From Pelagibacteraceae bacterium (GTDB taxonomy: Bacteria > Pseudomonadota > Alphaproteobacteria > HIMB59 > GCA-002718135), in NCBI GenBank assembly GCA_017639935.1, contig JAGFWP010000044.1, positions 1-47,522 on the forward strand: a stretch of DNA of 47,522 nucleotides, in the 5' to 3' direction. Shown here one piece after another: positions 1 through 47,522 of the stretch. Below the pieces are notes generated by a model that was not told the origin of the DNA, did no database searches, and saw only the letters and a list, made by a program, of their open reading frames with translations. How positions within the stretch are numbered: the first letter of the stretch is position 1; every line of letters starts with the position of its first letter. Both the position numbers and the translations under genes were made by a program.

Positions 1-75
1 AATTAGAAATAAAGAACTTAAAAACTGGTTAAATTATATCTCAAATTAATTTTTTTTATTTAATAAAATAGTTAA

Positions 76-152
76 TGGCGCGCTCTGCAGGATTCGAACC
101 TGCGACCCTCGGTTTAGAAAACCGATGCTCTATCCAACTGAGCTAAGAGCGC
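76..152 (-). tRNA. tRNA-Arg (anticodon TCT)
   Basis: Read on the minus strand, this folds as a complete cloverleaf. The 7-bp acceptor stem GCGCTCT/AGAGCGC is followed by discriminator G and an encoded CCA. The anticodon loop TTTCTAA gives anticodon TCT, and the T-arm carries the canonical GGTTCGAATCC. It decodes AGA, a favoured arginine codon in AT-rich genomes. It lies downstream of the NDUFS4-like gene on the same strand. Confidence 0.97.
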
Positions 153-212
153 ATAAAATTGTTTTTATCACAAATAATGCTTTAAACTAGAGATTTTTAC
201 TTCTTAGTAATA

Positions 213-518
213 TTAATGTGTCCAAGGCTCTTTGCGATTTATATCAAAGTTTGATGCATAAGATTTGGGTTTTATTTTTTTAATTTTTGGCTCTTCAACA
301 TAAAATTGATAATTGCTATTTTTTGCCCAAGCTATTGCCTGTTCTTTTGTTTCAAAGAAAATTTTAATTTGATTTTGTGTATCAAGAGAGCTGTTCCATC
401 CCATTAATGAATCCTTAACGTTATCTACATCAGAAATATATTCTGCTAACCATTTTTTTGTTTTACCTAAACCTGATTGCATAGCAGTTTTGGATGGTTT
501 GTAAATTTTGATAGTCAT
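213..518 (-). CDS. NDUFS4-like accessory subunit of respiratory complex I (ETC complex I subunit family)
   Basis: This 101-residue protein matches the alphaproteobacterial/mitochondrial NDUFS4 family (18-kDa accessory subunit of NADH:ubiquinone oxidoreductase). The signature pieces are the start IYKPSKTAMQSG, the middle LMGWNSSLDTQNQ, the segment FETKEQAIAWA and the ending SYASNF...PWTH. Its length is typical for the bacterial form. In the family it sits on the peripheral arm near the NADH-oxidising module and stabilises it; no catalytic residues are expected. Its start overlaps the stop of the acyl-CoA dehydrogenase by four bases (ATGA), so it is probably translationally coupled to the beta-oxidation operon as its last gene. 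No other complex I gene is in the window. The family call is firm; any functional link to fatty-acid oxidation is inference from position. Confidence 0.9.
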   Translation of the reverse strand: MTIKIYKPSKTAMQSGLGKTKKWLAEYISDVDNVKDSLMGWNSSLDTQNQIKIFFETKEQAIAWAKNSNYQFYVEEPKIKKIKPKSYASNFDINRKEPWTH

Positions 519-2317
519 AAAGCAAAACCTGAATCAAAATATTTATCATCAAATTCATTATAATATTTTGCACCAGATAAAATGCTAGACATAAGAGATC
601 CTGTTTCTGGTAAAATTTTTGACATATAATATTTTCCTGACTCTATCTTGGCCTTGTAAAAACCTTCGGGATCTTCTTTTCCTTTATTATAAGAAATTTC
701 CGCATATTGTGTCCATACATAGCCTATTGCAACTAAAGAAAACATCTTTAGATAATCAGTGGCAGGACCCGCTGCTTCATCAGGATCATTCAAACCCTTT
801 AATGCAATGAAACTAGTAATTTGCTGAAGTCTTCCAAATGATTTAGCTAATGGTGGAATAAACTCACTCAAATTATAATTAAAACTATTTTTTTCTAAAT
901 ATTCTTTTACAACATGAAAAAAAGACTTTAACAAACGACCAGTATGCATTGGCATTTTTCGCCCTACTAGATCTAATGCTTGAATTCCATTTGTCCCTTC
1001 ATAAATAGGAGCTATCCTAGCATCTCTAACAAGTTGCTCTATTCCATGATCCCTAATATATCCATGACCACCATATATTTGAACGGCTAGACTGGAAGCT
1101 TCACAACCTACTTCAGTTGAAAATGATTTTAAAATAGGAGTCATTAATGCTATCCAATCATCGGAATGTTGTTTCTTAAACTTATCTTTTTCAATTCTAG
1201 AAATATCAACTTGCAAACCTGTCCAGGCCATAAGACCTCTTATTCCTTCTGTTAGTGTTTTAATTTTTAATAAATTTTTTCTTATCTCTGGATGAACTAA
1301 TATAGGATCAGCTGGTTTATCAGGATTTTTCGTTTCTTTTAAAGATCTCCCTTGCAAACGTTCTTTTGCATAATAAAGAGCTGATTGATAAGAAATTTCA
1401 GCCATACCTAATCCCTGAACACCCACCATCAATCTTGCACCATTCATCATAATGAACATTGCCTTCATACCTTTATGAAGATCGCCAACTAACCAGCCTT
1501 TTGCTTCGTTATAATGCATCACGCATGTCGGGCTTGCATTAATTCCCATTTTTTTTTCTATTGAACTGCATTCTAATGAATTTTTTTCACCCAAGTTCCC
1601 TTCTTCGTCAGGAATAATTTTAGGTACCACAAACATGCTTATCCCTTTAATTCCTTCAGGTGAATTTGGAGTTTTGGCTAAAACAAGATGTATTATGTTT
1701 TCTGATAAATCATGCTCTCCACAAGTGATAAAAATTTTTGTCCCAGTAATTTTATAAGAACCATTCGCTTGTGGGCTCGCCATAGTTTTAATTAAACCCA
1801 AATCTGTTCCACATTGCGGTTCCGTCAAATTCATAGTTCCGGTCCACTCCCCAGTTGACAATTTTGGCAAATACAAATCTTTTATTTCATTAGAAGCACT
1901 TTTTTCAATCGCGTCAATCGCGTTTGAAGTTAAGCCAGGATAAAGTCCGAAGGACATATTTGCTGAACTTATCATTTCATCTAAAAACATATTCACGAAG
2001 TATGGTAAATTTTGTCCTCCATATTTTTTCTCAACAGATATTCCTTGCCATCCATTTTCAACAAAATTTTTATATGCTTTTATAAATCCTTTTGGAGTTG
2101 CTACTTTACCTTTGTTAAAAATACAACCTTCTGAATCTGATGATTGGTTTATTGGAAGCAATTCTTCTTCACAAAATTTAGCTGCTTCATCTAAAATCAT
2201 TTCTAAATCACTTTGATCGATATCTGAATTGTTTAAAATTAAATCTGTCGTAGATGAATTTAGAAAATCTTTAATTAAGAATTTGTAATCTTTAAGTGGC
2301 GCTTTATAAACTTGCAT
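515..2317 (-). CDS. Acyl-CoA dehydrogenase (FAD), long form with C-terminal domain, FadE/DmdC-like
   Basis: At 600 residues this belongs to the long acyl-CoA dehydrogenase group that has an N-terminal extension (start MQVYKAPLKDYKF) and an extra C-terminal helical domain. It introduces the alpha,beta double bond into acyl-CoA using FAD and passes electrons to ETF. Visible features are the substrate/FAD segment MNLTEPQCGTDLG (about residue 165), ITCGEHDLSENIIHLVLAK, and YEGTNGIQALDLVGRK near residue 440, which holds the catalytic glutamate. The group includes both general acyl-CoA dehydrogenases and DmdC, which acts on methylmercaptopropionyl-CoA in DMSP demethylation. No other dmd gene is here and the neighbours are beta-oxidation genes, so a fatty acyl-CoA role is preferred. 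Its start directly follows the stop of the upstream HAD/hydratase gene (shared base). Confidence 0.9.
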   Translation of the reverse strand: MQVYKAPLKDYKFLIKDFLNSSTTDLILNNSDIDQSDLEMILDEAAKFCEEELLPINQSSDSEGCIFNKGKVATPKGFIKAYKNFVENGWQGISVEKKYGGQNLPYFVNMFLDEMISSANMSFGLYPGLTSNAIDAIEKSASNEIKDLYLPKLSTGEWTGTMNLTEPQCGTDLGLIKTMASPQANGSYKITGTKIFITCGEHDLSENIIHLVLAKTPNSPEGIKGISMFVVPKIIPDEEGNLGEKNSLECSSIEKKMGINASPTCVMHYNEAKGWLVGDLHKGMKAMFIMMNGARLMVGVQGLGMAEISYQSALYYAKERLQGRSLKETKNPDKPADPILVHPEIRKNLLKIKTLTEGIRGLMAWTGLQVDISRIEKDKFKKQHSDDWIALMTPILKSFSTEVGCEASSLAVQIYGGHGYIRDHGIEQLVRDARIAPIYEGTNGIQALDLVGRKMPMHTGRLLKSFFHVVKEYLEKNSFNYNLSEFIPPLAKSFGRLQQITSFIALKGLNDPDEAAGPATDYLKMFSLVAIGYVWTQYAEISYNKGKEDPEGFYKAKIESGKYYMSKILPETGSLMSSILSGAKYYNEFDDKYFDSGFAL

Positions 2318-4626
2318 TAATTTCTTAAATACTTACCCGTTTCGAGTATGTGTTCTAATCTTTCTATTGTTAAGTTTTCTTTCATTAAATTATAAATAGC
2401 ATCTTTTTCTAATTTTAATATATTTTCTTCCAATAATTCCTTTGTAATATCAGTGTCTCCTCCTGATAAAACATAAGCAATTTTTTCACCAATAAATTTA
2501 TCATACTGAGAAATAGCTCCGTTTGATTTCATATTCTCTAATGACAATTTAATTGCCGAAAGTGCCGTTCTACCAGGAAGACAATAAATATTTTTTTCCG
2601 GAATTTTGTAATTTTTTGACATTTCTATAGCTTTCATTTTTGCGTCAAACAGTAAGCGGTTTCTATTCATGGTGATTCCATCTGTCTCTTTTAATAAGCC
2701 AATTTTCTTAGCTTCATGTGCCGAAGTAGATACTTTTGCCATCCCTATTAATTCAAAAGTTTTAATAATTGCAGGCATAGGGCCTTTTGGAATCTTTTTA
2801 TTTGAGGAAAATCTTGATAACAATTCCTTACACCCTCCCCAGGCCGGAAGAATTCCTAATGCGGCTTCTGTCAATCCAATATATGATTCTATGTGTGCTT
2901 GAACATAATTGGAGTGTAAAATAATTTCACATCCACCGCCAAGGGCTAAGTTAAAAGGAGCCGCTATAACAGGGAACTTAGAGTATTTTAATTTAGAATA
3001 AACTTCCTGACCTTTAAGCAGTATGTTTTTTTCAACTTCTTTATCCAAGCCAATATTGCCTAAAAACAACGCTTCACCTAAATTAGCACCTGCAGAAAAA
3101 AATTCTCCTTCATTATAAATGATCATTGCTTTGAAAGAAGATGTAACAATGTCAATACATTGATTCAAGAATTCCATAGTCGCCATATCAAGAGTATTAC
3201 TTTTGCTATGTATCTCAAAAACAGTTATTTGATCTCCTATGTCCCACAAACTAGCAGTAGAAATTTTCTTTAAAGGCTTATTGGTCTTTTTAATGTCAGT
3301 TAACAATAAAACCCCCTTCAATCTATTAAGGGTTGCATATTTTTTTGACACAAAATCAAAATATTTGATTTGATTAGATTCAAGTTGATAAAATTTATTT
3401 TCACCTATGTCATTTAAAATACTTGGAATTGTTTTTTTTGAATCTTTTAGTTTTTCTATTAAAAAAGAAACTCCTATTTTATCGATAATTTCAAATGGAC
3501 CTAATTGCCAACCAAATCCATTTTTCATAGCTTCGTCTATGGAATTTATATCAAGAGAAATTTCTTCAGCAATGGTTAAAACATAATAAAGAACTTCTGA
3601 TAAGACATTCCAGGCATATTTGGAAAACTTATCATCTTTATCCAAGAATTTTTTCAAATTTTTATTTATAATTTTGGGTTTTGAACATATTTGATATTCA
3701 CGTGTACTTAAGTCAAGAGAGTGTTTAATTTTTTTATTATTTATATTTATTAATTTATAAAACCCCCCATCCCCTTTCCGCCCAATCATTTTATTTTCAA
3801 GCATAAATTGAAATATTTCAGGTGTTTTATGAACAGAATGGTAGTAATCACTCTTTGGAATATTTAATAATAATGATTTCACTACAGGAGGTATTAAATC
3901 CAAACCCACAACATCAATTAATCCAAAAACTCCAGTCATGGGTACTTTAAAGGTGTTCATTATAGTCGAATCAGCCTCTTCAACAGTTAAACCAGATTTA
4001 ATAGCCTCAACTGCTGCTCGTTCGATCCAAAATATCCCTATACGGTTTCCAATAAATCCAGGAGTGTCTTTAGTTTCAATAACAGTTTTGCCTAGATTAA
4101 TATCACAAAAATCATTTATCTTTTTAACAATTCCATTATCTGTATCATCTGATTTTACAATTTCTAATAATTTAAGGTATCTTGGGGGGTTAAAAAAATG
4201 GGTGATCAGAAAATTTTTTTTAAATTTATTTGATAATCCTTCTGATAATAATTTAATGGGTATTGTAGAAGTATTGGAGGAAACTATTAAATCATCCTGC
4301 ATAATTTCATCAATTTTTTTATATAAATTTTTTTTAATTTCCAAATTCTCTATTATAACTTCGATCACCCATTCACTTTCATTAATGACATCTAAGTTTT
4401 CATCTATGTTTCCTATTTTAATAAGTTTTAAGTTAGATTTAAGTGTAAGTGGGCTTGGTTTTATTTTAGTTAATTTATTTAGTGCAAGATCAGCTAAATG
4501 ATTTTTATTTTCGTGTTTCTTATCAGCTATATCAAGAAGATTAACCTTACAACCGGCATTAGCTAAATGAGCTGCTATCGCAGAACCCATTAATCCTGAG
4601 CCAATAACCGTTATATTATTAAACAT
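2317..4626 (-). CDS. Fused 3-hydroxyacyl-CoA dehydrogenase / enoyl-CoA hydratase (FadN-type domain order)
   Basis: This is a 769-residue bifunctional beta-oxidation enzyme. The N-terminal Rossmann motif GSGLMGSAIAAHLANAG (residues 9-25) binds NAD+. The hydroxyacyl-CoA dehydrogenase core follows, with SSNTSTIPI and THFFNPPRYLKLLEIV (about 120-160). The crotonase domain lies at the C-terminal end, with an oxyanion-type FFSAGANLGEAL near 510 and NLALGGGCEIIL near 560. This dehydrogenase-first order is that of Bacillus FadN; E. coli FadB has the hydratase first. It hydrates trans-2-enoyl-CoA and oxidises 3-hydroxyacyl-CoA. It is flanked by thiolase and acyl-CoA dehydrogenase with one-base overlaps, giving a compact beta-oxidation unit like the fadNAE operon. 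Chain-length preference cannot be read from the sequence. Confidence 0.93.
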   Translation of the reverse strand: MFNNITVIGSGLMGSAIAAHLANAGCKVNLLDIADKKHENKNHLADLALNKLTKIKPSPLTLKSNLKLIKIGNIDENLDVINESEWVIEVIIENLEIKKNLYKKIDEIMQDDLIVSSNTSTIPIKLLSEGLSNKFKKNFLITHFFNPPRYLKLLEIVKSDDTDNGIVKKINDFCDINLGKTVIETKDTPGFIGNRIGIFWIERAAVEAIKSGLTVEEADSTIMNTFKVPMTGVFGLIDVVGLDLIPPVVKSLLLNIPKSDYYHSVHKTPEIFQFMLENKMIGRKGDGGFYKLININNKKIKHSLDLSTREYQICSKPKIINKNLKKFLDKDDKFSKYAWNVLSEVLYYVLTIAEEISLDINSIDEAMKNGFGWQLGPFEIIDKIGVSFLIEKLKDSKKTIPSILNDIGENKFYQLESNQIKYFDFVSKKYATLNRLKGVLLLTDIKKTNKPLKKISTASLWDIGDQITVFEIHSKSNTLDMATMEFLNQCIDIVTSSFKAMIIYNEGEFFSAGANLGEALFLGNIGLDKEVEKNILLKGQEVYSKLKYSKFPVIAAPFNLALGGGCEIILHSNYVQAHIESYIGLTEAALGILPAWGGCKELLSRFSSNKKIPKGPMPAIIKTFELIGMAKVSTSAHEAKKIGLLKETDGITMNRNRLLFDAKMKAIEMSKNYKIPEKNIYCLPGRTALSAIKLSLENMKSNGAISQYDKFIGEKIAYVLSGGDTDITKELLEENILKLEKDAIYNLMKENLTIERLEHILETGKYLRN

Positions 4627-5753
4627 TAATTTACGGATTCAAGAACCGTAGCTATGCCCTGCCCCAAACCAATACATTGGGTAGATAGGGCATATTTCTT
4701 ATTTTCTCTCCTTAATAGCTCAGCAGCCTTTCCTATAATTCTTGCACCAGTTGCGCCCAAGGGGTGTCCTAAGGCAATAGCGCCACCATCTAAATTTACT
4801 TTTTTTTCATCAATATTTAAATCTCTTATGCAAGCTAAAGATTGGGAAGCAAAAGCTTCATTTAATTCTATTATATCAATATCTTTTATTGTTAATCCTG
4901 CCCTTTTAAGAGCTTTTTCAGATGCACCTATAGGTCCTAATCCCATCACTTCAGGGGCGCAACCTTGAACAGCCGTGGAAACAATCCTTGCTAAAATATC
5001 AAGTTTATTTTCTTTGGCATAATCTTCATCACAAATTAACGTAGCAGCAGCACCATCAGTAAGTGGTGAGGCTGTGCCTGGAGTAATTGTTCCTTTCTCA
5101 TCAAATGCAAGTTTTAGTCCATTTAAAACTTCTTGATTTGTTGAAGGTCTTATTCCTTCGTCTTTTGAACAACCAATAATCGATGTAATTTCATTATCAA
5201 AATTACCTTTTGTTTCAGCTTCTGAGGCTTTTTGATGACTTGAGATTGCAAATTCTTGTTGGACCTCTCTTGTTAACTGGTATTTTTTTGCTACATTTTC
5301 CGCAGTTATTCCCATTGATAAATAAACATTGGGATTGTCATCTAATAACTTAGGATGTGGCATAGGGTTAAAACCGAGCATTGGCACTCTGGTCATGCTT
5401 TCAACTCCACAGCATATAAAAGCTTTACCTGCCTGCATTGCTATAGCTCCAGCGCCAATATGGATAGATTGCATAGAAGATCCGCACCATCTATTTACTG
5501 TCATACCAGCGGTGTTTATTTTCATTCCAGTCATAAATGTAACAATTTTTCCAATATTAAATCCCTGTTCGCCTTCAGGAAAAGCACATCCAGCAATAAT
5601 GTCTTCAATATCTTCTGGATTAATTTTTGTTTTAGAAACAAGATCTTTTATTACTTCTGATAATATGTCTTCAGGTCTAACGCTCACTAATTTGCCTTTA
5701 TTAGCTATCGTAAAGGGCGATCTTGAATATCCTGCTATTACAGCTTTAGCCAT
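4626..5753 (-). CDS. fadA: Thiolase (acetyl-CoA C-acyltransferase)
   Basis: A 375-residue thiolase II family enzyme that cleaves 3-ketoacyl-CoA with CoA to release acetyl-CoA. The nucleophilic cysteine is C90 in NRWCGSSMQS. The motif NEAFASQSLA, the histidine motif GGAIALGHPLGATGAR and the second cysteine motif STQCIGLGQG are all intact, so it should be active. It is shorter than average (about 390 residues) but all conserved blocks are present. It overlaps the ligase gene upstream by 8 bases and abuts the HAD/hydratase downstream. A biosynthetic acetoacetyl-CoA thiolase role is possible by homology, but the operon argues for beta-oxidation. Confidence 0.93.
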   Translation of the reverse strand: MAKAVIAGYSRSPFTIANKGKLVSVRPEDILSEVIKDLVSKTKINPEDIEDIIAGCAFPEGEQGFNIGKIVTFMTGMKINTAGMTVNRWCGSSMQSIHIGAGAIAMQAGKAFICCGVESMTRVPMLGFNPMPHPKLLDDNPNVYLSMGITAENVAKKYQLTREVQQEFAISSHQKASEAETKGNFDNEITSIIGCSKDEGIRPSTNQEVLNGLKLAFDEKGTITPGTASPLTDGAAATLICDEDYAKENKLDILARIVSTAVQGCAPEVMGLGPIGASEKALKRAGLTIKDIDIIELNEAFASQSLACIRDLNIDEKKVNLDGGAIALGHPLGATGARIIGKAAELLRRENKKYALSTQCIGLGQGIATVLESVN

Positions 5754-7431
5754 TATTTCTTTTCCTTAGCACTCTTCTTAAAATTTTTCCTACATTGGAT
5801 TTTGGAATTTCATCTATAAATTCAACAAATTTTGGAATCTTATATCCAGTTAAGTATTTTTTACAATGATCAATCACCTCTTCTACATTTAAATTTTTCC
5901 CAGGAACTTTCGATATAAATAATTTTATATTTTCATTACCATCGCCATTTTTTACGCCGATACATCCAGCTTCAAATATTTTTTCATTCATCATAGCAAT
6001 TTCTTCAATTTCATTTGGATAAACATTAAAGCCAGAAACAATGATCATATCTTTTTTTCTATCTACTATTTTCGTATAACCTTCTTCATTCATAACCCCA
6101 ACATCGCCAGTTTTAAACCATCCTTCTGAAGTCATAACGTTACTTGTCTCTTCCGCATTATTCCAATAGCCTTTCATTACCTGAGGTCCACGAATGCAAA
6201 TTTCACCTGGCTCATTAAAATTAAGATGCTTCCCTTCATCATCTTGAATCGATATTTCTGTAGAAGGTAATGGCAAGCCTAAACTATCACTAAATCTATC
6301 AACCCCTCCAATGGGATCAATAGAAGCCGCGGGAGATGTCTCAGACAAGCCATAACCTACGCTCAAAACATTTCCGGTAACAGATTGCCATTCTTCCGCA
6401 ACTTTTTTTTGAACCTGCATTCCGCCAGCCAAGGAAATTCTCAATTTACTAAAATCGCAATTTTTAAAGTTGCTATCAATTAACAGTTTGTTAAACAACG
6501 TATTTACCCCACTAATGAAGGTAAATTTGTGTTTTTTTAATTCTTTTACAAAAGATTTAATATCTCTGGGATTAGTAATAAGAATATTATTTGCACCAAA
6601 ATTAAAAAAAGTGAGTGAATTACAAGTCAGCGCAAATATATGATACAAGGGTAAGGCGCAGATAGCAACGTCTTCTCCATATTTTAAATGTGGTCCAAGC
6701 CATTCCTTAACCTGCAAAACATTTGATAAAATATTTTTATGTGTCAACATTGCTGCTTTTATAGTTCCTGATGTCCCGCCCGTATATTGTAAAAAAGCAA
6801 CATCATCTAATTCACTTGATATTTTTTGTATTTCATATTTATGATTATTTTCTATGATTTTTGAAAATGTATAAAATTTATCAATTTTATAATCTGGAAC
6901 CATTTTTTTAATTTTTCTTAGGACAAAGTTAATAAGCAAACCTTTTACTCCCAACAATTCACCAGCAGATGTTATAATGATGTTTTTCACAGAGGTTTTG
7001 TGCTTAATTTTTTCAATCAAATGAGCAAAGCTTTCTAAAATGATTATAGTTTCTGATTTAGAATTTATAAGCTGTGTTTCTAACTCTCTTGAAGTATAAA
7101 GGGGATTAATATTTTCAACAATCAGTCCTGCTTTTAAAATTCCAAAAGTACTTATTGGATATTGTAAAATATTGGGCATCATAATTGCTACGCGAGAGCC
7201 TTTTATTAGATTTAATTCATTTTGAAGAAAAGAGGCTAAATTTGAAGATTTTTCATAAATTTCTTTGAAAGTAAGTGATACGCCAAAATTAGTAAAAGCT
7301 TTATTTGAACTGAAACGATCACATGTTTTATCAATCATATCTACCAAGGATGAATATTCATCAAAATTGATATTTGATGAGACGCCCTTAGGGTAATTTT
7401 TTAACCAGGGTTTATTGTGATTTAAGTTCAT
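5746..7431 (-). CDS. fadD: Long-chain fatty acid--CoA ligase (AMP-forming)
   Basis: This 561-residue ANL-superfamily ligase activates fatty acids with ATP and CoA. The ATP-binding P-loop YTGGTSGTIKAAMLTHKN is near residue 217. Also present are GYGLSETSPA, the hinge region GWFKTGDVGVMNEEGY, DRKKDMIIVSGFNVYPNEIE and the C-terminal catalytic lysine in PKSNVGKILRRVL. The N-terminal opening (HNKPWLKNYPKGV) and the FNVYPNEIE block are typical of FadD. It is the first gene of the five-gene beta-oxidation operon. Its 72-base upstream region carries an FNR/FixK-like dyad but no clear Shine-Dalgarno near the ATG. Very likely correct as a fatty acyl-CoA synthetase; chain length is unknown. Confidence 0.93.
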   Translation of the reverse strand: MNLNHNKPWLKNYPKGVSSNINFDEYSSLVDMIDKTCDRFSSNKAFTNFGVSLTFKEIYEKSSNLASFLQNELNLIKGSRVAIMMPNILQYPISTFGILKAGLIVENINPLYTSRELETQLINSKSETIIILESFAHLIEKIKHKTSVKNIIITSAGELLGVKGLLINFVLRKIKKMVPDYKIDKFYTFSKIIENNHKYEIQKISSELDDVAFLQYTGGTSGTIKAAMLTHKNILSNVLQVKEWLGPHLKYGEDVAICALPLYHIFALTCNSLTFFNFGANNILITNPRDIKSFVKELKKHKFTFISGVNTLFNKLLIDSNFKNCDFSKLRISLAGGMQVQKKVAEEWQSVTGNVLSVGYGLSETSPAASIDPIGGVDRFSDSLGLPLPSTEISIQDDEGKHLNFNEPGEICIRGPQVMKGYWNNAEETSNVMTSEGWFKTGDVGVMNEEGYTKIVDRKKDMIIVSGFNVYPNEIEEIAMMNEKIFEAGCIGVKNGDGNENIKLFISKVPGKNLNVEEVIDHCKKYLTGYKIPKFVEFIDEIPKSNVGKILRRVLRKRNNG

Positions 7432-7485
7432 TATTATTATGAAATATTTATTTTTTCCTCATAACAAAATATTTATTACGTTGAA

Positions 7486-7499
7486 TTGACATAGATCAA
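7486..7499. promoter_or_regulatory. FNR/FixK-like dyad upstream of the beta-oxidation operon
   Basis: On the minus strand the 14-mer TTGATCTATGTCAA has half-sites TTGAT and GTCAA separated by four bases. This is the spacing and consensus of FNR/FixK/Dnr-family sites (TTGAT-N4-RTCAA). It lies in the 72-base gap between the SDR stop and the fadD-like start, with its centre about 61 bases before the ATG. A start site around 7451 would place the dyad near -41.5, the usual activator position. No good -10 hexamer is obvious, and no FNR-type regulator gene is in the window. The match is seen directly; its function is inference. Confidence 0.45.
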
Positions 7500-7503
7500 A
7501 ACA

Positions 7504-8325
7504 TTAATCCAAATACAAATCTTCAAAGAGTTTTGATCCGGGCTTGACTGCATATTTATCTAAATCTTCTTCACCTTCTGCTTTTAATACATTTTCATCA
7601 ATAAAAAAGTTTCCGGTACATTCTTTAGAATTTTTTGATAAAATGACATAAGCTGCATCTGAGACTATGTCAGGTTTTCGACATTGTTCTGGTGTAACAA
7701 AACCTCCAAGCATTTGTATCGCCGCAGTATTAATTGCTGTTTTAGTCCAAAGAGAATTTACAGCGATATTATATTTTTTAAATTCACTGGACATACCTAA
7801 GGTGCACATGCTCATTCCGTATTTGGCCATAGTATAAGCTGTGAAATTTTCAAACCATTTTGGTTTTAGATTGATCGGAGGACTAAGATTGAGAATATGG
7901 GGATTTGATGATTTTTTTAAAAAAGGAAGACATGCTCTAGAACATAAATATGTCCCTCTGACATTAATATCATGCATCAGATCATATCTTTTCATAGGTA
8001 ATGTTTCACTATTAAATAAATTAATAGCACTCGCGTTATTAACTAATATATCAATTGAACCAAAATTATTGATTATTTCTTCCACCGCCTTTTCTACTTG
8101 TCCATCAATTCTTATATCTGTTTTAATGGGCAATGCTTTAACTCCCAATTCCTCGATTTCTTTTGCCGCTGTAAATATAGTGCCGGGCAATTTTGGATGG
8201 GGAGCATCAGTTTTTGCTAAAATCGCTATATTAGCACCATCTTTTGCTAATTTTTTAGCTATTGATAATCCAATTCCCCTGCTGCCACCAGTAATGATAG
8301 CATTCTTATTATTTAATTTACCCAT
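7504..8325 (-). CDS. HSDL2-like short-chain dehydrogenase/reductase
   Basis: A 273-residue SDR. The cofactor motif TGGSRGIG is at residues 13-20, and NNASAINLF and the catalytic YTMAK (about 163-167) are intact. The segment APHPKLPGTIFTAAKEIEELG is diagnostic for the HSDL2 (hydroxysteroid dehydrogenase-like 2) subgroup, which in eukaryotes is peroxisomal/mitochondrial and linked to fatty-acid metabolism. The eukaryotic C-terminal SCP2 lipid-transfer domain is absent, as in other bacterial members. Its start overlaps the apt stop by one base, so it is co-transcribed with apt, and it precedes the beta-oxidation operon. The substrate is not known for this subgroup; a lipid or acyl-CoA intermediate is suggested by the neighbours. 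Confidence 0.85.
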   Translation of the reverse strand: MGKLNNKNAIITGGSRGIGLSIAKKLAKDGANIAILAKTDAPHPKLPGTIFTAAKEIEELGVKALPIKTDIRIDGQVEKAVEEIINNFGSIDILVNNASAINLFNSETLPMKRYDLMHDINVRGTYLCSRACLPFLKKSSNPHILNLSPPINLKPKWFENFTAYTMAKYGMSMCTLGMSSEFKKYNIAVNSLWTKTAINTAAIQMLGGFVTPEQCRKPDIVSDAAYVILSKNSKECTGNFFIDENVLKAEGEEDLDKYAVKPGSKLFEDLYLD

Positions 8326-8840
8326 TAAAATTCCATTAATGAATGAATTTTGATGCTTTTGGACATTAATTTTTGATCACCTTTTAATTCTGGAAGATTG
8401 ATTATAAAGCCTGCCCCAACTATGTTCATATTTTCAAATTTATTAATGAGCTCAATGGCCGCTAATGCAGTACCTCCAGTAGCTAAAAGATCATCTATTA
8501 TTAAAACATTTGTATGGTCATTTAAAGCATCTTTATGAACATGCATTTCTGTAGAGCCATATTCAAGGGTGTAAGAAACTTTATAAGTTTCTCCAGGGAG
8601 CTTATCAGGCTTTCGAAAGGGTATGAATGCCGTATGGAGTTTATAGGCTATTGCTCCTGCCATAATAAATCCACGAGATTCAATACTAACAATGGCGTCT
8701 ATATTTTCATTTTTCCAAGGTTCGGTCATTTGATCGATTACTTTTTCAAAATGTTTAGAATTTTGAAGTAAGGTTGTAATATCTCTAAATTGAATGCCTT
8801 TTACGGGATAGTCTAAAATTGTTCTTACAAATTCTTTCAT
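8325..8840 (-). CDS. apt: Adenine phosphoribosyltransferase
   Basis: A 171-residue type I phosphoribosyltransferase that salvages adenine to AMP using PRPP. The PRPP-binding motif VLIIDDLLATGGTA lies at about 112-125. The N-terminal YPVKGIQFRDITTLLQN, the IESRGFIMAG block and FIPFRKPDKLPGE are typical of Apt, and the length is the family norm. It overlaps the upstream phosphatase-like gene by four bases and the downstream SDR by one base, so all three probably form one transcript. Confidence 0.95.
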   Translation of the reverse strand: MKEFVRTILDYPVKGIQFRDITTLLQNSKHFEKVIDQMTEPWKNENIDAIVSIESRGFIMAGAIAYKLHTAFIPFRKPDKLPGETYKVSYTLEYGSTEMHVHKDALNDHTNVLIIDDLLATGGTALAAIELINKFENMNIVGAGFIINLPELKGDQKLMSKSIKIHSLMEF

Positions 8841-9400
8841 CTAAAGTCCTTTAGTTCTTTTATCTTAAAAATTGTCACTGGTGCAAATGTTGTTGCACAA
8901 TCATAAGTAATTGTATGAGGATATTTATTAAATGCTTCTGTTATCTGTCCATCTATTTTTAAATATCTTTCAAAAATAGAAACCATAAGTTTATTGGGAT
9001 TAGCGTGTGGAGCGATCGATCTCATATATCTTACATTTTTATCAGCATTTCCTGGATTAATATTGCAAAGTATGAATATTGCTGTTGCCATAGATCTGGA
9101 AACTCCACACCAGCAATGAATAACAATAGGGGTTGATTGATCCCAAGTGTTAACAAAATCTATGATGTCATTAATATGATTTTGATTGGGCAATATCTGT
9201 TTTGAAGAAATTCCAGGGACTCTGTAAATAGTATTTTCTTCTTTTATTTCTATAATATCATCGAACCCGAGTTTTAGATGATTTTGAATATTATGAGGAG
9301 TTTCTGGTTGATAACCCGGATCAACAACAGAAATTAAATGACTGGCATTAACGCTCTGACAAATACTTTTTTGATCAGCCAAAGAGCAAACAATAATCAT
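8837..9400 (-). CDS. Tyrosine/dual-specificity phosphatase-like protein
   Basis: This 187-residue cytoplasmic protein carries the cysteine phosphatase signature C-x5-R in HCWCGVSRSMATA (about residues 96-108), preceded by a helix rich in D and T. Such alphaproteobacterial proteins are annotated as predicted protein tyrosine phosphatases, and no substrate is known to me. The nucleophile cysteine, the arginine and the following serine are present, so catalysis is plausible. The general-acid aspartate is less certain; D in the VDPGYQ or IIDFVNTWDQS stretches could serve. It is the first gene of a unit with apt and the SDR and starts just after a terminator for the adjacent ABC operon, so it must have its own promoter or depend on read-through. 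Confidence 0.75.
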   Translation of the reverse strand: MIIVCSLADQKSICQSVNASHLISVVDPGYQPETPHNIQNHLKLGFDDIIEIKEENTIYRVPGISSKQILPNQNHINDIIDFVNTWDQSTPIVIHCWCGVSRSMATAIFILCNINPGNADKNVRYMRSIAPHANPNKLMVSIFERYLKIDGQITEAFNKYPHTITYDCATTFAPVTIFKIKELKDFR

Positions 9401-9424
9401 AATAAAGGGGGCTTTATAGCCCCC
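9401..9424 (-). terminator. Intrinsic terminator of the ABC transporter operon
   Basis: On the minus strand the sequence forms a 7-bp, GC-rich hairpin, AGGGGGCTATAAAGCCCCC, followed by TTTATT. It lies 29 bases past the stop codon of the solute-binding protein gene and is one of the few GC-rich intergenic spots in the window. It should end the MOSC-permease-permease-binding protein transcript before the phosphatase gene. Confidence 0.85.
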
Positions 9425-9452
9425 TAATAATTAATTTAAAGCAAATATATAT

Positions 9453-10805
9453 CTAAATATCAGATAATATTTCGTTGGCATCTTTGTTTAAATTTTTTAA
9501 CAAAGACTCTGGATCTCCACCCTTGATTATCTCAGCCATTACTTTTTCTACTTCCCCTCTAACAACATCATAAGCGGGTACTGATGGTTCAGACATTGAA
9601 TAAGGCAATAAACTGAAACCATTTTTATACTGTTCAGACATTTTCATAATACTAGCAACAGATTTTCTAGATGGAAAATATCCAGATTTTTCAGCCCAAA
9701 ATGCTTGTTGATCTGGTGAAGTAAAATGTTTCATGAACAACCATGAGGCCAAGGCTCTTTTTGGATCGCCAGAATTACCAATTGATAAACTAGCTCCATA
9801 AAGATTTTGTCTTGGTTCAGGAGTTGAATGACCTAGTGGTCCCACATTCCAATTAAAGTTAGCACCTTTTTCAACTGCTGATTTGTAATATTTCAAACCA
9901 GAAATCGAACCTATAGAAAACAAAGAATTTCCAGCTCCGTATTCGGATTGATTAGCATATTTTTCAGTAAAAGTTTTCATACATCCATTACTTGCAAGTT
10001 CATGGAGTAATTTACCAGCTTTTATAGCTTCAGGAGAGTCATAGGTATATTGAACTGCTTCTTTATCAAAAACATCTCCACCATAAGCAAATGTTAAACT
10101 TGCAAAAGTGCTGGCATCAATATCAATCAGCCAACCAACAGAACTCTCAGGCGTAGTAGCTTTGCTGAAAGGTTGTTTGGTAGCGGCACAGGCCATATCC
10201 ATAAATTCTTCAGGAGTTTTTGGTGAGCCTGAATAACCAAGTTCTGTCAACCAATCTTCATTGTAATATAATAACTCCATTGATCTTTTAGGGGGAAATC
10301 CTAAACGAACTCCACCTAGTGATGGAAAAATATCTTGTTTAAGAAAACCTTCATAAAAATCACCTAATTCATCACTGCTCAATCCCCATTTAGCACTATT
10401 AACTAATGGCCTCATATCAACCAAACCATCGCCAGTGGCTAAATAGTAATCAGCAGCTTGATTTTGATAAGCTACTACTATGTCGGGAACTTCGCTGGTT
10501 CCTACAACAGTCAGCATTTTTTCATAAATTTGACCATAATGTCCCTGATGACCAGCATTAACAGTGATTCCCCATTGATTGCTTTTATTAAAATTATCAA
10601 CAATAGTATTTATAGCTTCTTCTCTTGATTTAGTATGTTGGTGCCAATAATTGATGGTTACACCTGAAGGATCTACATTTTCATAATCCTCCGCATACAC
10701 TTTATTTTGTGCACATAATACTAATCCAAATACAAATAAAAAAAATAGCATTATATGGAATAAAGAATTTTTTTTGATTAACATAAACATATAAAAGACC
10801 CCCAT
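9453..10805 (-). CDS. ABC transporter extracellular solute-binding protein, family 1 (sugar / glycerol-3-phosphate type)
   Basis: A 450-residue periplasmic binding protein with an N-terminal signal peptide: a hydrophobic run after MLIKKNSLF, with likely signal peptidase I cleavage after KVYA. Mature features VTINYWHQHTKSREEAI, PDIVVAYQNQAADYYLATG and MELLYYNEDWLTELGY place it in the family 1 (UgpB/MalE-like) group, whose ligands are sugars, polyols or glycerol-3-phosphate derivatives. The exact ligand cannot be read. Three in-frame ATGs (residues 1, 6 and 8) compete; the third leaves the most conventional signal peptide, but no clear Shine-Dalgarno decides. It follows the two permeases after an 82-base gap, and no ATPase gene is beside it. 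Confidence 0.87.
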   Translation of the reverse strand: MGVFYMFMLIKKNSLFHIMLFFLFVFGLVLCAQNKVYAEDYENVDPSGVTINYWHQHTKSREEAINTIVDNFNKSNQWGITVNAGHQGHYGQIYEKMLTVVGTSEVPDIVVAYQNQAADYYLATGDGLVDMRPLVNSAKWGLSSDELGDFYEGFLKQDIFPSLGGVRLGFPPKRSMELLYYNEDWLTELGYSGSPKTPEEFMDMACAATKQPFSKATTPESSVGWLIDIDASTFASLTFAYGGDVFDKEAVQYTYDSPEAIKAGKLLHELASNGCMKTFTEKYANQSEYGAGNSLFSIGSISGLKYYKSAVEKGANFNWNVGPLGHSTPEPRQNLYGASLSIGNSGDPKRALASWLFMKHFTSPDQQAFWAEKSGYFPSRKSVASIMKMSEQYKNGFSLLPYSMSEPSVPAYDVVRGEVEKVMAEIIKGGDPESLLKNLNKDANEILSDI

Positions 10806-10887
10806 TAATCTAAAAATATTAACAATAAATATTAATAAAATATTAAACTTTTATTACTCAGGAATTTAATAATAGTAAGTGAATGAA

Positions 10888-11739
10888 TCAACCCTTAATA
10901 CCCAATGTAGCTATACTATCAGTGAATTGTTTCTGCGTGAAAAAATAAACAATCAAAACAGGTATAATGCTTATAACAGATGCTGCCATTAATAGGTGAG
11001 TATCAAACCCTGCTTCAGTGATAAAGCTATAAATTCCAACAGTTAAAGGTCTCCATTCAGGTGTTGTTGTTATAATCATTGGCCACATAAAGGAATTCCA
11101 AGCATTTATGAAACCAAACAAACCCACTGTGAATATTATTGGTTTGCTCATTGGAATGACTATAGTTAGTAAAAAGCGTAAATGGCTACAACCATCCATT
11201 CTCGCCGCTTCCCACAATTCAGTTGGAAATTTTAAAAAAAATTGCCGTAGCAAGAAAATACTAAAGGCATTCGCCATCAATGGAACAGTTATACCTTGTA
11301 AAGAATTCATCCAGGAAGGGCCAAAAGGTAGTGGAATAATATCCCCTCTTATAATTAATACATGAGGCATAATAGTTACTATTTCTGGTATCATCATTGT
11401 ACCCAAAATAATAAAAAACAATAAATCTCTTCCTGGAAATTTTATTTTTGCAAATGCATAAGCAGATAAAATAGAGGTAGAAAGTAAGCCAGTTACACTA
11501 ACTAATGTTATCAAAACACTATTAAGTAAATAATTTGAGAACTTTCCATCATTCCAAGTTGTTAAGTAATTTACAAATTGCAATTTTTCAGGAAAAACTG
11601 ATCTATTGATTGTTTCTCCTAGAGTCATTAAAGAAGTTGATATCATCCAGTAAAAAGGGAAGAAAGAAACCAGTAATACAATTATTAAAATTGAATAGGA
11701 AATAACCTGATAACCTTTTATATGGAAGGAATTACTCAT
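10888..11739 (-). CDS. ABC sugar-type transporter permease, MalG/UgpE-like
   Basis: A 283-residue integral membrane protein with about six predicted helices. Near residues 175-200 it has the EAA loop that docks the ATPase, ELWEAARMDGCSHLRFLLTI, with the conserved glycine. The N-terminal FPFYWMISTSLM and C-terminal PVLIVYFFTQKQFTDSIATLGIKG are typical of the MalG/UgpE family. Its start overlaps the stop of the partner permease by 8 bases. Together with the other permease it forms the transmembrane channel. No dedicated ATP-binding subunit is encoded in the window, so one must be supplied from elsewhere. Confidence 0.92.
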   Translation of the reverse strand: MSNSFHIKGYQVISYSILIIVLLVSFFPFYWMISTSLMTLGETINRSVFPEKLQFVNYLTTWNDGKFSNYLLNSVLITLVSVTGLLSTSILSAYAFAKIKFPGRDLLFFIILGTMMIPEIVTIMPHVLIIRGDIIPLPFGPSWMNSLQGITVPLMANAFSIFLLRQFFLKFPTELWEAARMDGCSHLRFLLTIVIPMSKPIIFTVGLFGFINAWNSFMWPMIITTTPEWRPLTVGIYSFITEAGFDTHLLMAASVISIIPVLIVYFFTQKQFTDSIATLGIKG

Positions 11740-12868
11740 AATGAATTTTCCTTCTAAAAAATAAAAACTGAGAAATAGTTAATAAAATAATCAAACAAAA
11801 TAAACATATCGCTTGTGCTGAGGCATATCCAAATTTATTGCGTCCATAAAAACTGTCAAAAATACTAATAGAAACAACATCCAATGTTTCACCGGCTAAA
11901 GGCGTGCGTAAAACATAAATATGATTAAAAGCTTGGAATGATAAAATGAAACCTGAAACAGCTAAGAAAAAAATGATTGGGGAGAGAAGCGGGATAGTGA
12001 TTTTCCTAAACATATAGACAGTCCCTGCTCCATCAATTGCTGCTGCTTCATACAAATTTTTTGGAATTCCACCTAAACCAGCTAATAAAATAACCGCATA
12101 ATATCCTGTATGATTCCAGACACCAAAAAATATCACAGTCATCATAGCCACACTTGGTCCTGCCCATAAACCTTCCAACTTTAACCCAAATAAAATCTCA
12201 CTCAAAGTTCTTGTGTCAGCCAAAAATTGTTGAGGAGATCCTCCAAAAAAATGTATGATATTATTTGCAAAACTGGTTTCTCGATTGCTGAATATAATGA
12301 GAAAAACAGTTGAAGCCATAACTGCGGGAGTGATGTATGGCATAAAAATGAACATTTGAAAAAATTGCTTACCTTTAATCTTTTGAAATAAAGCATAAGC
12401 AATTAAAAGACCTAGTATGATTTCAATGCTAACTACAAAGAAAGAATAGTATGCACTATGAATAAGTGAATTGAGGTATCGATCATCACCAGTTTGCATT
12501 ATCTGATTCCAACCCACATCAATTAAATAAAAAGCAAATAATAAAATTATAATCGAAGATATTTTAATAAGTATTCTATTAGTTATTTTTTTAAATGAAT
12601 CTTTCCAAAACCAATATGATAATAATATTAGGCATAAGCCAATAAAAAAAATTAAAGCGTAAAGTGGATCACCTAATAATTTTTCATAGTTTGCAAAACC
12701 TCGAAATTCAACTTTTCTTACACGCCATTTATGGAGACTGATGAATAAAGAATAAAAAATAGGGAATATTCCAAAGAGTGAAATTAGAATAAATGACGGA
12801 AGGATAAGAAAATATCCATTAATTTGACTGTTATATTTATGTCTCCACTTATTTATTATTTTTAACAT
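11732..12868 (-). CDS. ABC sugar-type transporter permease, MalF/UgpA-like, with an internal membrane insertion
   Basis: A 378-residue permease with the EAA docking loop NLYEAAAIDGAGTVYMFRKI near residue 270 and the usual opening ILPSFILISLFGIFPIFYSL. At 378 residues it is longer than the ~290-300 typical of UgpA-like subunits. The excess is about 70 residues after FANYEKLLGDP (residues ~70-135), containing two extra hydrophobic stretches, LIFFIGLCLILLSYWFW and IIILLFAFYLIDVGW. This suggests two added helices in the region between helix 1 and the core. It begins at TAATG, sharing a base with the stop of the MOSC gene. It pairs with the downstream MalG-like permease. Confidence 0.9.
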   Translation of the reverse strand: MLKIINKWRHKYNSQINGYFLILPSFILISLFGIFPIFYSLFISLHKWRVRKVEFRGFANYEKLLGDPLYALIFFIGLCLILLSYWFWKDSFKKITNRILIKISSIIILLFAFYLIDVGWNQIMQTGDDRYLNSLIHSAYYSFFVVSIEIILGLLIAYALFQKIKGKQFFQMFIFMPYITPAVMASTVFLIIFSNRETSFANNIIHFFGGSPQQFLADTRTLSEILFGLKLEGLWAGPSVAMMTVIFFGVWNHTGYYAVILLAGLGGIPKNLYEAAAIDGAGTVYMFRKITIPLLSPIIFFLAVSGFILSFQAFNHIYVLRTPLAGETLDVVSISIFDSFYGRNKFGYASAQAICLFCLIILLTISQFLFFRRKIHYE

Positions 12869-13635
12869 TATGAAAGAACTTGTATTGAATCATTAACTTT
12901 TATTTCACCATCATTCAGGGGTTCTAAAAAAATTCCCAAATTAATATGACCATAAATCTTTTTAAGGGTTTGGGGTAAATTTATAGTATGATTATCAGTT
13001 TTTGGTTTTAAATTTGTAGCTGAGCAACGAGGAATAGCCTCCGTTACTTTAAAATTACAATTATTTATTTTGATATTTTTCCCTATCAATTTCATTTCAT
13101 ACCAAGAGGGCATATTTTTTACATAAATATTACCTCTAAATCTCTCAAATTCAATTTTAGTGCCTATTTTTTGTGAAAATTCATTAACAGTATTCAAATT
13201 TATAAGTGAAATGGAGTTTTCAGGCATTGTATCAAAAAAAGGATTTTTAATATTATGCAATAAAAAAACAGGAGGTTTAATTTGTGGTTCTAACTTAATT
13301 AACAGCTCAGCAAGTTCTTTTAGTTCCTTTTTTTTTGAAATTGAAATTTTTTTAATTTCCAAATCCTTTTCTCTTAATACGAGTTCATCTTTCTTAAAAG
13401 AAAAGTTATATTTATTCAAAAAAGGAGAATTTTTTAAAGTAAGAAATTTTTGAAGAGATCTTTTATGTTGATCTTGTTCAATTAATTTTGCTTCTTCAAA
13501 ATCAACATTTCTTGAAAAGGAAAAAATTCGGTCATTTTCAAGGCCTATCAACTTTTTTACTTTTATTGAATTTACCTTGTCAAAAGAAATTGATTTTACT
13601 GGAAAATAAAAAATTTTTGATATCAAAAATTCCAT
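12868..13635 (-). CDS. MOSC domain-containing protein (mARC/YcbX-like)
   Basis: A 255-residue protein with an N-terminal MOSC beta-barrel domain (IFYFPVKSISFDKVNSIKV, GLENDRIFSF) and a C-terminal MOSC domain. The conserved cysteine is in AIPRCSATNLKP near residue 205, followed by YGHINLGIFLEPLNDGEI. MOSC proteins of this layout bind sulfurated molybdenum cofactor, and related YcbX and mARC proteins reduce N-hydroxylated compounds. No ferredoxin domain is fused, unlike E. coli YcbX. It is the first gene of the ABC transporter transcript, sharing TAATG with the first permease, an unexpected partner for a sugar-type importer. The family is firm; substrate and link to the transporter are unknown. 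Confidence 0.82.
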   Translation of the reverse strand: MEFLISKIFYFPVKSISFDKVNSIKVKKLIGLENDRIFSFSRNVDFEEAKLIEQDQHKRSLQKFLTLKNSPFLNKYNFSFKKDELVLREKDLEIKKISISKKKELKELAELLIKLEPQIKPPVFLLHNIKNPFFDTMPENSISLINLNTVNEFSQKIGTKIEFERFRGNIYVKNMPSWYEMKLIGKNIKINNCNFKVTEAIPRCSATNLKPKTDNHTINLPQTLKKIYGHINLGIFLEPLNDGEIKVNDSIQVLS

Positions 13636-13653
13636 AATTGATATTTAATCAAA

Positions 13654-13730
13654 TGGTCGGGGAGAAAGGATTCGAACCTTCGACCCCCTGGTCCCAAACC
13701 AGGTGCGCTACCAGGCTGCGCTACTCCCCG
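13654..13730 (-). tRNA. tRNA-Pro (anticodon TGG)
   Basis: The minus strand folds into a full cloverleaf. Acceptor stem CGGGGAG/TTCCCCG-type pairing is followed by discriminator A and an encoded CCA. The anticodon stem CCTGG/CCAGG encloses loop TTTGGGA, giving anticodon TGG, and the T-loop reads GGTTCGAATCC. It sits just upstream of the MOSC gene on the same strand. Confidence 0.97.
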
Positions 13731-13811
13731 AAACAGTCGCGTTATAGTGGGATTAATTAAAAAAAACAATTAATTAGTTTGCTATTTAAAATTAATCAGT
13801 TATTTTATTTT

Positions 13812-13880
13812 TCGACGGGGTGCTTAAATGCTGAGATTTATACCCTAGAACCTGATCCAGGTAATTCTGGCGTAGGAACA
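13812..13880 (+). promoter_or_regulatory. TPP (thi-box) riboswitch controlling thiB
   Basis: The sequence carries the conserved TPP aptamer core in order: GGGGTGC, then CTGAGA, then ACCCT, then GAACCTGATCCAGGTAAT, CTGGCGTAGGAA. These are the thi-box elements that bind thiamine pyrophosphate. The 3' end GTAGGAACA also contains the AGGA Shine-Dalgarno, eight bases before the thiB ATG at 13884. No terminator hairpin fits between aptamer and start codon. Control is therefore probably translational: ligand binding would hold the ribosome-binding site in the closing stem and shut off thiBP. Confidence 0.95.
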
Positions 13881-13883
13881 TTT

Positions 13884-14876
13884 ATGAAAAAAATATCTCT
13901 TTTTTTATTTCTTTTTATCTTCAATATTAGCTTATCAGCTAAAGAAACTTTAACCATCTATACCTATGATTCTTTTATTTCTGAATGGGGTCCTGCTCCT
14001 ATCGTAGAAAAGAAATTCGAAGAAAAATATAATCTTGATGTTAAATTTGTATCAGCTGATAGTGCCGCTGTCCTTCTCACCAAAATTATTTTAGAAGGAT
14101 CTTCAACTAAAGCGGACATTGTTTTGGGATTGGATATGAATTTATTAGAGGAGGCAAATAATACAAATCTTTTCACTGATCATAATATAAAGGACTTAGA
14201 GAGCATCTTATCCATGCCAATTACCTGGAATGATAAATTGTTTGTGCCTTATAGCTACGGATATTTTGCATTTGTTTACAATAATAAGAAATTCACCAAT
14301 CCCCCGTCATCAATGCATGAATTGATTAACAATACTGAAGCTAGAATAGTCATACAAGATCCCAGAACCAGCACTCCAGGTCTTGGTTTGCTTACTTGGA
14401 TGAAATCAATTTATGGAAATAATGCAGGAAAAGAATGGAAAAAATTAAATGAGAAAATAATATCGGTAACAAAAGGATGGACTGATTCTTATTACAACAT
14501 TTTTTTAGCAGGCGAAGCTGACTTAGTTTTAAGTTATACAACATCTCCAGCAGCACATATAATGTTCGATGAAAATTATGATTACTCTGCTATTAATTTT
14601 AGTGAAGGAAATTATTTAAGCATCGAATTTGCTGGAATCTTAAAATCATCCAAACATAAAAAAATTGCAATTGATTTTATAAATTTTATGCTTTCAGATG
14701 ATTTTCAATCTACCATCCCAGCCACAAATATAATGTATCCTGTCATTGATATAGGTGATCAGCTGCCCGAGGCTTATAATAGAATTAAAATTCCTGAAAA
14801 ATCTTTGCAAATAGAGCCAATTATTATTCATTTAAACAAAAAAGAATGGATTGACGAGTGGCTCAATGCCTCTTAG
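13884..14876 (+). CDS. thiB: Thiamine ABC transporter substrate-binding protein
   Basis: The ORF-track start at 13779 lies upstream of the riboswitch. The real start is ATG 13884, just after the aptamer and its AGGA site, giving 330 residues. It opens with a signal peptide, MKKISLFLFLFIFNISLSA, cleaved before KETLTIYTYDSF. The mature segments TYDSFISEWGPAPIVEKKFEE, SADSAAVLLTKIILEG and KADIVLGLDMNLLEEA are typical of ThiB, which captures thiamine and its phosphates in the periplasm. The upstream TPP riboswitch supports the substrate independently. ThiP follows after six bases; the ATPase ThiQ is missing. Only the precise ligand among thiamine, TMP and TPP is open. Confidence 0.93.
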   Translation: MKKISLFLFLFIFNISLSAKETLTIYTYDSFISEWGPAPIVEKKFEEKYNLDVKFVSADSAAVLLTKIILEGSSTKADIVLGLDMNLLEEANNTNLFTDHNIKDLESILSMPITWNDKLFVPYSYGYFAFVYNNKKFTNPPSSMHELINNTEARIVIQDPRTSTPGLGLLTWMKSIYGNNAGKEWKKLNEKIISVTKGWTDSYYNIFLAGEADLVLSYTTSPAAHIMFDENYDYSAINFSEGNYLSIEFAGILKSSKHKKIAIDFINFMLSDDFQSTIPATNIMYPVIDIGDQLPEAYNRIKIPEKSLQIEPIIIHLNKKEWIDEWLNAS

Positions 14877-14882
14877 ATTATT

Positions 14883-16475
14883 TTGTTAAATAAATTATAC
14901 TTTTTTTTTGTATTAATTCTTGGTTTTATAATTTTTTTACCGATATTTGGAATTTTCAACAAAATTGAATTTAACTCATTGTATTTATTTGAATTTATTC
15001 AAAGTAAATATAATTTAAGATTAATATATATTACCTTTTTACAAGCTTTTTTATCTTCATTAATAAGTTGTGTTTTAGCCCTACCTTTCGCAATCAGTTT
15101 ATTTCGACGAAAAAAAAAATTAATTAATAGGATATTAATATCTTTAAGCGGATACTCGTTCGTACTACCATCAATTTTGATAGTTTATAGCGTAATTGGA
15201 TTATTTGGCACAAACGGAGCACTAAATAAAATCACAAATTTATATGATGTGTTTAACATAAGAACTATTTTCGGATTACAAGGGATTTTGATTGCCCATG
15301 TATTGTTAAATACTCCCTTTGCAGTAAGAATATTTGTTCAAAACTTAAATTCTATCCCAAAAAAATACATAGAAGTAGCCAAATCAATGAATTTTAGTTT
15401 TTGGCAAAATTATTTATATTTGGAGTGGCCGATAATAAGACAAAATTTTTTTTCTATATTTTCAATAATTTTTATTCTTTGTTTTTTAAGCTTTGCCATC
15501 GTTATGGCTTTAGGGGGCGGTCCTCGATATTCAACATTAGAAGTTGCTATTTATCAATCCATATTTTTTGAACTTAATTTTAATAAAGCAATAATTATAA
15601 GTTTTATACAAATAGCGATATGTTCATTTCTATTAATTATTGGATTCCTCAGCTTAAAGGGGTCAAATTATTATGATATTCAAACAGATAATTTTGAATA
15701 TTTGTTTAATAAAAATAAATTAATTTCATTAATAGACTTTTTAATAATCGCGATATTCTCTTTATTTTTCTTTTCTCCAATTTTTTTCATTTCAATAAAT
15801 TTTTTACAAAACATTATTAATACGCAATTTTTTATTAATAAATTATTCTTTCATGCCTTCATTAATTCAATGGCATTATCCCTATCATCTGGATTATTGG
15901 TAACCATTTCTGGATTAATTATATCTCTAACCTTAGTGTCTATTAGATCGAAGTTAATTCATCAACAAATTTTGTTTTTTTTAACTTCAACAATCTTAGT
16001 TATATCCCCTATAATAATAAGTTTAGGGTATTTTATAATTTTGGGGGATTTAAGATATTTAGATTTTGTAAATTATGCCACTGTAATACTGATAAATTGT
16101 ATTTTTATATTACCTTTTTCAATAATCGTTTTTTTCACAAAATTAAAAAATATATTTATTAACTTCAACGATATAAAAGAAACTTTTCGAATTAACGATA
16201 TTGATTTCTTTAAAATCATATTCCCTTTAATAAAAAAAAATATTCTATTCGTTTTTTCTTTCGCTTCAGCCTTAAGCTTTGGTGATTTTACAGTGATTTC
16301 ATTTTTTAAGACTGAAAATTTTCAAACAATGCCTAGTTTATTATATAAATTAATTTCAACTTATAGATTTGAAGAAGCGACCTTTGTTGCTGGAATTATA
16401 TTGATTGTCAGCTTGTTAATTTACCTAATATTTGACAATATATTTTATACGGCCAGTCCGGATAAGAACATGTGA
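14883..16475 (+). CDS. thiP: Thiamine ABC transporter permease (two-domain)
   Basis: This 530-residue, highly hydrophobic protein is made of two fused permease halves with about twelve predicted helices. The first half shows a good ATPase-docking loop, KYIEVAKSMNFSFWQNYLYL (about residues 160-180). The second copy, DIKETFRINDIDFFKIIFP (near 430), is divergent. The layout and length match ThiP. It begins with TTG six bases after thiB, with no visible Shine-Dalgarno, so translation is probably coupled to thiB and inherits riboswitch control. Its last 31 bases overlap the 3' end of the convergent nhaD gene. No thiQ follows. Family confident, exact start less so. Confidence 0.88.
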   Translation: MLNKLYFFFVLILGFIIFLPIFGIFNKIEFNSLYLFEFIQSKYNLRLIYITFLQAFLSSLISCVLALPFAISLFRRKKKLINRILISLSGYSFVLPSILIVYSVIGLFGTNGALNKITNLYDVFNIRTIFGLQGILIAHVLLNTPFAVRIFVQNLNSIPKKYIEVAKSMNFSFWQNYLYLEWPIIRQNFFSIFSIIFILCFLSFAIVMALGGGPRYSTLEVAIYQSIFFELNFNKAIIISFIQIAICSFLLIIGFLSLKGSNYYDIQTDNFEYLFNKNKLISLIDFLIIAIFSLFFFSPIFFISINFLQNIINTQFFINKLFFHAFINSMALSLSSGLLVTISGLIISLTLVSIRSKLIHQQILFFLTSTILVISPIIISLGYFIILGDLRYLDFVNYATVILINCIFILPFSIIVFFTKLKNIFINFNDIKETFRINDIDFFKIIFPLIKKNILFVFSFASALSFGDFTVISFFKTENFQTMPSLLYKLISTYRFEEATFVAGIILIVSLLIYLIFDNIFYTASPDKNM

Positions 16476-17749
16476 ACTATAACACTCGCGACATATCCAA
16501 TAAATATTACTGGTGTCCATTTTAAATGTCCAAAAAAAGTATAGTGCCCCCTAGCTTGGCCCATTAAGGCAACACCTGCGGCGGAACCAATAGAAAGTAA
16601 GCTTCCTCCAACACCAGTAGTTAAGGTAACAAGCAGCCATTGATCAGTTACCATTGAAGGTTTCATCGTTATCACAGCAAACATAACCGGAATATTATCA
16701 ACGATAGCTGAGAGAATTCCTACAATAAAGTTTGCATAAGTAGGTCCTAATCCGCCATATAAAAATTCAGAAACTAATGTCAGATATCCCAAGAAACCTA
16801 GACCACCTACACTAAGTATTACGCCAAAGAAGAATAACAAAGTATCCCATTCAGCTTTTGAAACTTTTCTTAAAAAATCAAATTTTTCATCATCTATATC
16901 TTTATCAAACGTAAGTTTTAAGTAAAAAGAATAGAAACCAAGAATCCCTAAGCCAAACATCATTCCCAGCATAGGAGGAAGATGTAAGATATTATGAAAA
17001 TTCACTGCCAAAAAAATTGTAAACAATCCTAAAAAAATAATGACCTTGCCCCCTCTTTTCATTACAACTACATCCGTTGAAACATTTGGTTTCTCATTGC
17101 TAATAAAAAAATACATGATTGTTGCTGGAATTGCATAATTAATTACTGAAGGAACAAAAAGATTAAAAAAAGTAAAGAATTCAACAATTCCTGCCTGCCA
17201 AACCATTAAAGTGGTAATATCTCCAAAAGGGCTAAAAGCTCCTCCGGCATTTGCAGCAACTACTATATTGATACATCCAAGAGATAAAAATTTAGGGTTT
17301 CCCTTGCCGCACGCAAGTAAGACGGAACACATCACTAATGCTGTGGTTAGATTGTCAGCTATCGGTGATAGAAAAAAAGTTATAATACCCGTTAACAAAA
17401 ATAATTTTCGAAAATTATAACCCTTAGATATTAATTTATAACGAACAACTTCAAACACTCTCCTTTCTTGCAAAGCATTTATGTATGTCATTGCCGCCAA
17501 TAAGAATAAAAAAAGTTCTGCAAATTCTAATAAATTATGCTTAAATGCATGCTCTACTTCTTTGCTATATTGATCTCCAAAAGAAGTATAATGAAATGCG
17601 ATTAATCCCCAAATTAAAGAAGCTGATATGATAACTGGCTTAGACTTACGTAGATGAGAAAATTCCTCAGCCATTACAGCAACATAAGCAACTGCAAAAA
17701 TTAATAATGAAATTATTCCAATGTAACTTGTTGTTAAATCTATATGCAT
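16445..17749 (-). CDS. nhaD: Na+/H+ antiporter NhaD
   Basis: A 434-residue membrane protein of the ion-transporter superfamily with about eleven hydrophobic segments. Typical NhaD features are SLIWGLIAFHYTSFG, FLFLLAAMTYINAL, ITFFLSPIADNLTTALVMC and VVAANAGGAFSPFGDITTLMVWQAGIVEF. Near the end are AIVDNIPVMFAVITM and GVGGSLLSIGSAAGVALMG. NhaD exchanges cytoplasmic Na+ (or Li+) for protons, which fits a marine organism. The conserved polar motifs are intact. Its 3' end overlaps the convergent thiP by 31 bases, and the alpha/beta hydrolase lies 8 bases upstream on the same strand. Confidence 0.93.
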   Translation of the reverse strand: MHIDLTTSYIGIISLLIFAVAYVAVMAEEFSHLRKSKPVIISASLIWGLIAFHYTSFGDQYSKEVEHAFKHNLLEFAELFLFLLAAMTYINALQERRVFEVVRYKLISKGYNFRKLFLLTGIITFFLSPIADNLTTALVMCSVLLACGKGNPKFLSLGCINIVVAANAGGAFSPFGDITTLMVWQAGIVEFFTFFNLFVPSVINYAIPATIMYFFISNEKPNVSTDVVVMKRGGKVIIFLGLFTIFLAVNFHNILHLPPMLGMMFGLGILGFYSFYLKLTFDKDIDDEKFDFLRKVSKAEWDTLLFFFGVILSVGGLGFLGYLTLVSEFLYGGLGPTYANFIVGILSAIVDNIPVMFAVITMKPSMVTDQWLLVTLTTGVGGSLLSIGSAAGVALMGQARGHYTFFGHLKWTPVIFIGYVASVIVHMFLSGLAV

Positions 17750-17757
17750 ATCTTATT

Positions 17758-18546
17758 TTAAGAATTAAAAATAATCACTTCCTTGTCTATATTAAAATCA
17801 TATAAATTGTTGTGCATACCATCGTCAACAAAAAGATTTTTTTTTGGATTATTTGATTTTAAATATAGTTTTTTACTATGACTATGAGGAATAACTTCAT
17901 CCTTTGTTCCACTAATTATTAATACTGGAGATAAAATTTTATCAATTTTAGAATAATTATCAAATTTATCTAAAACTAAGTATTTGACAGGATAAATTTT
18001 ATATCTTTTCCTGGCTATATCTGGAGCAGAAGTAAAAGGTGCTTCTAATATAATGGATTTAAACTTATAGCGAGTCCCTAACTCAACAGCTACAGCGCAA
18101 CCCAAAGACTCCCCATATATTATTAGATTTTCATAATCATAATTTAAGTTATCAATGATCCATTTAATGGCTGTTTCACCATCAATATATAAATTTCTCT
18201 CTGTTGGTTTACCTAAATTTCCACTATAGCCTCTCCAAGCCAGCAACAACACCCCCCAACCATTATTAATATATCTTTTAATTCTATAAGCCCTCTCACC
18301 GATATCAAAAGAATTGCCGTGAAAATAAACCAACATTGGTTGATTAATATTCGGCTTTGAATACCATGCTAATAAATCCACTCCATCAGAGGTTTTTATC
18401 TTAAGCTCTTTGATGTTGCTTAACTCATAATCTTCAGGTTTGTTAGGCTTGCCTGAAATATTAAAAAGAATTTTTCTTTGAAAAAGAAAAATTATTAAAC
18501 CAAATACCAAGTAAATGAAAAATGCAGAAATTATGTACTTAATCAT
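17758..18546 (-). CDS. Alpha/beta hydrolase, BEM46/ABHD13-like, membrane-anchored
   Basis: A 262-residue serine hydrolase with one N-terminal transmembrane helix (residues 4-20, IISAFFIYLVFGLIIFLFQ) that probably anchors it in the inner membrane with the domain outside. The nucleophile elbow is GESLGC near 145; an acidic residue follows in SGTKDEVIPHSHS near 215, and the histidine is in DDGMHNNLYD near the end. The oxyanion HGNSFDIGERAYRIKRYINN is typical of the BEM46/ABHD13 group, whose natural substrates are poorly defined. It is divergent from irr, with 28 bases between the starts, and upstream of nhaD. Confidence 0.8.
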   Translation of the reverse strand: MIKYIISAFFIYLVFGLIIFLFQRKILFNISGKPNKPEDYELSNIKELKIKTSDGVDLLAWYSKPNINQPMLVYFHGNSFDIGERAYRIKRYINNGWGVLLLAWRGYSGNLGKPTERNLYIDGETAIKWIIDNLNYDYENLIIYGESLGCAVAVELGTRYKFKSIILEAPFTSAPDIARKRYKIYPVKYLVLDKFDNYSKIDKILSPVLIISGTKDEVIPHSHSKKLYLKSNNPKKNLFVDDGMHNNLYDFNIDKEVIIFNS

Positions 18547-18574
18547 AAAATAAAGCTATAAAGTCCAGTCATAT

Positions 18575-19033
18575 ATGCTTAAGAATATTAAAACGTATAA
18601 TCCATTAAGCGATTATAACAAAGTAATAAAAAAACTTAATAATAACGGTGTGAGACCAACAAAACAAAGAATGGTTCTTGCTAAACTTCTTTTTGAAAAA
18701 GGTAAAAGACATGTCTCAGCTGAAGACTTGTATATAGAGGTGCGAAAAGAAGATAGAAGAATTTCACTTGCTACAGTTTACAATACATTAAAGCAATTTA
18801 CGAAATTAGGCATAATAAGAGAAGTGGTTGTTGATCAAAACAAATCATTATATTGTAATGATTATAAATCTCATTATCATCTATACATTGAAGATGAGGG
18901 AAAAGTTGTTGATATTCCAACTGAAAATATTAATTTAGACTTACCCTCCTTTCCTGCCTGTTTAAATTTACATAATGTTGACGTTATAGTTAGAGTTAGA
19001 ACACTTAAGGATATAATAAAAAAAACTAATTAA
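18575..19033 (+). CDS. irr: Fur-family iron/heme response regulator, Irr-like
   Basis: A 152-residue Fur-superfamily repressor. The winged-helix part GVRPTKQRMVLAKLLFEKG, RHVSAEDLYIEV and ISLATVYNTLKQFTKLGIIREV (residues ~27-90) closely resembles rhizobial Irr. It lacks the C-terminal CxxC zinc sites of Fur and Zur. It retains HYHLYIEDEGKVVDI, comparable to the histidine-rich motif that contributes to heme/metal sensing in Irr. Irr governs iron and heme genes in Alphaproteobacteria. Only three bases separate it from aacS, so the two are probably one transcript. Another Fur paralogue is the alternative, but the sequence pattern favours Irr. Confidence 0.8.
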   Translation: MLKNIKTYNPLSDYNKVIKKLNNNGVRPTKQRMVLAKLLFEKGKRHVSAEDLYIEVRKEDRRISLATVYNTLKQFTKLGIIREVVVDQNKSLYCNDYKSHYHLYIEDEGKVVDIPTENINLDLPSFPACLNLHNVDVIVRVRTLKDIIKKTN

Positions 19034-19036
19034 TCA

Positions 19037-20977
19037 ATGGCCGAAAATAATTTATGGTCACCAACTGATAAAAATAATTTCTTAACAGAATTCATTACTT
19101 CTATTAATAAGAAAAATTTTTTTAAAGGCAATGATTACGAATTACTTCATAAATGGAGCATAAATAATAAAAAAAAATTTTGGTCGGAAGTATGGAATTT
19201 TACGTCAATAATAGGTGAATATAAAGATCCGGTGGTAGAAAATGAGAATGATTTTATCAATTCAATTTTTTTTAAGAATTCTAAATTAAACTTTTCACAA
19301 AATTTAATTAAAATAAAAGATGATTCTGACGCTATAGTTTTTTATTCTGAAAAAGGGTTTAACAGGCGTATTTCTTGGAAACAACTAGATGAACAAGTTA
19401 GTAAAATTGCACACTATTTTTACAATCAAAAAATCCAAAAAGGTGAAAGAGTTGGGGCCGTATTGCCAAACATACCAGAAGCTGTAATTTCTTTTTTAGG
19501 TGCAGCAAAAATTGGAGCCATTTGGTCCTCATGCTCAGCAGATTTTGGTCCACAAGCAATAATAGACAGATTCAAGCAAATTGAACCAAAAATTTTATTA
19601 ATTTCTGATCACTATTTTTATAACAATAACAAAATCAATACGCTGGAAAATATAAGAATAATTAAAGATCAAATACCAAGTATAAAGCAAATAGTCATTA
19701 TCCCCTATGATAATAAAATTCAAAATTATAATGTAAATTTTGAATATAAAAATTGGATTGACATCATCAACAAAAGTCAGATTTTTGATAAATATGAAAA
19801 TTTCAATTTTAATACTCCACTCAACATATTGTATTCAAGCGGGACAACAGGCGTTCCAAAATGTATAGTGCATGGTGCTGGAGGATCTTTAATACAACAT
19901 AAGAAAGAGCATCAACTTCATTGTAATATTAAGCCCAAGGATAAAGTTTTTTATTTCACCACCTGTGGTTGGATGATGTGGAATTGGCTTGTTTCTTGTT
20001 TAGCTTCAAAAGCAACAATTTATTTATATGATGGTTCGCCTTTTTATCCAAAAATTGATCATCTTTTTGAAATAGCTCAAAATGAAAAGATCACTTTCTT
20101 TGGAACAGGCGCAAAATACATAGACACATTACGACAGAACAAAGTAGAAATTTATAAAAAATATGATTTAAAAAACCTTGAAACAATCGCCTCAACTGGC
20201 TCACCTTTGGTTCATGAATCCTTTCATTATGTTTATGAAAAAATTAAAAAAAATGTCCAATTAACTTCAATAAGCGGTGGAACGGATATTGTTTCATGCT
20301 TTGTGCTAGGAAATCCTAATTTACCAATTTATGCAGGTGAAATTCAATGTAAGGCCCTTGGTATGGATGTTGCAATTTTTGATGATGAGGGGAAGGAAAT
20401 ACATAAAAAAAGGGGGGAGTTAGTTTGTAAATCTTCTTTTCCTTCAAAGCCTTTATTTTTTTGGAATGATAATAACAATATAAAATTGCAAAAAGAATAT
20501 TTTAATAAATATAACAATGTATGGCATCAAAGTGATTATGCAGAATCTACTGAAAACAATGGATACATTATTTATGGAAGATCAGATGCGACTCTTAATT
20601 CTGGAGGTGTAAGAATTGGTACTGCAGAACTATACAGGGTCGTTGAAAATATAAATAACGTTATGGAGTGTATGGCAGTTGAGCAAAAATGCAATAATGA
20701 TACAATAATATTATTATTTGTAAAATTGAAAAATAACATTCAATTAGATGGAAGTTTCATCAATATCATAAAAGAGAAAATTAAATCTAACTTATCTCCG
20801 AAACACATACCTGCAAAAATAATTGATGTTTCAGATATTCCTAAAACTAAAAGTGGTAAAATTGTTGAACTAGCAATTAAAAAAATTGTTAACAATGAAA
20901 AAATAAATAATTTGAATTCTATAGCCAATCCTGAATGCCTAGAAGAATTTCGTAAAAAATCTCAGATTGCTAATTAA
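19037..20977 (+). CDS. aacS: Acetoacetyl-CoA synthetase
   Basis: A 646-residue AMP-forming ligase of the acetoacetate group, making acetoacetyl-CoA from acetoacetate, ATP and CoA. It has the AacS-specific extended N-terminus (LWSPTDKNN, FWSEVWNFTSIIGEY). The P-loop YSSGTTGVPKC lies near residue 266, and TTCGWMMWNWLVSCL and SISGGTDIVSCFVLGNP follow. The C-terminal GRSDATLNSGGVRIGTAELYR and catalytic lysine PKTKSGKIVE (about 604) complete the enzyme. With 3-hydroxybutyrate dehydrogenase elsewhere in the window it supports use of ketone bodies or stored polyhydroxybutyrate. It follows irr by three bases. Propionyl- or acetyl-CoA synthetase is ruled out by the N-terminal domain. Confidence 0.93.
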   Translation: MAENNLWSPTDKNNFLTEFITSINKKNFFKGNDYELLHKWSINNKKKFWSEVWNFTSIIGEYKDPVVENENDFINSIFFKNSKLNFSQNLIKIKDDSDAIVFYSEKGFNRRISWKQLDEQVSKIAHYFYNQKIQKGERVGAVLPNIPEAVISFLGAAKIGAIWSSCSADFGPQAIIDRFKQIEPKILLISDHYFYNNNKINTLENIRIIKDQIPSIKQIVIIPYDNKIQNYNVNFEYKNWIDIINKSQIFDKYENFNFNTPLNILYSSGTTGVPKCIVHGAGGSLIQHKKEHQLHCNIKPKDKVFYFTTCGWMMWNWLVSCLASKATIYLYDGSPFYPKIDHLFEIAQNEKITFFGTGAKYIDTLRQNKVEIYKKYDLKNLETIASTGSPLVHESFHYVYEKIKKNVQLTSISGGTDIVSCFVLGNPNLPIYAGEIQCKALGMDVAIFDDEGKEIHKKRGELVCKSSFPSKPLFFWNDNNNIKLQKEYFNKYNNVWHQSDYAESTENNGYIIYGRSDATLNSGGVRIGTAELYRVVENINNVMECMAVEQKCNNDTIILLFVKLKNNIQLDGSFINIIKEKIKSNLSPKHIPAKIIDVSDIPKTKSGKIVELAIKKIVNNEKINNLNSIANPECLEEFRKKSQIAN

Positions 20978-21042
20978 TTTTTATAATTTAATTGTCTGAA
21001 TTATGTTTGCATAGTTAGTTAAAAAAATATAATTAATTATTC

Positions 21043-22026
21043 ATGCCTAAAAAAATAGTAATTACCAAACTGGGCGGGCCTGAAGTATTGGAATATGTAG
21101 ATTATGATTTAGAATCAAAAATTTTAGACAATGATGTGCGCATTAAGCAAACATCTATTGGCTTAAACTACATTGATACATACCATAGAAGTGGAATTTA
21201 CCCTCTGCCTACAAAATTACCAGTTTGTCCTGGCCTTGAAGCTTCTGGCGAGGTTATTGAATTAGGAAAAAATGTAAGTAGATTTAAGATTGGTGATAGA
21301 GTTTGCTATGCAAGCGTTCCTATAGGCGCCTACTGTGAAATTAGAGATTTTTCCACCTCTAACTTAATTAAAATTCCAGATTCTATTTCAAATGATACTG
21401 CAGCATCTATTTTACTTCAAGGAATGACAGTAGAATATCTTTTTGAAAGATTGTACCAAATCAAAAAAGATGAGTATATTTTATTCCATGCTGCGGCTGG
21501 TGGGGTCGGCCTGATTGCCTGTCAATGGGCGAAATCAATCGGTTGTAAAATGATTGGCACAGTCAGCACAAATGAAAAGGGAGAATTAGCCAAGGCTAAT
21601 GGTTGCTCATTTATAATTAATTATAAATCAGAAAATGTTGTAGAAAAAGTAAAAGAAATAACAAATAACATAGGTGTTCCTGTAGTTTTTGATGGTGTAG
21701 GTAAAGATACTTTTAATATTTCTCTTGAATGTCTATCGTTAAGAGGCTTAATGGTTTCTTTTGGCCAATCTTCTGGAATGGTCCCTCAAGTTGATCTTCA
21801 TAAAACTTTTAACCCCAAAAGCTTGTATTATACAAGACCAACTTTAATGCACTATAACTCGAATAGAGAAGAATTAGAAAACTCTTCTAATACTCTTTTC
21901 AATAAAATTATCAATAAGGAGATTAAAGGAAATATTACAAAAATTTTTGATTTAAAAGAGGCATCCAAAGCTCACCTAAAATTACAGTCAAGAACAACTA
22001 CTGGTTCTATTATATTAAAAACTTAA
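21043..22026 (+). CDS. qor: NADPH:quinone oxidoreductase (zeta-crystallin-like MDR)
   Basis: A 327-residue medium-chain reductase without the structural or catalytic zinc cysteines, as expected for quinone oxidoreductase. Landmarks are GLNYIDTYHRSGIYPLP, PGLEASGEVIELG, the NADPH-binding HAAAGGVGLIACQWAKS near 149-165 and VVFDGVGKDTF. QOR-type enzymes reduce quinones or related enones with NADPH in the cytoplasm. It stands 65 bases after aacS on the same strand and may share its transcript. tRNA-Glu lies beyond it on the opposite strand. The family is sure; the physiological substrate is not. Confidence 0.88.
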   Translation: MPKKIVITKLGGPEVLEYVDYDLESKILDNDVRIKQTSIGLNYIDTYHRSGIYPLPTKLPVCPGLEASGEVIELGKNVSRFKIGDRVCYASVPIGAYCEIRDFSTSNLIKIPDSISNDTAASILLQGMTVEYLFERLYQIKKDEYILFHAAAGGVGLIACQWAKSIGCKMIGTVSTNEKGELAKANGCSFIINYKSENVVEKVKEITNNIGVPVVFDGVGKDTFNISLECLSLRGLMVSFGQSSGMVPQVDLHKTFNPKSLYYTRPTLMHYNSNREELENSSNTLFNKIINKEIKGNITKIFDLKEASKAHLKLQSRTTTGSIILKT

Positions 22027-22085
22027 TTATTCTTTTTATTTCTAAGTAAATTTAATATTATGGAATTTCAAATAAATCATAAGTG

Positions 22086-22160
22086 TGGCGACCCCTAGGA
22101 GAATCGAACTCCTCTTTCCAGGATGAAAACCTGGTGTCCTGACCGATAGACGAAGGGGTC
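22086..22160 (-). tRNA. tRNA-Glu (anticodon TTC)
   Basis: On the minus strand the acceptor stem GACCCCT/AGGGGTC is followed by discriminator G and an encoded CCA. The anticodon stem CCAGG/CCTGG encloses loop TTTTCAT, giving anticodon TTC. The T-arm reads GAGTTCGATTCTC. The 75-base length includes CCA. Confidence 0.97.
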
Positions 22161-22205
22161 AATGTGTGGATTATATAGTTTATTAAATAAAATAATTCAA
22201 ATTAT

Positions 22206-23954
22206 TTAGTAAACAGGCATCGCATCTTCAATTATTAATTGCGGTTTCAGCATTCCATTAAAACAATCTTTTTTTATAGAACATCCAAAATCAAATTTGG
22301 AAGATTTATTATTGATTAAATTTTCACCAAGATTTGTTCCAAAACTATTAAAACTTATGCCTTTGATATCCATTCCATAATCAGATCTAAAGAAAATTAA
22401 TATATGTTTTTCCTTTAAAATTTTGCAATGATTGATTCTTAATCCTTGAACAATAAATTTTGGTTCCTCATTTCCATTTCCAAAAGGTTCTAAATTTTCC
22501 AGATTTTCTAATAAATCAAGGTTAATCTCATCAACAGATAGCTTTACATCATATAAATTAATTTTTTGAAACAAAGATTCAGAAAATTGCCCAAAGCTTT
22601 GTAACAAATATTGATAAAATTTGTCCAATAAATTTTTCTGAATTTTTAAACCTGCCGCCATCTTGTGCCCCCCACCACTTAAAAGAAGACCTTCTAGTTT
22701 AGCTAAGAGAACTATATTTCCCAAATCTATCTGTTTTATTGAACGTGCTGACCCAATTCCAATATTTTGATCAAATGAAATTACAATAGCGGGTTTATTA
22801 AATCTTTCTACCAATCTACTTGCTATAATTCCTAAAATGCCTTTATGCCAACCTAAGCCATAAACTAATAAAAATTTTTTATTAACTTGTTTTTTTGCCT
22901 GTACTAAAGCTTGATCATAAATGTTACTTTCGATTAATTTTCTTTTTTCATTTAACAAAAAAATTTTTTTTGTAATAGTTTCAATTTCAATTAAATTGTT
23001 GCTAACTAAGAGTTTATAAGGCAGAAAAGAATCATCAACTCTGCTTGCTGCATTTAATTGAGGGCCAATTATAAAACTTAAATCAGATGCAGTAGGAGAA
23101 TGGTTTATATTTGAGTTATCTATAATTTGAGAAATGCCTTTATGAGTTCTTTTTTTAATTATCTCCAATCCTTTAATTACAAAGTTTCGATTATAATCAC
23201 TTAAATTAACGACATCACAGACAGTACCTAAAGCTACTAAATCGAGATTTTTTAGTAAGTTGGGTTCAATATTTTTATCATCAAAATAGTTATTTTCTCT
23301 TAAAATTTTTCTTAAACCCACAATAAAAAGAAAAGTCACCCCAACAGCAGCAAGATCATTTAATTTGGATTTTTCATCAAAACGATTTGGATTAATTATG
23401 GAATAAATATTAGGTAGTTTATTTTCACTGATATGATGATCGATTATTATAACATCAATTTCTTTGTAATTTGAATGATCTAATATTTCAAAAGATGTAG
23501 TTCCGCAATCAACTGAAAAAACAAGATTGATTTTTTCTTTGGCAAATTCGTCCATTATTCTTTTGTTTGGTCCATATCCTTCATTTAAGCGATCTGGTAT
23601 TTTTACACTAATTGAACATTTCAAAAATGAAAAGAAATTATGTAATAATGCAGCAGAAGTAGATCCATCAACATCATAGTCAGCAATTATTCCAATTTTC
23701 TTCTTGTTGATTATGTTTTTGATTGTTCGATTAATTGATTTAGTCATATCTTTTAACTTGAATGGATTAGGGATGTTGTTTTTAAAAATAGGATTTAAAA
23801 AGTTTTGTACTTGCTTTTCTTTAATATTTCTTAAAGTTAATAATTTTCCCAACATTATTGACAAATTATGTCTTTGAGAAATCATCAATGATTCACGTTC
23901 ATCACATTTTTTTATTTTCCATTTATTATTTAAAAGAGAAGTGTGAGGATACAA
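22206..23954 (-). CDS. recJ: Single-stranded-DNA-specific 5'-3' exonuclease RecJ
   Basis: A 582-residue DHH-family nuclease acting in recombination and mismatch repair. Metal-binding motifs appear in order: ADYDVDGSTSAALLHNFF (near residue 90), SVDCGTTSFE, IIDHHIS (the DHH motif, near 170), then GGGHKMAAGLKI of the DHHA1 domain near 430. The start and length are normal for the family. Its start lies one base after the hom stop, so the two are co-transcribed. In many Alphaproteobacteria glpX lies between hom and recJ; it is absent here. Confidence 0.93.
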   Translation of the reverse strand: MYPHTSLLNNKWKIKKCDERESLMISQRHNLSIMLGKLLTLRNIKEKQVQNFLNPIFKNNIPNPFKLKDMTKSINRTIKNIINKKKIGIIADYDVDGSTSAALLHNFFSFLKCSISVKIPDRLNEGYGPNKRIMDEFAKEKINLVFSVDCGTTSFEILDHSNYKEIDVIIIDHHISENKLPNIYSIINPNRFDEKSKLNDLAAVGVTFLFIVGLRKILRENNYFDDKNIEPNLLKNLDLVALGTVCDVVNLSDYNRNFVIKGLEIIKKRTHKGISQIIDNSNINHSPTASDLSFIIGPQLNAASRVDDSFLPYKLLVSNNLIEIETITKKIFLLNEKRKLIESNIYDQALVQAKKQVNKKFLLVYGLGWHKGILGIIASRLVERFNKPAIVISFDQNIGIGSARSIKQIDLGNIVLLAKLEGLLLSGGGHKMAAGLKIQKNLLDKFYQYLLQSFGQFSESLFQKINLYDVKLSVDEINLDLLENLENLEPFGNGNEEPKFIVQGLRINHCKILKEKHILIFFRSDYGMDIKGISFNSFGTNLGENLINNKSSKFDFGCSIKKDCFNGMLKPQLIIEDAMPVY

Positions 23955-23955
23955 A

Positions 23956-25266
23956 TTAATTTATACTTTTATCTATTGTTATAACCGCAATGTTATCTAA
24001 AACAAAATCTAATTTTTCAATCTTAGTAAGGGCCTTACTAAGAAGTCTCTTTTTGGTTTCATGGGTAACAATAATTATTGGAATCTGCTCTTGAGAACCA
24101 TTTTTATCAGGAGTTTGTAATATTGTTTCAATTGAAATTCCCTCTTCATTTAAATTAGAAGTTATCTTAGCCAACACACCAGAGATATCTTTAACTAAAA
24201 TTCTTAAATAATATGATTCTGACTTATTTGACAAATCTAATTTTTTATAATCAATTAATTTGTTTATTGCATATCCTAGGGATGGAGATTTTGTATCTAG
24301 GGCAATTTCATATAAATCGGAAAAAATTGAACTTGAGGTAGCCTGACCGCCTGCCCCCTCACCTTTTAAGACTAAAGACTGTAAATGATCAGTTTCAATT
24401 TTTACTCCATTTAACACTCCGTCTATATTTGCCAATTGAGATTCATTAGGAATTAATTTAGGTTCTACTACACTCATAATTTTATTATCAATAATTTCAG
24501 ATTCAGAAATTAATTTAATTTTATAGCCTAATTTTTCAGCATTTTTTATGTCTTCAATATCAATATTAGTGATTCCTTTATAGGTAACATTATCAAAATT
24601 AATTGTTGATCCAAAACATAAAGTTGAAAGTAAAGATAATTTATGTGCTGAGTCAACGCCATCAACATCATTGGCTGGATTAATTTCTGCATATCCATTC
24701 TGTTGAGCTTTTCCTAAAATTTCTTTAAAACTTAATTTTTTTTTCCCCATTTCAGATAATATAAAATTTGTAGTACCATTTAATATTCCAGAAATTTTTT
24801 TAATCTTATTTAAAAAAATAGACTGTTTTATAACTTTAACTATTGGAATCCCACCTGCAATAGCTGCCTCAAATAAAAGTAAAACATTATTTTTTTCAGC
24901 TATTTCAAAAAGCTCATTTCCATATTTTGATAACATCGCTTTATTTGCAGTAATAACATGAATATGATTTTCTAATGCTTTTTTAACTAAATCAAAACTG
25001 AGGCCTTTTTCTTCTCCAATTAATTCAATAAAAATATCACATTTATCATTTTTCACTAATTCGAATGGATCATCTTTCCATTGATATTTACTAATATCAA
25101 AAATTCTTTTTTTAGATTTATTTTTTGCCGATATCGCTAAAATTTTAAATTCAGCATTAATTTTTTTAACAATTATTTCATGATTATTAATTAAATCATC
25201 AATTACGTTTGAACCTACTGTTCCTAAGCCGGCTATGCAAACGTTAAATGTTTTTATTTTATTCAT
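23956..25266 (-). CDS. hom: Homoserine dehydrogenase
   Basis: This 436-residue enzyme reduces aspartate semialdehyde to homoserine on the threonine/methionine path. The NAD(P) Rossmann motif GLGTVGSNV (residues 13-21) opens the protein. ITANKAMLSKYG follows near 105, then the catalytic region AAIAGGIPIVKVI, GILNGTTNFIL and NPANDVDGVDSAHKLSLLS near 200. A C-terminal ACT domain (YYLRILVKDISGVLAKI, residues ~345-435) suggests feedback control by threonine. It is not fused to aspartokinase. It follows the small lipoprotein gene by 15 bases and precedes recJ by one base. Confidence 0.94.
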   Translation of the reverse strand: MNKIKTFNVCIAGLGTVGSNVIDDLINNHEIIVKKINAEFKILAISAKNKSKKRIFDISKYQWKDDPFELVKNDKCDIFIELIGEEKGLSFDLVKKALENHIHVITANKAMLSKYGNELFEIAEKNNVLLLFEAAIAGGIPIVKVIKQSIFLNKIKKISGILNGTTNFILSEMGKKKLSFKEILGKAQQNGYAEINPANDVDGVDSAHKLSLLSTLCFGSTINFDNVTYKGITNIDIEDIKNAEKLGYKIKLISESEIIDNKIMSVVEPKLIPNESQLANIDGVLNGVKIETDHLQSLVLKGEGAGGQATSSSIFSDLYEIALDTKSPSLGYAINKLIDYKKLDLSNKSESYYLRILVKDISGVLAKITSNLNEEGISIETILQTPDKNGSQEQIPIIIVTHETKKRLLSKALTKIEKLDFVLDNIAVITIDKSIN

Positions 25267-25281
25267 TAATAATATTCTGTT

Positions 25282-25455
25282 TTATTTATTGTCTAAGCAC
25301 TTAGTAATCTGATCATTATCAGAATTATTAATTTTGCACAAATCTATAGCTTCTTTGTCGGTTATATTTACATCTTTAAAATCAGGAACTGTATCAATGT
25401 CCGGATATCCGCATGATGATAACAAAAATAAAAAGATAACTAATAACTTAAACAC
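25282..25455 (-). CDS. Small lipoprotein, 57 aa (not in the ORF track)
   Basis: Between hom and argC the minus strand reads a GTG-initiated frame of 57 codons ending in TAA, too short for the supplied track. It begins MFKLLVIFLFLLSSCGYPD: a short charged start, a hydrophobic core and a lipobox LSSC with the lipidated cysteine at residue 15. The 42-residue mature part is acidic (DTVPDFKDVNITDKEAIDL) with two further cysteines, in DLCK and TKCLD, that could pair. The GTG lies two bases after the argC stop, fitting the compact operon. No function is known to me. Alternative starts are few, and the signal-peptide pattern is the main support. Confidence 0.72.
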   Translation of the reverse strand: MFKLLVIFLFLLSSCGYPDIDTVPDFKDVNITDKEAIDLCKINNSDNDQITKCLDNK

Positions 25456-25457
25456 TT

Positions 25458-26489
25458 TTAATTATTTTCTAAACCTAATTTTTCATCATATCCAAACATA
25501 ATATTCATACATTGCACTGCTTGTCCGCTACCTCCTTTTAATAAATTATCTATCAAGCTTACAATAATTATTTTGGAAGAAACAGAATGATCAAATAATT
25601 TAATAAAACAATTATTAGTATTTTGAACTTTGAAAAAGTCATTTCTTTCTTGTTTATCAATTAATTTCACAAAACTAGCGTTAGAATAAAATTTTGTTAA
25701 ACATTCATTTATATCATAACTTGATATGTCTTTATTCAAATCACAGTATATTGTTGACATCATTCCTCTGAAAATTGGCAAAATGTGGGGATTAAAGGAA
25801 AATTTTACTTCCGTATCACTAATTTTAGACAACTCTTGATGAATCTCACAAATATGACGATGTTCATTTGTATTATAATTATAAAAATTCAACATACCAT
25901 CCTTAGAAATATTTCTTTCATCAAATTTTTTTCCAGCTCCACTATATCCTGATTTCGAATCAATGATTATATTATAACTATTAATTAGTTTGGCTTTAAG
26001 CAATGGTACCAAGGGCAATAAAATTGAGGTGGGATAGCATCCAGGAACTGCAATATTATTGCAATTACGAATTAATCCAAAATTAATCTCTGGTAATCCA
26101 TAGATAAAATTGTTCAATAAATAAGGACATACGTGTTTAGAATTATAATTATTTCTATAAACTTCACTATCATCTAGTCTAAAATCTGCTGACAAATCTA
26201 TGATATTAGTTTTATTAATATTTTTTTTTACAAAATTTTGTGAAACAATATGAGGTAATGCTAAAAAAACTACATCTATATTTGTAGGATCTATATTTTT
26301 ATACAGATCCAATTTTGGCAAAGTGTCATTAGTTATTCTTTTATCAAACTCCTTTATGTCTTTATTAGGAAAATTTTCACTTCCTAGAAAAATAATTTCT
26401 ATACCTGGGTGCCTAGACAGAATGTAAATTAATTCTAATCCAACATAGCCTGTTGAGCCTAAAACGGCTACTGTAATTGTTTTTCTCAT
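25458..26489 (-). CDS. argC: N-acetyl-gamma-glutamyl-phosphate reductase
   Basis: This 343-residue type I ArgC carries out the NADPH-dependent third step of arginine synthesis. It shows the N-terminal nucleotide motif VLGSTGYVGLELI (residues 9-21) and the catalytic cysteine in NIAVPGCYPTSILLPLVPL near residue 150. SGYSGAGKKFDE and NEHRHICEIHQEL follow, with the histidine expected in the active site, and the C-terminal GGSGQAVQCMN is present. It lies 7 bases after rpsI on the same strand, an arrangement conserved in Alphaproteobacteria. Confidence 0.95.
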   Translation of the reverse strand: MRKTITVAVLGSTGYVGLELIYILSRHPGIEIIFLGSENFPNKDIKEFDKRITNDTLPKLDLYKNIDPTNIDVVFLALPHIVSQNFVKKNINKTNIIDLSADFRLDDSEVYRNNYNSKHVCPYLLNNFIYGLPEINFGLIRNCNNIAVPGCYPTSILLPLVPLLKAKLINSYNIIIDSKSGYSGAGKKFDERNISKDGMLNFYNYNTNEHRHICEIHQELSKISDTEVKFSFNPHILPIFRGMMSTIYCDLNKDISSYDINECLTKFYSNASFVKLIDKQERNDFFKVQNTNNCFIKLFDHSVSSKIIIVSLIDNLLKGGSGQAVQCMNIMFGYDEKLGLENN

Positions 26490-26496
26490 TTGAAAA

Positions 26497-26928
26497 TTAT
26501 CTTTTAGAGAATTGATAACTTCGTCTGGCTTTAGCTAAACCAGATTTTTTTCTTTCAACTACTCTTGAATCTCTTGTAAGAAATCCTACCTTTTTAAGAG
26601 ACTTTCTTAACTCATTATCATATAGAGTTAATGCCTTGCTTATCCCATGTCTTAAAGCTCCAGCTTGTCCAGAAAGTCCGCCTCCCTTTACAGTGGCCTT
26701 AATGTCATAATTACTAACTGATTGAATAATTTCTAAAGGTTGATTAACTATCATTTGCAAAACTGGTCTTGAAAAATAATCTTTAAGTGATTTTCCATTA
26801 ATAGAAATTTTACCCTCACCTTTTTTTAGCCAAACACGTGCGATTGAATTTTTTCTTTTACCAGTTGCATACGATCTCTCTTTATTATCTAGGATAGGTC
26901 GTTTTATATCTGTCTGTTCTTCTATCAT
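26497..26928 (-). CDS. rpsI: 30S ribosomal protein S9
   Basis: A 143-residue S9 with [19 protein letters not shown], the central [20 protein letters not shown] and the conserved basic tail [18 protein letters not shown], whose terminal arginine reaches the decoding region. The N-terminal [19 protein letters not shown] is a short lineage-specific lead. It overlaps rplM by four bases (ATGA), the universal L13-S9 pair. Confidence 0.97.
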
Positions 26929-27389
26929 TTAGAAAAAATATTTTTTTTATTAAGTTTTGAAATATCTAGTTGAGTTGGATTTTGTGCCTGATGGGAATGA
27001 TCCGGGCCATTATATATCTTACAATTTGAAAGTTGCTTTCTTCCAAGAGGCCCTTTGGGAATCATTCTTTTAATAGCAAGTTTAATAATATCACTTGATT
27101 TATTTTTTTCTTTCATTTTTGCAACATTGGTTTTTTTTAATCCACCGGGATACCCGGTATGATTGTAGTATATTTTGTCAGTTAGTTTTTTCCCAGTAAG
27201 AGCGATCTTGTCTGAATTGATAATGATGAGATTATCTCCACAGTCTTGATTAGGTGTGTATTCGGGTTTATTTTTACCTCTCAGTATATTAGCTGAAATA
27301 ACAGCTAATCTACCGAGTACAGCCTTATCTGCATCAATAAGAAGCCAATTTTTTTTAATTTGTTGACTTTTTAAAGAAAATGTTTTCAT
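26925..27389 (-). CDS. rplM: 50S ribosomal protein L13
   Basis: L13 of 154 residues starting [20 protein letters not shown]. The track begins three codons earlier at a GTG (MHR), but the family starts MKTF and an ATG sits exactly there, so 27389 is preferred. Conserved blocks are [57 protein letters not shown] and [12 protein letters not shown]. It is paired with rpsI downstream by a four-base overlap. Confidence 0.95.
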
Positions 27390-27480
27390 GCGGTGCACAT
27401 ACAGATTTGGTAAAATTAAGTCAATAAAATATTAAAAAAGAATTAATAGGAAATTTATTATTGATTGGTAGAAAATTTTA

Positions 27481-27825
27481 TTATTCAAGTAATTCTTTTA
27501 AATTATTTGAAATTTCTTGTAATTTATCAATACTAAGTTTTGTTTCCCCTATTTTATTAATAATAGAAACTTCATTTTTTTTAGTTTTATCGCTTACAAT
27601 TTTTTTTGCTAAATCAAATGAATAATTATGTCTCCCATTTTGATATAAAATGTTTTTTAACTCTTGTAATTTTTTAATATTTTCAATGTTAAAGAATCTT
27701 CTTTTGTTATCAGAAAGTCTTGTTGAAATACCATCAAATTTAGTATCCCAATATCGTATTACATGTTTATTTATTTTTAATAATTCTGATACTTCAGATA
27801 TAGATTTATATTTTTTATCTTTCAT
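27481..27825 (-). CDS. MerR-family transcriptional regulator of the plsX-ihfA cluster
   Basis: A 114-residue protein with an N-terminal MerR winged-helix domain, KSISEVSELLKINKHVIRYWDTKFDGI (residues 6-32) and NKRRFFNIENIKKLQELKNIL. The C-terminal helix (about 75-114) has no metal-binding cysteines. Members of this kind follow ihfA in many Alphaproteobacteria, with no well-defined target known to me. It overlaps ihfA by four bases. The 82-base gap to rplM downstream shows no feature I can name. Confidence 0.85.
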   Translation of the reverse strand: MKDKKYKSISEVSELLKINKHVIRYWDTKFDGISTRLSDNKRRFFNIENIKKLQELKNILYQNGRHNYSFDLAKKIVSDKTKKNEVSIINKIGETKLSIDKLQEISNNLKELLE

Positions 27826-28124
27826 TGAACATTATAATCATTTAATTTTTTTAATATATGTTTACTAGGTAAAAATGAAATCACATTTCTTGGGGCTATC
27901 ATAACTTCCTCTTTTGTTTTAGGATTTCTTCCTATGCGAGCATTTTTTTTTCTAAGTTTAAATGTGCCAAAATTATGTATTTTAACAATTTTATTTTTGT
28001 TTAACCCTTGTATTATTTCTTCAATAATATCATTAACTAAATTGATACAATCTTTTTTCGTAAGTCCAAACTCATTATTTATAAATTCTGCAATATCTTC
28101 TCTTGTAATATTATTCATTGACAA
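27822..28124 (-). CDS. ihfA: Integration host factor subunit alpha
   Basis: A 100-residue DNA-bending histone-like protein of the HU/IHF family. It starts MSMNNITREDIAEFINNEF and has the DNA-contacting arm GRNPKTKEEVMIAPRNVISF (about 62-82) with the intercalating proline. VKIHNFGTFKLRKKNARIG and the C-terminal SKHILKKLND are typical of the alpha subunit. It overlaps plsX by 14 bases; fabH, usually between them in this phylum, is missing. HU is a weaker alternative given the synteny. Confidence 0.9.
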   Translation of the reverse strand: MSMNNITREDIAEFINNEFGLTKKDCINLVNDIIEEIIQGLNKNKIVKIHNFGTFKLRKKNARIGRNPKTKEEVMIAPRNVISFLPSKHILKKLNDYNVQ

Positions 28125-29133
28125 AGTTAACCATTTTTAATTCTTCAATAATAAGCTTATTTATATCTTTTTTGATAAATTCTAAACAATTTTTTAAAGC
28201 TTGAGCAAAAGCTTCTGGGGACGCGCTACCATGGCTTTTTACAACAATCCCATTTAATCCGAGAACCATAGCCCCATTGTATTTTGTAGGATTAACGGTA
28301 TTTGAAAATTTTATTAGATCTTTTTTCAAAATAAAATATGCTATATTGTTAATTATATTCTTTGTAAAAATTTTTTTAAAATTACCAGTAATAAATTTAG
28401 ACAAACCTTCGGCTGTTTTTAATGCTATATTTCCAGTAAATCCATCTGTTACAATGACATCAGCTTTTCCAGACGTTATCTGATCAGGTTCAATATATCC
28501 AATAAAATCATTTTTTAGAAAGCTTTTATTTATCAAATTAAAAGCTTCTTGTAGATATCCTTTTCCCTTACCTTCTTCGGTACCTATATTTAAAATTGCA
28601 ATTTTTGGACTAGAAATATTTTTAATTTTTGCAAAAGCATGGCCCATAATTGAGAATTGTAATAATTGATTTTCATTACTTTCTTTATTAGCTCCTAAAT
28701 CTAACATAATACAAAAACCTTTTGAAGTTGGAATCATAGAACAAAATGCCGGTCTTTTGATATTGTTTAATGTTCCTAATATTATCGTTGATAATACAGT
28801 TACTGCTCCTGTATTCCCTGCTGAAACAAAGCCGATACGGTTTTTTGATTTTATAAATTCAATAGCTTTACGCAAGCTACTTTCCTTCTTTGATCTTAAT
28901 ATAGAAGAAGGTTTATCACCATCTAAAATAACTTCTTCACAATGAACAAAATTTATCATTTCAGAATGTTTATTTAAAAAATCATTATTTATTAATTTTT
29001 TTTTACCAAAAATTATTAATTTAACATTTGAATTATTATTTAAAAATATTTCACATCCTTTAATTGTTTTTTCTGGAGAATTCTCACCTCCCATTGCGTC
29101 CACAACAACGGTTATCTGATTTTCATTCATCAA
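28111..29133 (-). CDS. plsX: Phosphate acyltransferase PlsX
   Basis: This 340-residue enzyme converts acyl-ACP to acyl-phosphate for phospholipid synthesis. Diagnostic blocks are VVDAMGGENSPEKTIKGCEIF at the N-terminus, FVSAGNTGAVTVLSTIILG, AFCSMIPTSKGFCIMLDLGANKES and DVIVTDGFTGNIALKTAEG. The C-terminal GLNGIVVKSHGSASPEAFAQAL is also typical. It stands 8 bases after rpmF and overlaps ihfA by 14 bases. No fabH lies between plsX and ihfA. Confidence 0.96.
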   Translation of the reverse strand: MMNENQITVVVDAMGGENSPEKTIKGCEIFLNNNSNVKLIIFGKKKLINNDFLNKHSEMINFVHCEEVILDGDKPSSILRSKKESSLRKAIEFIKSKNRIGFVSAGNTGAVTVLSTIILGTLNNIKRPAFCSMIPTSKGFCIMLDLGANKESNENQLLQFSIMGHAFAKIKNISSPKIAILNIGTEEGKGKGYLQEAFNLINKSFLKNDFIGYIEPDQITSGKADVIVTDGFTGNIALKTAEGLSKFITGNFKKIFTKNIINNIAYFILKKDLIKFSNTVNPTKYNGAMVLGLNGIVVKSHGSASPEAFAQALKNCLEFIKKDINKLIIEELKMVNFVNE

Positions 29134-29141
29134 ATAAAAAA

Positions 29142-29333
29142 TTAATTATCTTTTGGTGTTTTTTTACTAATTATTTGCTTGCCGTTATATATGCCTGTAG
29201 ATATATCCAACCTGTGGGAAAGTCTTGGCTCACCAGATTCTTTATCCTCAATAATGTTAATTGAGCGTAAAGCATCATGAGACCTTCTCATATTTCTTTT
29301 GGATTTAGATGTTTTTCTTTTAGGTACAGCCAT
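29142..29333 (-). CDS. rpmF: 50S ribosomal protein L32
   Basis: A 63-residue L32 that opens [22 protein letters not shown], the family signature, and continues [19 protein letters not shown]. It lacks the zinc cysteine pairs found in some L32 forms, as is usual in Proteobacteria. It is the first gene of the rpmF-plsX-ihfA-merR unit, with a divergent bamE about 310 bases away. Confidence 0.96.
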
Positions 29334-29643
29334 ATTTAAGTGAAGTCATATTGATAATTAACAATATTGCAAGTCTTAAATAGCAGAATTTGCAAAAGTA
29401 TAAGTCTAATCACTCGAATTAATATTATTAACTTGTTTTTTAATTTAAGTGATATTTTTTTTAAAAATGACAATAAATATTAAAATAACTTCTAATAAAA
29501 AAAGTTGAATTAAATTCAATTTTTTTTGAATTCTTTTCTAAATTTAACATTGTTCGAATAGTTTCTATGATTGATAAAGATTTTGTTTCAATTCAATTTA
29601 TCCCTGTTTTCATTTTTTAAAAAATAATGTATGAATAAGTTTT
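29334..29643. other. 310-base divergent intergenic region between rpmF and bamE
   Basis: The longest gene-free stretch in the window. It is extremely AT-rich and must hold the promoters for rpmF (minus) and bamE (plus). I see no convincing -35/-10 pair, RNA gene or small ORF. One imperfect inverted repeat, TTGAATTAAATTCAA near 29505-29519, is followed by a T-run and then GAATTC. It resembles a low-GC hairpin or an operator, but in sequence this AT-rich I cannot tell it from chance. Confidence 0.5.
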
Positions 29644-30078
29644 ATGTTTGTTTTCCATAGATTATTGTTAATATTATTGATCTTCACTTTATTTGTAAGT
29701 TGTAACGAAAAAATATTATATTCAGGAAAAATTATTAATGAAGAAAATTTCGATTTTAGTAAATTACAAAATAAAGAAGAAGTAATTGATAAATTAGGTA
29801 ATCCTAATTTTATAGACCCGATTGAAAAGAAATATTATTATTTTTCAGAAAAAAAATATGTAAGAAATTTTTTCAAGCAAAGAATAACTAATAGGATAAT
29901 GGTTGTTTTCATTTTTAATGAAAATGAAACAATTAAATCGGTTTCACAGTATGATTTAAATGATGAGCAGGATGTAAAAAATATTAAAGAATCAACTCCT
30001 AATGAATTAATTGAAAGAGGATTAATTAAAAAAATATTTGGAGGAGTTGGAACCACTATTCCAAGCACTACGCAATAA
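29644..30078 (+). CDS. bamE: Outer membrane assembly lipoprotein BamE (SmpA/OmlA family)
   Basis: A 144-residue lipoprotein. Signal MFVFHRLLLILLIFTLFVSC ends in a lipobox with the lipidated cysteine at residue 20. The mature part begins EKILYSGKIINEENFDFSKLQNKEEVIDKLGNPNFID, the helix-helix start of the SmpA/OmlA fold, followed by beta-strand segments YYYFSEKKYVRNFF and RIMVVFIFNENETIKSVSQYDLND. BamE helps the BAM complex insert outer-membrane beta-barrels. The divergent position beside rpmF-plsX is conserved in Alphaproteobacteria. It converges on hppA with five bases between the stops. Confidence 0.86.
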   Translation: MFVFHRLLLILLIFTLFVSCNEKILYSGKIINEENFDFSKLQNKEEVIDKLGNPNFIDPIEKKYYYFSEKKYVRNFFKQRITNRIMVVFIFNENETIKSVSQYDLNDEQDVKNIKESTPNELIERGLIKKIFGGVGTTIPSTTQ

Positions 30079-30083
30079 ATTTA

Positions 30084-32186
30084 TTACATAGATATTGATG
30101 AAAGCAGAAGTAAAGCTACTATATTAGTTATTTTTATCATTGGATTAACAGCAGGACCTGCGGTATCTTTATAAGGATCACCTACAGTATCGCCTGTGAT
30201 AGCTGCTTTATGGGCTTCGCTTCCTTTTCCACCATAATTTCCATCTTCGATAAATTTTTTTGCATTATCCCATGCGCCTCCGCCAGCGGTCATACTAATA
30301 GCAACAAATAGTCCTGTAATGATTACACCTAATAACAACGCTCCAAGACATGAAAGTGCTGCTGATTGTCCTGCGATAAAAAAAATTACAAAATAAACTA
30401 TTATTGGAGATAAAACTGGCAGCATTGAAGGGATAATCATTTCTTTTATTGCTGCTTTAGTTAAAATATCAACGCAAGTACCATATTCTGGTTTTCCTGA
30501 CCCTTCCATAATTCCTGGAATTTCTTTAAACTGTCTTCTAACCTCTATAACAACTGAACCTGCTGCTCTTCCTACAGCAGTCATACTCATTGCACTAAAT
30601 AAAAATGGTAGCAAGCCTCCTAATAAAAGTCCAACAACTACATAGGGATTGGATAAATCAAATGAAACATCAATTTCATATAAAAGACTATTTGAATCAG
30701 TAGTAAAATGATTTAAATCTTCAGTATAAGCAGCAAATAAAACCAGAGCTCCTAGTCCCGCAGAACTAATAGCATATCCTTTGGTCACAGCTTTGGTTGT
30801 ATTACCTACAGAGTCTAGAGCATCAGTGGTCTTTCTAACGCTATCGTCAAGATCAGACATTTCAGCAATTCCACCAGCATTATCAGTTACTGGTCCGTAA
30901 GCATCAAGAGCTACTACCATTCCTGCCAGTGCTAACATAGTAGTAACTGCTATAGAGATTCCAAATAATCCTGCTAACGAATAAGTTATTATAATTCCAG
31001 CAACTATGATAATAGCAGGTAATGCTGTTGCTTCTAAACTAATAGCTAGTCCTTGAATGACGTTTGTACCATGACCTGTAGTTGAGGCCTTTGATATACT
31101 TTGTACAGGTCTGAAATTTGTTCCTGTATAATATTCAGTTACCCAAATAATTAATCCTGTAATAATCAAACCGACAAGACCGCAATAAAATAAAGATAAA
31201 CCATTAAATGAAGCTGATCCAACAATAAAAGTTGAATTCATACCAACAACATGGTCGGTAATAAAATAAAGTAAAAATGCAGATAAAATTGCAGATACTA
31301 AAAAACCTTTATACAAAGCCATCATAATATTCTCAGTATTACCCAGTCTTACAAAATAAGTTCCTATTATGCTGGCTATAATACAAACTCCAGCTATAGC
31401 TAAAGGATACATCATCATTTTACTAGCTAGATCTTGAGTAAAAAAAATAGAAGCTAAAACCATCGTTGCAACAACAGTTACCACAAATGTTTCAAATAAA
31501 TCTGCTGCCATACCAGCGCAATCTCCAACATTATCACCTACATTGTCAGCTATAACAGCAGGATTTCTTGGATCGTCTTCGGGAATACCTGCTTCAATTT
31601 TTCCAACTAAATCAGCTCCAACATCCGCACCTTTAGTAAAAATACCTCCGCCAAGTCTTGCAAAAATTGAAATCAAAGAAGCACCGAAACCAAGAGAAAC
31701 CAATGGTGCAACAATTGTTCTTCCCTCAAAATTTCCTGAATTAGATAGCATAAAATAATAAGATGAAACTGATAGTAGTGCAAATCCAGCAACCAACATA
31801 CCAGTTACTGCTCCTGCTTTAAAAGAAATTGATAAACCTTCGGCTAATGATGAACTGGCTGCTTGAGTAGTACGTACATTTGATCTAACTGATATATTCA
31901 TACCAACATAACCAGCTGCTCCGGAAAAAAAGGCTCCTATAAGAAAGCCAATTGCAGAATACAAATCAAAGATCAGCCAAATCAAAATGAATATTATGAG
32001 CCCCACTATTCCTATAGTCAAATATTGTCGATTTAAATAAGCCTTGGCGCCTTCCTGAATTGCTCTAGCTATTTCTTGCATTTTATCGTTGCCAGGACTT
32101 TGTGATAGAATTTGTCTAGAAGTGATGATGCCGTATAGAACAGCAGATAAACCGCATAAAAGAATGAATATTTGCATAATTGTCAT
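30084..32186 (-). CDS. hppA: Membrane-bound proton-translocating pyrophosphatase, K+-independent type
   Basis: A 700-residue integral membrane enzyme with many predicted helices that hydrolyses pyrophosphate to pump H+. Catalytic motifs are intact: [55 protein letters not shown] and, near the end, [21 protein letters not shown]. The motif GNTTKA near residue 463 has lysine where K+-dependent enzymes have alanine, which assigns it to the K+-independent class; that class is H+-pumping. An AAGGGAG ribosome site lies about 10 bases before the ATG. It follows nusB after 76 bases. In related genomes thiL often sits between them; it is absent here. Confidence 0.95.
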
Positions 32187-32262
32187 TTTTGCTGGACTCC
32201 CTTTAGAATTTCGTGGTCATATGACAGAAAGGTTTAAAAAAATCAAGATATTAGAACATTTT

Positions 32263-32697
32263 TTATTTAATAAATTTATCTAATATGGCATTTATTATTT
32301 TAGTGTCTTTCAAATTTACAAATAACTTTGATATTTCTAAGTAATCATTAAGGATTATTTTATATTTTATGATTTTTGAATTATTTAATTCACTTATGGC
32401 CACTAACAATATAGCTTTGTTAACCGTGTCCCACTTTTCAAATTTTCTATCAAACGTAATTAAATTATTTATTTCTTGAGATATATTTTTTACATCAATT
32501 TTTTTGTAATAACTTACTAATTTTGATAAAAAACTAATATTGTACTCGATTTTTTCAGGTGATTTATCTATCCTGGTATTTCGATAATATTTATCAAAAT
32601 CATCTTTTATTTTTTCGATATCTTGATTGTTAATTAACTGCTGAGATACTAATTGAACAGCGGCAAGTCTAGTTTTAGACTTTAGTTTATTATCCAT
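32263..32697 (-). CDS. nusB: Transcription antitermination factor NusB
   Basis: A small 144-residue all-helical protein opening KSKTRLAAVQLVSQQLIN, the NusB signature (R-x-x-A-x-Q-x-L). It ends with KIILNDYLEISKLFVNLKDTKIINAILDKFI, the conserved ND..EI.K.F....FIN.ILD pattern. NusB binds boxA RNA with S10 in rRNA antitermination. It lies one base after ribH, the standard rib-nusB arrangement. Confidence 0.92.
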   Translation of the reverse strand: MDNKLKSKTRLAAVQLVSQQLINNQDIEKIKDDFDKYYRNTRIDKSPEKIEYNISFLSKLVSYYKKIDVKNISQEINNLITFDRKFEKWDTVNKAILLVAISELNNSKIIKYKIILNDYLEISKLFVNLKDTKIINAILDKFIK

Positions 32698-32698
32698 T

Positions 32699-33136
32699 TT
32701 AATTTATTGTTTTGAACAACAAACTTTGACAAGCTTTAGCAGCTTCTGCTCCTTTATTTTTTTTAGATGGATCACTTCTTTCCATAGCTTGTTCTAAATT
32801 TTCACAAGTCAATATTCCAAAACCAATTGGTTTATTAATTTTGATAGATAAATCCATTATTTTTCTTGTAACTTCATTTGAAATAACTTCAAAATGATAT
32901 GTTTGACCTCTTATGATGCATCCTAAAGCAATAAATCCATCATATGAATTTTTATTTTCATTAATTATGAATGGTATTTCAAATGAACCAGGAGATTTAA
33001 CAATCTTATACTGTATTGAAATATCTCTATCAAATAATTCGTCTTTATTATTATCAAAATATTCAGTAGACCCCTTGATTAATCCTTGTGCTACTTTCTC
33101 ATAATAATCTGAAACAACAATAAGTACTTTTTTCAT
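32699..33136 (-). CDS. ribH: 6,7-dimethyl-8-ribityllumazine synthase
   Basis: A 145-residue lumazine synthase catalysing the penultimate riboflavin step. It has PGSFEIPFIINE, the active-site stretch DGFIALGCIIRGQTYHFEVISNEVTRKIMDLS with the catalytic histidine, and IGFGILTCENLEQAMERS. The length suits a capsid- or pentamer-forming RibH. It stands 7 bases after the ribB-type gene and one base before nusB. Confidence 0.95.
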   Translation of the reverse strand: MKKVLIVVSDYYEKVAQGLIKGSTEYFDNNKDELFDRDISIQYKIVKSPGSFEIPFIINENKNSYDGFIALGCIIRGQTYHFEVISNEVTRKIMDLSIKINKPIGFGILTCENLEQAMERSDPSKKNKGAEAAKACQSLLFKTIN

Positions 33137-33143
33137 TTTACAT

Positions 33144-34247
33144 TTATATTTTTTCTTGAGATATAATCTCTAAATCAAAGCCATCTAATGCAATAATTTT
33201 TTTATTACTATTAGATAATAATATAATTTTTTGAAGACCTAATTCTAACAATATTTGTGCCCCGACACCATATTCTCTTAATTCTAGCTTGCTCTCTTCT
33301 GCATCCCGACGTTTAAATATCTTTTGTATTTTTGGTGCCATATCACTATTAATTAAAACTATTGCCCCACTTCCTTTTTGCTCTATTAATTCAAAGGATT
33401 TAGAAATTTCATTTCCAAATATATTTTTTTCTTCAAATATATCCTTAGTGATGTCCAATTTATGCATTCTGACATATTTAGGCTCTTTATGATTTGTTAT
33501 ATTTTTTACCAAAGCATAATGTTTTTCGCCTGATAAGGAATTTTTAAAAATCTTAAGTACAAAATCCCTTCCCATTTCACTTTCAAACTCTCTCTCCGAA
33601 TCAAGTTCAATAATTTTTGAATTTTTTAATCGATATTTTATTAAATCAGAGACTGTGCCAATTTTAAGAGAATGTACTTTTGCAAAGTTTACCAGTTCTG
33701 GCAACCTAGCCATAGTGCCATCATCATTCATAATTTCACAAATAACTCCAGAAGGATTTAATTCTGCTAATTTAGCAATATCTACAGAAGCTTCTGTGTG
33801 TCCCGCTCTTTCTAAAACACCTCCATCCCAAGCCACTAATGGAAATATGTGTCCGGGCGAGACTATATCTTCTTTGTTTCTGTTATGATTAATGGCAACT
33901 GATATCGTGTGAGCTCTATCTGCAGCAGAAATTCCAGTTGTAACACCTTCTTTAGCTTCTATTGAAATAGTAAAAGCAGTTAAATCGTTTTTTAGATTGG
34001 AAGGATTCATTAAAGGCAATTCTAATTCATTAATTCTTTGCTTTGTTAATGCTAAACATATCAATCCTCTGCCGAATTTTGCCATAAAATTTATTGCTTC
34101 AGGTGTAATCATTTGTGCAGGTAAAATTAAATCTCCTTCATTTTCTCGATCAGGATCATCAACAAGGATATACATTTTACCATTTCTCGCATCTTCAATT
34201 ATTTCTTTAATTGGAGAGATAAATTTATAATAATTTTCTTTATTCAT
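33144..34247 (-). CDS. ribB: 3,4-dihydroxy-2-butanone-4-phosphate synthase with degenerate GTP cyclohydrolase II domain (RibBX)
   Basis: The N-terminal ~210 residues are an intact RibB: DDPDRENEGDLILPAQMI (metal and substrate loop), FMAKFGRGLICLAL, AADRAHTISVA, SPGHIFPLVAWDGGVLERAGHTEASVDIA and GVICEIMNDDGTMARL. The remaining ~160 residues follow the RibA fold but lack the three zinc cysteines (expected CLTGD...LRCDCG; here DITKDIFEEKNIFGNE) and the catalytic arginine region. GTP cyclohydrolase II activity is therefore unlikely. This matches the RibBX form known in Alphaproteobacteria. The track starts 12 codons earlier (34283); I prefer ATG 34247 (MNKENYYKF), which overlaps ribE by 8 bases and suits the family N-terminus. 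Confidence 0.88.
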   Translation of the reverse strand: MNKENYYKFISPIKEIIEDARNGKMYILVDDPDRENEGDLILPAQMITPEAINFMAKFGRGLICLALTKQRINELELPLMNPSNLKNDLTAFTISIEAKEGVTTGISAADRAHTISVAINHNRNKEDIVSPGHIFPLVAWDGGVLERAGHTEASVDIAKLAELNPSGVICEIMNDDGTMARLPELVNFAKVHSLKIGTVSDLIKYRLKNSKIIELDSEREFESEMGRDFVLKIFKNSLSGEKHYALVKNITNHKEPKYVRMHKLDITKDIFEEKNIFGNEISKSFELIEQKGSGAIVLINSDMAPKIQKIFKRRDAEESKLELREYGVGAQILLELGLQKIILLSNSNKKIIALDGFDLEIISQEKI

Positions 34248-34836
34248 TTTTAAGGACGTATCTTGATAGCGCATCAAACTCAATATTAACTAAATCATTT
34301 ACTTTTGCATTGTTTAAATTAGTATTTTCATAAGTATGAGGAATAATTGATATGGAAAAATTGTCAGATAATAAATTGGCTACAGTTAGAGATATTCCAT
34401 TGACTGCGATCGAACCTTTTTGAACAATAGATCTTTCCATATTCTTATTGGAATTGTCTTTTTGAAACACAAATTCCCAACTTGATTCTAATTCATTTAT
34501 TTTTAATATTTTAGTAACACAATCAACATGACCGTATACGAAATGCCCGGCTATTTCATCTCCTGCTTTAATTGATTTTTCAAGATTGATTTTGTAATTA
34601 TTATTCCAAAATTTTGTAGTAGATCTTTTAAGCGTTTCTTCACTTATATTAACAGTAAATAAATATTTGTTATTTTCAAAATTAATTGAAGTAGCTGTTA
34701 AACATATTCCGTCACAATTAATTGAAGAGCCTGTTTTGCAATCACTTAAGTTAAGATTAGTTTCAAAAGTAATCTCACTAAAATTACTTGTTTTATTTTT
34801 GATTATGGCTTGATCTTGTATAATTCCTGTAAACAT
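34240..34836 (-). CDS. ribE: Riboflavin synthase subunit alpha
   Basis: A 198-residue trimeric enzyme that dismutates two lumazines to riboflavin. It has two repeated lumazine-binding barrels: residues 1-95 begin MFTGIIQDQAIIKN with SINCDGICLTATSI, and residues 96-190 have GHFVYGHVDCVTKI, GSIAVNGISLTVANL and SISIIPHTYENTNL. It is positioned between ribD and ribBX with small gaps and overlaps, as in the standard alphaproteobacterial rib operon. Confidence 0.95.
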   Translation of the reverse strand: MFTGIIQDQAIIKNKTSNFSEITFETNLNLSDCKTGSSINCDGICLTATSINFENNKYLFTVNISEETLKRSTTKFWNNNYKINLEKSIKAGDEIAGHFVYGHVDCVTKILKINELESSWEFVFQKDNSNKNMERSIVQKGSIAVNGISLTVANLLSDNFSISIIPHTYENTNLNNAKVNDLVNIEFDALSRYVLKNE

Positions 34837-34843
34837 TTTTATA

Positions 34844-35929
34844 TTAATTTTTTAATGAAAAATGGTGATATACATCCTTTCCAAAATTTTTTTTAGTAAT
34901 TTCTTGAAACTTCAAATTATCAATCTTTTTACCAATTATCACAGGCTTGCCCAACTCACCTATATTGAATGAAGCCTTGAATACATGTAGCTCATCTACA
35001 AGTTTTTTTGATAATAATTCTGTAAAAAAAATTCCGCCTGCCTCAACTAAAATATTGTTTATATTAATTGACAAAATCTTTTTCATAATTGTTTTTAAAT
35101 TGAGTTTGTTAGAAACATTCCTTTTCATTAAATAAACTTCACAGCCTAATTTTTTCAGAGTTTTTAATTTTTTATTATTTCTTGAAGTAAATATTATAAT
35201 TCTTTTTTTTGAAATATTTTTTAATATTTTTGATTTCAAAGGTATTTTAAGAGAATTATCAATAATGATTATAGGTAAATGTTTAATTATTAAATTATTA
35301 CTTCTAACAGTAAATCGTGGATTATCTTTAATTATAGTTTTTGCAGTAGTAAGAATTGCTTGGCTTTGATATCTAAGTTTATGTGCGTATATTCTGCTTT
35401 TTGAATTAGATATCCATTTACTGGAATAATCTGAATATGCTATTTTCTCATCATTGGAAATTGCCATCTTGACCTTTACATAAGGTCTATTATTTTTTAA
35501 ACTGTCGAAAAAAAATTTATTTAATAAGTTGGTTTTTTCTTCAGTCATTCCCACGTTCGTATAAATATTATTTTTTTCTAACTTCTTAATACTTTTATTA
35601 TTTGTTCTGGGATCTGGATCAACTCTAGCTATAAAAATTTTTTTAATATATGATTTAATTATTTGATCAGTGCATGATCCATAATGAGATTTATGATAGC
35701 AAGGCTCAAGAGTAACATACATTGTACCTCCATAAGATTTGCTGCCTGCTTTCTTTAAGGCTATTTCTTCTGCATGTGGCCTGCCGGCTGGAGCAGTAAC
35801 AGCTTTAGATATGATTTTATTATTTTTAACAATCAAGCATCCAACTGAAGGATTAGGAAAAGTTTTCCCAAAATTTTTATAGGCTAGTGAATGCGCCTTT
35901 AATAAATATTTTTTATGAATTTCACTCAC
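34844..35929 (-). CDS. ribD: Bifunctional riboflavin deaminase/reductase
   Basis: A 361-residue fused enzyme. The N-terminal deaminase has the zinc ligands RPHAEEIALKKAG and LEPCYHKSHYGSCTDQI (P-C-x8-C). The C-terminal reductase (about 145-361) has PYVKVKMAISNDEKIAYSD, a conserved WISNSKSRIYAHKLRYQSQAIL and a GGIFFTELLSKKLVDELHVF ending. It performs deamination and reduction of the pyrimidine intermediate. It follows nrdR by 16 bases and precedes ribE by 7. The early serine- and lysine-rich stretches reflect AT bias rather than damage. Confidence 0.94.
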   Translation of the reverse strand: MSEIHKKYLLKAHSLAYKNFGKTFPNPSVGCLIVKNNKIISKAVTAPAGRPHAEEIALKKAGSKSYGGTMYVTLEPCYHKSHYGSCTDQIIKSYIKKIFIARVDPDPRTNNKSIKKLEKNNIYTNVGMTEEKTNLLNKFFFDSLKNNRPYVKVKMAISNDEKIAYSDYSSKWISNSKSRIYAHKLRYQSQAILTTAKTIIKDNPRFTVRSNNLIIKHLPIIIIDNSLKIPLKSKILKNISKKRIIIFTSRNNKKLKTLKKLGCEVYLMKRNVSNKLNLKTIMKKILSININNILVEAGGIFFTELLSKKLVDELHVFKASFNIGELGKPVIIGKKIDNLKFQEITKKNFGKDVYHHFSLKN

Positions 35930-35945
35930 GTTATAGACGAAAGTG

Positions 35946-36398
35946 TTATTTTTCTTCTAAATTATCTAAAAAATCCTCAAAATCTTTTACTTCTCTAAAA
36001 TTTTTATAAACAGAGGCAAACCTAACATAAGCTACTTGGTCTAGGTTTGATAAAGCTTCCATAATATATTCGCCTATGATACTTGTTTTAATTTCCGTTT
36101 CTCCTGAATTTTCCAATCTTCGAGCTATGGCACTAACAATCTTTTCAATCTTATCCTGTTCAACTTTTCTTTTCCTTAAAGCAAGTGATAACGATCTGAA
36201 CATTTTATCTCTATCAAAAGTCTCTTTTTGCCCATTACTTTTTATAACGATTAAATCTCTTAGTTGAATTCTTTCAAAAGTAGTGAATCTGGAACCGCAT
36301 TGATCACAAATACGCCTTCTTCTAATAGCGGTATTATCTTCAGTGTGTCTTGAATCTTTGACTTGAGAGTCTTCATGACTACAAAAAGGACAGCGCAT
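35946..36398 (-). CDS. nrdR: Transcriptional repressor NrdR
   Basis: A 150-residue zinc-ribbon/ATP-cone repressor of ribonucleotide reductase genes. The ribbon is [17 protein letters not shown]... [19 protein letters not shown], with four cysteines in two CxxC pairs. The ATP-cone follows ([21 protein letters not shown], residues 50-140) and binds dATP/ATP to tune DNA binding. It shares one base with the glyA stop and precedes ribD, the conserved order in Alphaproteobacteria. Confidence 0.97.
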
Positions 36399-37684
36399 TA
36401 ATAAGCCTCATTATAAATCGGATAATTAGAACACAAACCTATAACCTTTTTATTGGTAGTTGTGCAAATTTCTTCTCTTTCACTCTCCTCTAGTAACAAG
36501 CTATCCAGTACATCAGCAATCATATTTCCGACTGTATGAAAATCTTTTGTATTAAAACCTCTTGAAGTTGCAGCTGGTGTTCCAAATCTTAAGCCTGATG
36601 TGATTTTTGGAGGATTTGGATCATAAGGAATTGCATTTTTGTTACAAGCAATGCCGACATCTTCTAATAGTTTTTCTGCTTTATCTCCTGTTAAATTTTT
36701 GGGAGTCAGATCAAGCCAAACAATGTGTGAATCAGTTCCTCCTGTGACAATTCGAAAACCTCTATTAACAAGCGTCTCAGATAACACCTTTGCATTAGCA
36801 ATAACATTTTTAGAGTATTGAACAAATTCTGGTTTTAATGCTTCGCCAAAGGTGACCGCTTTTGCCGCCATAACATGCATCAAAGGACCTCCTTGAAGGC
36901 CGGGGAATACCGCTGAATTTATTTTTTTTATTAAATCTTCATTGTTTGTCAATATCATTGCGCTTCTGGCTCCTCTTAATGTCTTATGAGTAGTTGAAGT
37001 TACAACATCTGCGTGCTCTATGGGATTTGGGTATTGTTTGCCCGCAATAAGTCCTGAATAATGGGCCATATCAACAACTAAGTATGCGTCAACATCATCT
37101 GAAATTCGACGAAATTTTTTCCAATCAATTATTCTAGGATAAGCTGAAGCCCCTGCAATAATCATTTTGGGTCTATGTTCTTTTGCCAGCTGCTCTACTT
37201 CATCATAATCAATTAAATCTTTATCATTGCCATCTTTTTTTACACCGTACTGAACAGCATTAAACCATTTTCCAGAGATGTTTGGTTTGGCTCCGTGTGT
37301 TAAATGCCCGCCTGATGCAAGTGACATTCCTAAAATAGTATCATGGGGTTGAAGTAGAGCCAAAAAAACAGCTTGGTTGGCTTGTGCTCCACTATGAGAC
37401 TGAAGGTTGGCAAATTTACAATTGAATAATTTTTTTACTCTTTCAAGTGCTATTTCTTCTGCCTGGTCAACGAACTCACATCCGCCATAATATCTCCTGC
37501 CAGGATAGCCCTCTGCATACTTGTTGGTCATTACAGATCCCTGGGCGTTAAGAACCGCAAGTGAAGGGATATTCTCAGATGCAATTAATTCAATCTGATT
37601 TTGTTGTCGTTCAAGTTCTTTCCTTAATGTTGCAAAAACTTCAGAGTCACTATCTTTTAAACTTTGGTTGTATATTTCAGTCAT
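36398..37684 (-). CDS. glyA: Serine hydroxymethyltransferase
   Basis: A 428-residue PLP enzyme interconverting serine and glycine with tetrahydrofolate. Conserved blocks are [60 protein letters not shown] and [17 protein letters not shown]. The PLP lysine is in [17 protein letters not shown] near 230, and [12 protein letters not shown] is present near 370. It lies 12 bases after rpiB and overlaps nrdR by one base. Confidence 0.97.
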
Positions 37685-37696
37685 TAAATGATTTTC

Positions 37697-38119
37697 CTAA
37701 CTTAATTTATTTACTCTATTCTGATGTCTCCCACCTGCAAAATCCGTTGTAAGAAAATTCTCTATACATTTTAATACATCTTGTACATTCATAAATTTTG
37801 CTGGAAGAACGAGTACATTTGCGTCATTATGCTCTCTCATCAATTTTGCAATTTCAGGTTCAAATGCAAGTCCGGCTCTGATGTTTCTATCTCTGTTAGC
37901 TTCAATTGACATGCCTATGCCTGAGCCACAAATAAGAATTCCTTTTGAATTTTCATTTGAATTAATTTTTGAAACAAGTTTTTTTGCATAATCAGGATAG
38001 TCAACACTTTCTTCACTATAAGTTCCTAAATCTATTAGTTTTTCTTTTATTGTGTTTAAGATTTGTTTTTTTAAGTCAAATCCAGCGTGATCTGATGCAA
38101 TAAAAATCATTTCATTCAT
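37697..38119 (-). CDS. rpiB: Ribose-5-phosphate isomerase B
   Basis: A 140-residue RpiB interconverting ribose-5-phosphate and ribulose-5-phosphate, which also supplies the RibB substrate. The motif IASDHAGFDLKKQIL starts the protein. SVDYPDYAKKLV and ILICGSGIGMSIEANRDRNIRAGL carry the catalytic cysteine, and HNDANVLVLPAKFMN and the ending TDFAGGRHQNRVNKLS follow. It is first in the rpiB-glyA-nrdR-rib transcript and divergent from gcdH with 54 bases between. Confidence 0.93.
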   Translation of the reverse strand: MNEMIFIASDHAGFDLKKQILNTIKEKLIDLGTYSEESVDYPDYAKKLVSKINSNENSKGILICGSGIGMSIEANRDRNIRAGLAFEPEIAKLMREHNDANVLVLPAKFMNVQDVLKCIENFLTTDFAGGRHQNRVNKLS

Positions 38120-38173
38120 ATTACGAAGTTAATAATGCTTAATTTCTAAAATTACACTATATTATTACAAATT

Positions 38174-39343
38174 ATGAACTCCGACAACATATGGCTTGAT
38201 CCTCTTTATTTAGATGATCTTTTGAGTGAAGAGGAAAAATCAATAAGGAAAACAACTCATGAGTATTGTAATAAGAACTTATTGCCAATAGTAGTTAAAG
38301 ATAATCAAAAACATCATTTTGATAAAAGTATTTATAAAGACTTTGGTTCAATGGGTTTTTTAGGTTCCACAATTGACGGTTATGGATCCTCTAATTCAAG
38401 CAAAGTTTCGTATGGTTTAATTGCTGCAGAATTTGAATCTATTGATAGCAGTTACCGGTCAGCCATATCCGTACAATCTTCTTTAGTCATTCATCCTATT
38501 TATTATTTTGGATCAGAAGAACAAAAAAATAAGTATTTACCAGATTTAGTCAAAGGAAATCTAGTTGGTTGTTTTGGTTTAACAGAAAGTGAAGCCGGAT
38601 CCGATCCAGGTTCTATGAAAACTGCTTATAAAGAGGAAAAGGATTGTTTTGTCTTAAATGGTACAAAAAATTGGATTACTAATGCGCCAATTGCAGATAT
38701 TTTTATTATTTGGGCATTAAAAGATAAAAAAAACATTCAAGGATTTATAGTTGAAAAAAACACACCGGGCTTATCAACTTCTTCAATACAAAATAAAGCA
38801 AGTTTAAAAATCAGTCCAACAGGTCAAATAATTTTAAACAATGTTAAAATTCCAAAAGAAAATATTTTGCCCAACACAGAAGGATGGAAATCTGTTTATT
38901 CATGCCTCAACAATGCAAGATATGGAATTGCCTGGGGGGTAATAGGAGCTGCGCAATCGTGCTGGCTAATATCAAAAGAATATTCAGAAAATAGAATCAT
39001 TTTTAAACAACCTCTTGCTTCAAAACAACTAATTCAAAAAAAACTAGCTGTAATGCAGACAGAAATATCTTTGGGGTGGAGCGCATGTCTACATACAGGT
39101 AAAGCAATGGATTCAGGCAAGGATGTCAAGATTGCGATAAGCATGCTGAAAAGAAACAATTGTTCTAAAGCCATTGATATAGTCAGAGAGGCACGAGATA
39201 TTCTTGGAGCTAACGGTTTATTAGATGAATATCATATCATGAGACATTTAGTTAACCTTGAAACGGTTAAAACGTACGAAGGAGCAGAAGACGTGCATTC
39301 ATTAATTCTTGGCAAATTTCAAACAAATATTGACGCTTTCTAG
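38174..39343 (+). CDS. gcdH: Glutaryl-CoA dehydrogenase
   Basis: A 389-residue acyl-CoA dehydrogenase of the glutaryl-CoA group, which oxidises and decarboxylates glutaryl-CoA to crotonyl-CoA in lysine/tryptophan or aromatic breakdown. The N-terminus WLDPLYLDDLLSEEEKSIRKTTHEY is characteristic. CFGLTESEAGSDPGSMKTAY binds FAD/substrate, WITNAPIADIFIIWAL and AYEL-like core segments follow, and the catalytic glutamate is in KTYEGAEDVHSLILG near residue 370. The YEGAEDVH form, rather than YEGTNxIQ, supports the group. It stands 109 bases before the TRAP genes on the same strand, so related substrates are possible but not proven. Confidence 0.87.
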   Translation: MNSDNIWLDPLYLDDLLSEEEKSIRKTTHEYCNKNLLPIVVKDNQKHHFDKSIYKDFGSMGFLGSTIDGYGSSNSSKVSYGLIAAEFESIDSSYRSAISVQSSLVIHPIYYFGSEEQKNKYLPDLVKGNLVGCFGLTESEAGSDPGSMKTAYKEEKDCFVLNGTKNWITNAPIADIFIIWALKDKKNIQGFIVEKNTPGLSTSSIQNKASLKISPTGQIILNNVKIPKENILPNTEGWKSVYSCLNNARYGIAWGVIGAAQSCWLISKEYSENRIIFKQPLASKQLIQKKLAVMQTEISLGWSACLHTGKAMDSGKDVKIAISMLKRNNCSKAIDIVREARDILGANGLLDEYHIMRHLVNLETVKTYEGAEDVHSLILGKFQTNIDAF

Positions 39344-39441
39344 TATCTGTTATTTACCTGAACAAATTAATCATTTTATTCTATTTAATATGATTGCATT
39401 TCTTTCTTTTTTACTATGAAATAGCTACTATTTTTTACTTC

Positions 39442-39446
39442 GGAGG
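39442..39446 (+). promoter_or_regulatory. Strong Shine-Dalgarno for the TRAP binding protein
   Basis: GGAGG lies six bases before the ATG (CGGAGGAAAAATATG). Most genes in this window have weak or no visible ribosome sites, so this near-perfect one fits high expression of the periplasmic binding protein. The 109-base gap after gcdH presumably also holds its promoter, but I cannot place one. Confidence 0.8.
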
Positions 39447-39452
39447 AAAAAT

Positions 39453-40559
39453 ATGAAAAAAAACTTTAAACGACGTGACTTTCTTAAGAAAGCCGGCATA
39501 GCTGGTGCTGCAGCAACAGCTGTATCAACTTTCCCAGCTCCAGCTATAGCTGCTGATAGAGTTGACATTGCCATTGTTACTACTTGGCCAAGAGATTTTC
39601 CAGGTTTAGGAACTGGAGCTCAAAGATTTGGTCAAAGACTAACTGACATGAGTGATGGAAGATTTAACGTAGAATATTTTGCAGCTGGCGAGCGTGTTGG
39701 AGCTTTTGATTCTTTTGATGAAGTTGCTTCAGGTAATGCTCAAATGTATCATGCTGCCGATTATTATTGGAAAGGCAAACATCCTGGTTGGGCTTATTTC
39801 ACTGCTGTTCCTTTTGGATTAACATACACAGAGTGTAACGCTTGGATAAGATTCGGTGGTGGTCAAGCTTTATGGGATGAATTAGCTGGAGAATACGGCC
39901 TTAAAAACTTCTTATGTGGTAACACTGGAGTTCAAATGGGCGGATGGTTTAATAAAGAAATCAATTCCGCTAGTGATCTAAAAGGTCTTAAAATGCGTAT
40001 ACCTGGACTTGGTGGAGACGTGATGGCTAAATTAGGAGCATCACCTGTTTCTTTGCCTGGTGGTCAAATTTATGAAAATTTAGTGTCAGGTGCTATTGAT
40101 GCAACTGAATGGGTAGGTCCATGGAATGATGAAATTATGAAATTTCATGAAGCAGCTAAATATTATTATTTTCCAGGAATGCATGAACCAGGTTCTGCTC
40201 TTGCAGCTGGTTGTAACAAATCATGGTTAACTAGTTTGTCGGGTTCAGATCAAGTGATGATTGAAGCTGCTGCAGCTATGGAAAATGATGTAATGATGTC
40301 AGAATACAATGCTAAAAATGGTGCGGCCTTATCTAGATTACTTAATGAACAAGGTGTTGTCTTAAAAGAATTTAGTGATGATGTTTATGATTCATTTGGT
40401 GAAGCAGCAGACGAAGTGTATGCGGAAGTTGTAGAACACAGTGATCTTGCAAACCGTATCCACCAAAGTATGGTGAAAAGTCGTTCTGATGTGGGAGGTT
40501 GGTTAAACCTTGGAGATGCTGCATATTCAAAACAACGTAATAGAGTTCTTGGACTCTAA
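39453..40559 (+). CDS. TRAP transporter substrate-binding protein, DctP/TakP family, Tat-exported
   Basis: A 368-residue periplasmic binding protein. Its leader FKRRDFLKKAGIAGAAATA is a twin-arginine signal with a cleavage site near APAIAA, so it is exported folded. The mature part begins DRVDIAIVTTWPRDFPGLGTGAQRFGQ and has LKGLKMRIPGLGGDVMAKLGASPVSLPGGQIYENLVSGAIDATEWVGPWND-type motifs split across the domains, typical of the TakP-like (alpha-keto acid / mannitol-chloroaromatic) TRAP group. The GC3 and amino-acid use are milder than in neighbours, consistent with high expression. The substrate is not determinable; 2-oxo acids are the best-characterised ligands in this group. A hairpin follows the stop. 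Confidence 0.9.
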   Translation: MKKNFKRRDFLKKAGIAGAAATAVSTFPAPAIAADRVDIAIVTTWPRDFPGLGTGAQRFGQRLTDMSDGRFNVEYFAAGERVGAFDSFDEVASGNAQMYHAADYYWKGKHPGWAYFTAVPFGLTYTECNAWIRFGGGQALWDELAGEYGLKNFLCGNTGVQMGGWFNKEINSASDLKGLKMRIPGLGGDVMAKLGASPVSLPGGQIYENLVSGAIDATEWVGPWNDEIMKFHEAAKYYYFPGMHEPGSALAAGCNKSWLTSLSGSDQVMIEAAAAMENDVMMSEYNAKNGAALSRLLNEQGVVLKEFSDDVYDSFGEAADEVYAEVVEHSDLANRIHQSMVKSRSDVGGWLNLGDAAYSKQRNRVLGL

Positions 40560-40584
40560 ACAATTTTTTGTATTATTAAAAAAA

Positions 40585-40614
40585 CAAAGCGGAATCCTTT
40601 GGGGTTCCGCTTTG
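40585..40614 (+). terminator. 13-bp hairpin between TRAP binding protein and permease genes (attenuator or mRNA 3' stabiliser)
   Basis: CAAAGCGGAATCC pairs with GGGTTCCGCTTTG around a four-base loop, giving one strong stem (one G-T pair). It lies 25 bases after the binding-protein stop and 30 before the permease start. An A-run precedes it, and no U-run immediately follows on the plus strand, so it is a poor intrinsic terminator in this direction. It could stall polymerase or protect the binding-protein mRNA from 3' decay, producing more binding protein than permease, as in other importer operons. Confidence 0.75.
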
Positions 40615-40644
40615 CAAAAATAATTTTCATAAATCATAAGTCTA

Positions 40645-41670
40645 ATGAATTTTAATATTGCAAATCAACTGCGTTTTTTTGGTATATCTATTGTTGCGTT
40701 AACTTTTATCTTTTTAACAAATAATTTTTTAAATTTTTGGGCTGATTGGCCTGGTGTTGATATTTTTTTTGCAAACATTGGCTGGTTCGGCTTTAATAAG
40801 TTGCAAAATCCACTTGATGGATATTCTTTAGTTCAAGCATGGATTCAATTACTTAGTTATATTTTAATAATTTTTTTATCTTTTCTTTACGTTTCTTTCT
40901 CATCGAATAAAAAACTAATTCAGGATTCAGAAACTCTATCTTCTCTATCAGCATATATCATTCGAGCTTCATTTTGGATTGTTCTGTTAGTGGGTATTGC
41001 TGATATGGTTTTATCATTTTTAAGAGTAGAAGATTATTTAATTCCTCTTTTTGGCAAAGATTTTGGCATGGCCTTAGGACGACCAAATTTTAGGGGGACT
41101 TATGTTCATTTTCCGATAATGCTTATTTCTCTAATTATAGCTTACTTTACTAGAACACTAGGATTTCTATGGCTATCAGTTCTTGTTGTTATAGCCGAAT
41201 TTCAAATTGTTCTAGCTAGATTTATATTTTCATACGAACAAACTTTTATGGGTGATTTAGTTCGCTTTTGGTATGGATCTCTGTTTCTCTTTGCTAGCTC
41301 TTACGCATTAATTCATGAAGGGCATGTTCGTGTGGATGTTATTTATACAAAATTTACTAAACGTTCTAAAGCTTGGTCTAATGCTCTTGGCTCATTACTT
41401 TTAGGAGTACCAATATGTTGGACTGTTTTACTTAGAGGAATGTGGTGCAAACAATGTATAATTAATGCTCCTCTTACAAATTTTGAAACTTCAATGAGCG
41501 GTTATGGGATGTATGTAAAATATCTCATGGCTGGTTTTCTTGCCATTTATGCTTTAACTATGTTAATTCAATTTGTAAGTTATTTTTTAAGCAATGCTTC
41601 TGTATTACAAGAAGAATTACAAGTTAGCGATTTAAAATCAGCTAATACAATCAAATCATTTGTGGAATAA
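40645..41670 (+). CDS. TRAP transporter small permease (DctQ-like), N-terminally extended
   Basis: A 341-residue membrane protein. The DctQ-like part is residues ~175-320 (FLWLSVLVVIAEFQIVLARFI, LFLFASSYALIHEGHVRVDVIY, with helices in pairs). The first ~170 residues add about four more hydrophobic segments (WAWIQLLSYILIIFLSFLYV-type stretches and WIVLLVGIADMVLSFLRVEDYLIP), making it about twice the usual 160-190-residue DctQ. This enlarged form occurs with the TakP/mannitol-type TRAP group. It lies 86 bases after the binding protein, across the hairpin, and two bases before the large permease. Confidence 0.86.
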   Translation: MNFNIANQLRFFGISIVALTFIFLTNNFLNFWADWPGVDIFFANIGWFGFNKLQNPLDGYSLVQAWIQLLSYILIIFLSFLYVSFSSNKKLIQDSETLSSLSAYIIRASFWIVLLVGIADMVLSFLRVEDYLIPLFGKDFGMALGRPNFRGTYVHFPIMLISLIIAYFTRTLGFLWLSVLVVIAEFQIVLARFIFSYEQTFMGDLVRFWYGSLFLFASSYALIHEGHVRVDVIYTKFTKRSKAWSNALGSLLLGVPICWTVLLRGMWCKQCIINAPLTNFETSMSGYGMYVKYLMAGFLAIYALTMLIQFVSYFLSNASVLQEELQVSDLKSANTIKSFVE

Positions 41671-41672
41671 TA

Positions 41673-44330
41673 ATGGAAACACTTTTTCTTATTATTTTAA
41701 TTTTAACTATGATGGTAGCTTTATCATCCGGTTTTCCTGTGGCCTTCTCTCTACCTGGTTCAGCTGTTCTTACAATTCTTTTAGCCGCATTATGTGGTTA
41801 TTTATTTGCAGGCAATCCAAGTGAATATTTTATACAAGACGGACCAATACAATGGCTTACAGCTGGTATTACTAACTTTAGAGGAGTTTATTGGGAAGTT
41901 GAACGCGATACATTAATTGCAATACCATTATTTATTTTTATGGGAATTATGTTGCAGCGTTCTAAAATTGCAGAAGATCTTCTTGTTACAATGGGGCAAT
42001 TGTTTGGTCCAATACCTGGAGGACTTGGAATATCAGTAATATTTGTGGGAGCGTTACTGGCTGCGACAACTGGTATCGTTGGAGCTACAGTAGTTGCTAT
42101 GGGTTTAATTTCTTTACCGGCAATGCTTAAACATAAATATGATAAATCTCTTGCAAGTGGGATAGTATGTTCTTCAGGAACTCTTGGTCAAATTATTCCC
42201 CCTTCAATTGTTCTGATTATACTTGCTGATCAGTTAGCTAGTGCTTCAGATGTAGCAAATACAACCAGACAAGTTGAATACAAACAATTTACAGGTGAAT
42301 TTAATATGCCTGGTGATTACGGAGTCGCATCAACTAGTGCTGGCGATATGTTTCTTGGCGCTTTCTTTCCGGGCCTTGTTCTTGTTGGATTGTATATGGT
42401 TTATATTCTTTGTTATGCTCTAATAAAAAAAAATGTAGCTCCTCCTGTTCATTATGAAGGAGAATATGATAGAAAATTTGCCTTTAAAGTATTTCTTTCT
42501 CTAGTGCCCCCCCTGACTCTTATATTTGTGGTGCTTGGTTCCATATTGCTTGGTATTGCTACAGTGAATCAAGCAGGAGCAATAGGTGCTGTTGGGGCTA
42601 CAATTATGGGTGGGTATCGCCTTCAAGCAGGAAGAAAACATGCTTACACACCTGCAATTATTGCCATAATATCTTTAGTTGCGCTTTATTTTCTTATTAA
42701 TTCATATGACTTAACAATTAAAAATATTGATAGTTCTGATGATGTTTTTGGAGTTACACTTGCTTCTATTGCTGTGTTTGCTCTTCTACTTTCAGTATTT
42801 TGGAGCTTTTGGAGAACTTTTAAAATAGAAAATACTCTGAAGGGAGTAGCTCTTGAAACATGTGTGACTACATCTATGGTATTTATCATCTTAGTTGGTG
42901 CAGCTATGCTAACAGCTGCTTTCAGGGGGTTTGGGGGTGAAGAATTAGTTACTGATTTTCTAACTGGATTACCTGGAGGTTTTTGGACTCAGTTTGTTGT
43001 TGTAATGGCTGTAATATTTGTTCTAGGTTTTTTCCTAGATTTTATTGAAATTGCTGTTGTAGTTGTACCTATCATTGCACCAATATTACTAGCAGAAACT
43101 GGGGCTAATGTTACTGCTGTTTGGTTAGGAGTAATGATTGGGGTTAATATGCAAACTTCTTTTTTAACTCCACCTTTTGGCTTTTCATTATTCTACCTAA
43201 GAGGAGTTGCCCCCTCTTCTGTTTCCACAATTCAAATTTGGAAAGGGGCAGTTGCATTCATTTTTTTACAATTAGTGGGATTATCAATAGTTGGTTATTA
43301 TCCTAAACTCGTTAACTATCTTCCAAATAGAACTTATCTGACATCGGAAGTTGCTCCACCGCCAATGAATCCAAGACTTCAAGAATGTGTGCAGGAATAT
43401 AAATTCAATTTATATGATTTAAATGAAACAAAAATAAAACAAAACATTAATGATATAAGTTCATTGGATTATAATTACTTGCCAAATGAAAAAAAAGAAT
43501 TTTTAAAAAACACATACTCTAAGGCTTTTTTAACCTTTGAATTAGTTCAGCATTTAAAAAATGAAACTAATGTTCTTAATGAATATAGCAAAGAATATAA
43601 ATCACTTCACAAATCTGTAAGAAAAATTCAAAAAAGAATATTGAAAATTGGAAATAATATAAAAGATTTAGAAAAGGAAATTAGAAATCTTGAAAGGGAG
43701 GAAAAAACTTTAAATATTGCAAGATTAAAAACCAAAATCATTGATCTTGAAAATGAAAAAACTTTAATTTCATCAAAGATACCTACTGTATGGAATGATT
43801 CACATGAGCAATATAAAGTTTTTGCTAGTAATAAAAAAAAGGCAGTAATAAAATACAGACGAAATGTTGATGAAGTTTATGAAAATATCCAAATTATTAA
43901 ATCTATAATTAATGACAGAGAAAAACTTAATGAAATTGAAAATGAGATCATTAACTTAAAACAAATTGTAATGGAAGAATCTAATGAAGAGACTATGTTA
44001 AAAATGAAATCATTAGAAAAAATTATCGATAAGATTGCTGGGGCCGACTTAATAAAAGAAAAAATTTCAAAATCTAGAAAAATACTAAAGAAAAATGATC
44101 CTAATATAAATAAAGTAATGAATTATTTAAATGAAGCTAATGATATTTATTTAAATGAAAAAGAATGGAGAGCGGTAGCTGAAAAAAAACTACTGCCACA
44201 ACTTGTTGTTTTTGATAATTCTATTAAAGATACAATTGGTCTTCGTTTACAAGAAAGATTAACCAAAGAACAAGCTAAATTCGTTGCAAGTTGTCGCTCT
44301 ATACATAGGGACATCTCTCTTAATTTTTAA
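41673..44330 (+). CDS. TRAP transporter large permease (DctM-like) with long C-terminal coiled-coil extension
   Basis: Residues ~1-555 are a DctM permease: SSGFPVAFSLPGSAVLTILLA, DTLIAIPLFIFMGIMLQRSKIAEDLL, GIVGATVVAMGLISLPAML, GTLGQIIPPSIVLIILAD and, near 500, FLTPPFGFSLFYLRGVAP. An insertion around residues 290-390 adds helices, as in the mannitol/chloroaromatic TRAP group. After YYPKLVNYLPNRTYL the protein continues for ~330 hydrophilic residues rich in K, E, I, L and N (KIQKRILKIGNNIKDLEKEI, LEREEKTLNIARLKTKIIDL), strongly predicted helical/coiled coil, ending in QERLTKEQAKFVASC. The reading frame is uninterrupted with ordinary codon use, so it is not an assembly artefact by eye. The tail's function is unknown. 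It ends four bases from the convergent bdhA. Confidence 0.9.
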   Translation: METLFLIILILTMMVALSSGFPVAFSLPGSAVLTILLAALCGYLFAGNPSEYFIQDGPIQWLTAGITNFRGVYWEVERDTLIAIPLFIFMGIMLQRSKIAEDLLVTMGQLFGPIPGGLGISVIFVGALLAATTGIVGATVVAMGLISLPAMLKHKYDKSLASGIVCSSGTLGQIIPPSIVLIILADQLASASDVANTTRQVEYKQFTGEFNMPGDYGVASTSAGDMFLGAFFPGLVLVGLYMVYILCYALIKKNVAPPVHYEGEYDRKFAFKVFLSLVPPLTLIFVVLGSILLGIATVNQAGAIGAVGATIMGGYRLQAGRKHAYTPAIIAIISLVALYFLINSYDLTIKNIDSSDDVFGVTLASIAVFALLLSVFWSFWRTFKIENTLKGVALETCVTTSMVFIILVGAAMLTAAFRGFGGEELVTDFLTGLPGGFWTQFVVVMAVIFVLGFFLDFIEIAVVVVPIIAPILLAETGANVTAVWLGVMIGVNMQTSFLTPPFGFSLFYLRGVAPSSVSTIQIWKGAVAFIFLQLVGLSIVGYYPKLVNYLPNRTYLTSEVAPPPMNPRLQECVQEYKFNLYDLNETKIKQNINDISSLDYNYLPNEKKEFLKNTYSKAFLTFELVQHLKNETNVLNEYSKEYKSLHKSVRKIQKRILKIGNNIKDLEKEIRNLEREEKTLNIARLKTKIIDLENEKTLISSKIPTVWNDSHEQYKVFASNKKKAVIKYRRNVDEVYENIQIIKSIINDREKLNEIENEIINLKQIVMEESNEETMLKMKSLEKIIDKIAGADLIKEKISKSRKILKKNDPNINKVMNYLNEANDIYLNEKEWRAVAEKKLLPQLVVFDNSIKDTIGLRLQERLTKEQAKFVASCRSIHRDISLNF

Positions 44331-44334
44331 TTGT

Positions 44335-45114
44335 TTATTGGGAAGTCCAACCGCCATCAATGTTAATTGATGAGCCTGTAATATCTTTGGCTTCATCCGT
44401 GCATAAAAAATAAGCAAGTGCTGCTATATCACTGCCTTTTATAAAAGATAAATTTGGCTGTTTTTCTTTTAGTAAATTTAATTCCTCTTTTTTTCTGGAG
44501 GTCTTATTCTTTTTTACTCTTTGTTCAATTTGTCTGGATACCAGAGGTGTGTCCACCCAGCCCGGACATATGGCATTGCAAGTAATGGGTGAGGTAGCTG
44601 TCTCTAATGCTATAGTTTTAGTCAATCCAATCATTCCATGTTTTGATGCTACATATGCTGATTTGTTAACTGAGGCTACCAATCCATGTGTTGAAGCAAT
44701 ATTAATAATTCTTCCCCATTTATTTTTTCTCATTAAGGGGATAGCGTATTTACTTGTGTAAAAGCTGCTAGACAAATTAATAGAGATAACTTTCTCCCAC
44801 ATTTCTTCAGAGAAATTCTCTACCGAAGATAGATGTTGGATTCCCGCACAATTGATTAAGATATCTATTGATGAAAACTTTTTCTTTAATTGTTGAAATA
44901 AATTCTTAATTTGAGAAGTTTTTTCTAAATCAATTTTCTTATATAAAATTAAATTTTTTTTATTAATATCAGATAATTTTTTTGCAAAAGATTTATTGGG
45001 GAGTTTGTTGTCAACTATTATAACATTGTGATCTTTAATAAATAATTTGCAGATATTTAAACCTATGCCCCCAAGTCCTCCTGTTATAAGAACATTCTTA
45101 ACTTTCTTCATCAT
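44335..45114 (-). CDS. bdhA: 3-hydroxybutyrate dehydrogenase (SDR)
   Basis: A 259-residue NAD-dependent SDR. The cofactor motif TGGLGGIG is at residues 12-19, NCAGIQHLSSVENF in the middle, and the catalytic serine and Y-x3-K in NIASTHGLVAS and AYVASKHGMIGLTK (about 155). The stretch TCNAICPGWVDTPLVSRQIE and the ending NIDGGWTSQ are typical of bacterial D-3-hydroxybutyrate dehydrogenase, which makes acetoacetate. With AacS in the window it gives a route from 3-hydroxybutyrate to acetoacetyl-CoA. Its start overlaps the parC stop by 17 bases, so it may be translated from the parC message. Another SDR substrate is possible but less likely. Confidence 0.87.
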   Translation of the reverse strand: MMKKVKNVLITGGLGGIGLNICKLFIKDHNVIIVDNKLPNKSFAKKLSDINKKNLILYKKIDLEKTSQIKNLFQQLKKKFSSIDILINCAGIQHLSSVENFSEEMWEKVISINLSSSFYTSKYAIPLMRKNKWGRIINIASTHGLVASVNKSAYVASKHGMIGLTKTIALETATSPITCNAICPGWVDTPLVSRQIEQRVKKNKTSRKKEELNLLKEKQPNLSFIKGSDIAALAYFLCTDEAKDITGSSINIDGGWTSQ

Positions 45115-47305
45115 ATAACTTTAAATATTTATTGAATCTTTTGGGTACTTTTTTACCTACTTGGGATCTTTTGCCAATCCAAAAATCAATATCTGTCTCA
45201 TTACGCAATTGTGAACCTATCTTCCAGGTAATGCCGTCAGACAAATTAAAAGTTTGGATATCTGATAAAGATTCTCCTTTTTTGATTTTTTGTAATTGAA
45301 CCCCCCCTCCTCTTTTAAGAACAGGAAGATCTTTAGTCTTAAAAATTAACAACTTAGAATTTTTGGCAACACAGGCAATGTGAGTATTAATTTTATTTGT
45401 TATATTCAATAATTGATCACCCGATTTTAAGTTAAAAAGTTGTTTTCCTTTTTTTTGAGAGGTTTGAATTTCACTTAAATCAGCAATAAATCCTTTGCCA
45501 AATTTCGATGCCACAACACATTTAAGATCATCTTCATAGGGTAAAATACCAATAAGTTTTTCATTAGAACTTGATTCAACAAAAAATATAAAACTTTTTG
45601 GACTTGATTTCCCTGTAGGAAGAACATTTGGATCAATGGTATAGACTCGTCCGGAAGAGACAAATAATAATAATTTTTGATTTGATAGTATTTTTTTATA
45701 TGAAACAACATTATGAATGTTGTTGTTGATTTTTTCATCTTCTATATGATCTTTAAACGTTTTAAGAAAACCATCCTTAGTTAAAATGATTGTCATTTTT
45801 TCAACTTCATGAAATTCATCAATATTTACTTCAACATCTGTTATATTTTCTGAATTAATTTTGGTTCGCCTAGCAATTATTTTCTCATCAATTTCTTCAT
45901 TAATTTCTTTTAATTCATCAGTAATATGTTTTTCTAAAATATTTTTATTTTTGATCAGCTTATTTAGATAATTTAACTCCCCCTTAAGATCAGTTATTTC
46001 TTTCTTGGTTGATCTTTCATCCAGTTTTTTCAAAGAACCCAATCTCATATTTAATATGGCTTCGGCTTGAATTTCTGAAAGTTTATATTTTTTTATGATT
46101 TCTTTTTTTGGGTCATCCTTTTTTCTTATAATCTTAATTATCGCATCCAAATATTTATAGGCAATTAAATAACCATCCAATATTCTCAGTCTTTTAGATA
46201 TTTTTTCTTTATTAAAAAGTGACTTTCTCTTAATTGTTATCTGCCTGTAAGTAATAAAATTATATAGAATATCCTTTAATCCTAACTGTTTTGGCAAAAT
46301 TCCATTTTCTAAAACATTAAAATTACATGAATATCTTGTAGACAGATCTGATAGCTTAAAACATAGTTTAACTAATTTTTCAGCTTCAATATTTCTATTT
46401 CTGGGCTTTAAAATAATTCTTATTTGCTCATCAGATTCATCCAATACATCATCTAATGGTATTTTCTTATTGTTTATCAAATTTGCCAGTTGTTCAATTA
46501 ATCTCGCTTTATTGATTTGATAAGGAATTTCTGTAATAATTATTTGATACATACCATTCTTAAGATCCTCCTTTTTCCATCTTGATCTAACAGTAAATGA
46601 GCCTCTTCCATTTTTGTAAATCTCCTTTTTTTCAGAACTCGTCATCAATATTTCACCACCAGTCGGAAAATCAGGACCTTGAAAATCTTTCAATAAGTTT
46701 GATAGTGTAATAGATGGTTTTTTAATAAGTTTTATGAGTGCTTTATTAAGTTCTAATAAATTATGTGGTGGTATGTTGGTCGCCATTCCAACAGCAATTC
46801 CTGCGGCACCGTTTAAAAGTATATTGGGTAGTTTTGACGGCAGAACTACTGGTTCTAAATTTTGACCGTCATAGTTTTCTATAAAATCAACAGCATCTTC
46901 TTCAATGCCATCAAAAAAATAATTTGAGATTAAATCAAGTCTTGCTTCCGTGTATCTCATTGCTGCGGCATTATCACCATCTATATTTCCAAAATTTCCC
47001 TGACCTTCTATAAGGGGAGCTCTTGTAGAAAAATCTTGTGCCAATCTAACTAAGCTATCATAAATCGCCTGATCACCGTGAGGATGAAACTTTCCCATAA
47101 CATCACCAACTATTCGAGCTGATTTTTTAAAAGGAGAGCCATTATGTAATTTTAATTGATACATTGAATAAATTATTCTTCGATGAACAGGCTTTAAACC
47201 ATCACGGACATCCGGGAGAGAACGGGAAATAATTGTAGAAACAGCATAAGATAAGTATTTTTGAGCTAATATATCATCAACAAAGTATTGAACATTATTA
47301 GTCAT
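45098..47305 (-). CDS. parC: DNA topoisomerase IV subunit A
   Basis: A 735-residue type IIA topoisomerase subunit. The opening VDDILAQKYLSYAVSTIISRSLPDVRDGLKPVHRRII and the active-site tyrosine in AAAMRYTEARLDLI (about residue 120) are standard. The C-terminal part lacks a GyrA box (QRRGGKG) and instead has LKRGGGVQLQKIKKGES, which favours ParC over GyrA. It decatenates chromosomes with ParE, which is not in the window. An AAGGA ribosome site lies about 8 bases before ATG 47305. It overlaps the upstream partial gene by 8 bases and bdhA downstream by 17. Confidence 0.92.
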   Translation of the reverse strand: MTNNVQYFVDDILAQKYLSYAVSTIISRSLPDVRDGLKPVHRRIIYSMYQLKLHNGSPFKKSARIVGDVMGKFHPHGDQAIYDSLVRLAQDFSTRAPLIEGQGNFGNIDGDNAAAMRYTEARLDLISNYFFDGIEEDAVDFIENYDGQNLEPVVLPSKLPNILLNGAAGIAVGMATNIPPHNLLELNKALIKLIKKPSITLSNLLKDFQGPDFPTGGEILMTSSEKKEIYKNGRGSFTVRSRWKKEDLKNGMYQIIITEIPYQINKARLIEQLANLINNKKIPLDDVLDESDEQIRIILKPRNRNIEAEKLVKLCFKLSDLSTRYSCNFNVLENGILPKQLGLKDILYNFITYRQITIKRKSLFNKEKISKRLRILDGYLIAYKYLDAIIKIIRKKDDPKKEIIKKYKLSEIQAEAILNMRLGSLKKLDERSTKKEITDLKGELNYLNKLIKNKNILEKHITDELKEINEEIDEKIIARRTKINSENITDVEVNIDEFHEVEKMTIILTKDGFLKTFKDHIEDEKINNNIHNVVSYKKILSNQKLLLFVSSGRVYTIDPNVLPTGKSSPKSFIFFVESSSNEKLIGILPYEDDLKCVVASKFGKGFIADLSEIQTSQKKGKQLFNLKSGDQLLNITNKINTHIACVAKNSKLLIFKTKDLPVLKRGGGVQLQKIKKGESLSDIQTFNLSDGITWKIGSQLRNETDIDFWIGKRSQVGKKVPKRFNKYLKLYDEES

Positions 47306-47522
47306 GATTATTTTCCTTTAAATAGTTTAGTATTAAATTTTTAAAATTAATAAAATTGACAGGCATTTTATAATTTATATTATCTAAATGATTCTTTGTA
47401 TAAATTCTTTCAAAAATTAAAAAAAGATTTCTAATTTCACTATGTGTTACTTTTCCAGAATGTTCTAAAATATGATGAGGGAAGATGATTGAGTTTTCAA
47501 TATTTATATTTTCAAATTCTTG
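47298..47522 (-). CDS. recO: Probable DNA repair protein RecO, C-terminal part (cut by window edge)
   Basis: An open minus-strand frame enters from beyond the right edge and ends in TAA at 47298-47300, giving 74 visible residues (QEFENINIENS... FINFKNLILNYLKENNHD). It overlaps the parC start by 8 bases (ATGACTAA), so it is a real upstream neighbour in the same transcript. The helical C-terminus with LFLIFERI fits the end of RecO, and recO-parC adjacency is common in Alphaproteobacteria. The visible part has no diagnostic motif, so the name rests mainly on synteny. Confidence 0.5.
   Translation of the reverse strand, partial: QEFENINIENSIIFPHHILEHSGKVTHSEIRNLFLIFERIYTKNHLDNINYKMPVNFINFKNLILNYLKENNHD

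Follow-up and report, generated by a model that had tools for sequence, protein, structure and literature searches.

A conserved C-terminal tail on a TRAP transporter permease, putatively a periplasmic helical arm, occurs together with an enlarged DctQ subunit

The large permease subunit DctM of TRAP transporters (TC 2.A.56) usually, although not necessarily, ends soon after its last membrane helix. A DctM protein encoded on contig JAGFWP010000044.1 of a Pelagibacteraceae bacterium, of which a stretch of 47,522 nucleotides was analyzed here as "the window," continues for another 332 residues, and the question is what this part of the protein may be for. The frame (positions 41673-44330, + strand) is open over 885 codons and directly follows dctP and dctQ, in this order, on the same strand (Table 1). 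Alignments to Pfam DctM and to solved TRAP permeases reached about residue 553, with residues 395 to 553 matching residues 456 to 613 of SiaT, a protein of 616 residues in total. The tail, which a first-pass annotation had put at about residues 555 to 885, lies at 554 to 885, outside both alignments. As had also been described, it is hydrophilic and rich in lysine and glutamate, with isoleucine, leucine, and asparagine likewise abundant and a calculated pI of about 9.2, and its frame ends just before a convergent gene, 4 bases from the end of the latter. A frameshift or assembly join near position 43350 was looked for and ruled out: a continuous frame of the same kind was present in 125 homologues. 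The full-length protein was encoded without a stop in 14 genomes of the same taxonomic family, so that the remark that close relatives may carry the tail was right but understated.

Table 1. Features of the DctPQM region in the window. "Evidence" gives the result on which each assignment is based; residue numbers are those of the respective protein.
Feature	Position	Strand	Evidence
DctP (P subunit), TakP-like solute-binding protein, 368 aa, twin-arginine (Tat) signal	39453..40559	+	Pfam DctP, 5e-50; TakP 2HZK, 7.5e-74
DctQ (Q subunit), 341 aa, twice the usual length	40645..41670	+	Pfam DctQ on residues 188-309
DctQ N-terminal extension, residues 1-172, four extra hydrophobic helices	40645..41160	+	Hydropathy, conservation; only alongside the M tail
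DctM permease core, residues 1-553	41673..43331	+	Pfam DctM (PF06808), 2e-65; model core similar to 7qha_B
Two extra membrane helices, residues 319-388	42627..42836	+	Alignment break at 321-388 against short (~460 aa) DctM; predicted helices 326-344 and 355-384
C-terminal tail, residues 554-885, putative periplasmic helical arm	43332..44327	+	Homologue conservation, AlphaFold2 model, cysteine pattern
Proximal base, residues 554-572 (PPPxNPRLQxC), conserved	43332..43388	+	Ends in invariant Cys572 (codon 43386-43388); Cys in 126/126 sequences
Long helices 605-675 and 679-700	43485..43772	+	AlphaFold2; heptad-like period in 605-675
IPxxW turn (703-707), conserved, and return helix 706-754	43773..43934	+	W707 in 126/126; AlphaFold2
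Distal base, residues 851-885 (GLRxQ...C.S.HRDISLxF), conserved	44223..44327	+	Invariant Cys874 (codon 44292-44294) in 125/126, the remaining one being a gap
Convergent neighbor, 3-hydroxybutyrate-dehydrogenase-like SDR; bounds the system, not part of it	44335..45114	-	NCBIfam NF009093, above its cut-off

Up to residue 553, the protein is a TRAP permease. The modeled core matched 7qha_B in Foldseek with a TM-score of 0.81 (by target), and the protein scored 261.4 bits with TIGR00786, slightly below the cut-off of 268.45. The M subunits of SiaQM (7QHA, 8THI, 7QE5) and IseQM (9PYM) share the fold and the conserved motifs of this core but stop a few residues past the last helix, and they possess neither the arm nor the insert at residues 319 to 388. 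This two-helix insert is an older, separate variation within the permease core. It is common to the TakP-type DctM proteins of 885 and of about 525 residues, the tailless latter showing no alignment break at this position, and is absent from those of about 460 residues.

The tail is predicted to be helical. A first AlphaFold2 model, based on 15 close sequences and with a poor core, was replaced by one from an alignment of 46 sequences, with a mean pLDDT of 81, a pTM of 0.73, and pLDDT values of about 80 to 95, mostly 85 to 95, in the tail. The predicted helices comprise residues 567-596, 605-675, 679-700, 706-747, 812-839, 841-851, and 865-875. In helix 605-675, conservation-averaged hydrophobicity repeated with a period of 3.44 (P < 0.001 against shuffled columns), and in helix 706-754, with one of 3.54 (P = 0.004). 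The long, coiled-coil-like helical extension assumed initially agrees with these results, the heptad-like runs being supported for these two helices only. Conservation is centered on the two ends of the tail, residues 554-572 and 851-885, with isolated invariant residues, such as R650, W707, W832, and R833, between them. The arm helices between the two ends vary, which would suit a spacer no less than a binding surface.

No known domain accounted for the tail. Pfam and NCBIfam contained no family above threshold for the tail, either alone or as a set of 42 diverse members, and the first, shallow model gave no significant match in a fold search. The profiles of Occludin_ELL, DivIC, SMC, and Rad50 matched weakly, inconsistently, and below their cut-offs, and these matches were judged to be generic coiled coil. 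The SMC and Rad50 arms, DivIC, and EzrA resemble the long helices of the tail weakly, by composition, but share with it no consistent family, matching domain order, or significant fold match. Coevolution within the tail (mean-field, effective depth of about 44) was uninformative; its pattern looked phylogenetic and was set aside. The possibility that the tail is a well-described domain of the whole TRAP family was considered as well; it turned out to be a constant part of one TRAP subclade and absent from the relatives.

On which side of the membrane is the tail located? The M subunit of SiaQM has 12 transmembrane segments with both termini outside, of which segments 10 to 12 belong to the transport (elevator) domain (PMC9971032). 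The start of the tail coincides with the end of the solved TRAP M proteins, and the insert at 319 to 388 adds two helices, so that the parity of the topology is kept. All 124 complete tails contain exactly two cysteine residues, at the positions of Cys572 and Cys874 and 280 to 312 residues apart; the number of cysteines in the core of the same homologues varies from 0 to 4. Such a pattern is that expected of a structural disulfide, and a Cys572-Cys874 bond probably joins the two ends of the tail. DsbA and DsbB are encoded in the genome. The C-out topology of TRAP M subunits, the start of the tail where the solved proteins end, the kept parity, and the invariant cysteine pair together indicate that the tail is likely periplasmic.

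A comparable tail was found in 125 homologues, nearly all with a total length of 880 to 896 residues, and none of these had lost it. The carriers belong to many alphaproteobacterial families, SAR11, SAR324, and some Gammaproteobacteria; those with names include many SAR11 single-cell genomes, SAR324, Magnetovibrio, Oceanospirillaceae, and an Osedax symbiont. The tail was always fused to the permease. Within the class of the window, 31 of 385 sampled genomes had the tail, each in a permease-containing open frame of 838 to 960 residues, and about 75 others had a similar permease ending near residue 555. Occurrence outside this class is sporadic, because convincing tails in a phylum-wide sample of 399 genomes were restricted to it. 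Two partial matches to the tail model, in other proteobacterial proteins (G547 and G846, E of about 1e-4), were read as coiled-coil chance. The tail was not seen as a separate gene, apart from pieces at contig edges and one degraded fragment, and it was not found in the viral contigs or the plasmids searched. The fragment (G018:C55:1878-2126, - strand) matches the last 83 residues of the tail, contains two in-frame stops, and resembles the remnant of a decayed second copy, the genome also encoding an intact tail. Another genome, G267, possesses two tailed permeases, on contigs G267:C23 and G267:C4, in open frames of 888 and 903 residues.

In the phylogenetic tree, the tailed permeases formed one clade (SH-aLRT of 100) on a long stem, placed inside the TakP-type (2-oxoacid) TRAP transporters, with relatives of about 525 residues that do not possess the tail. 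The tailed DctM of a record titled Candidatus Neomarinimicrobiota NP141 (L105) clustered with SAR11 sequences, and this 7-kb contig may have been mis-binned or transferred.

The enlarged DctQ subunit and the two-cysteine pattern are features beyond those given in the first-pass annotation. The DctQ domain begins only near residue 176 of 341. Of the tailed systems, 119 had a readable Q subunit, and each of these carried about 150 extra N-terminal residues with four more membrane helices; among them are one in which the extension sits on a broken Q frame (L097) and another of full length in which the start aligns weakly (L087). None of the 24 tailless systems with a readable Q had these residues. 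The extension matched no Pfam family. It was also considered as a duplicated DctQ, but hhalign detected no similarity to the DctQ half. Tailless alphaproteobacterial TakP-type TRAP systems, with an M subunit of about 525 residues and a Q subunit of about 190, are 43 to 47% identical in the M core, including the two-helix insert, but possess neither tail nor Q extension and are positioned outside the tailed clade. The tail of M and the additional four helices of Q are best read as one co-inherited module. Since the tailed permeases are a single clade, tail and Q extension may reflect one origin and joint retention instead of repeated gains, so that their link may represent a single historical event.

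The P subunit connects the system to TakPQM of Rhodobacter sphaeroides (TakP structures 2HZK and 2HZL), with TakP being similar along its length. All six TakP residues that bind pyruvate and the cation (PMC1839085), Y100, Q156, R177, E214, W215, and E240, are kept in DctP as Y105, Q161, R182, E219, W220, and E245. TakP is a helix-swapped dimer (PMC1839085), and DctP aligns up to TakP residue 352 before running to its own end, a range that spans the region of the C-terminal dimerization helix. With respect to TakPQM, which was compared through its P subunit, the system in the window has the 332-residue tail on M and about 150 extra residues on Q. Judged from its sequence, it is probably an importer of a small 2-oxo or 2-hydroxy acid together with a cation. 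The tailless systems with an M subunit of about 525 residues also have TakP-like binding proteins, 42 to 54% identical to DctP of the window; a dimeric binding protein therefore does not require the tail.

Of 80 named loci, 77 had P, Q, and M together, and in the remaining three only M and Q were seen. No conserved partner gene adjoining the operon was found across the loci, and most of them had no shared metabolic neighbors. At one SAR11 locus (L115:76-3676), the operon is directly preceded by aminotransferase-like, GlcD-like oxidase, and glyoxylate-reductase-like genes, in line with 2-oxo or 2-hydroxy acids and a possible clue to the substrate. A ParC-like gene (topoisomerase IV subunit A, named from sequence) is located near PQM in the window (45098-47305, - strand) and at three other alphaproteobacterial loci (L090:8701-10890, L158:831-3125, and L160:9409-11676), which suggests an old, vertically kept location.

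The architecture of this system, namely, one frame with its domain limits, the conservation and cysteine pattern, the linkage of M tail and Q extension, and a TakP-type P, can be read from the sequences and is well supported. What this architecture does we infer. It may well be, at a chance just short of even, that M arm and Q domain form a module that holds or orients a dimeric TakP-like binding protein on the transporter. Past its last membrane helix, the M chain would form a periplasmic helical arm, about 330 residues long, which would leave and return at one place. Its ends, residues 554-572 and 851-885, would form a platform at the membrane face that is closed by the Cys572-Cys874 disulfide, with the variable long helices pointing outward and the Q extension, putatively in contact with the arm, as part of the base. 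In this arrangement, the arm would directly follow the transport (elevator) domain and lie on the side at which the binding protein docks, and its length would suffice to extend along a P dimer. According to the model of HiSiaPQM, the C-terminal lobe of P docks on the moving elevator domain, and a TakP-type dimer can be accommodated in this model, the second protomer then pointing away from the membrane (PMC9352664). Because P docks on that transport domain, a disulfide-fixed base with a projecting arm would be well placed to hold the dimer.

Alternatively, the arm and the extra Q helices may be an oligomerization scaffold, with the arms of neighboring QM units pairing into a dimer or higher assembly. 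The heptad-like periodicity of the arm helices agrees with this explanation, a Q extension would alter the lateral face of the complex, and an arm variable in sequence but conserved in length suits self-association. Conservation, however, peaks at the base and not along the helices, closure by two cysteines suggests an intramolecular hairpin, and the solved TRAP QM units are reported to consist of one Q and one M (PMC9971032), which leaves oligomerization unlikely.

Two further explanations are both improbable, and about equally so. The arm could anchor or position the importer in the cell envelope, at the peptidoglycan or the outer membrane, for instance, under a porin. Helix 605-675 alone would span about 10 nm, and the periplasmic side, indicated by the TRAP topology (PMC9971032) and the tail cysteines, would be the right one; nevertheless, neither the tip nor the C terminus carries a peptidoglycan-binding or outer-membrane domain, the C terminus is part of the conserved base, and the operon has no conserved partner gene alongside. 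Tail and Q extension could instead mainly stabilize the folding or assembly of an unusually divergent permease and take no part in the handling of substrate or binding protein. This would be consistent with the long stem of the tailed permease core in the tree and with the strong conservation of the base compared with most other parts of the tail, but a long, outward arm of constant length exceeds the need for a structural patch, and loss of the arm was observed in 0 of 125 homologues. Cytoplasmic partners had been one option in the first-pass annotation. Recruitment of soluble partners or a regulator by a cytoplasmic tail, compatible with its lysine-rich, basic composition, is very improbable, since TRAP M subunits are N-out and C-out (PMC9971032) with the parity kept by the two extra helices, and the invariant pair of cysteines, two and no more in each complete tail, points to an oxidized periplasmic domain.

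TRAP importers are major systems for carboxylate uptake in the ocean, and the arm is present in many SAR11 and other marine genomes; a literature search, mostly of openly accessible papers, returned no account of such a tail or DctQ extension. If an arm holding the P dimer is the correct reading, this TRAP system would handle its binding protein by a new means, namely, a periplasmic arm that belongs to the membrane subunit. It is conceivable, but doubtful, that the systems with tail and Q extension are a class of TRAP importers of their own, in which the disulfide-closed arm keeps the P dimer captive, its protomers being emptied in turn without release. The advantage of dimeric TRAP binding proteins has been stated as unknown (PMC8276074), and captive dimers, if true, would give them a role. 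Deletion of the arm would offer a direct test of why certain binding proteins of TRAP systems are dimers.
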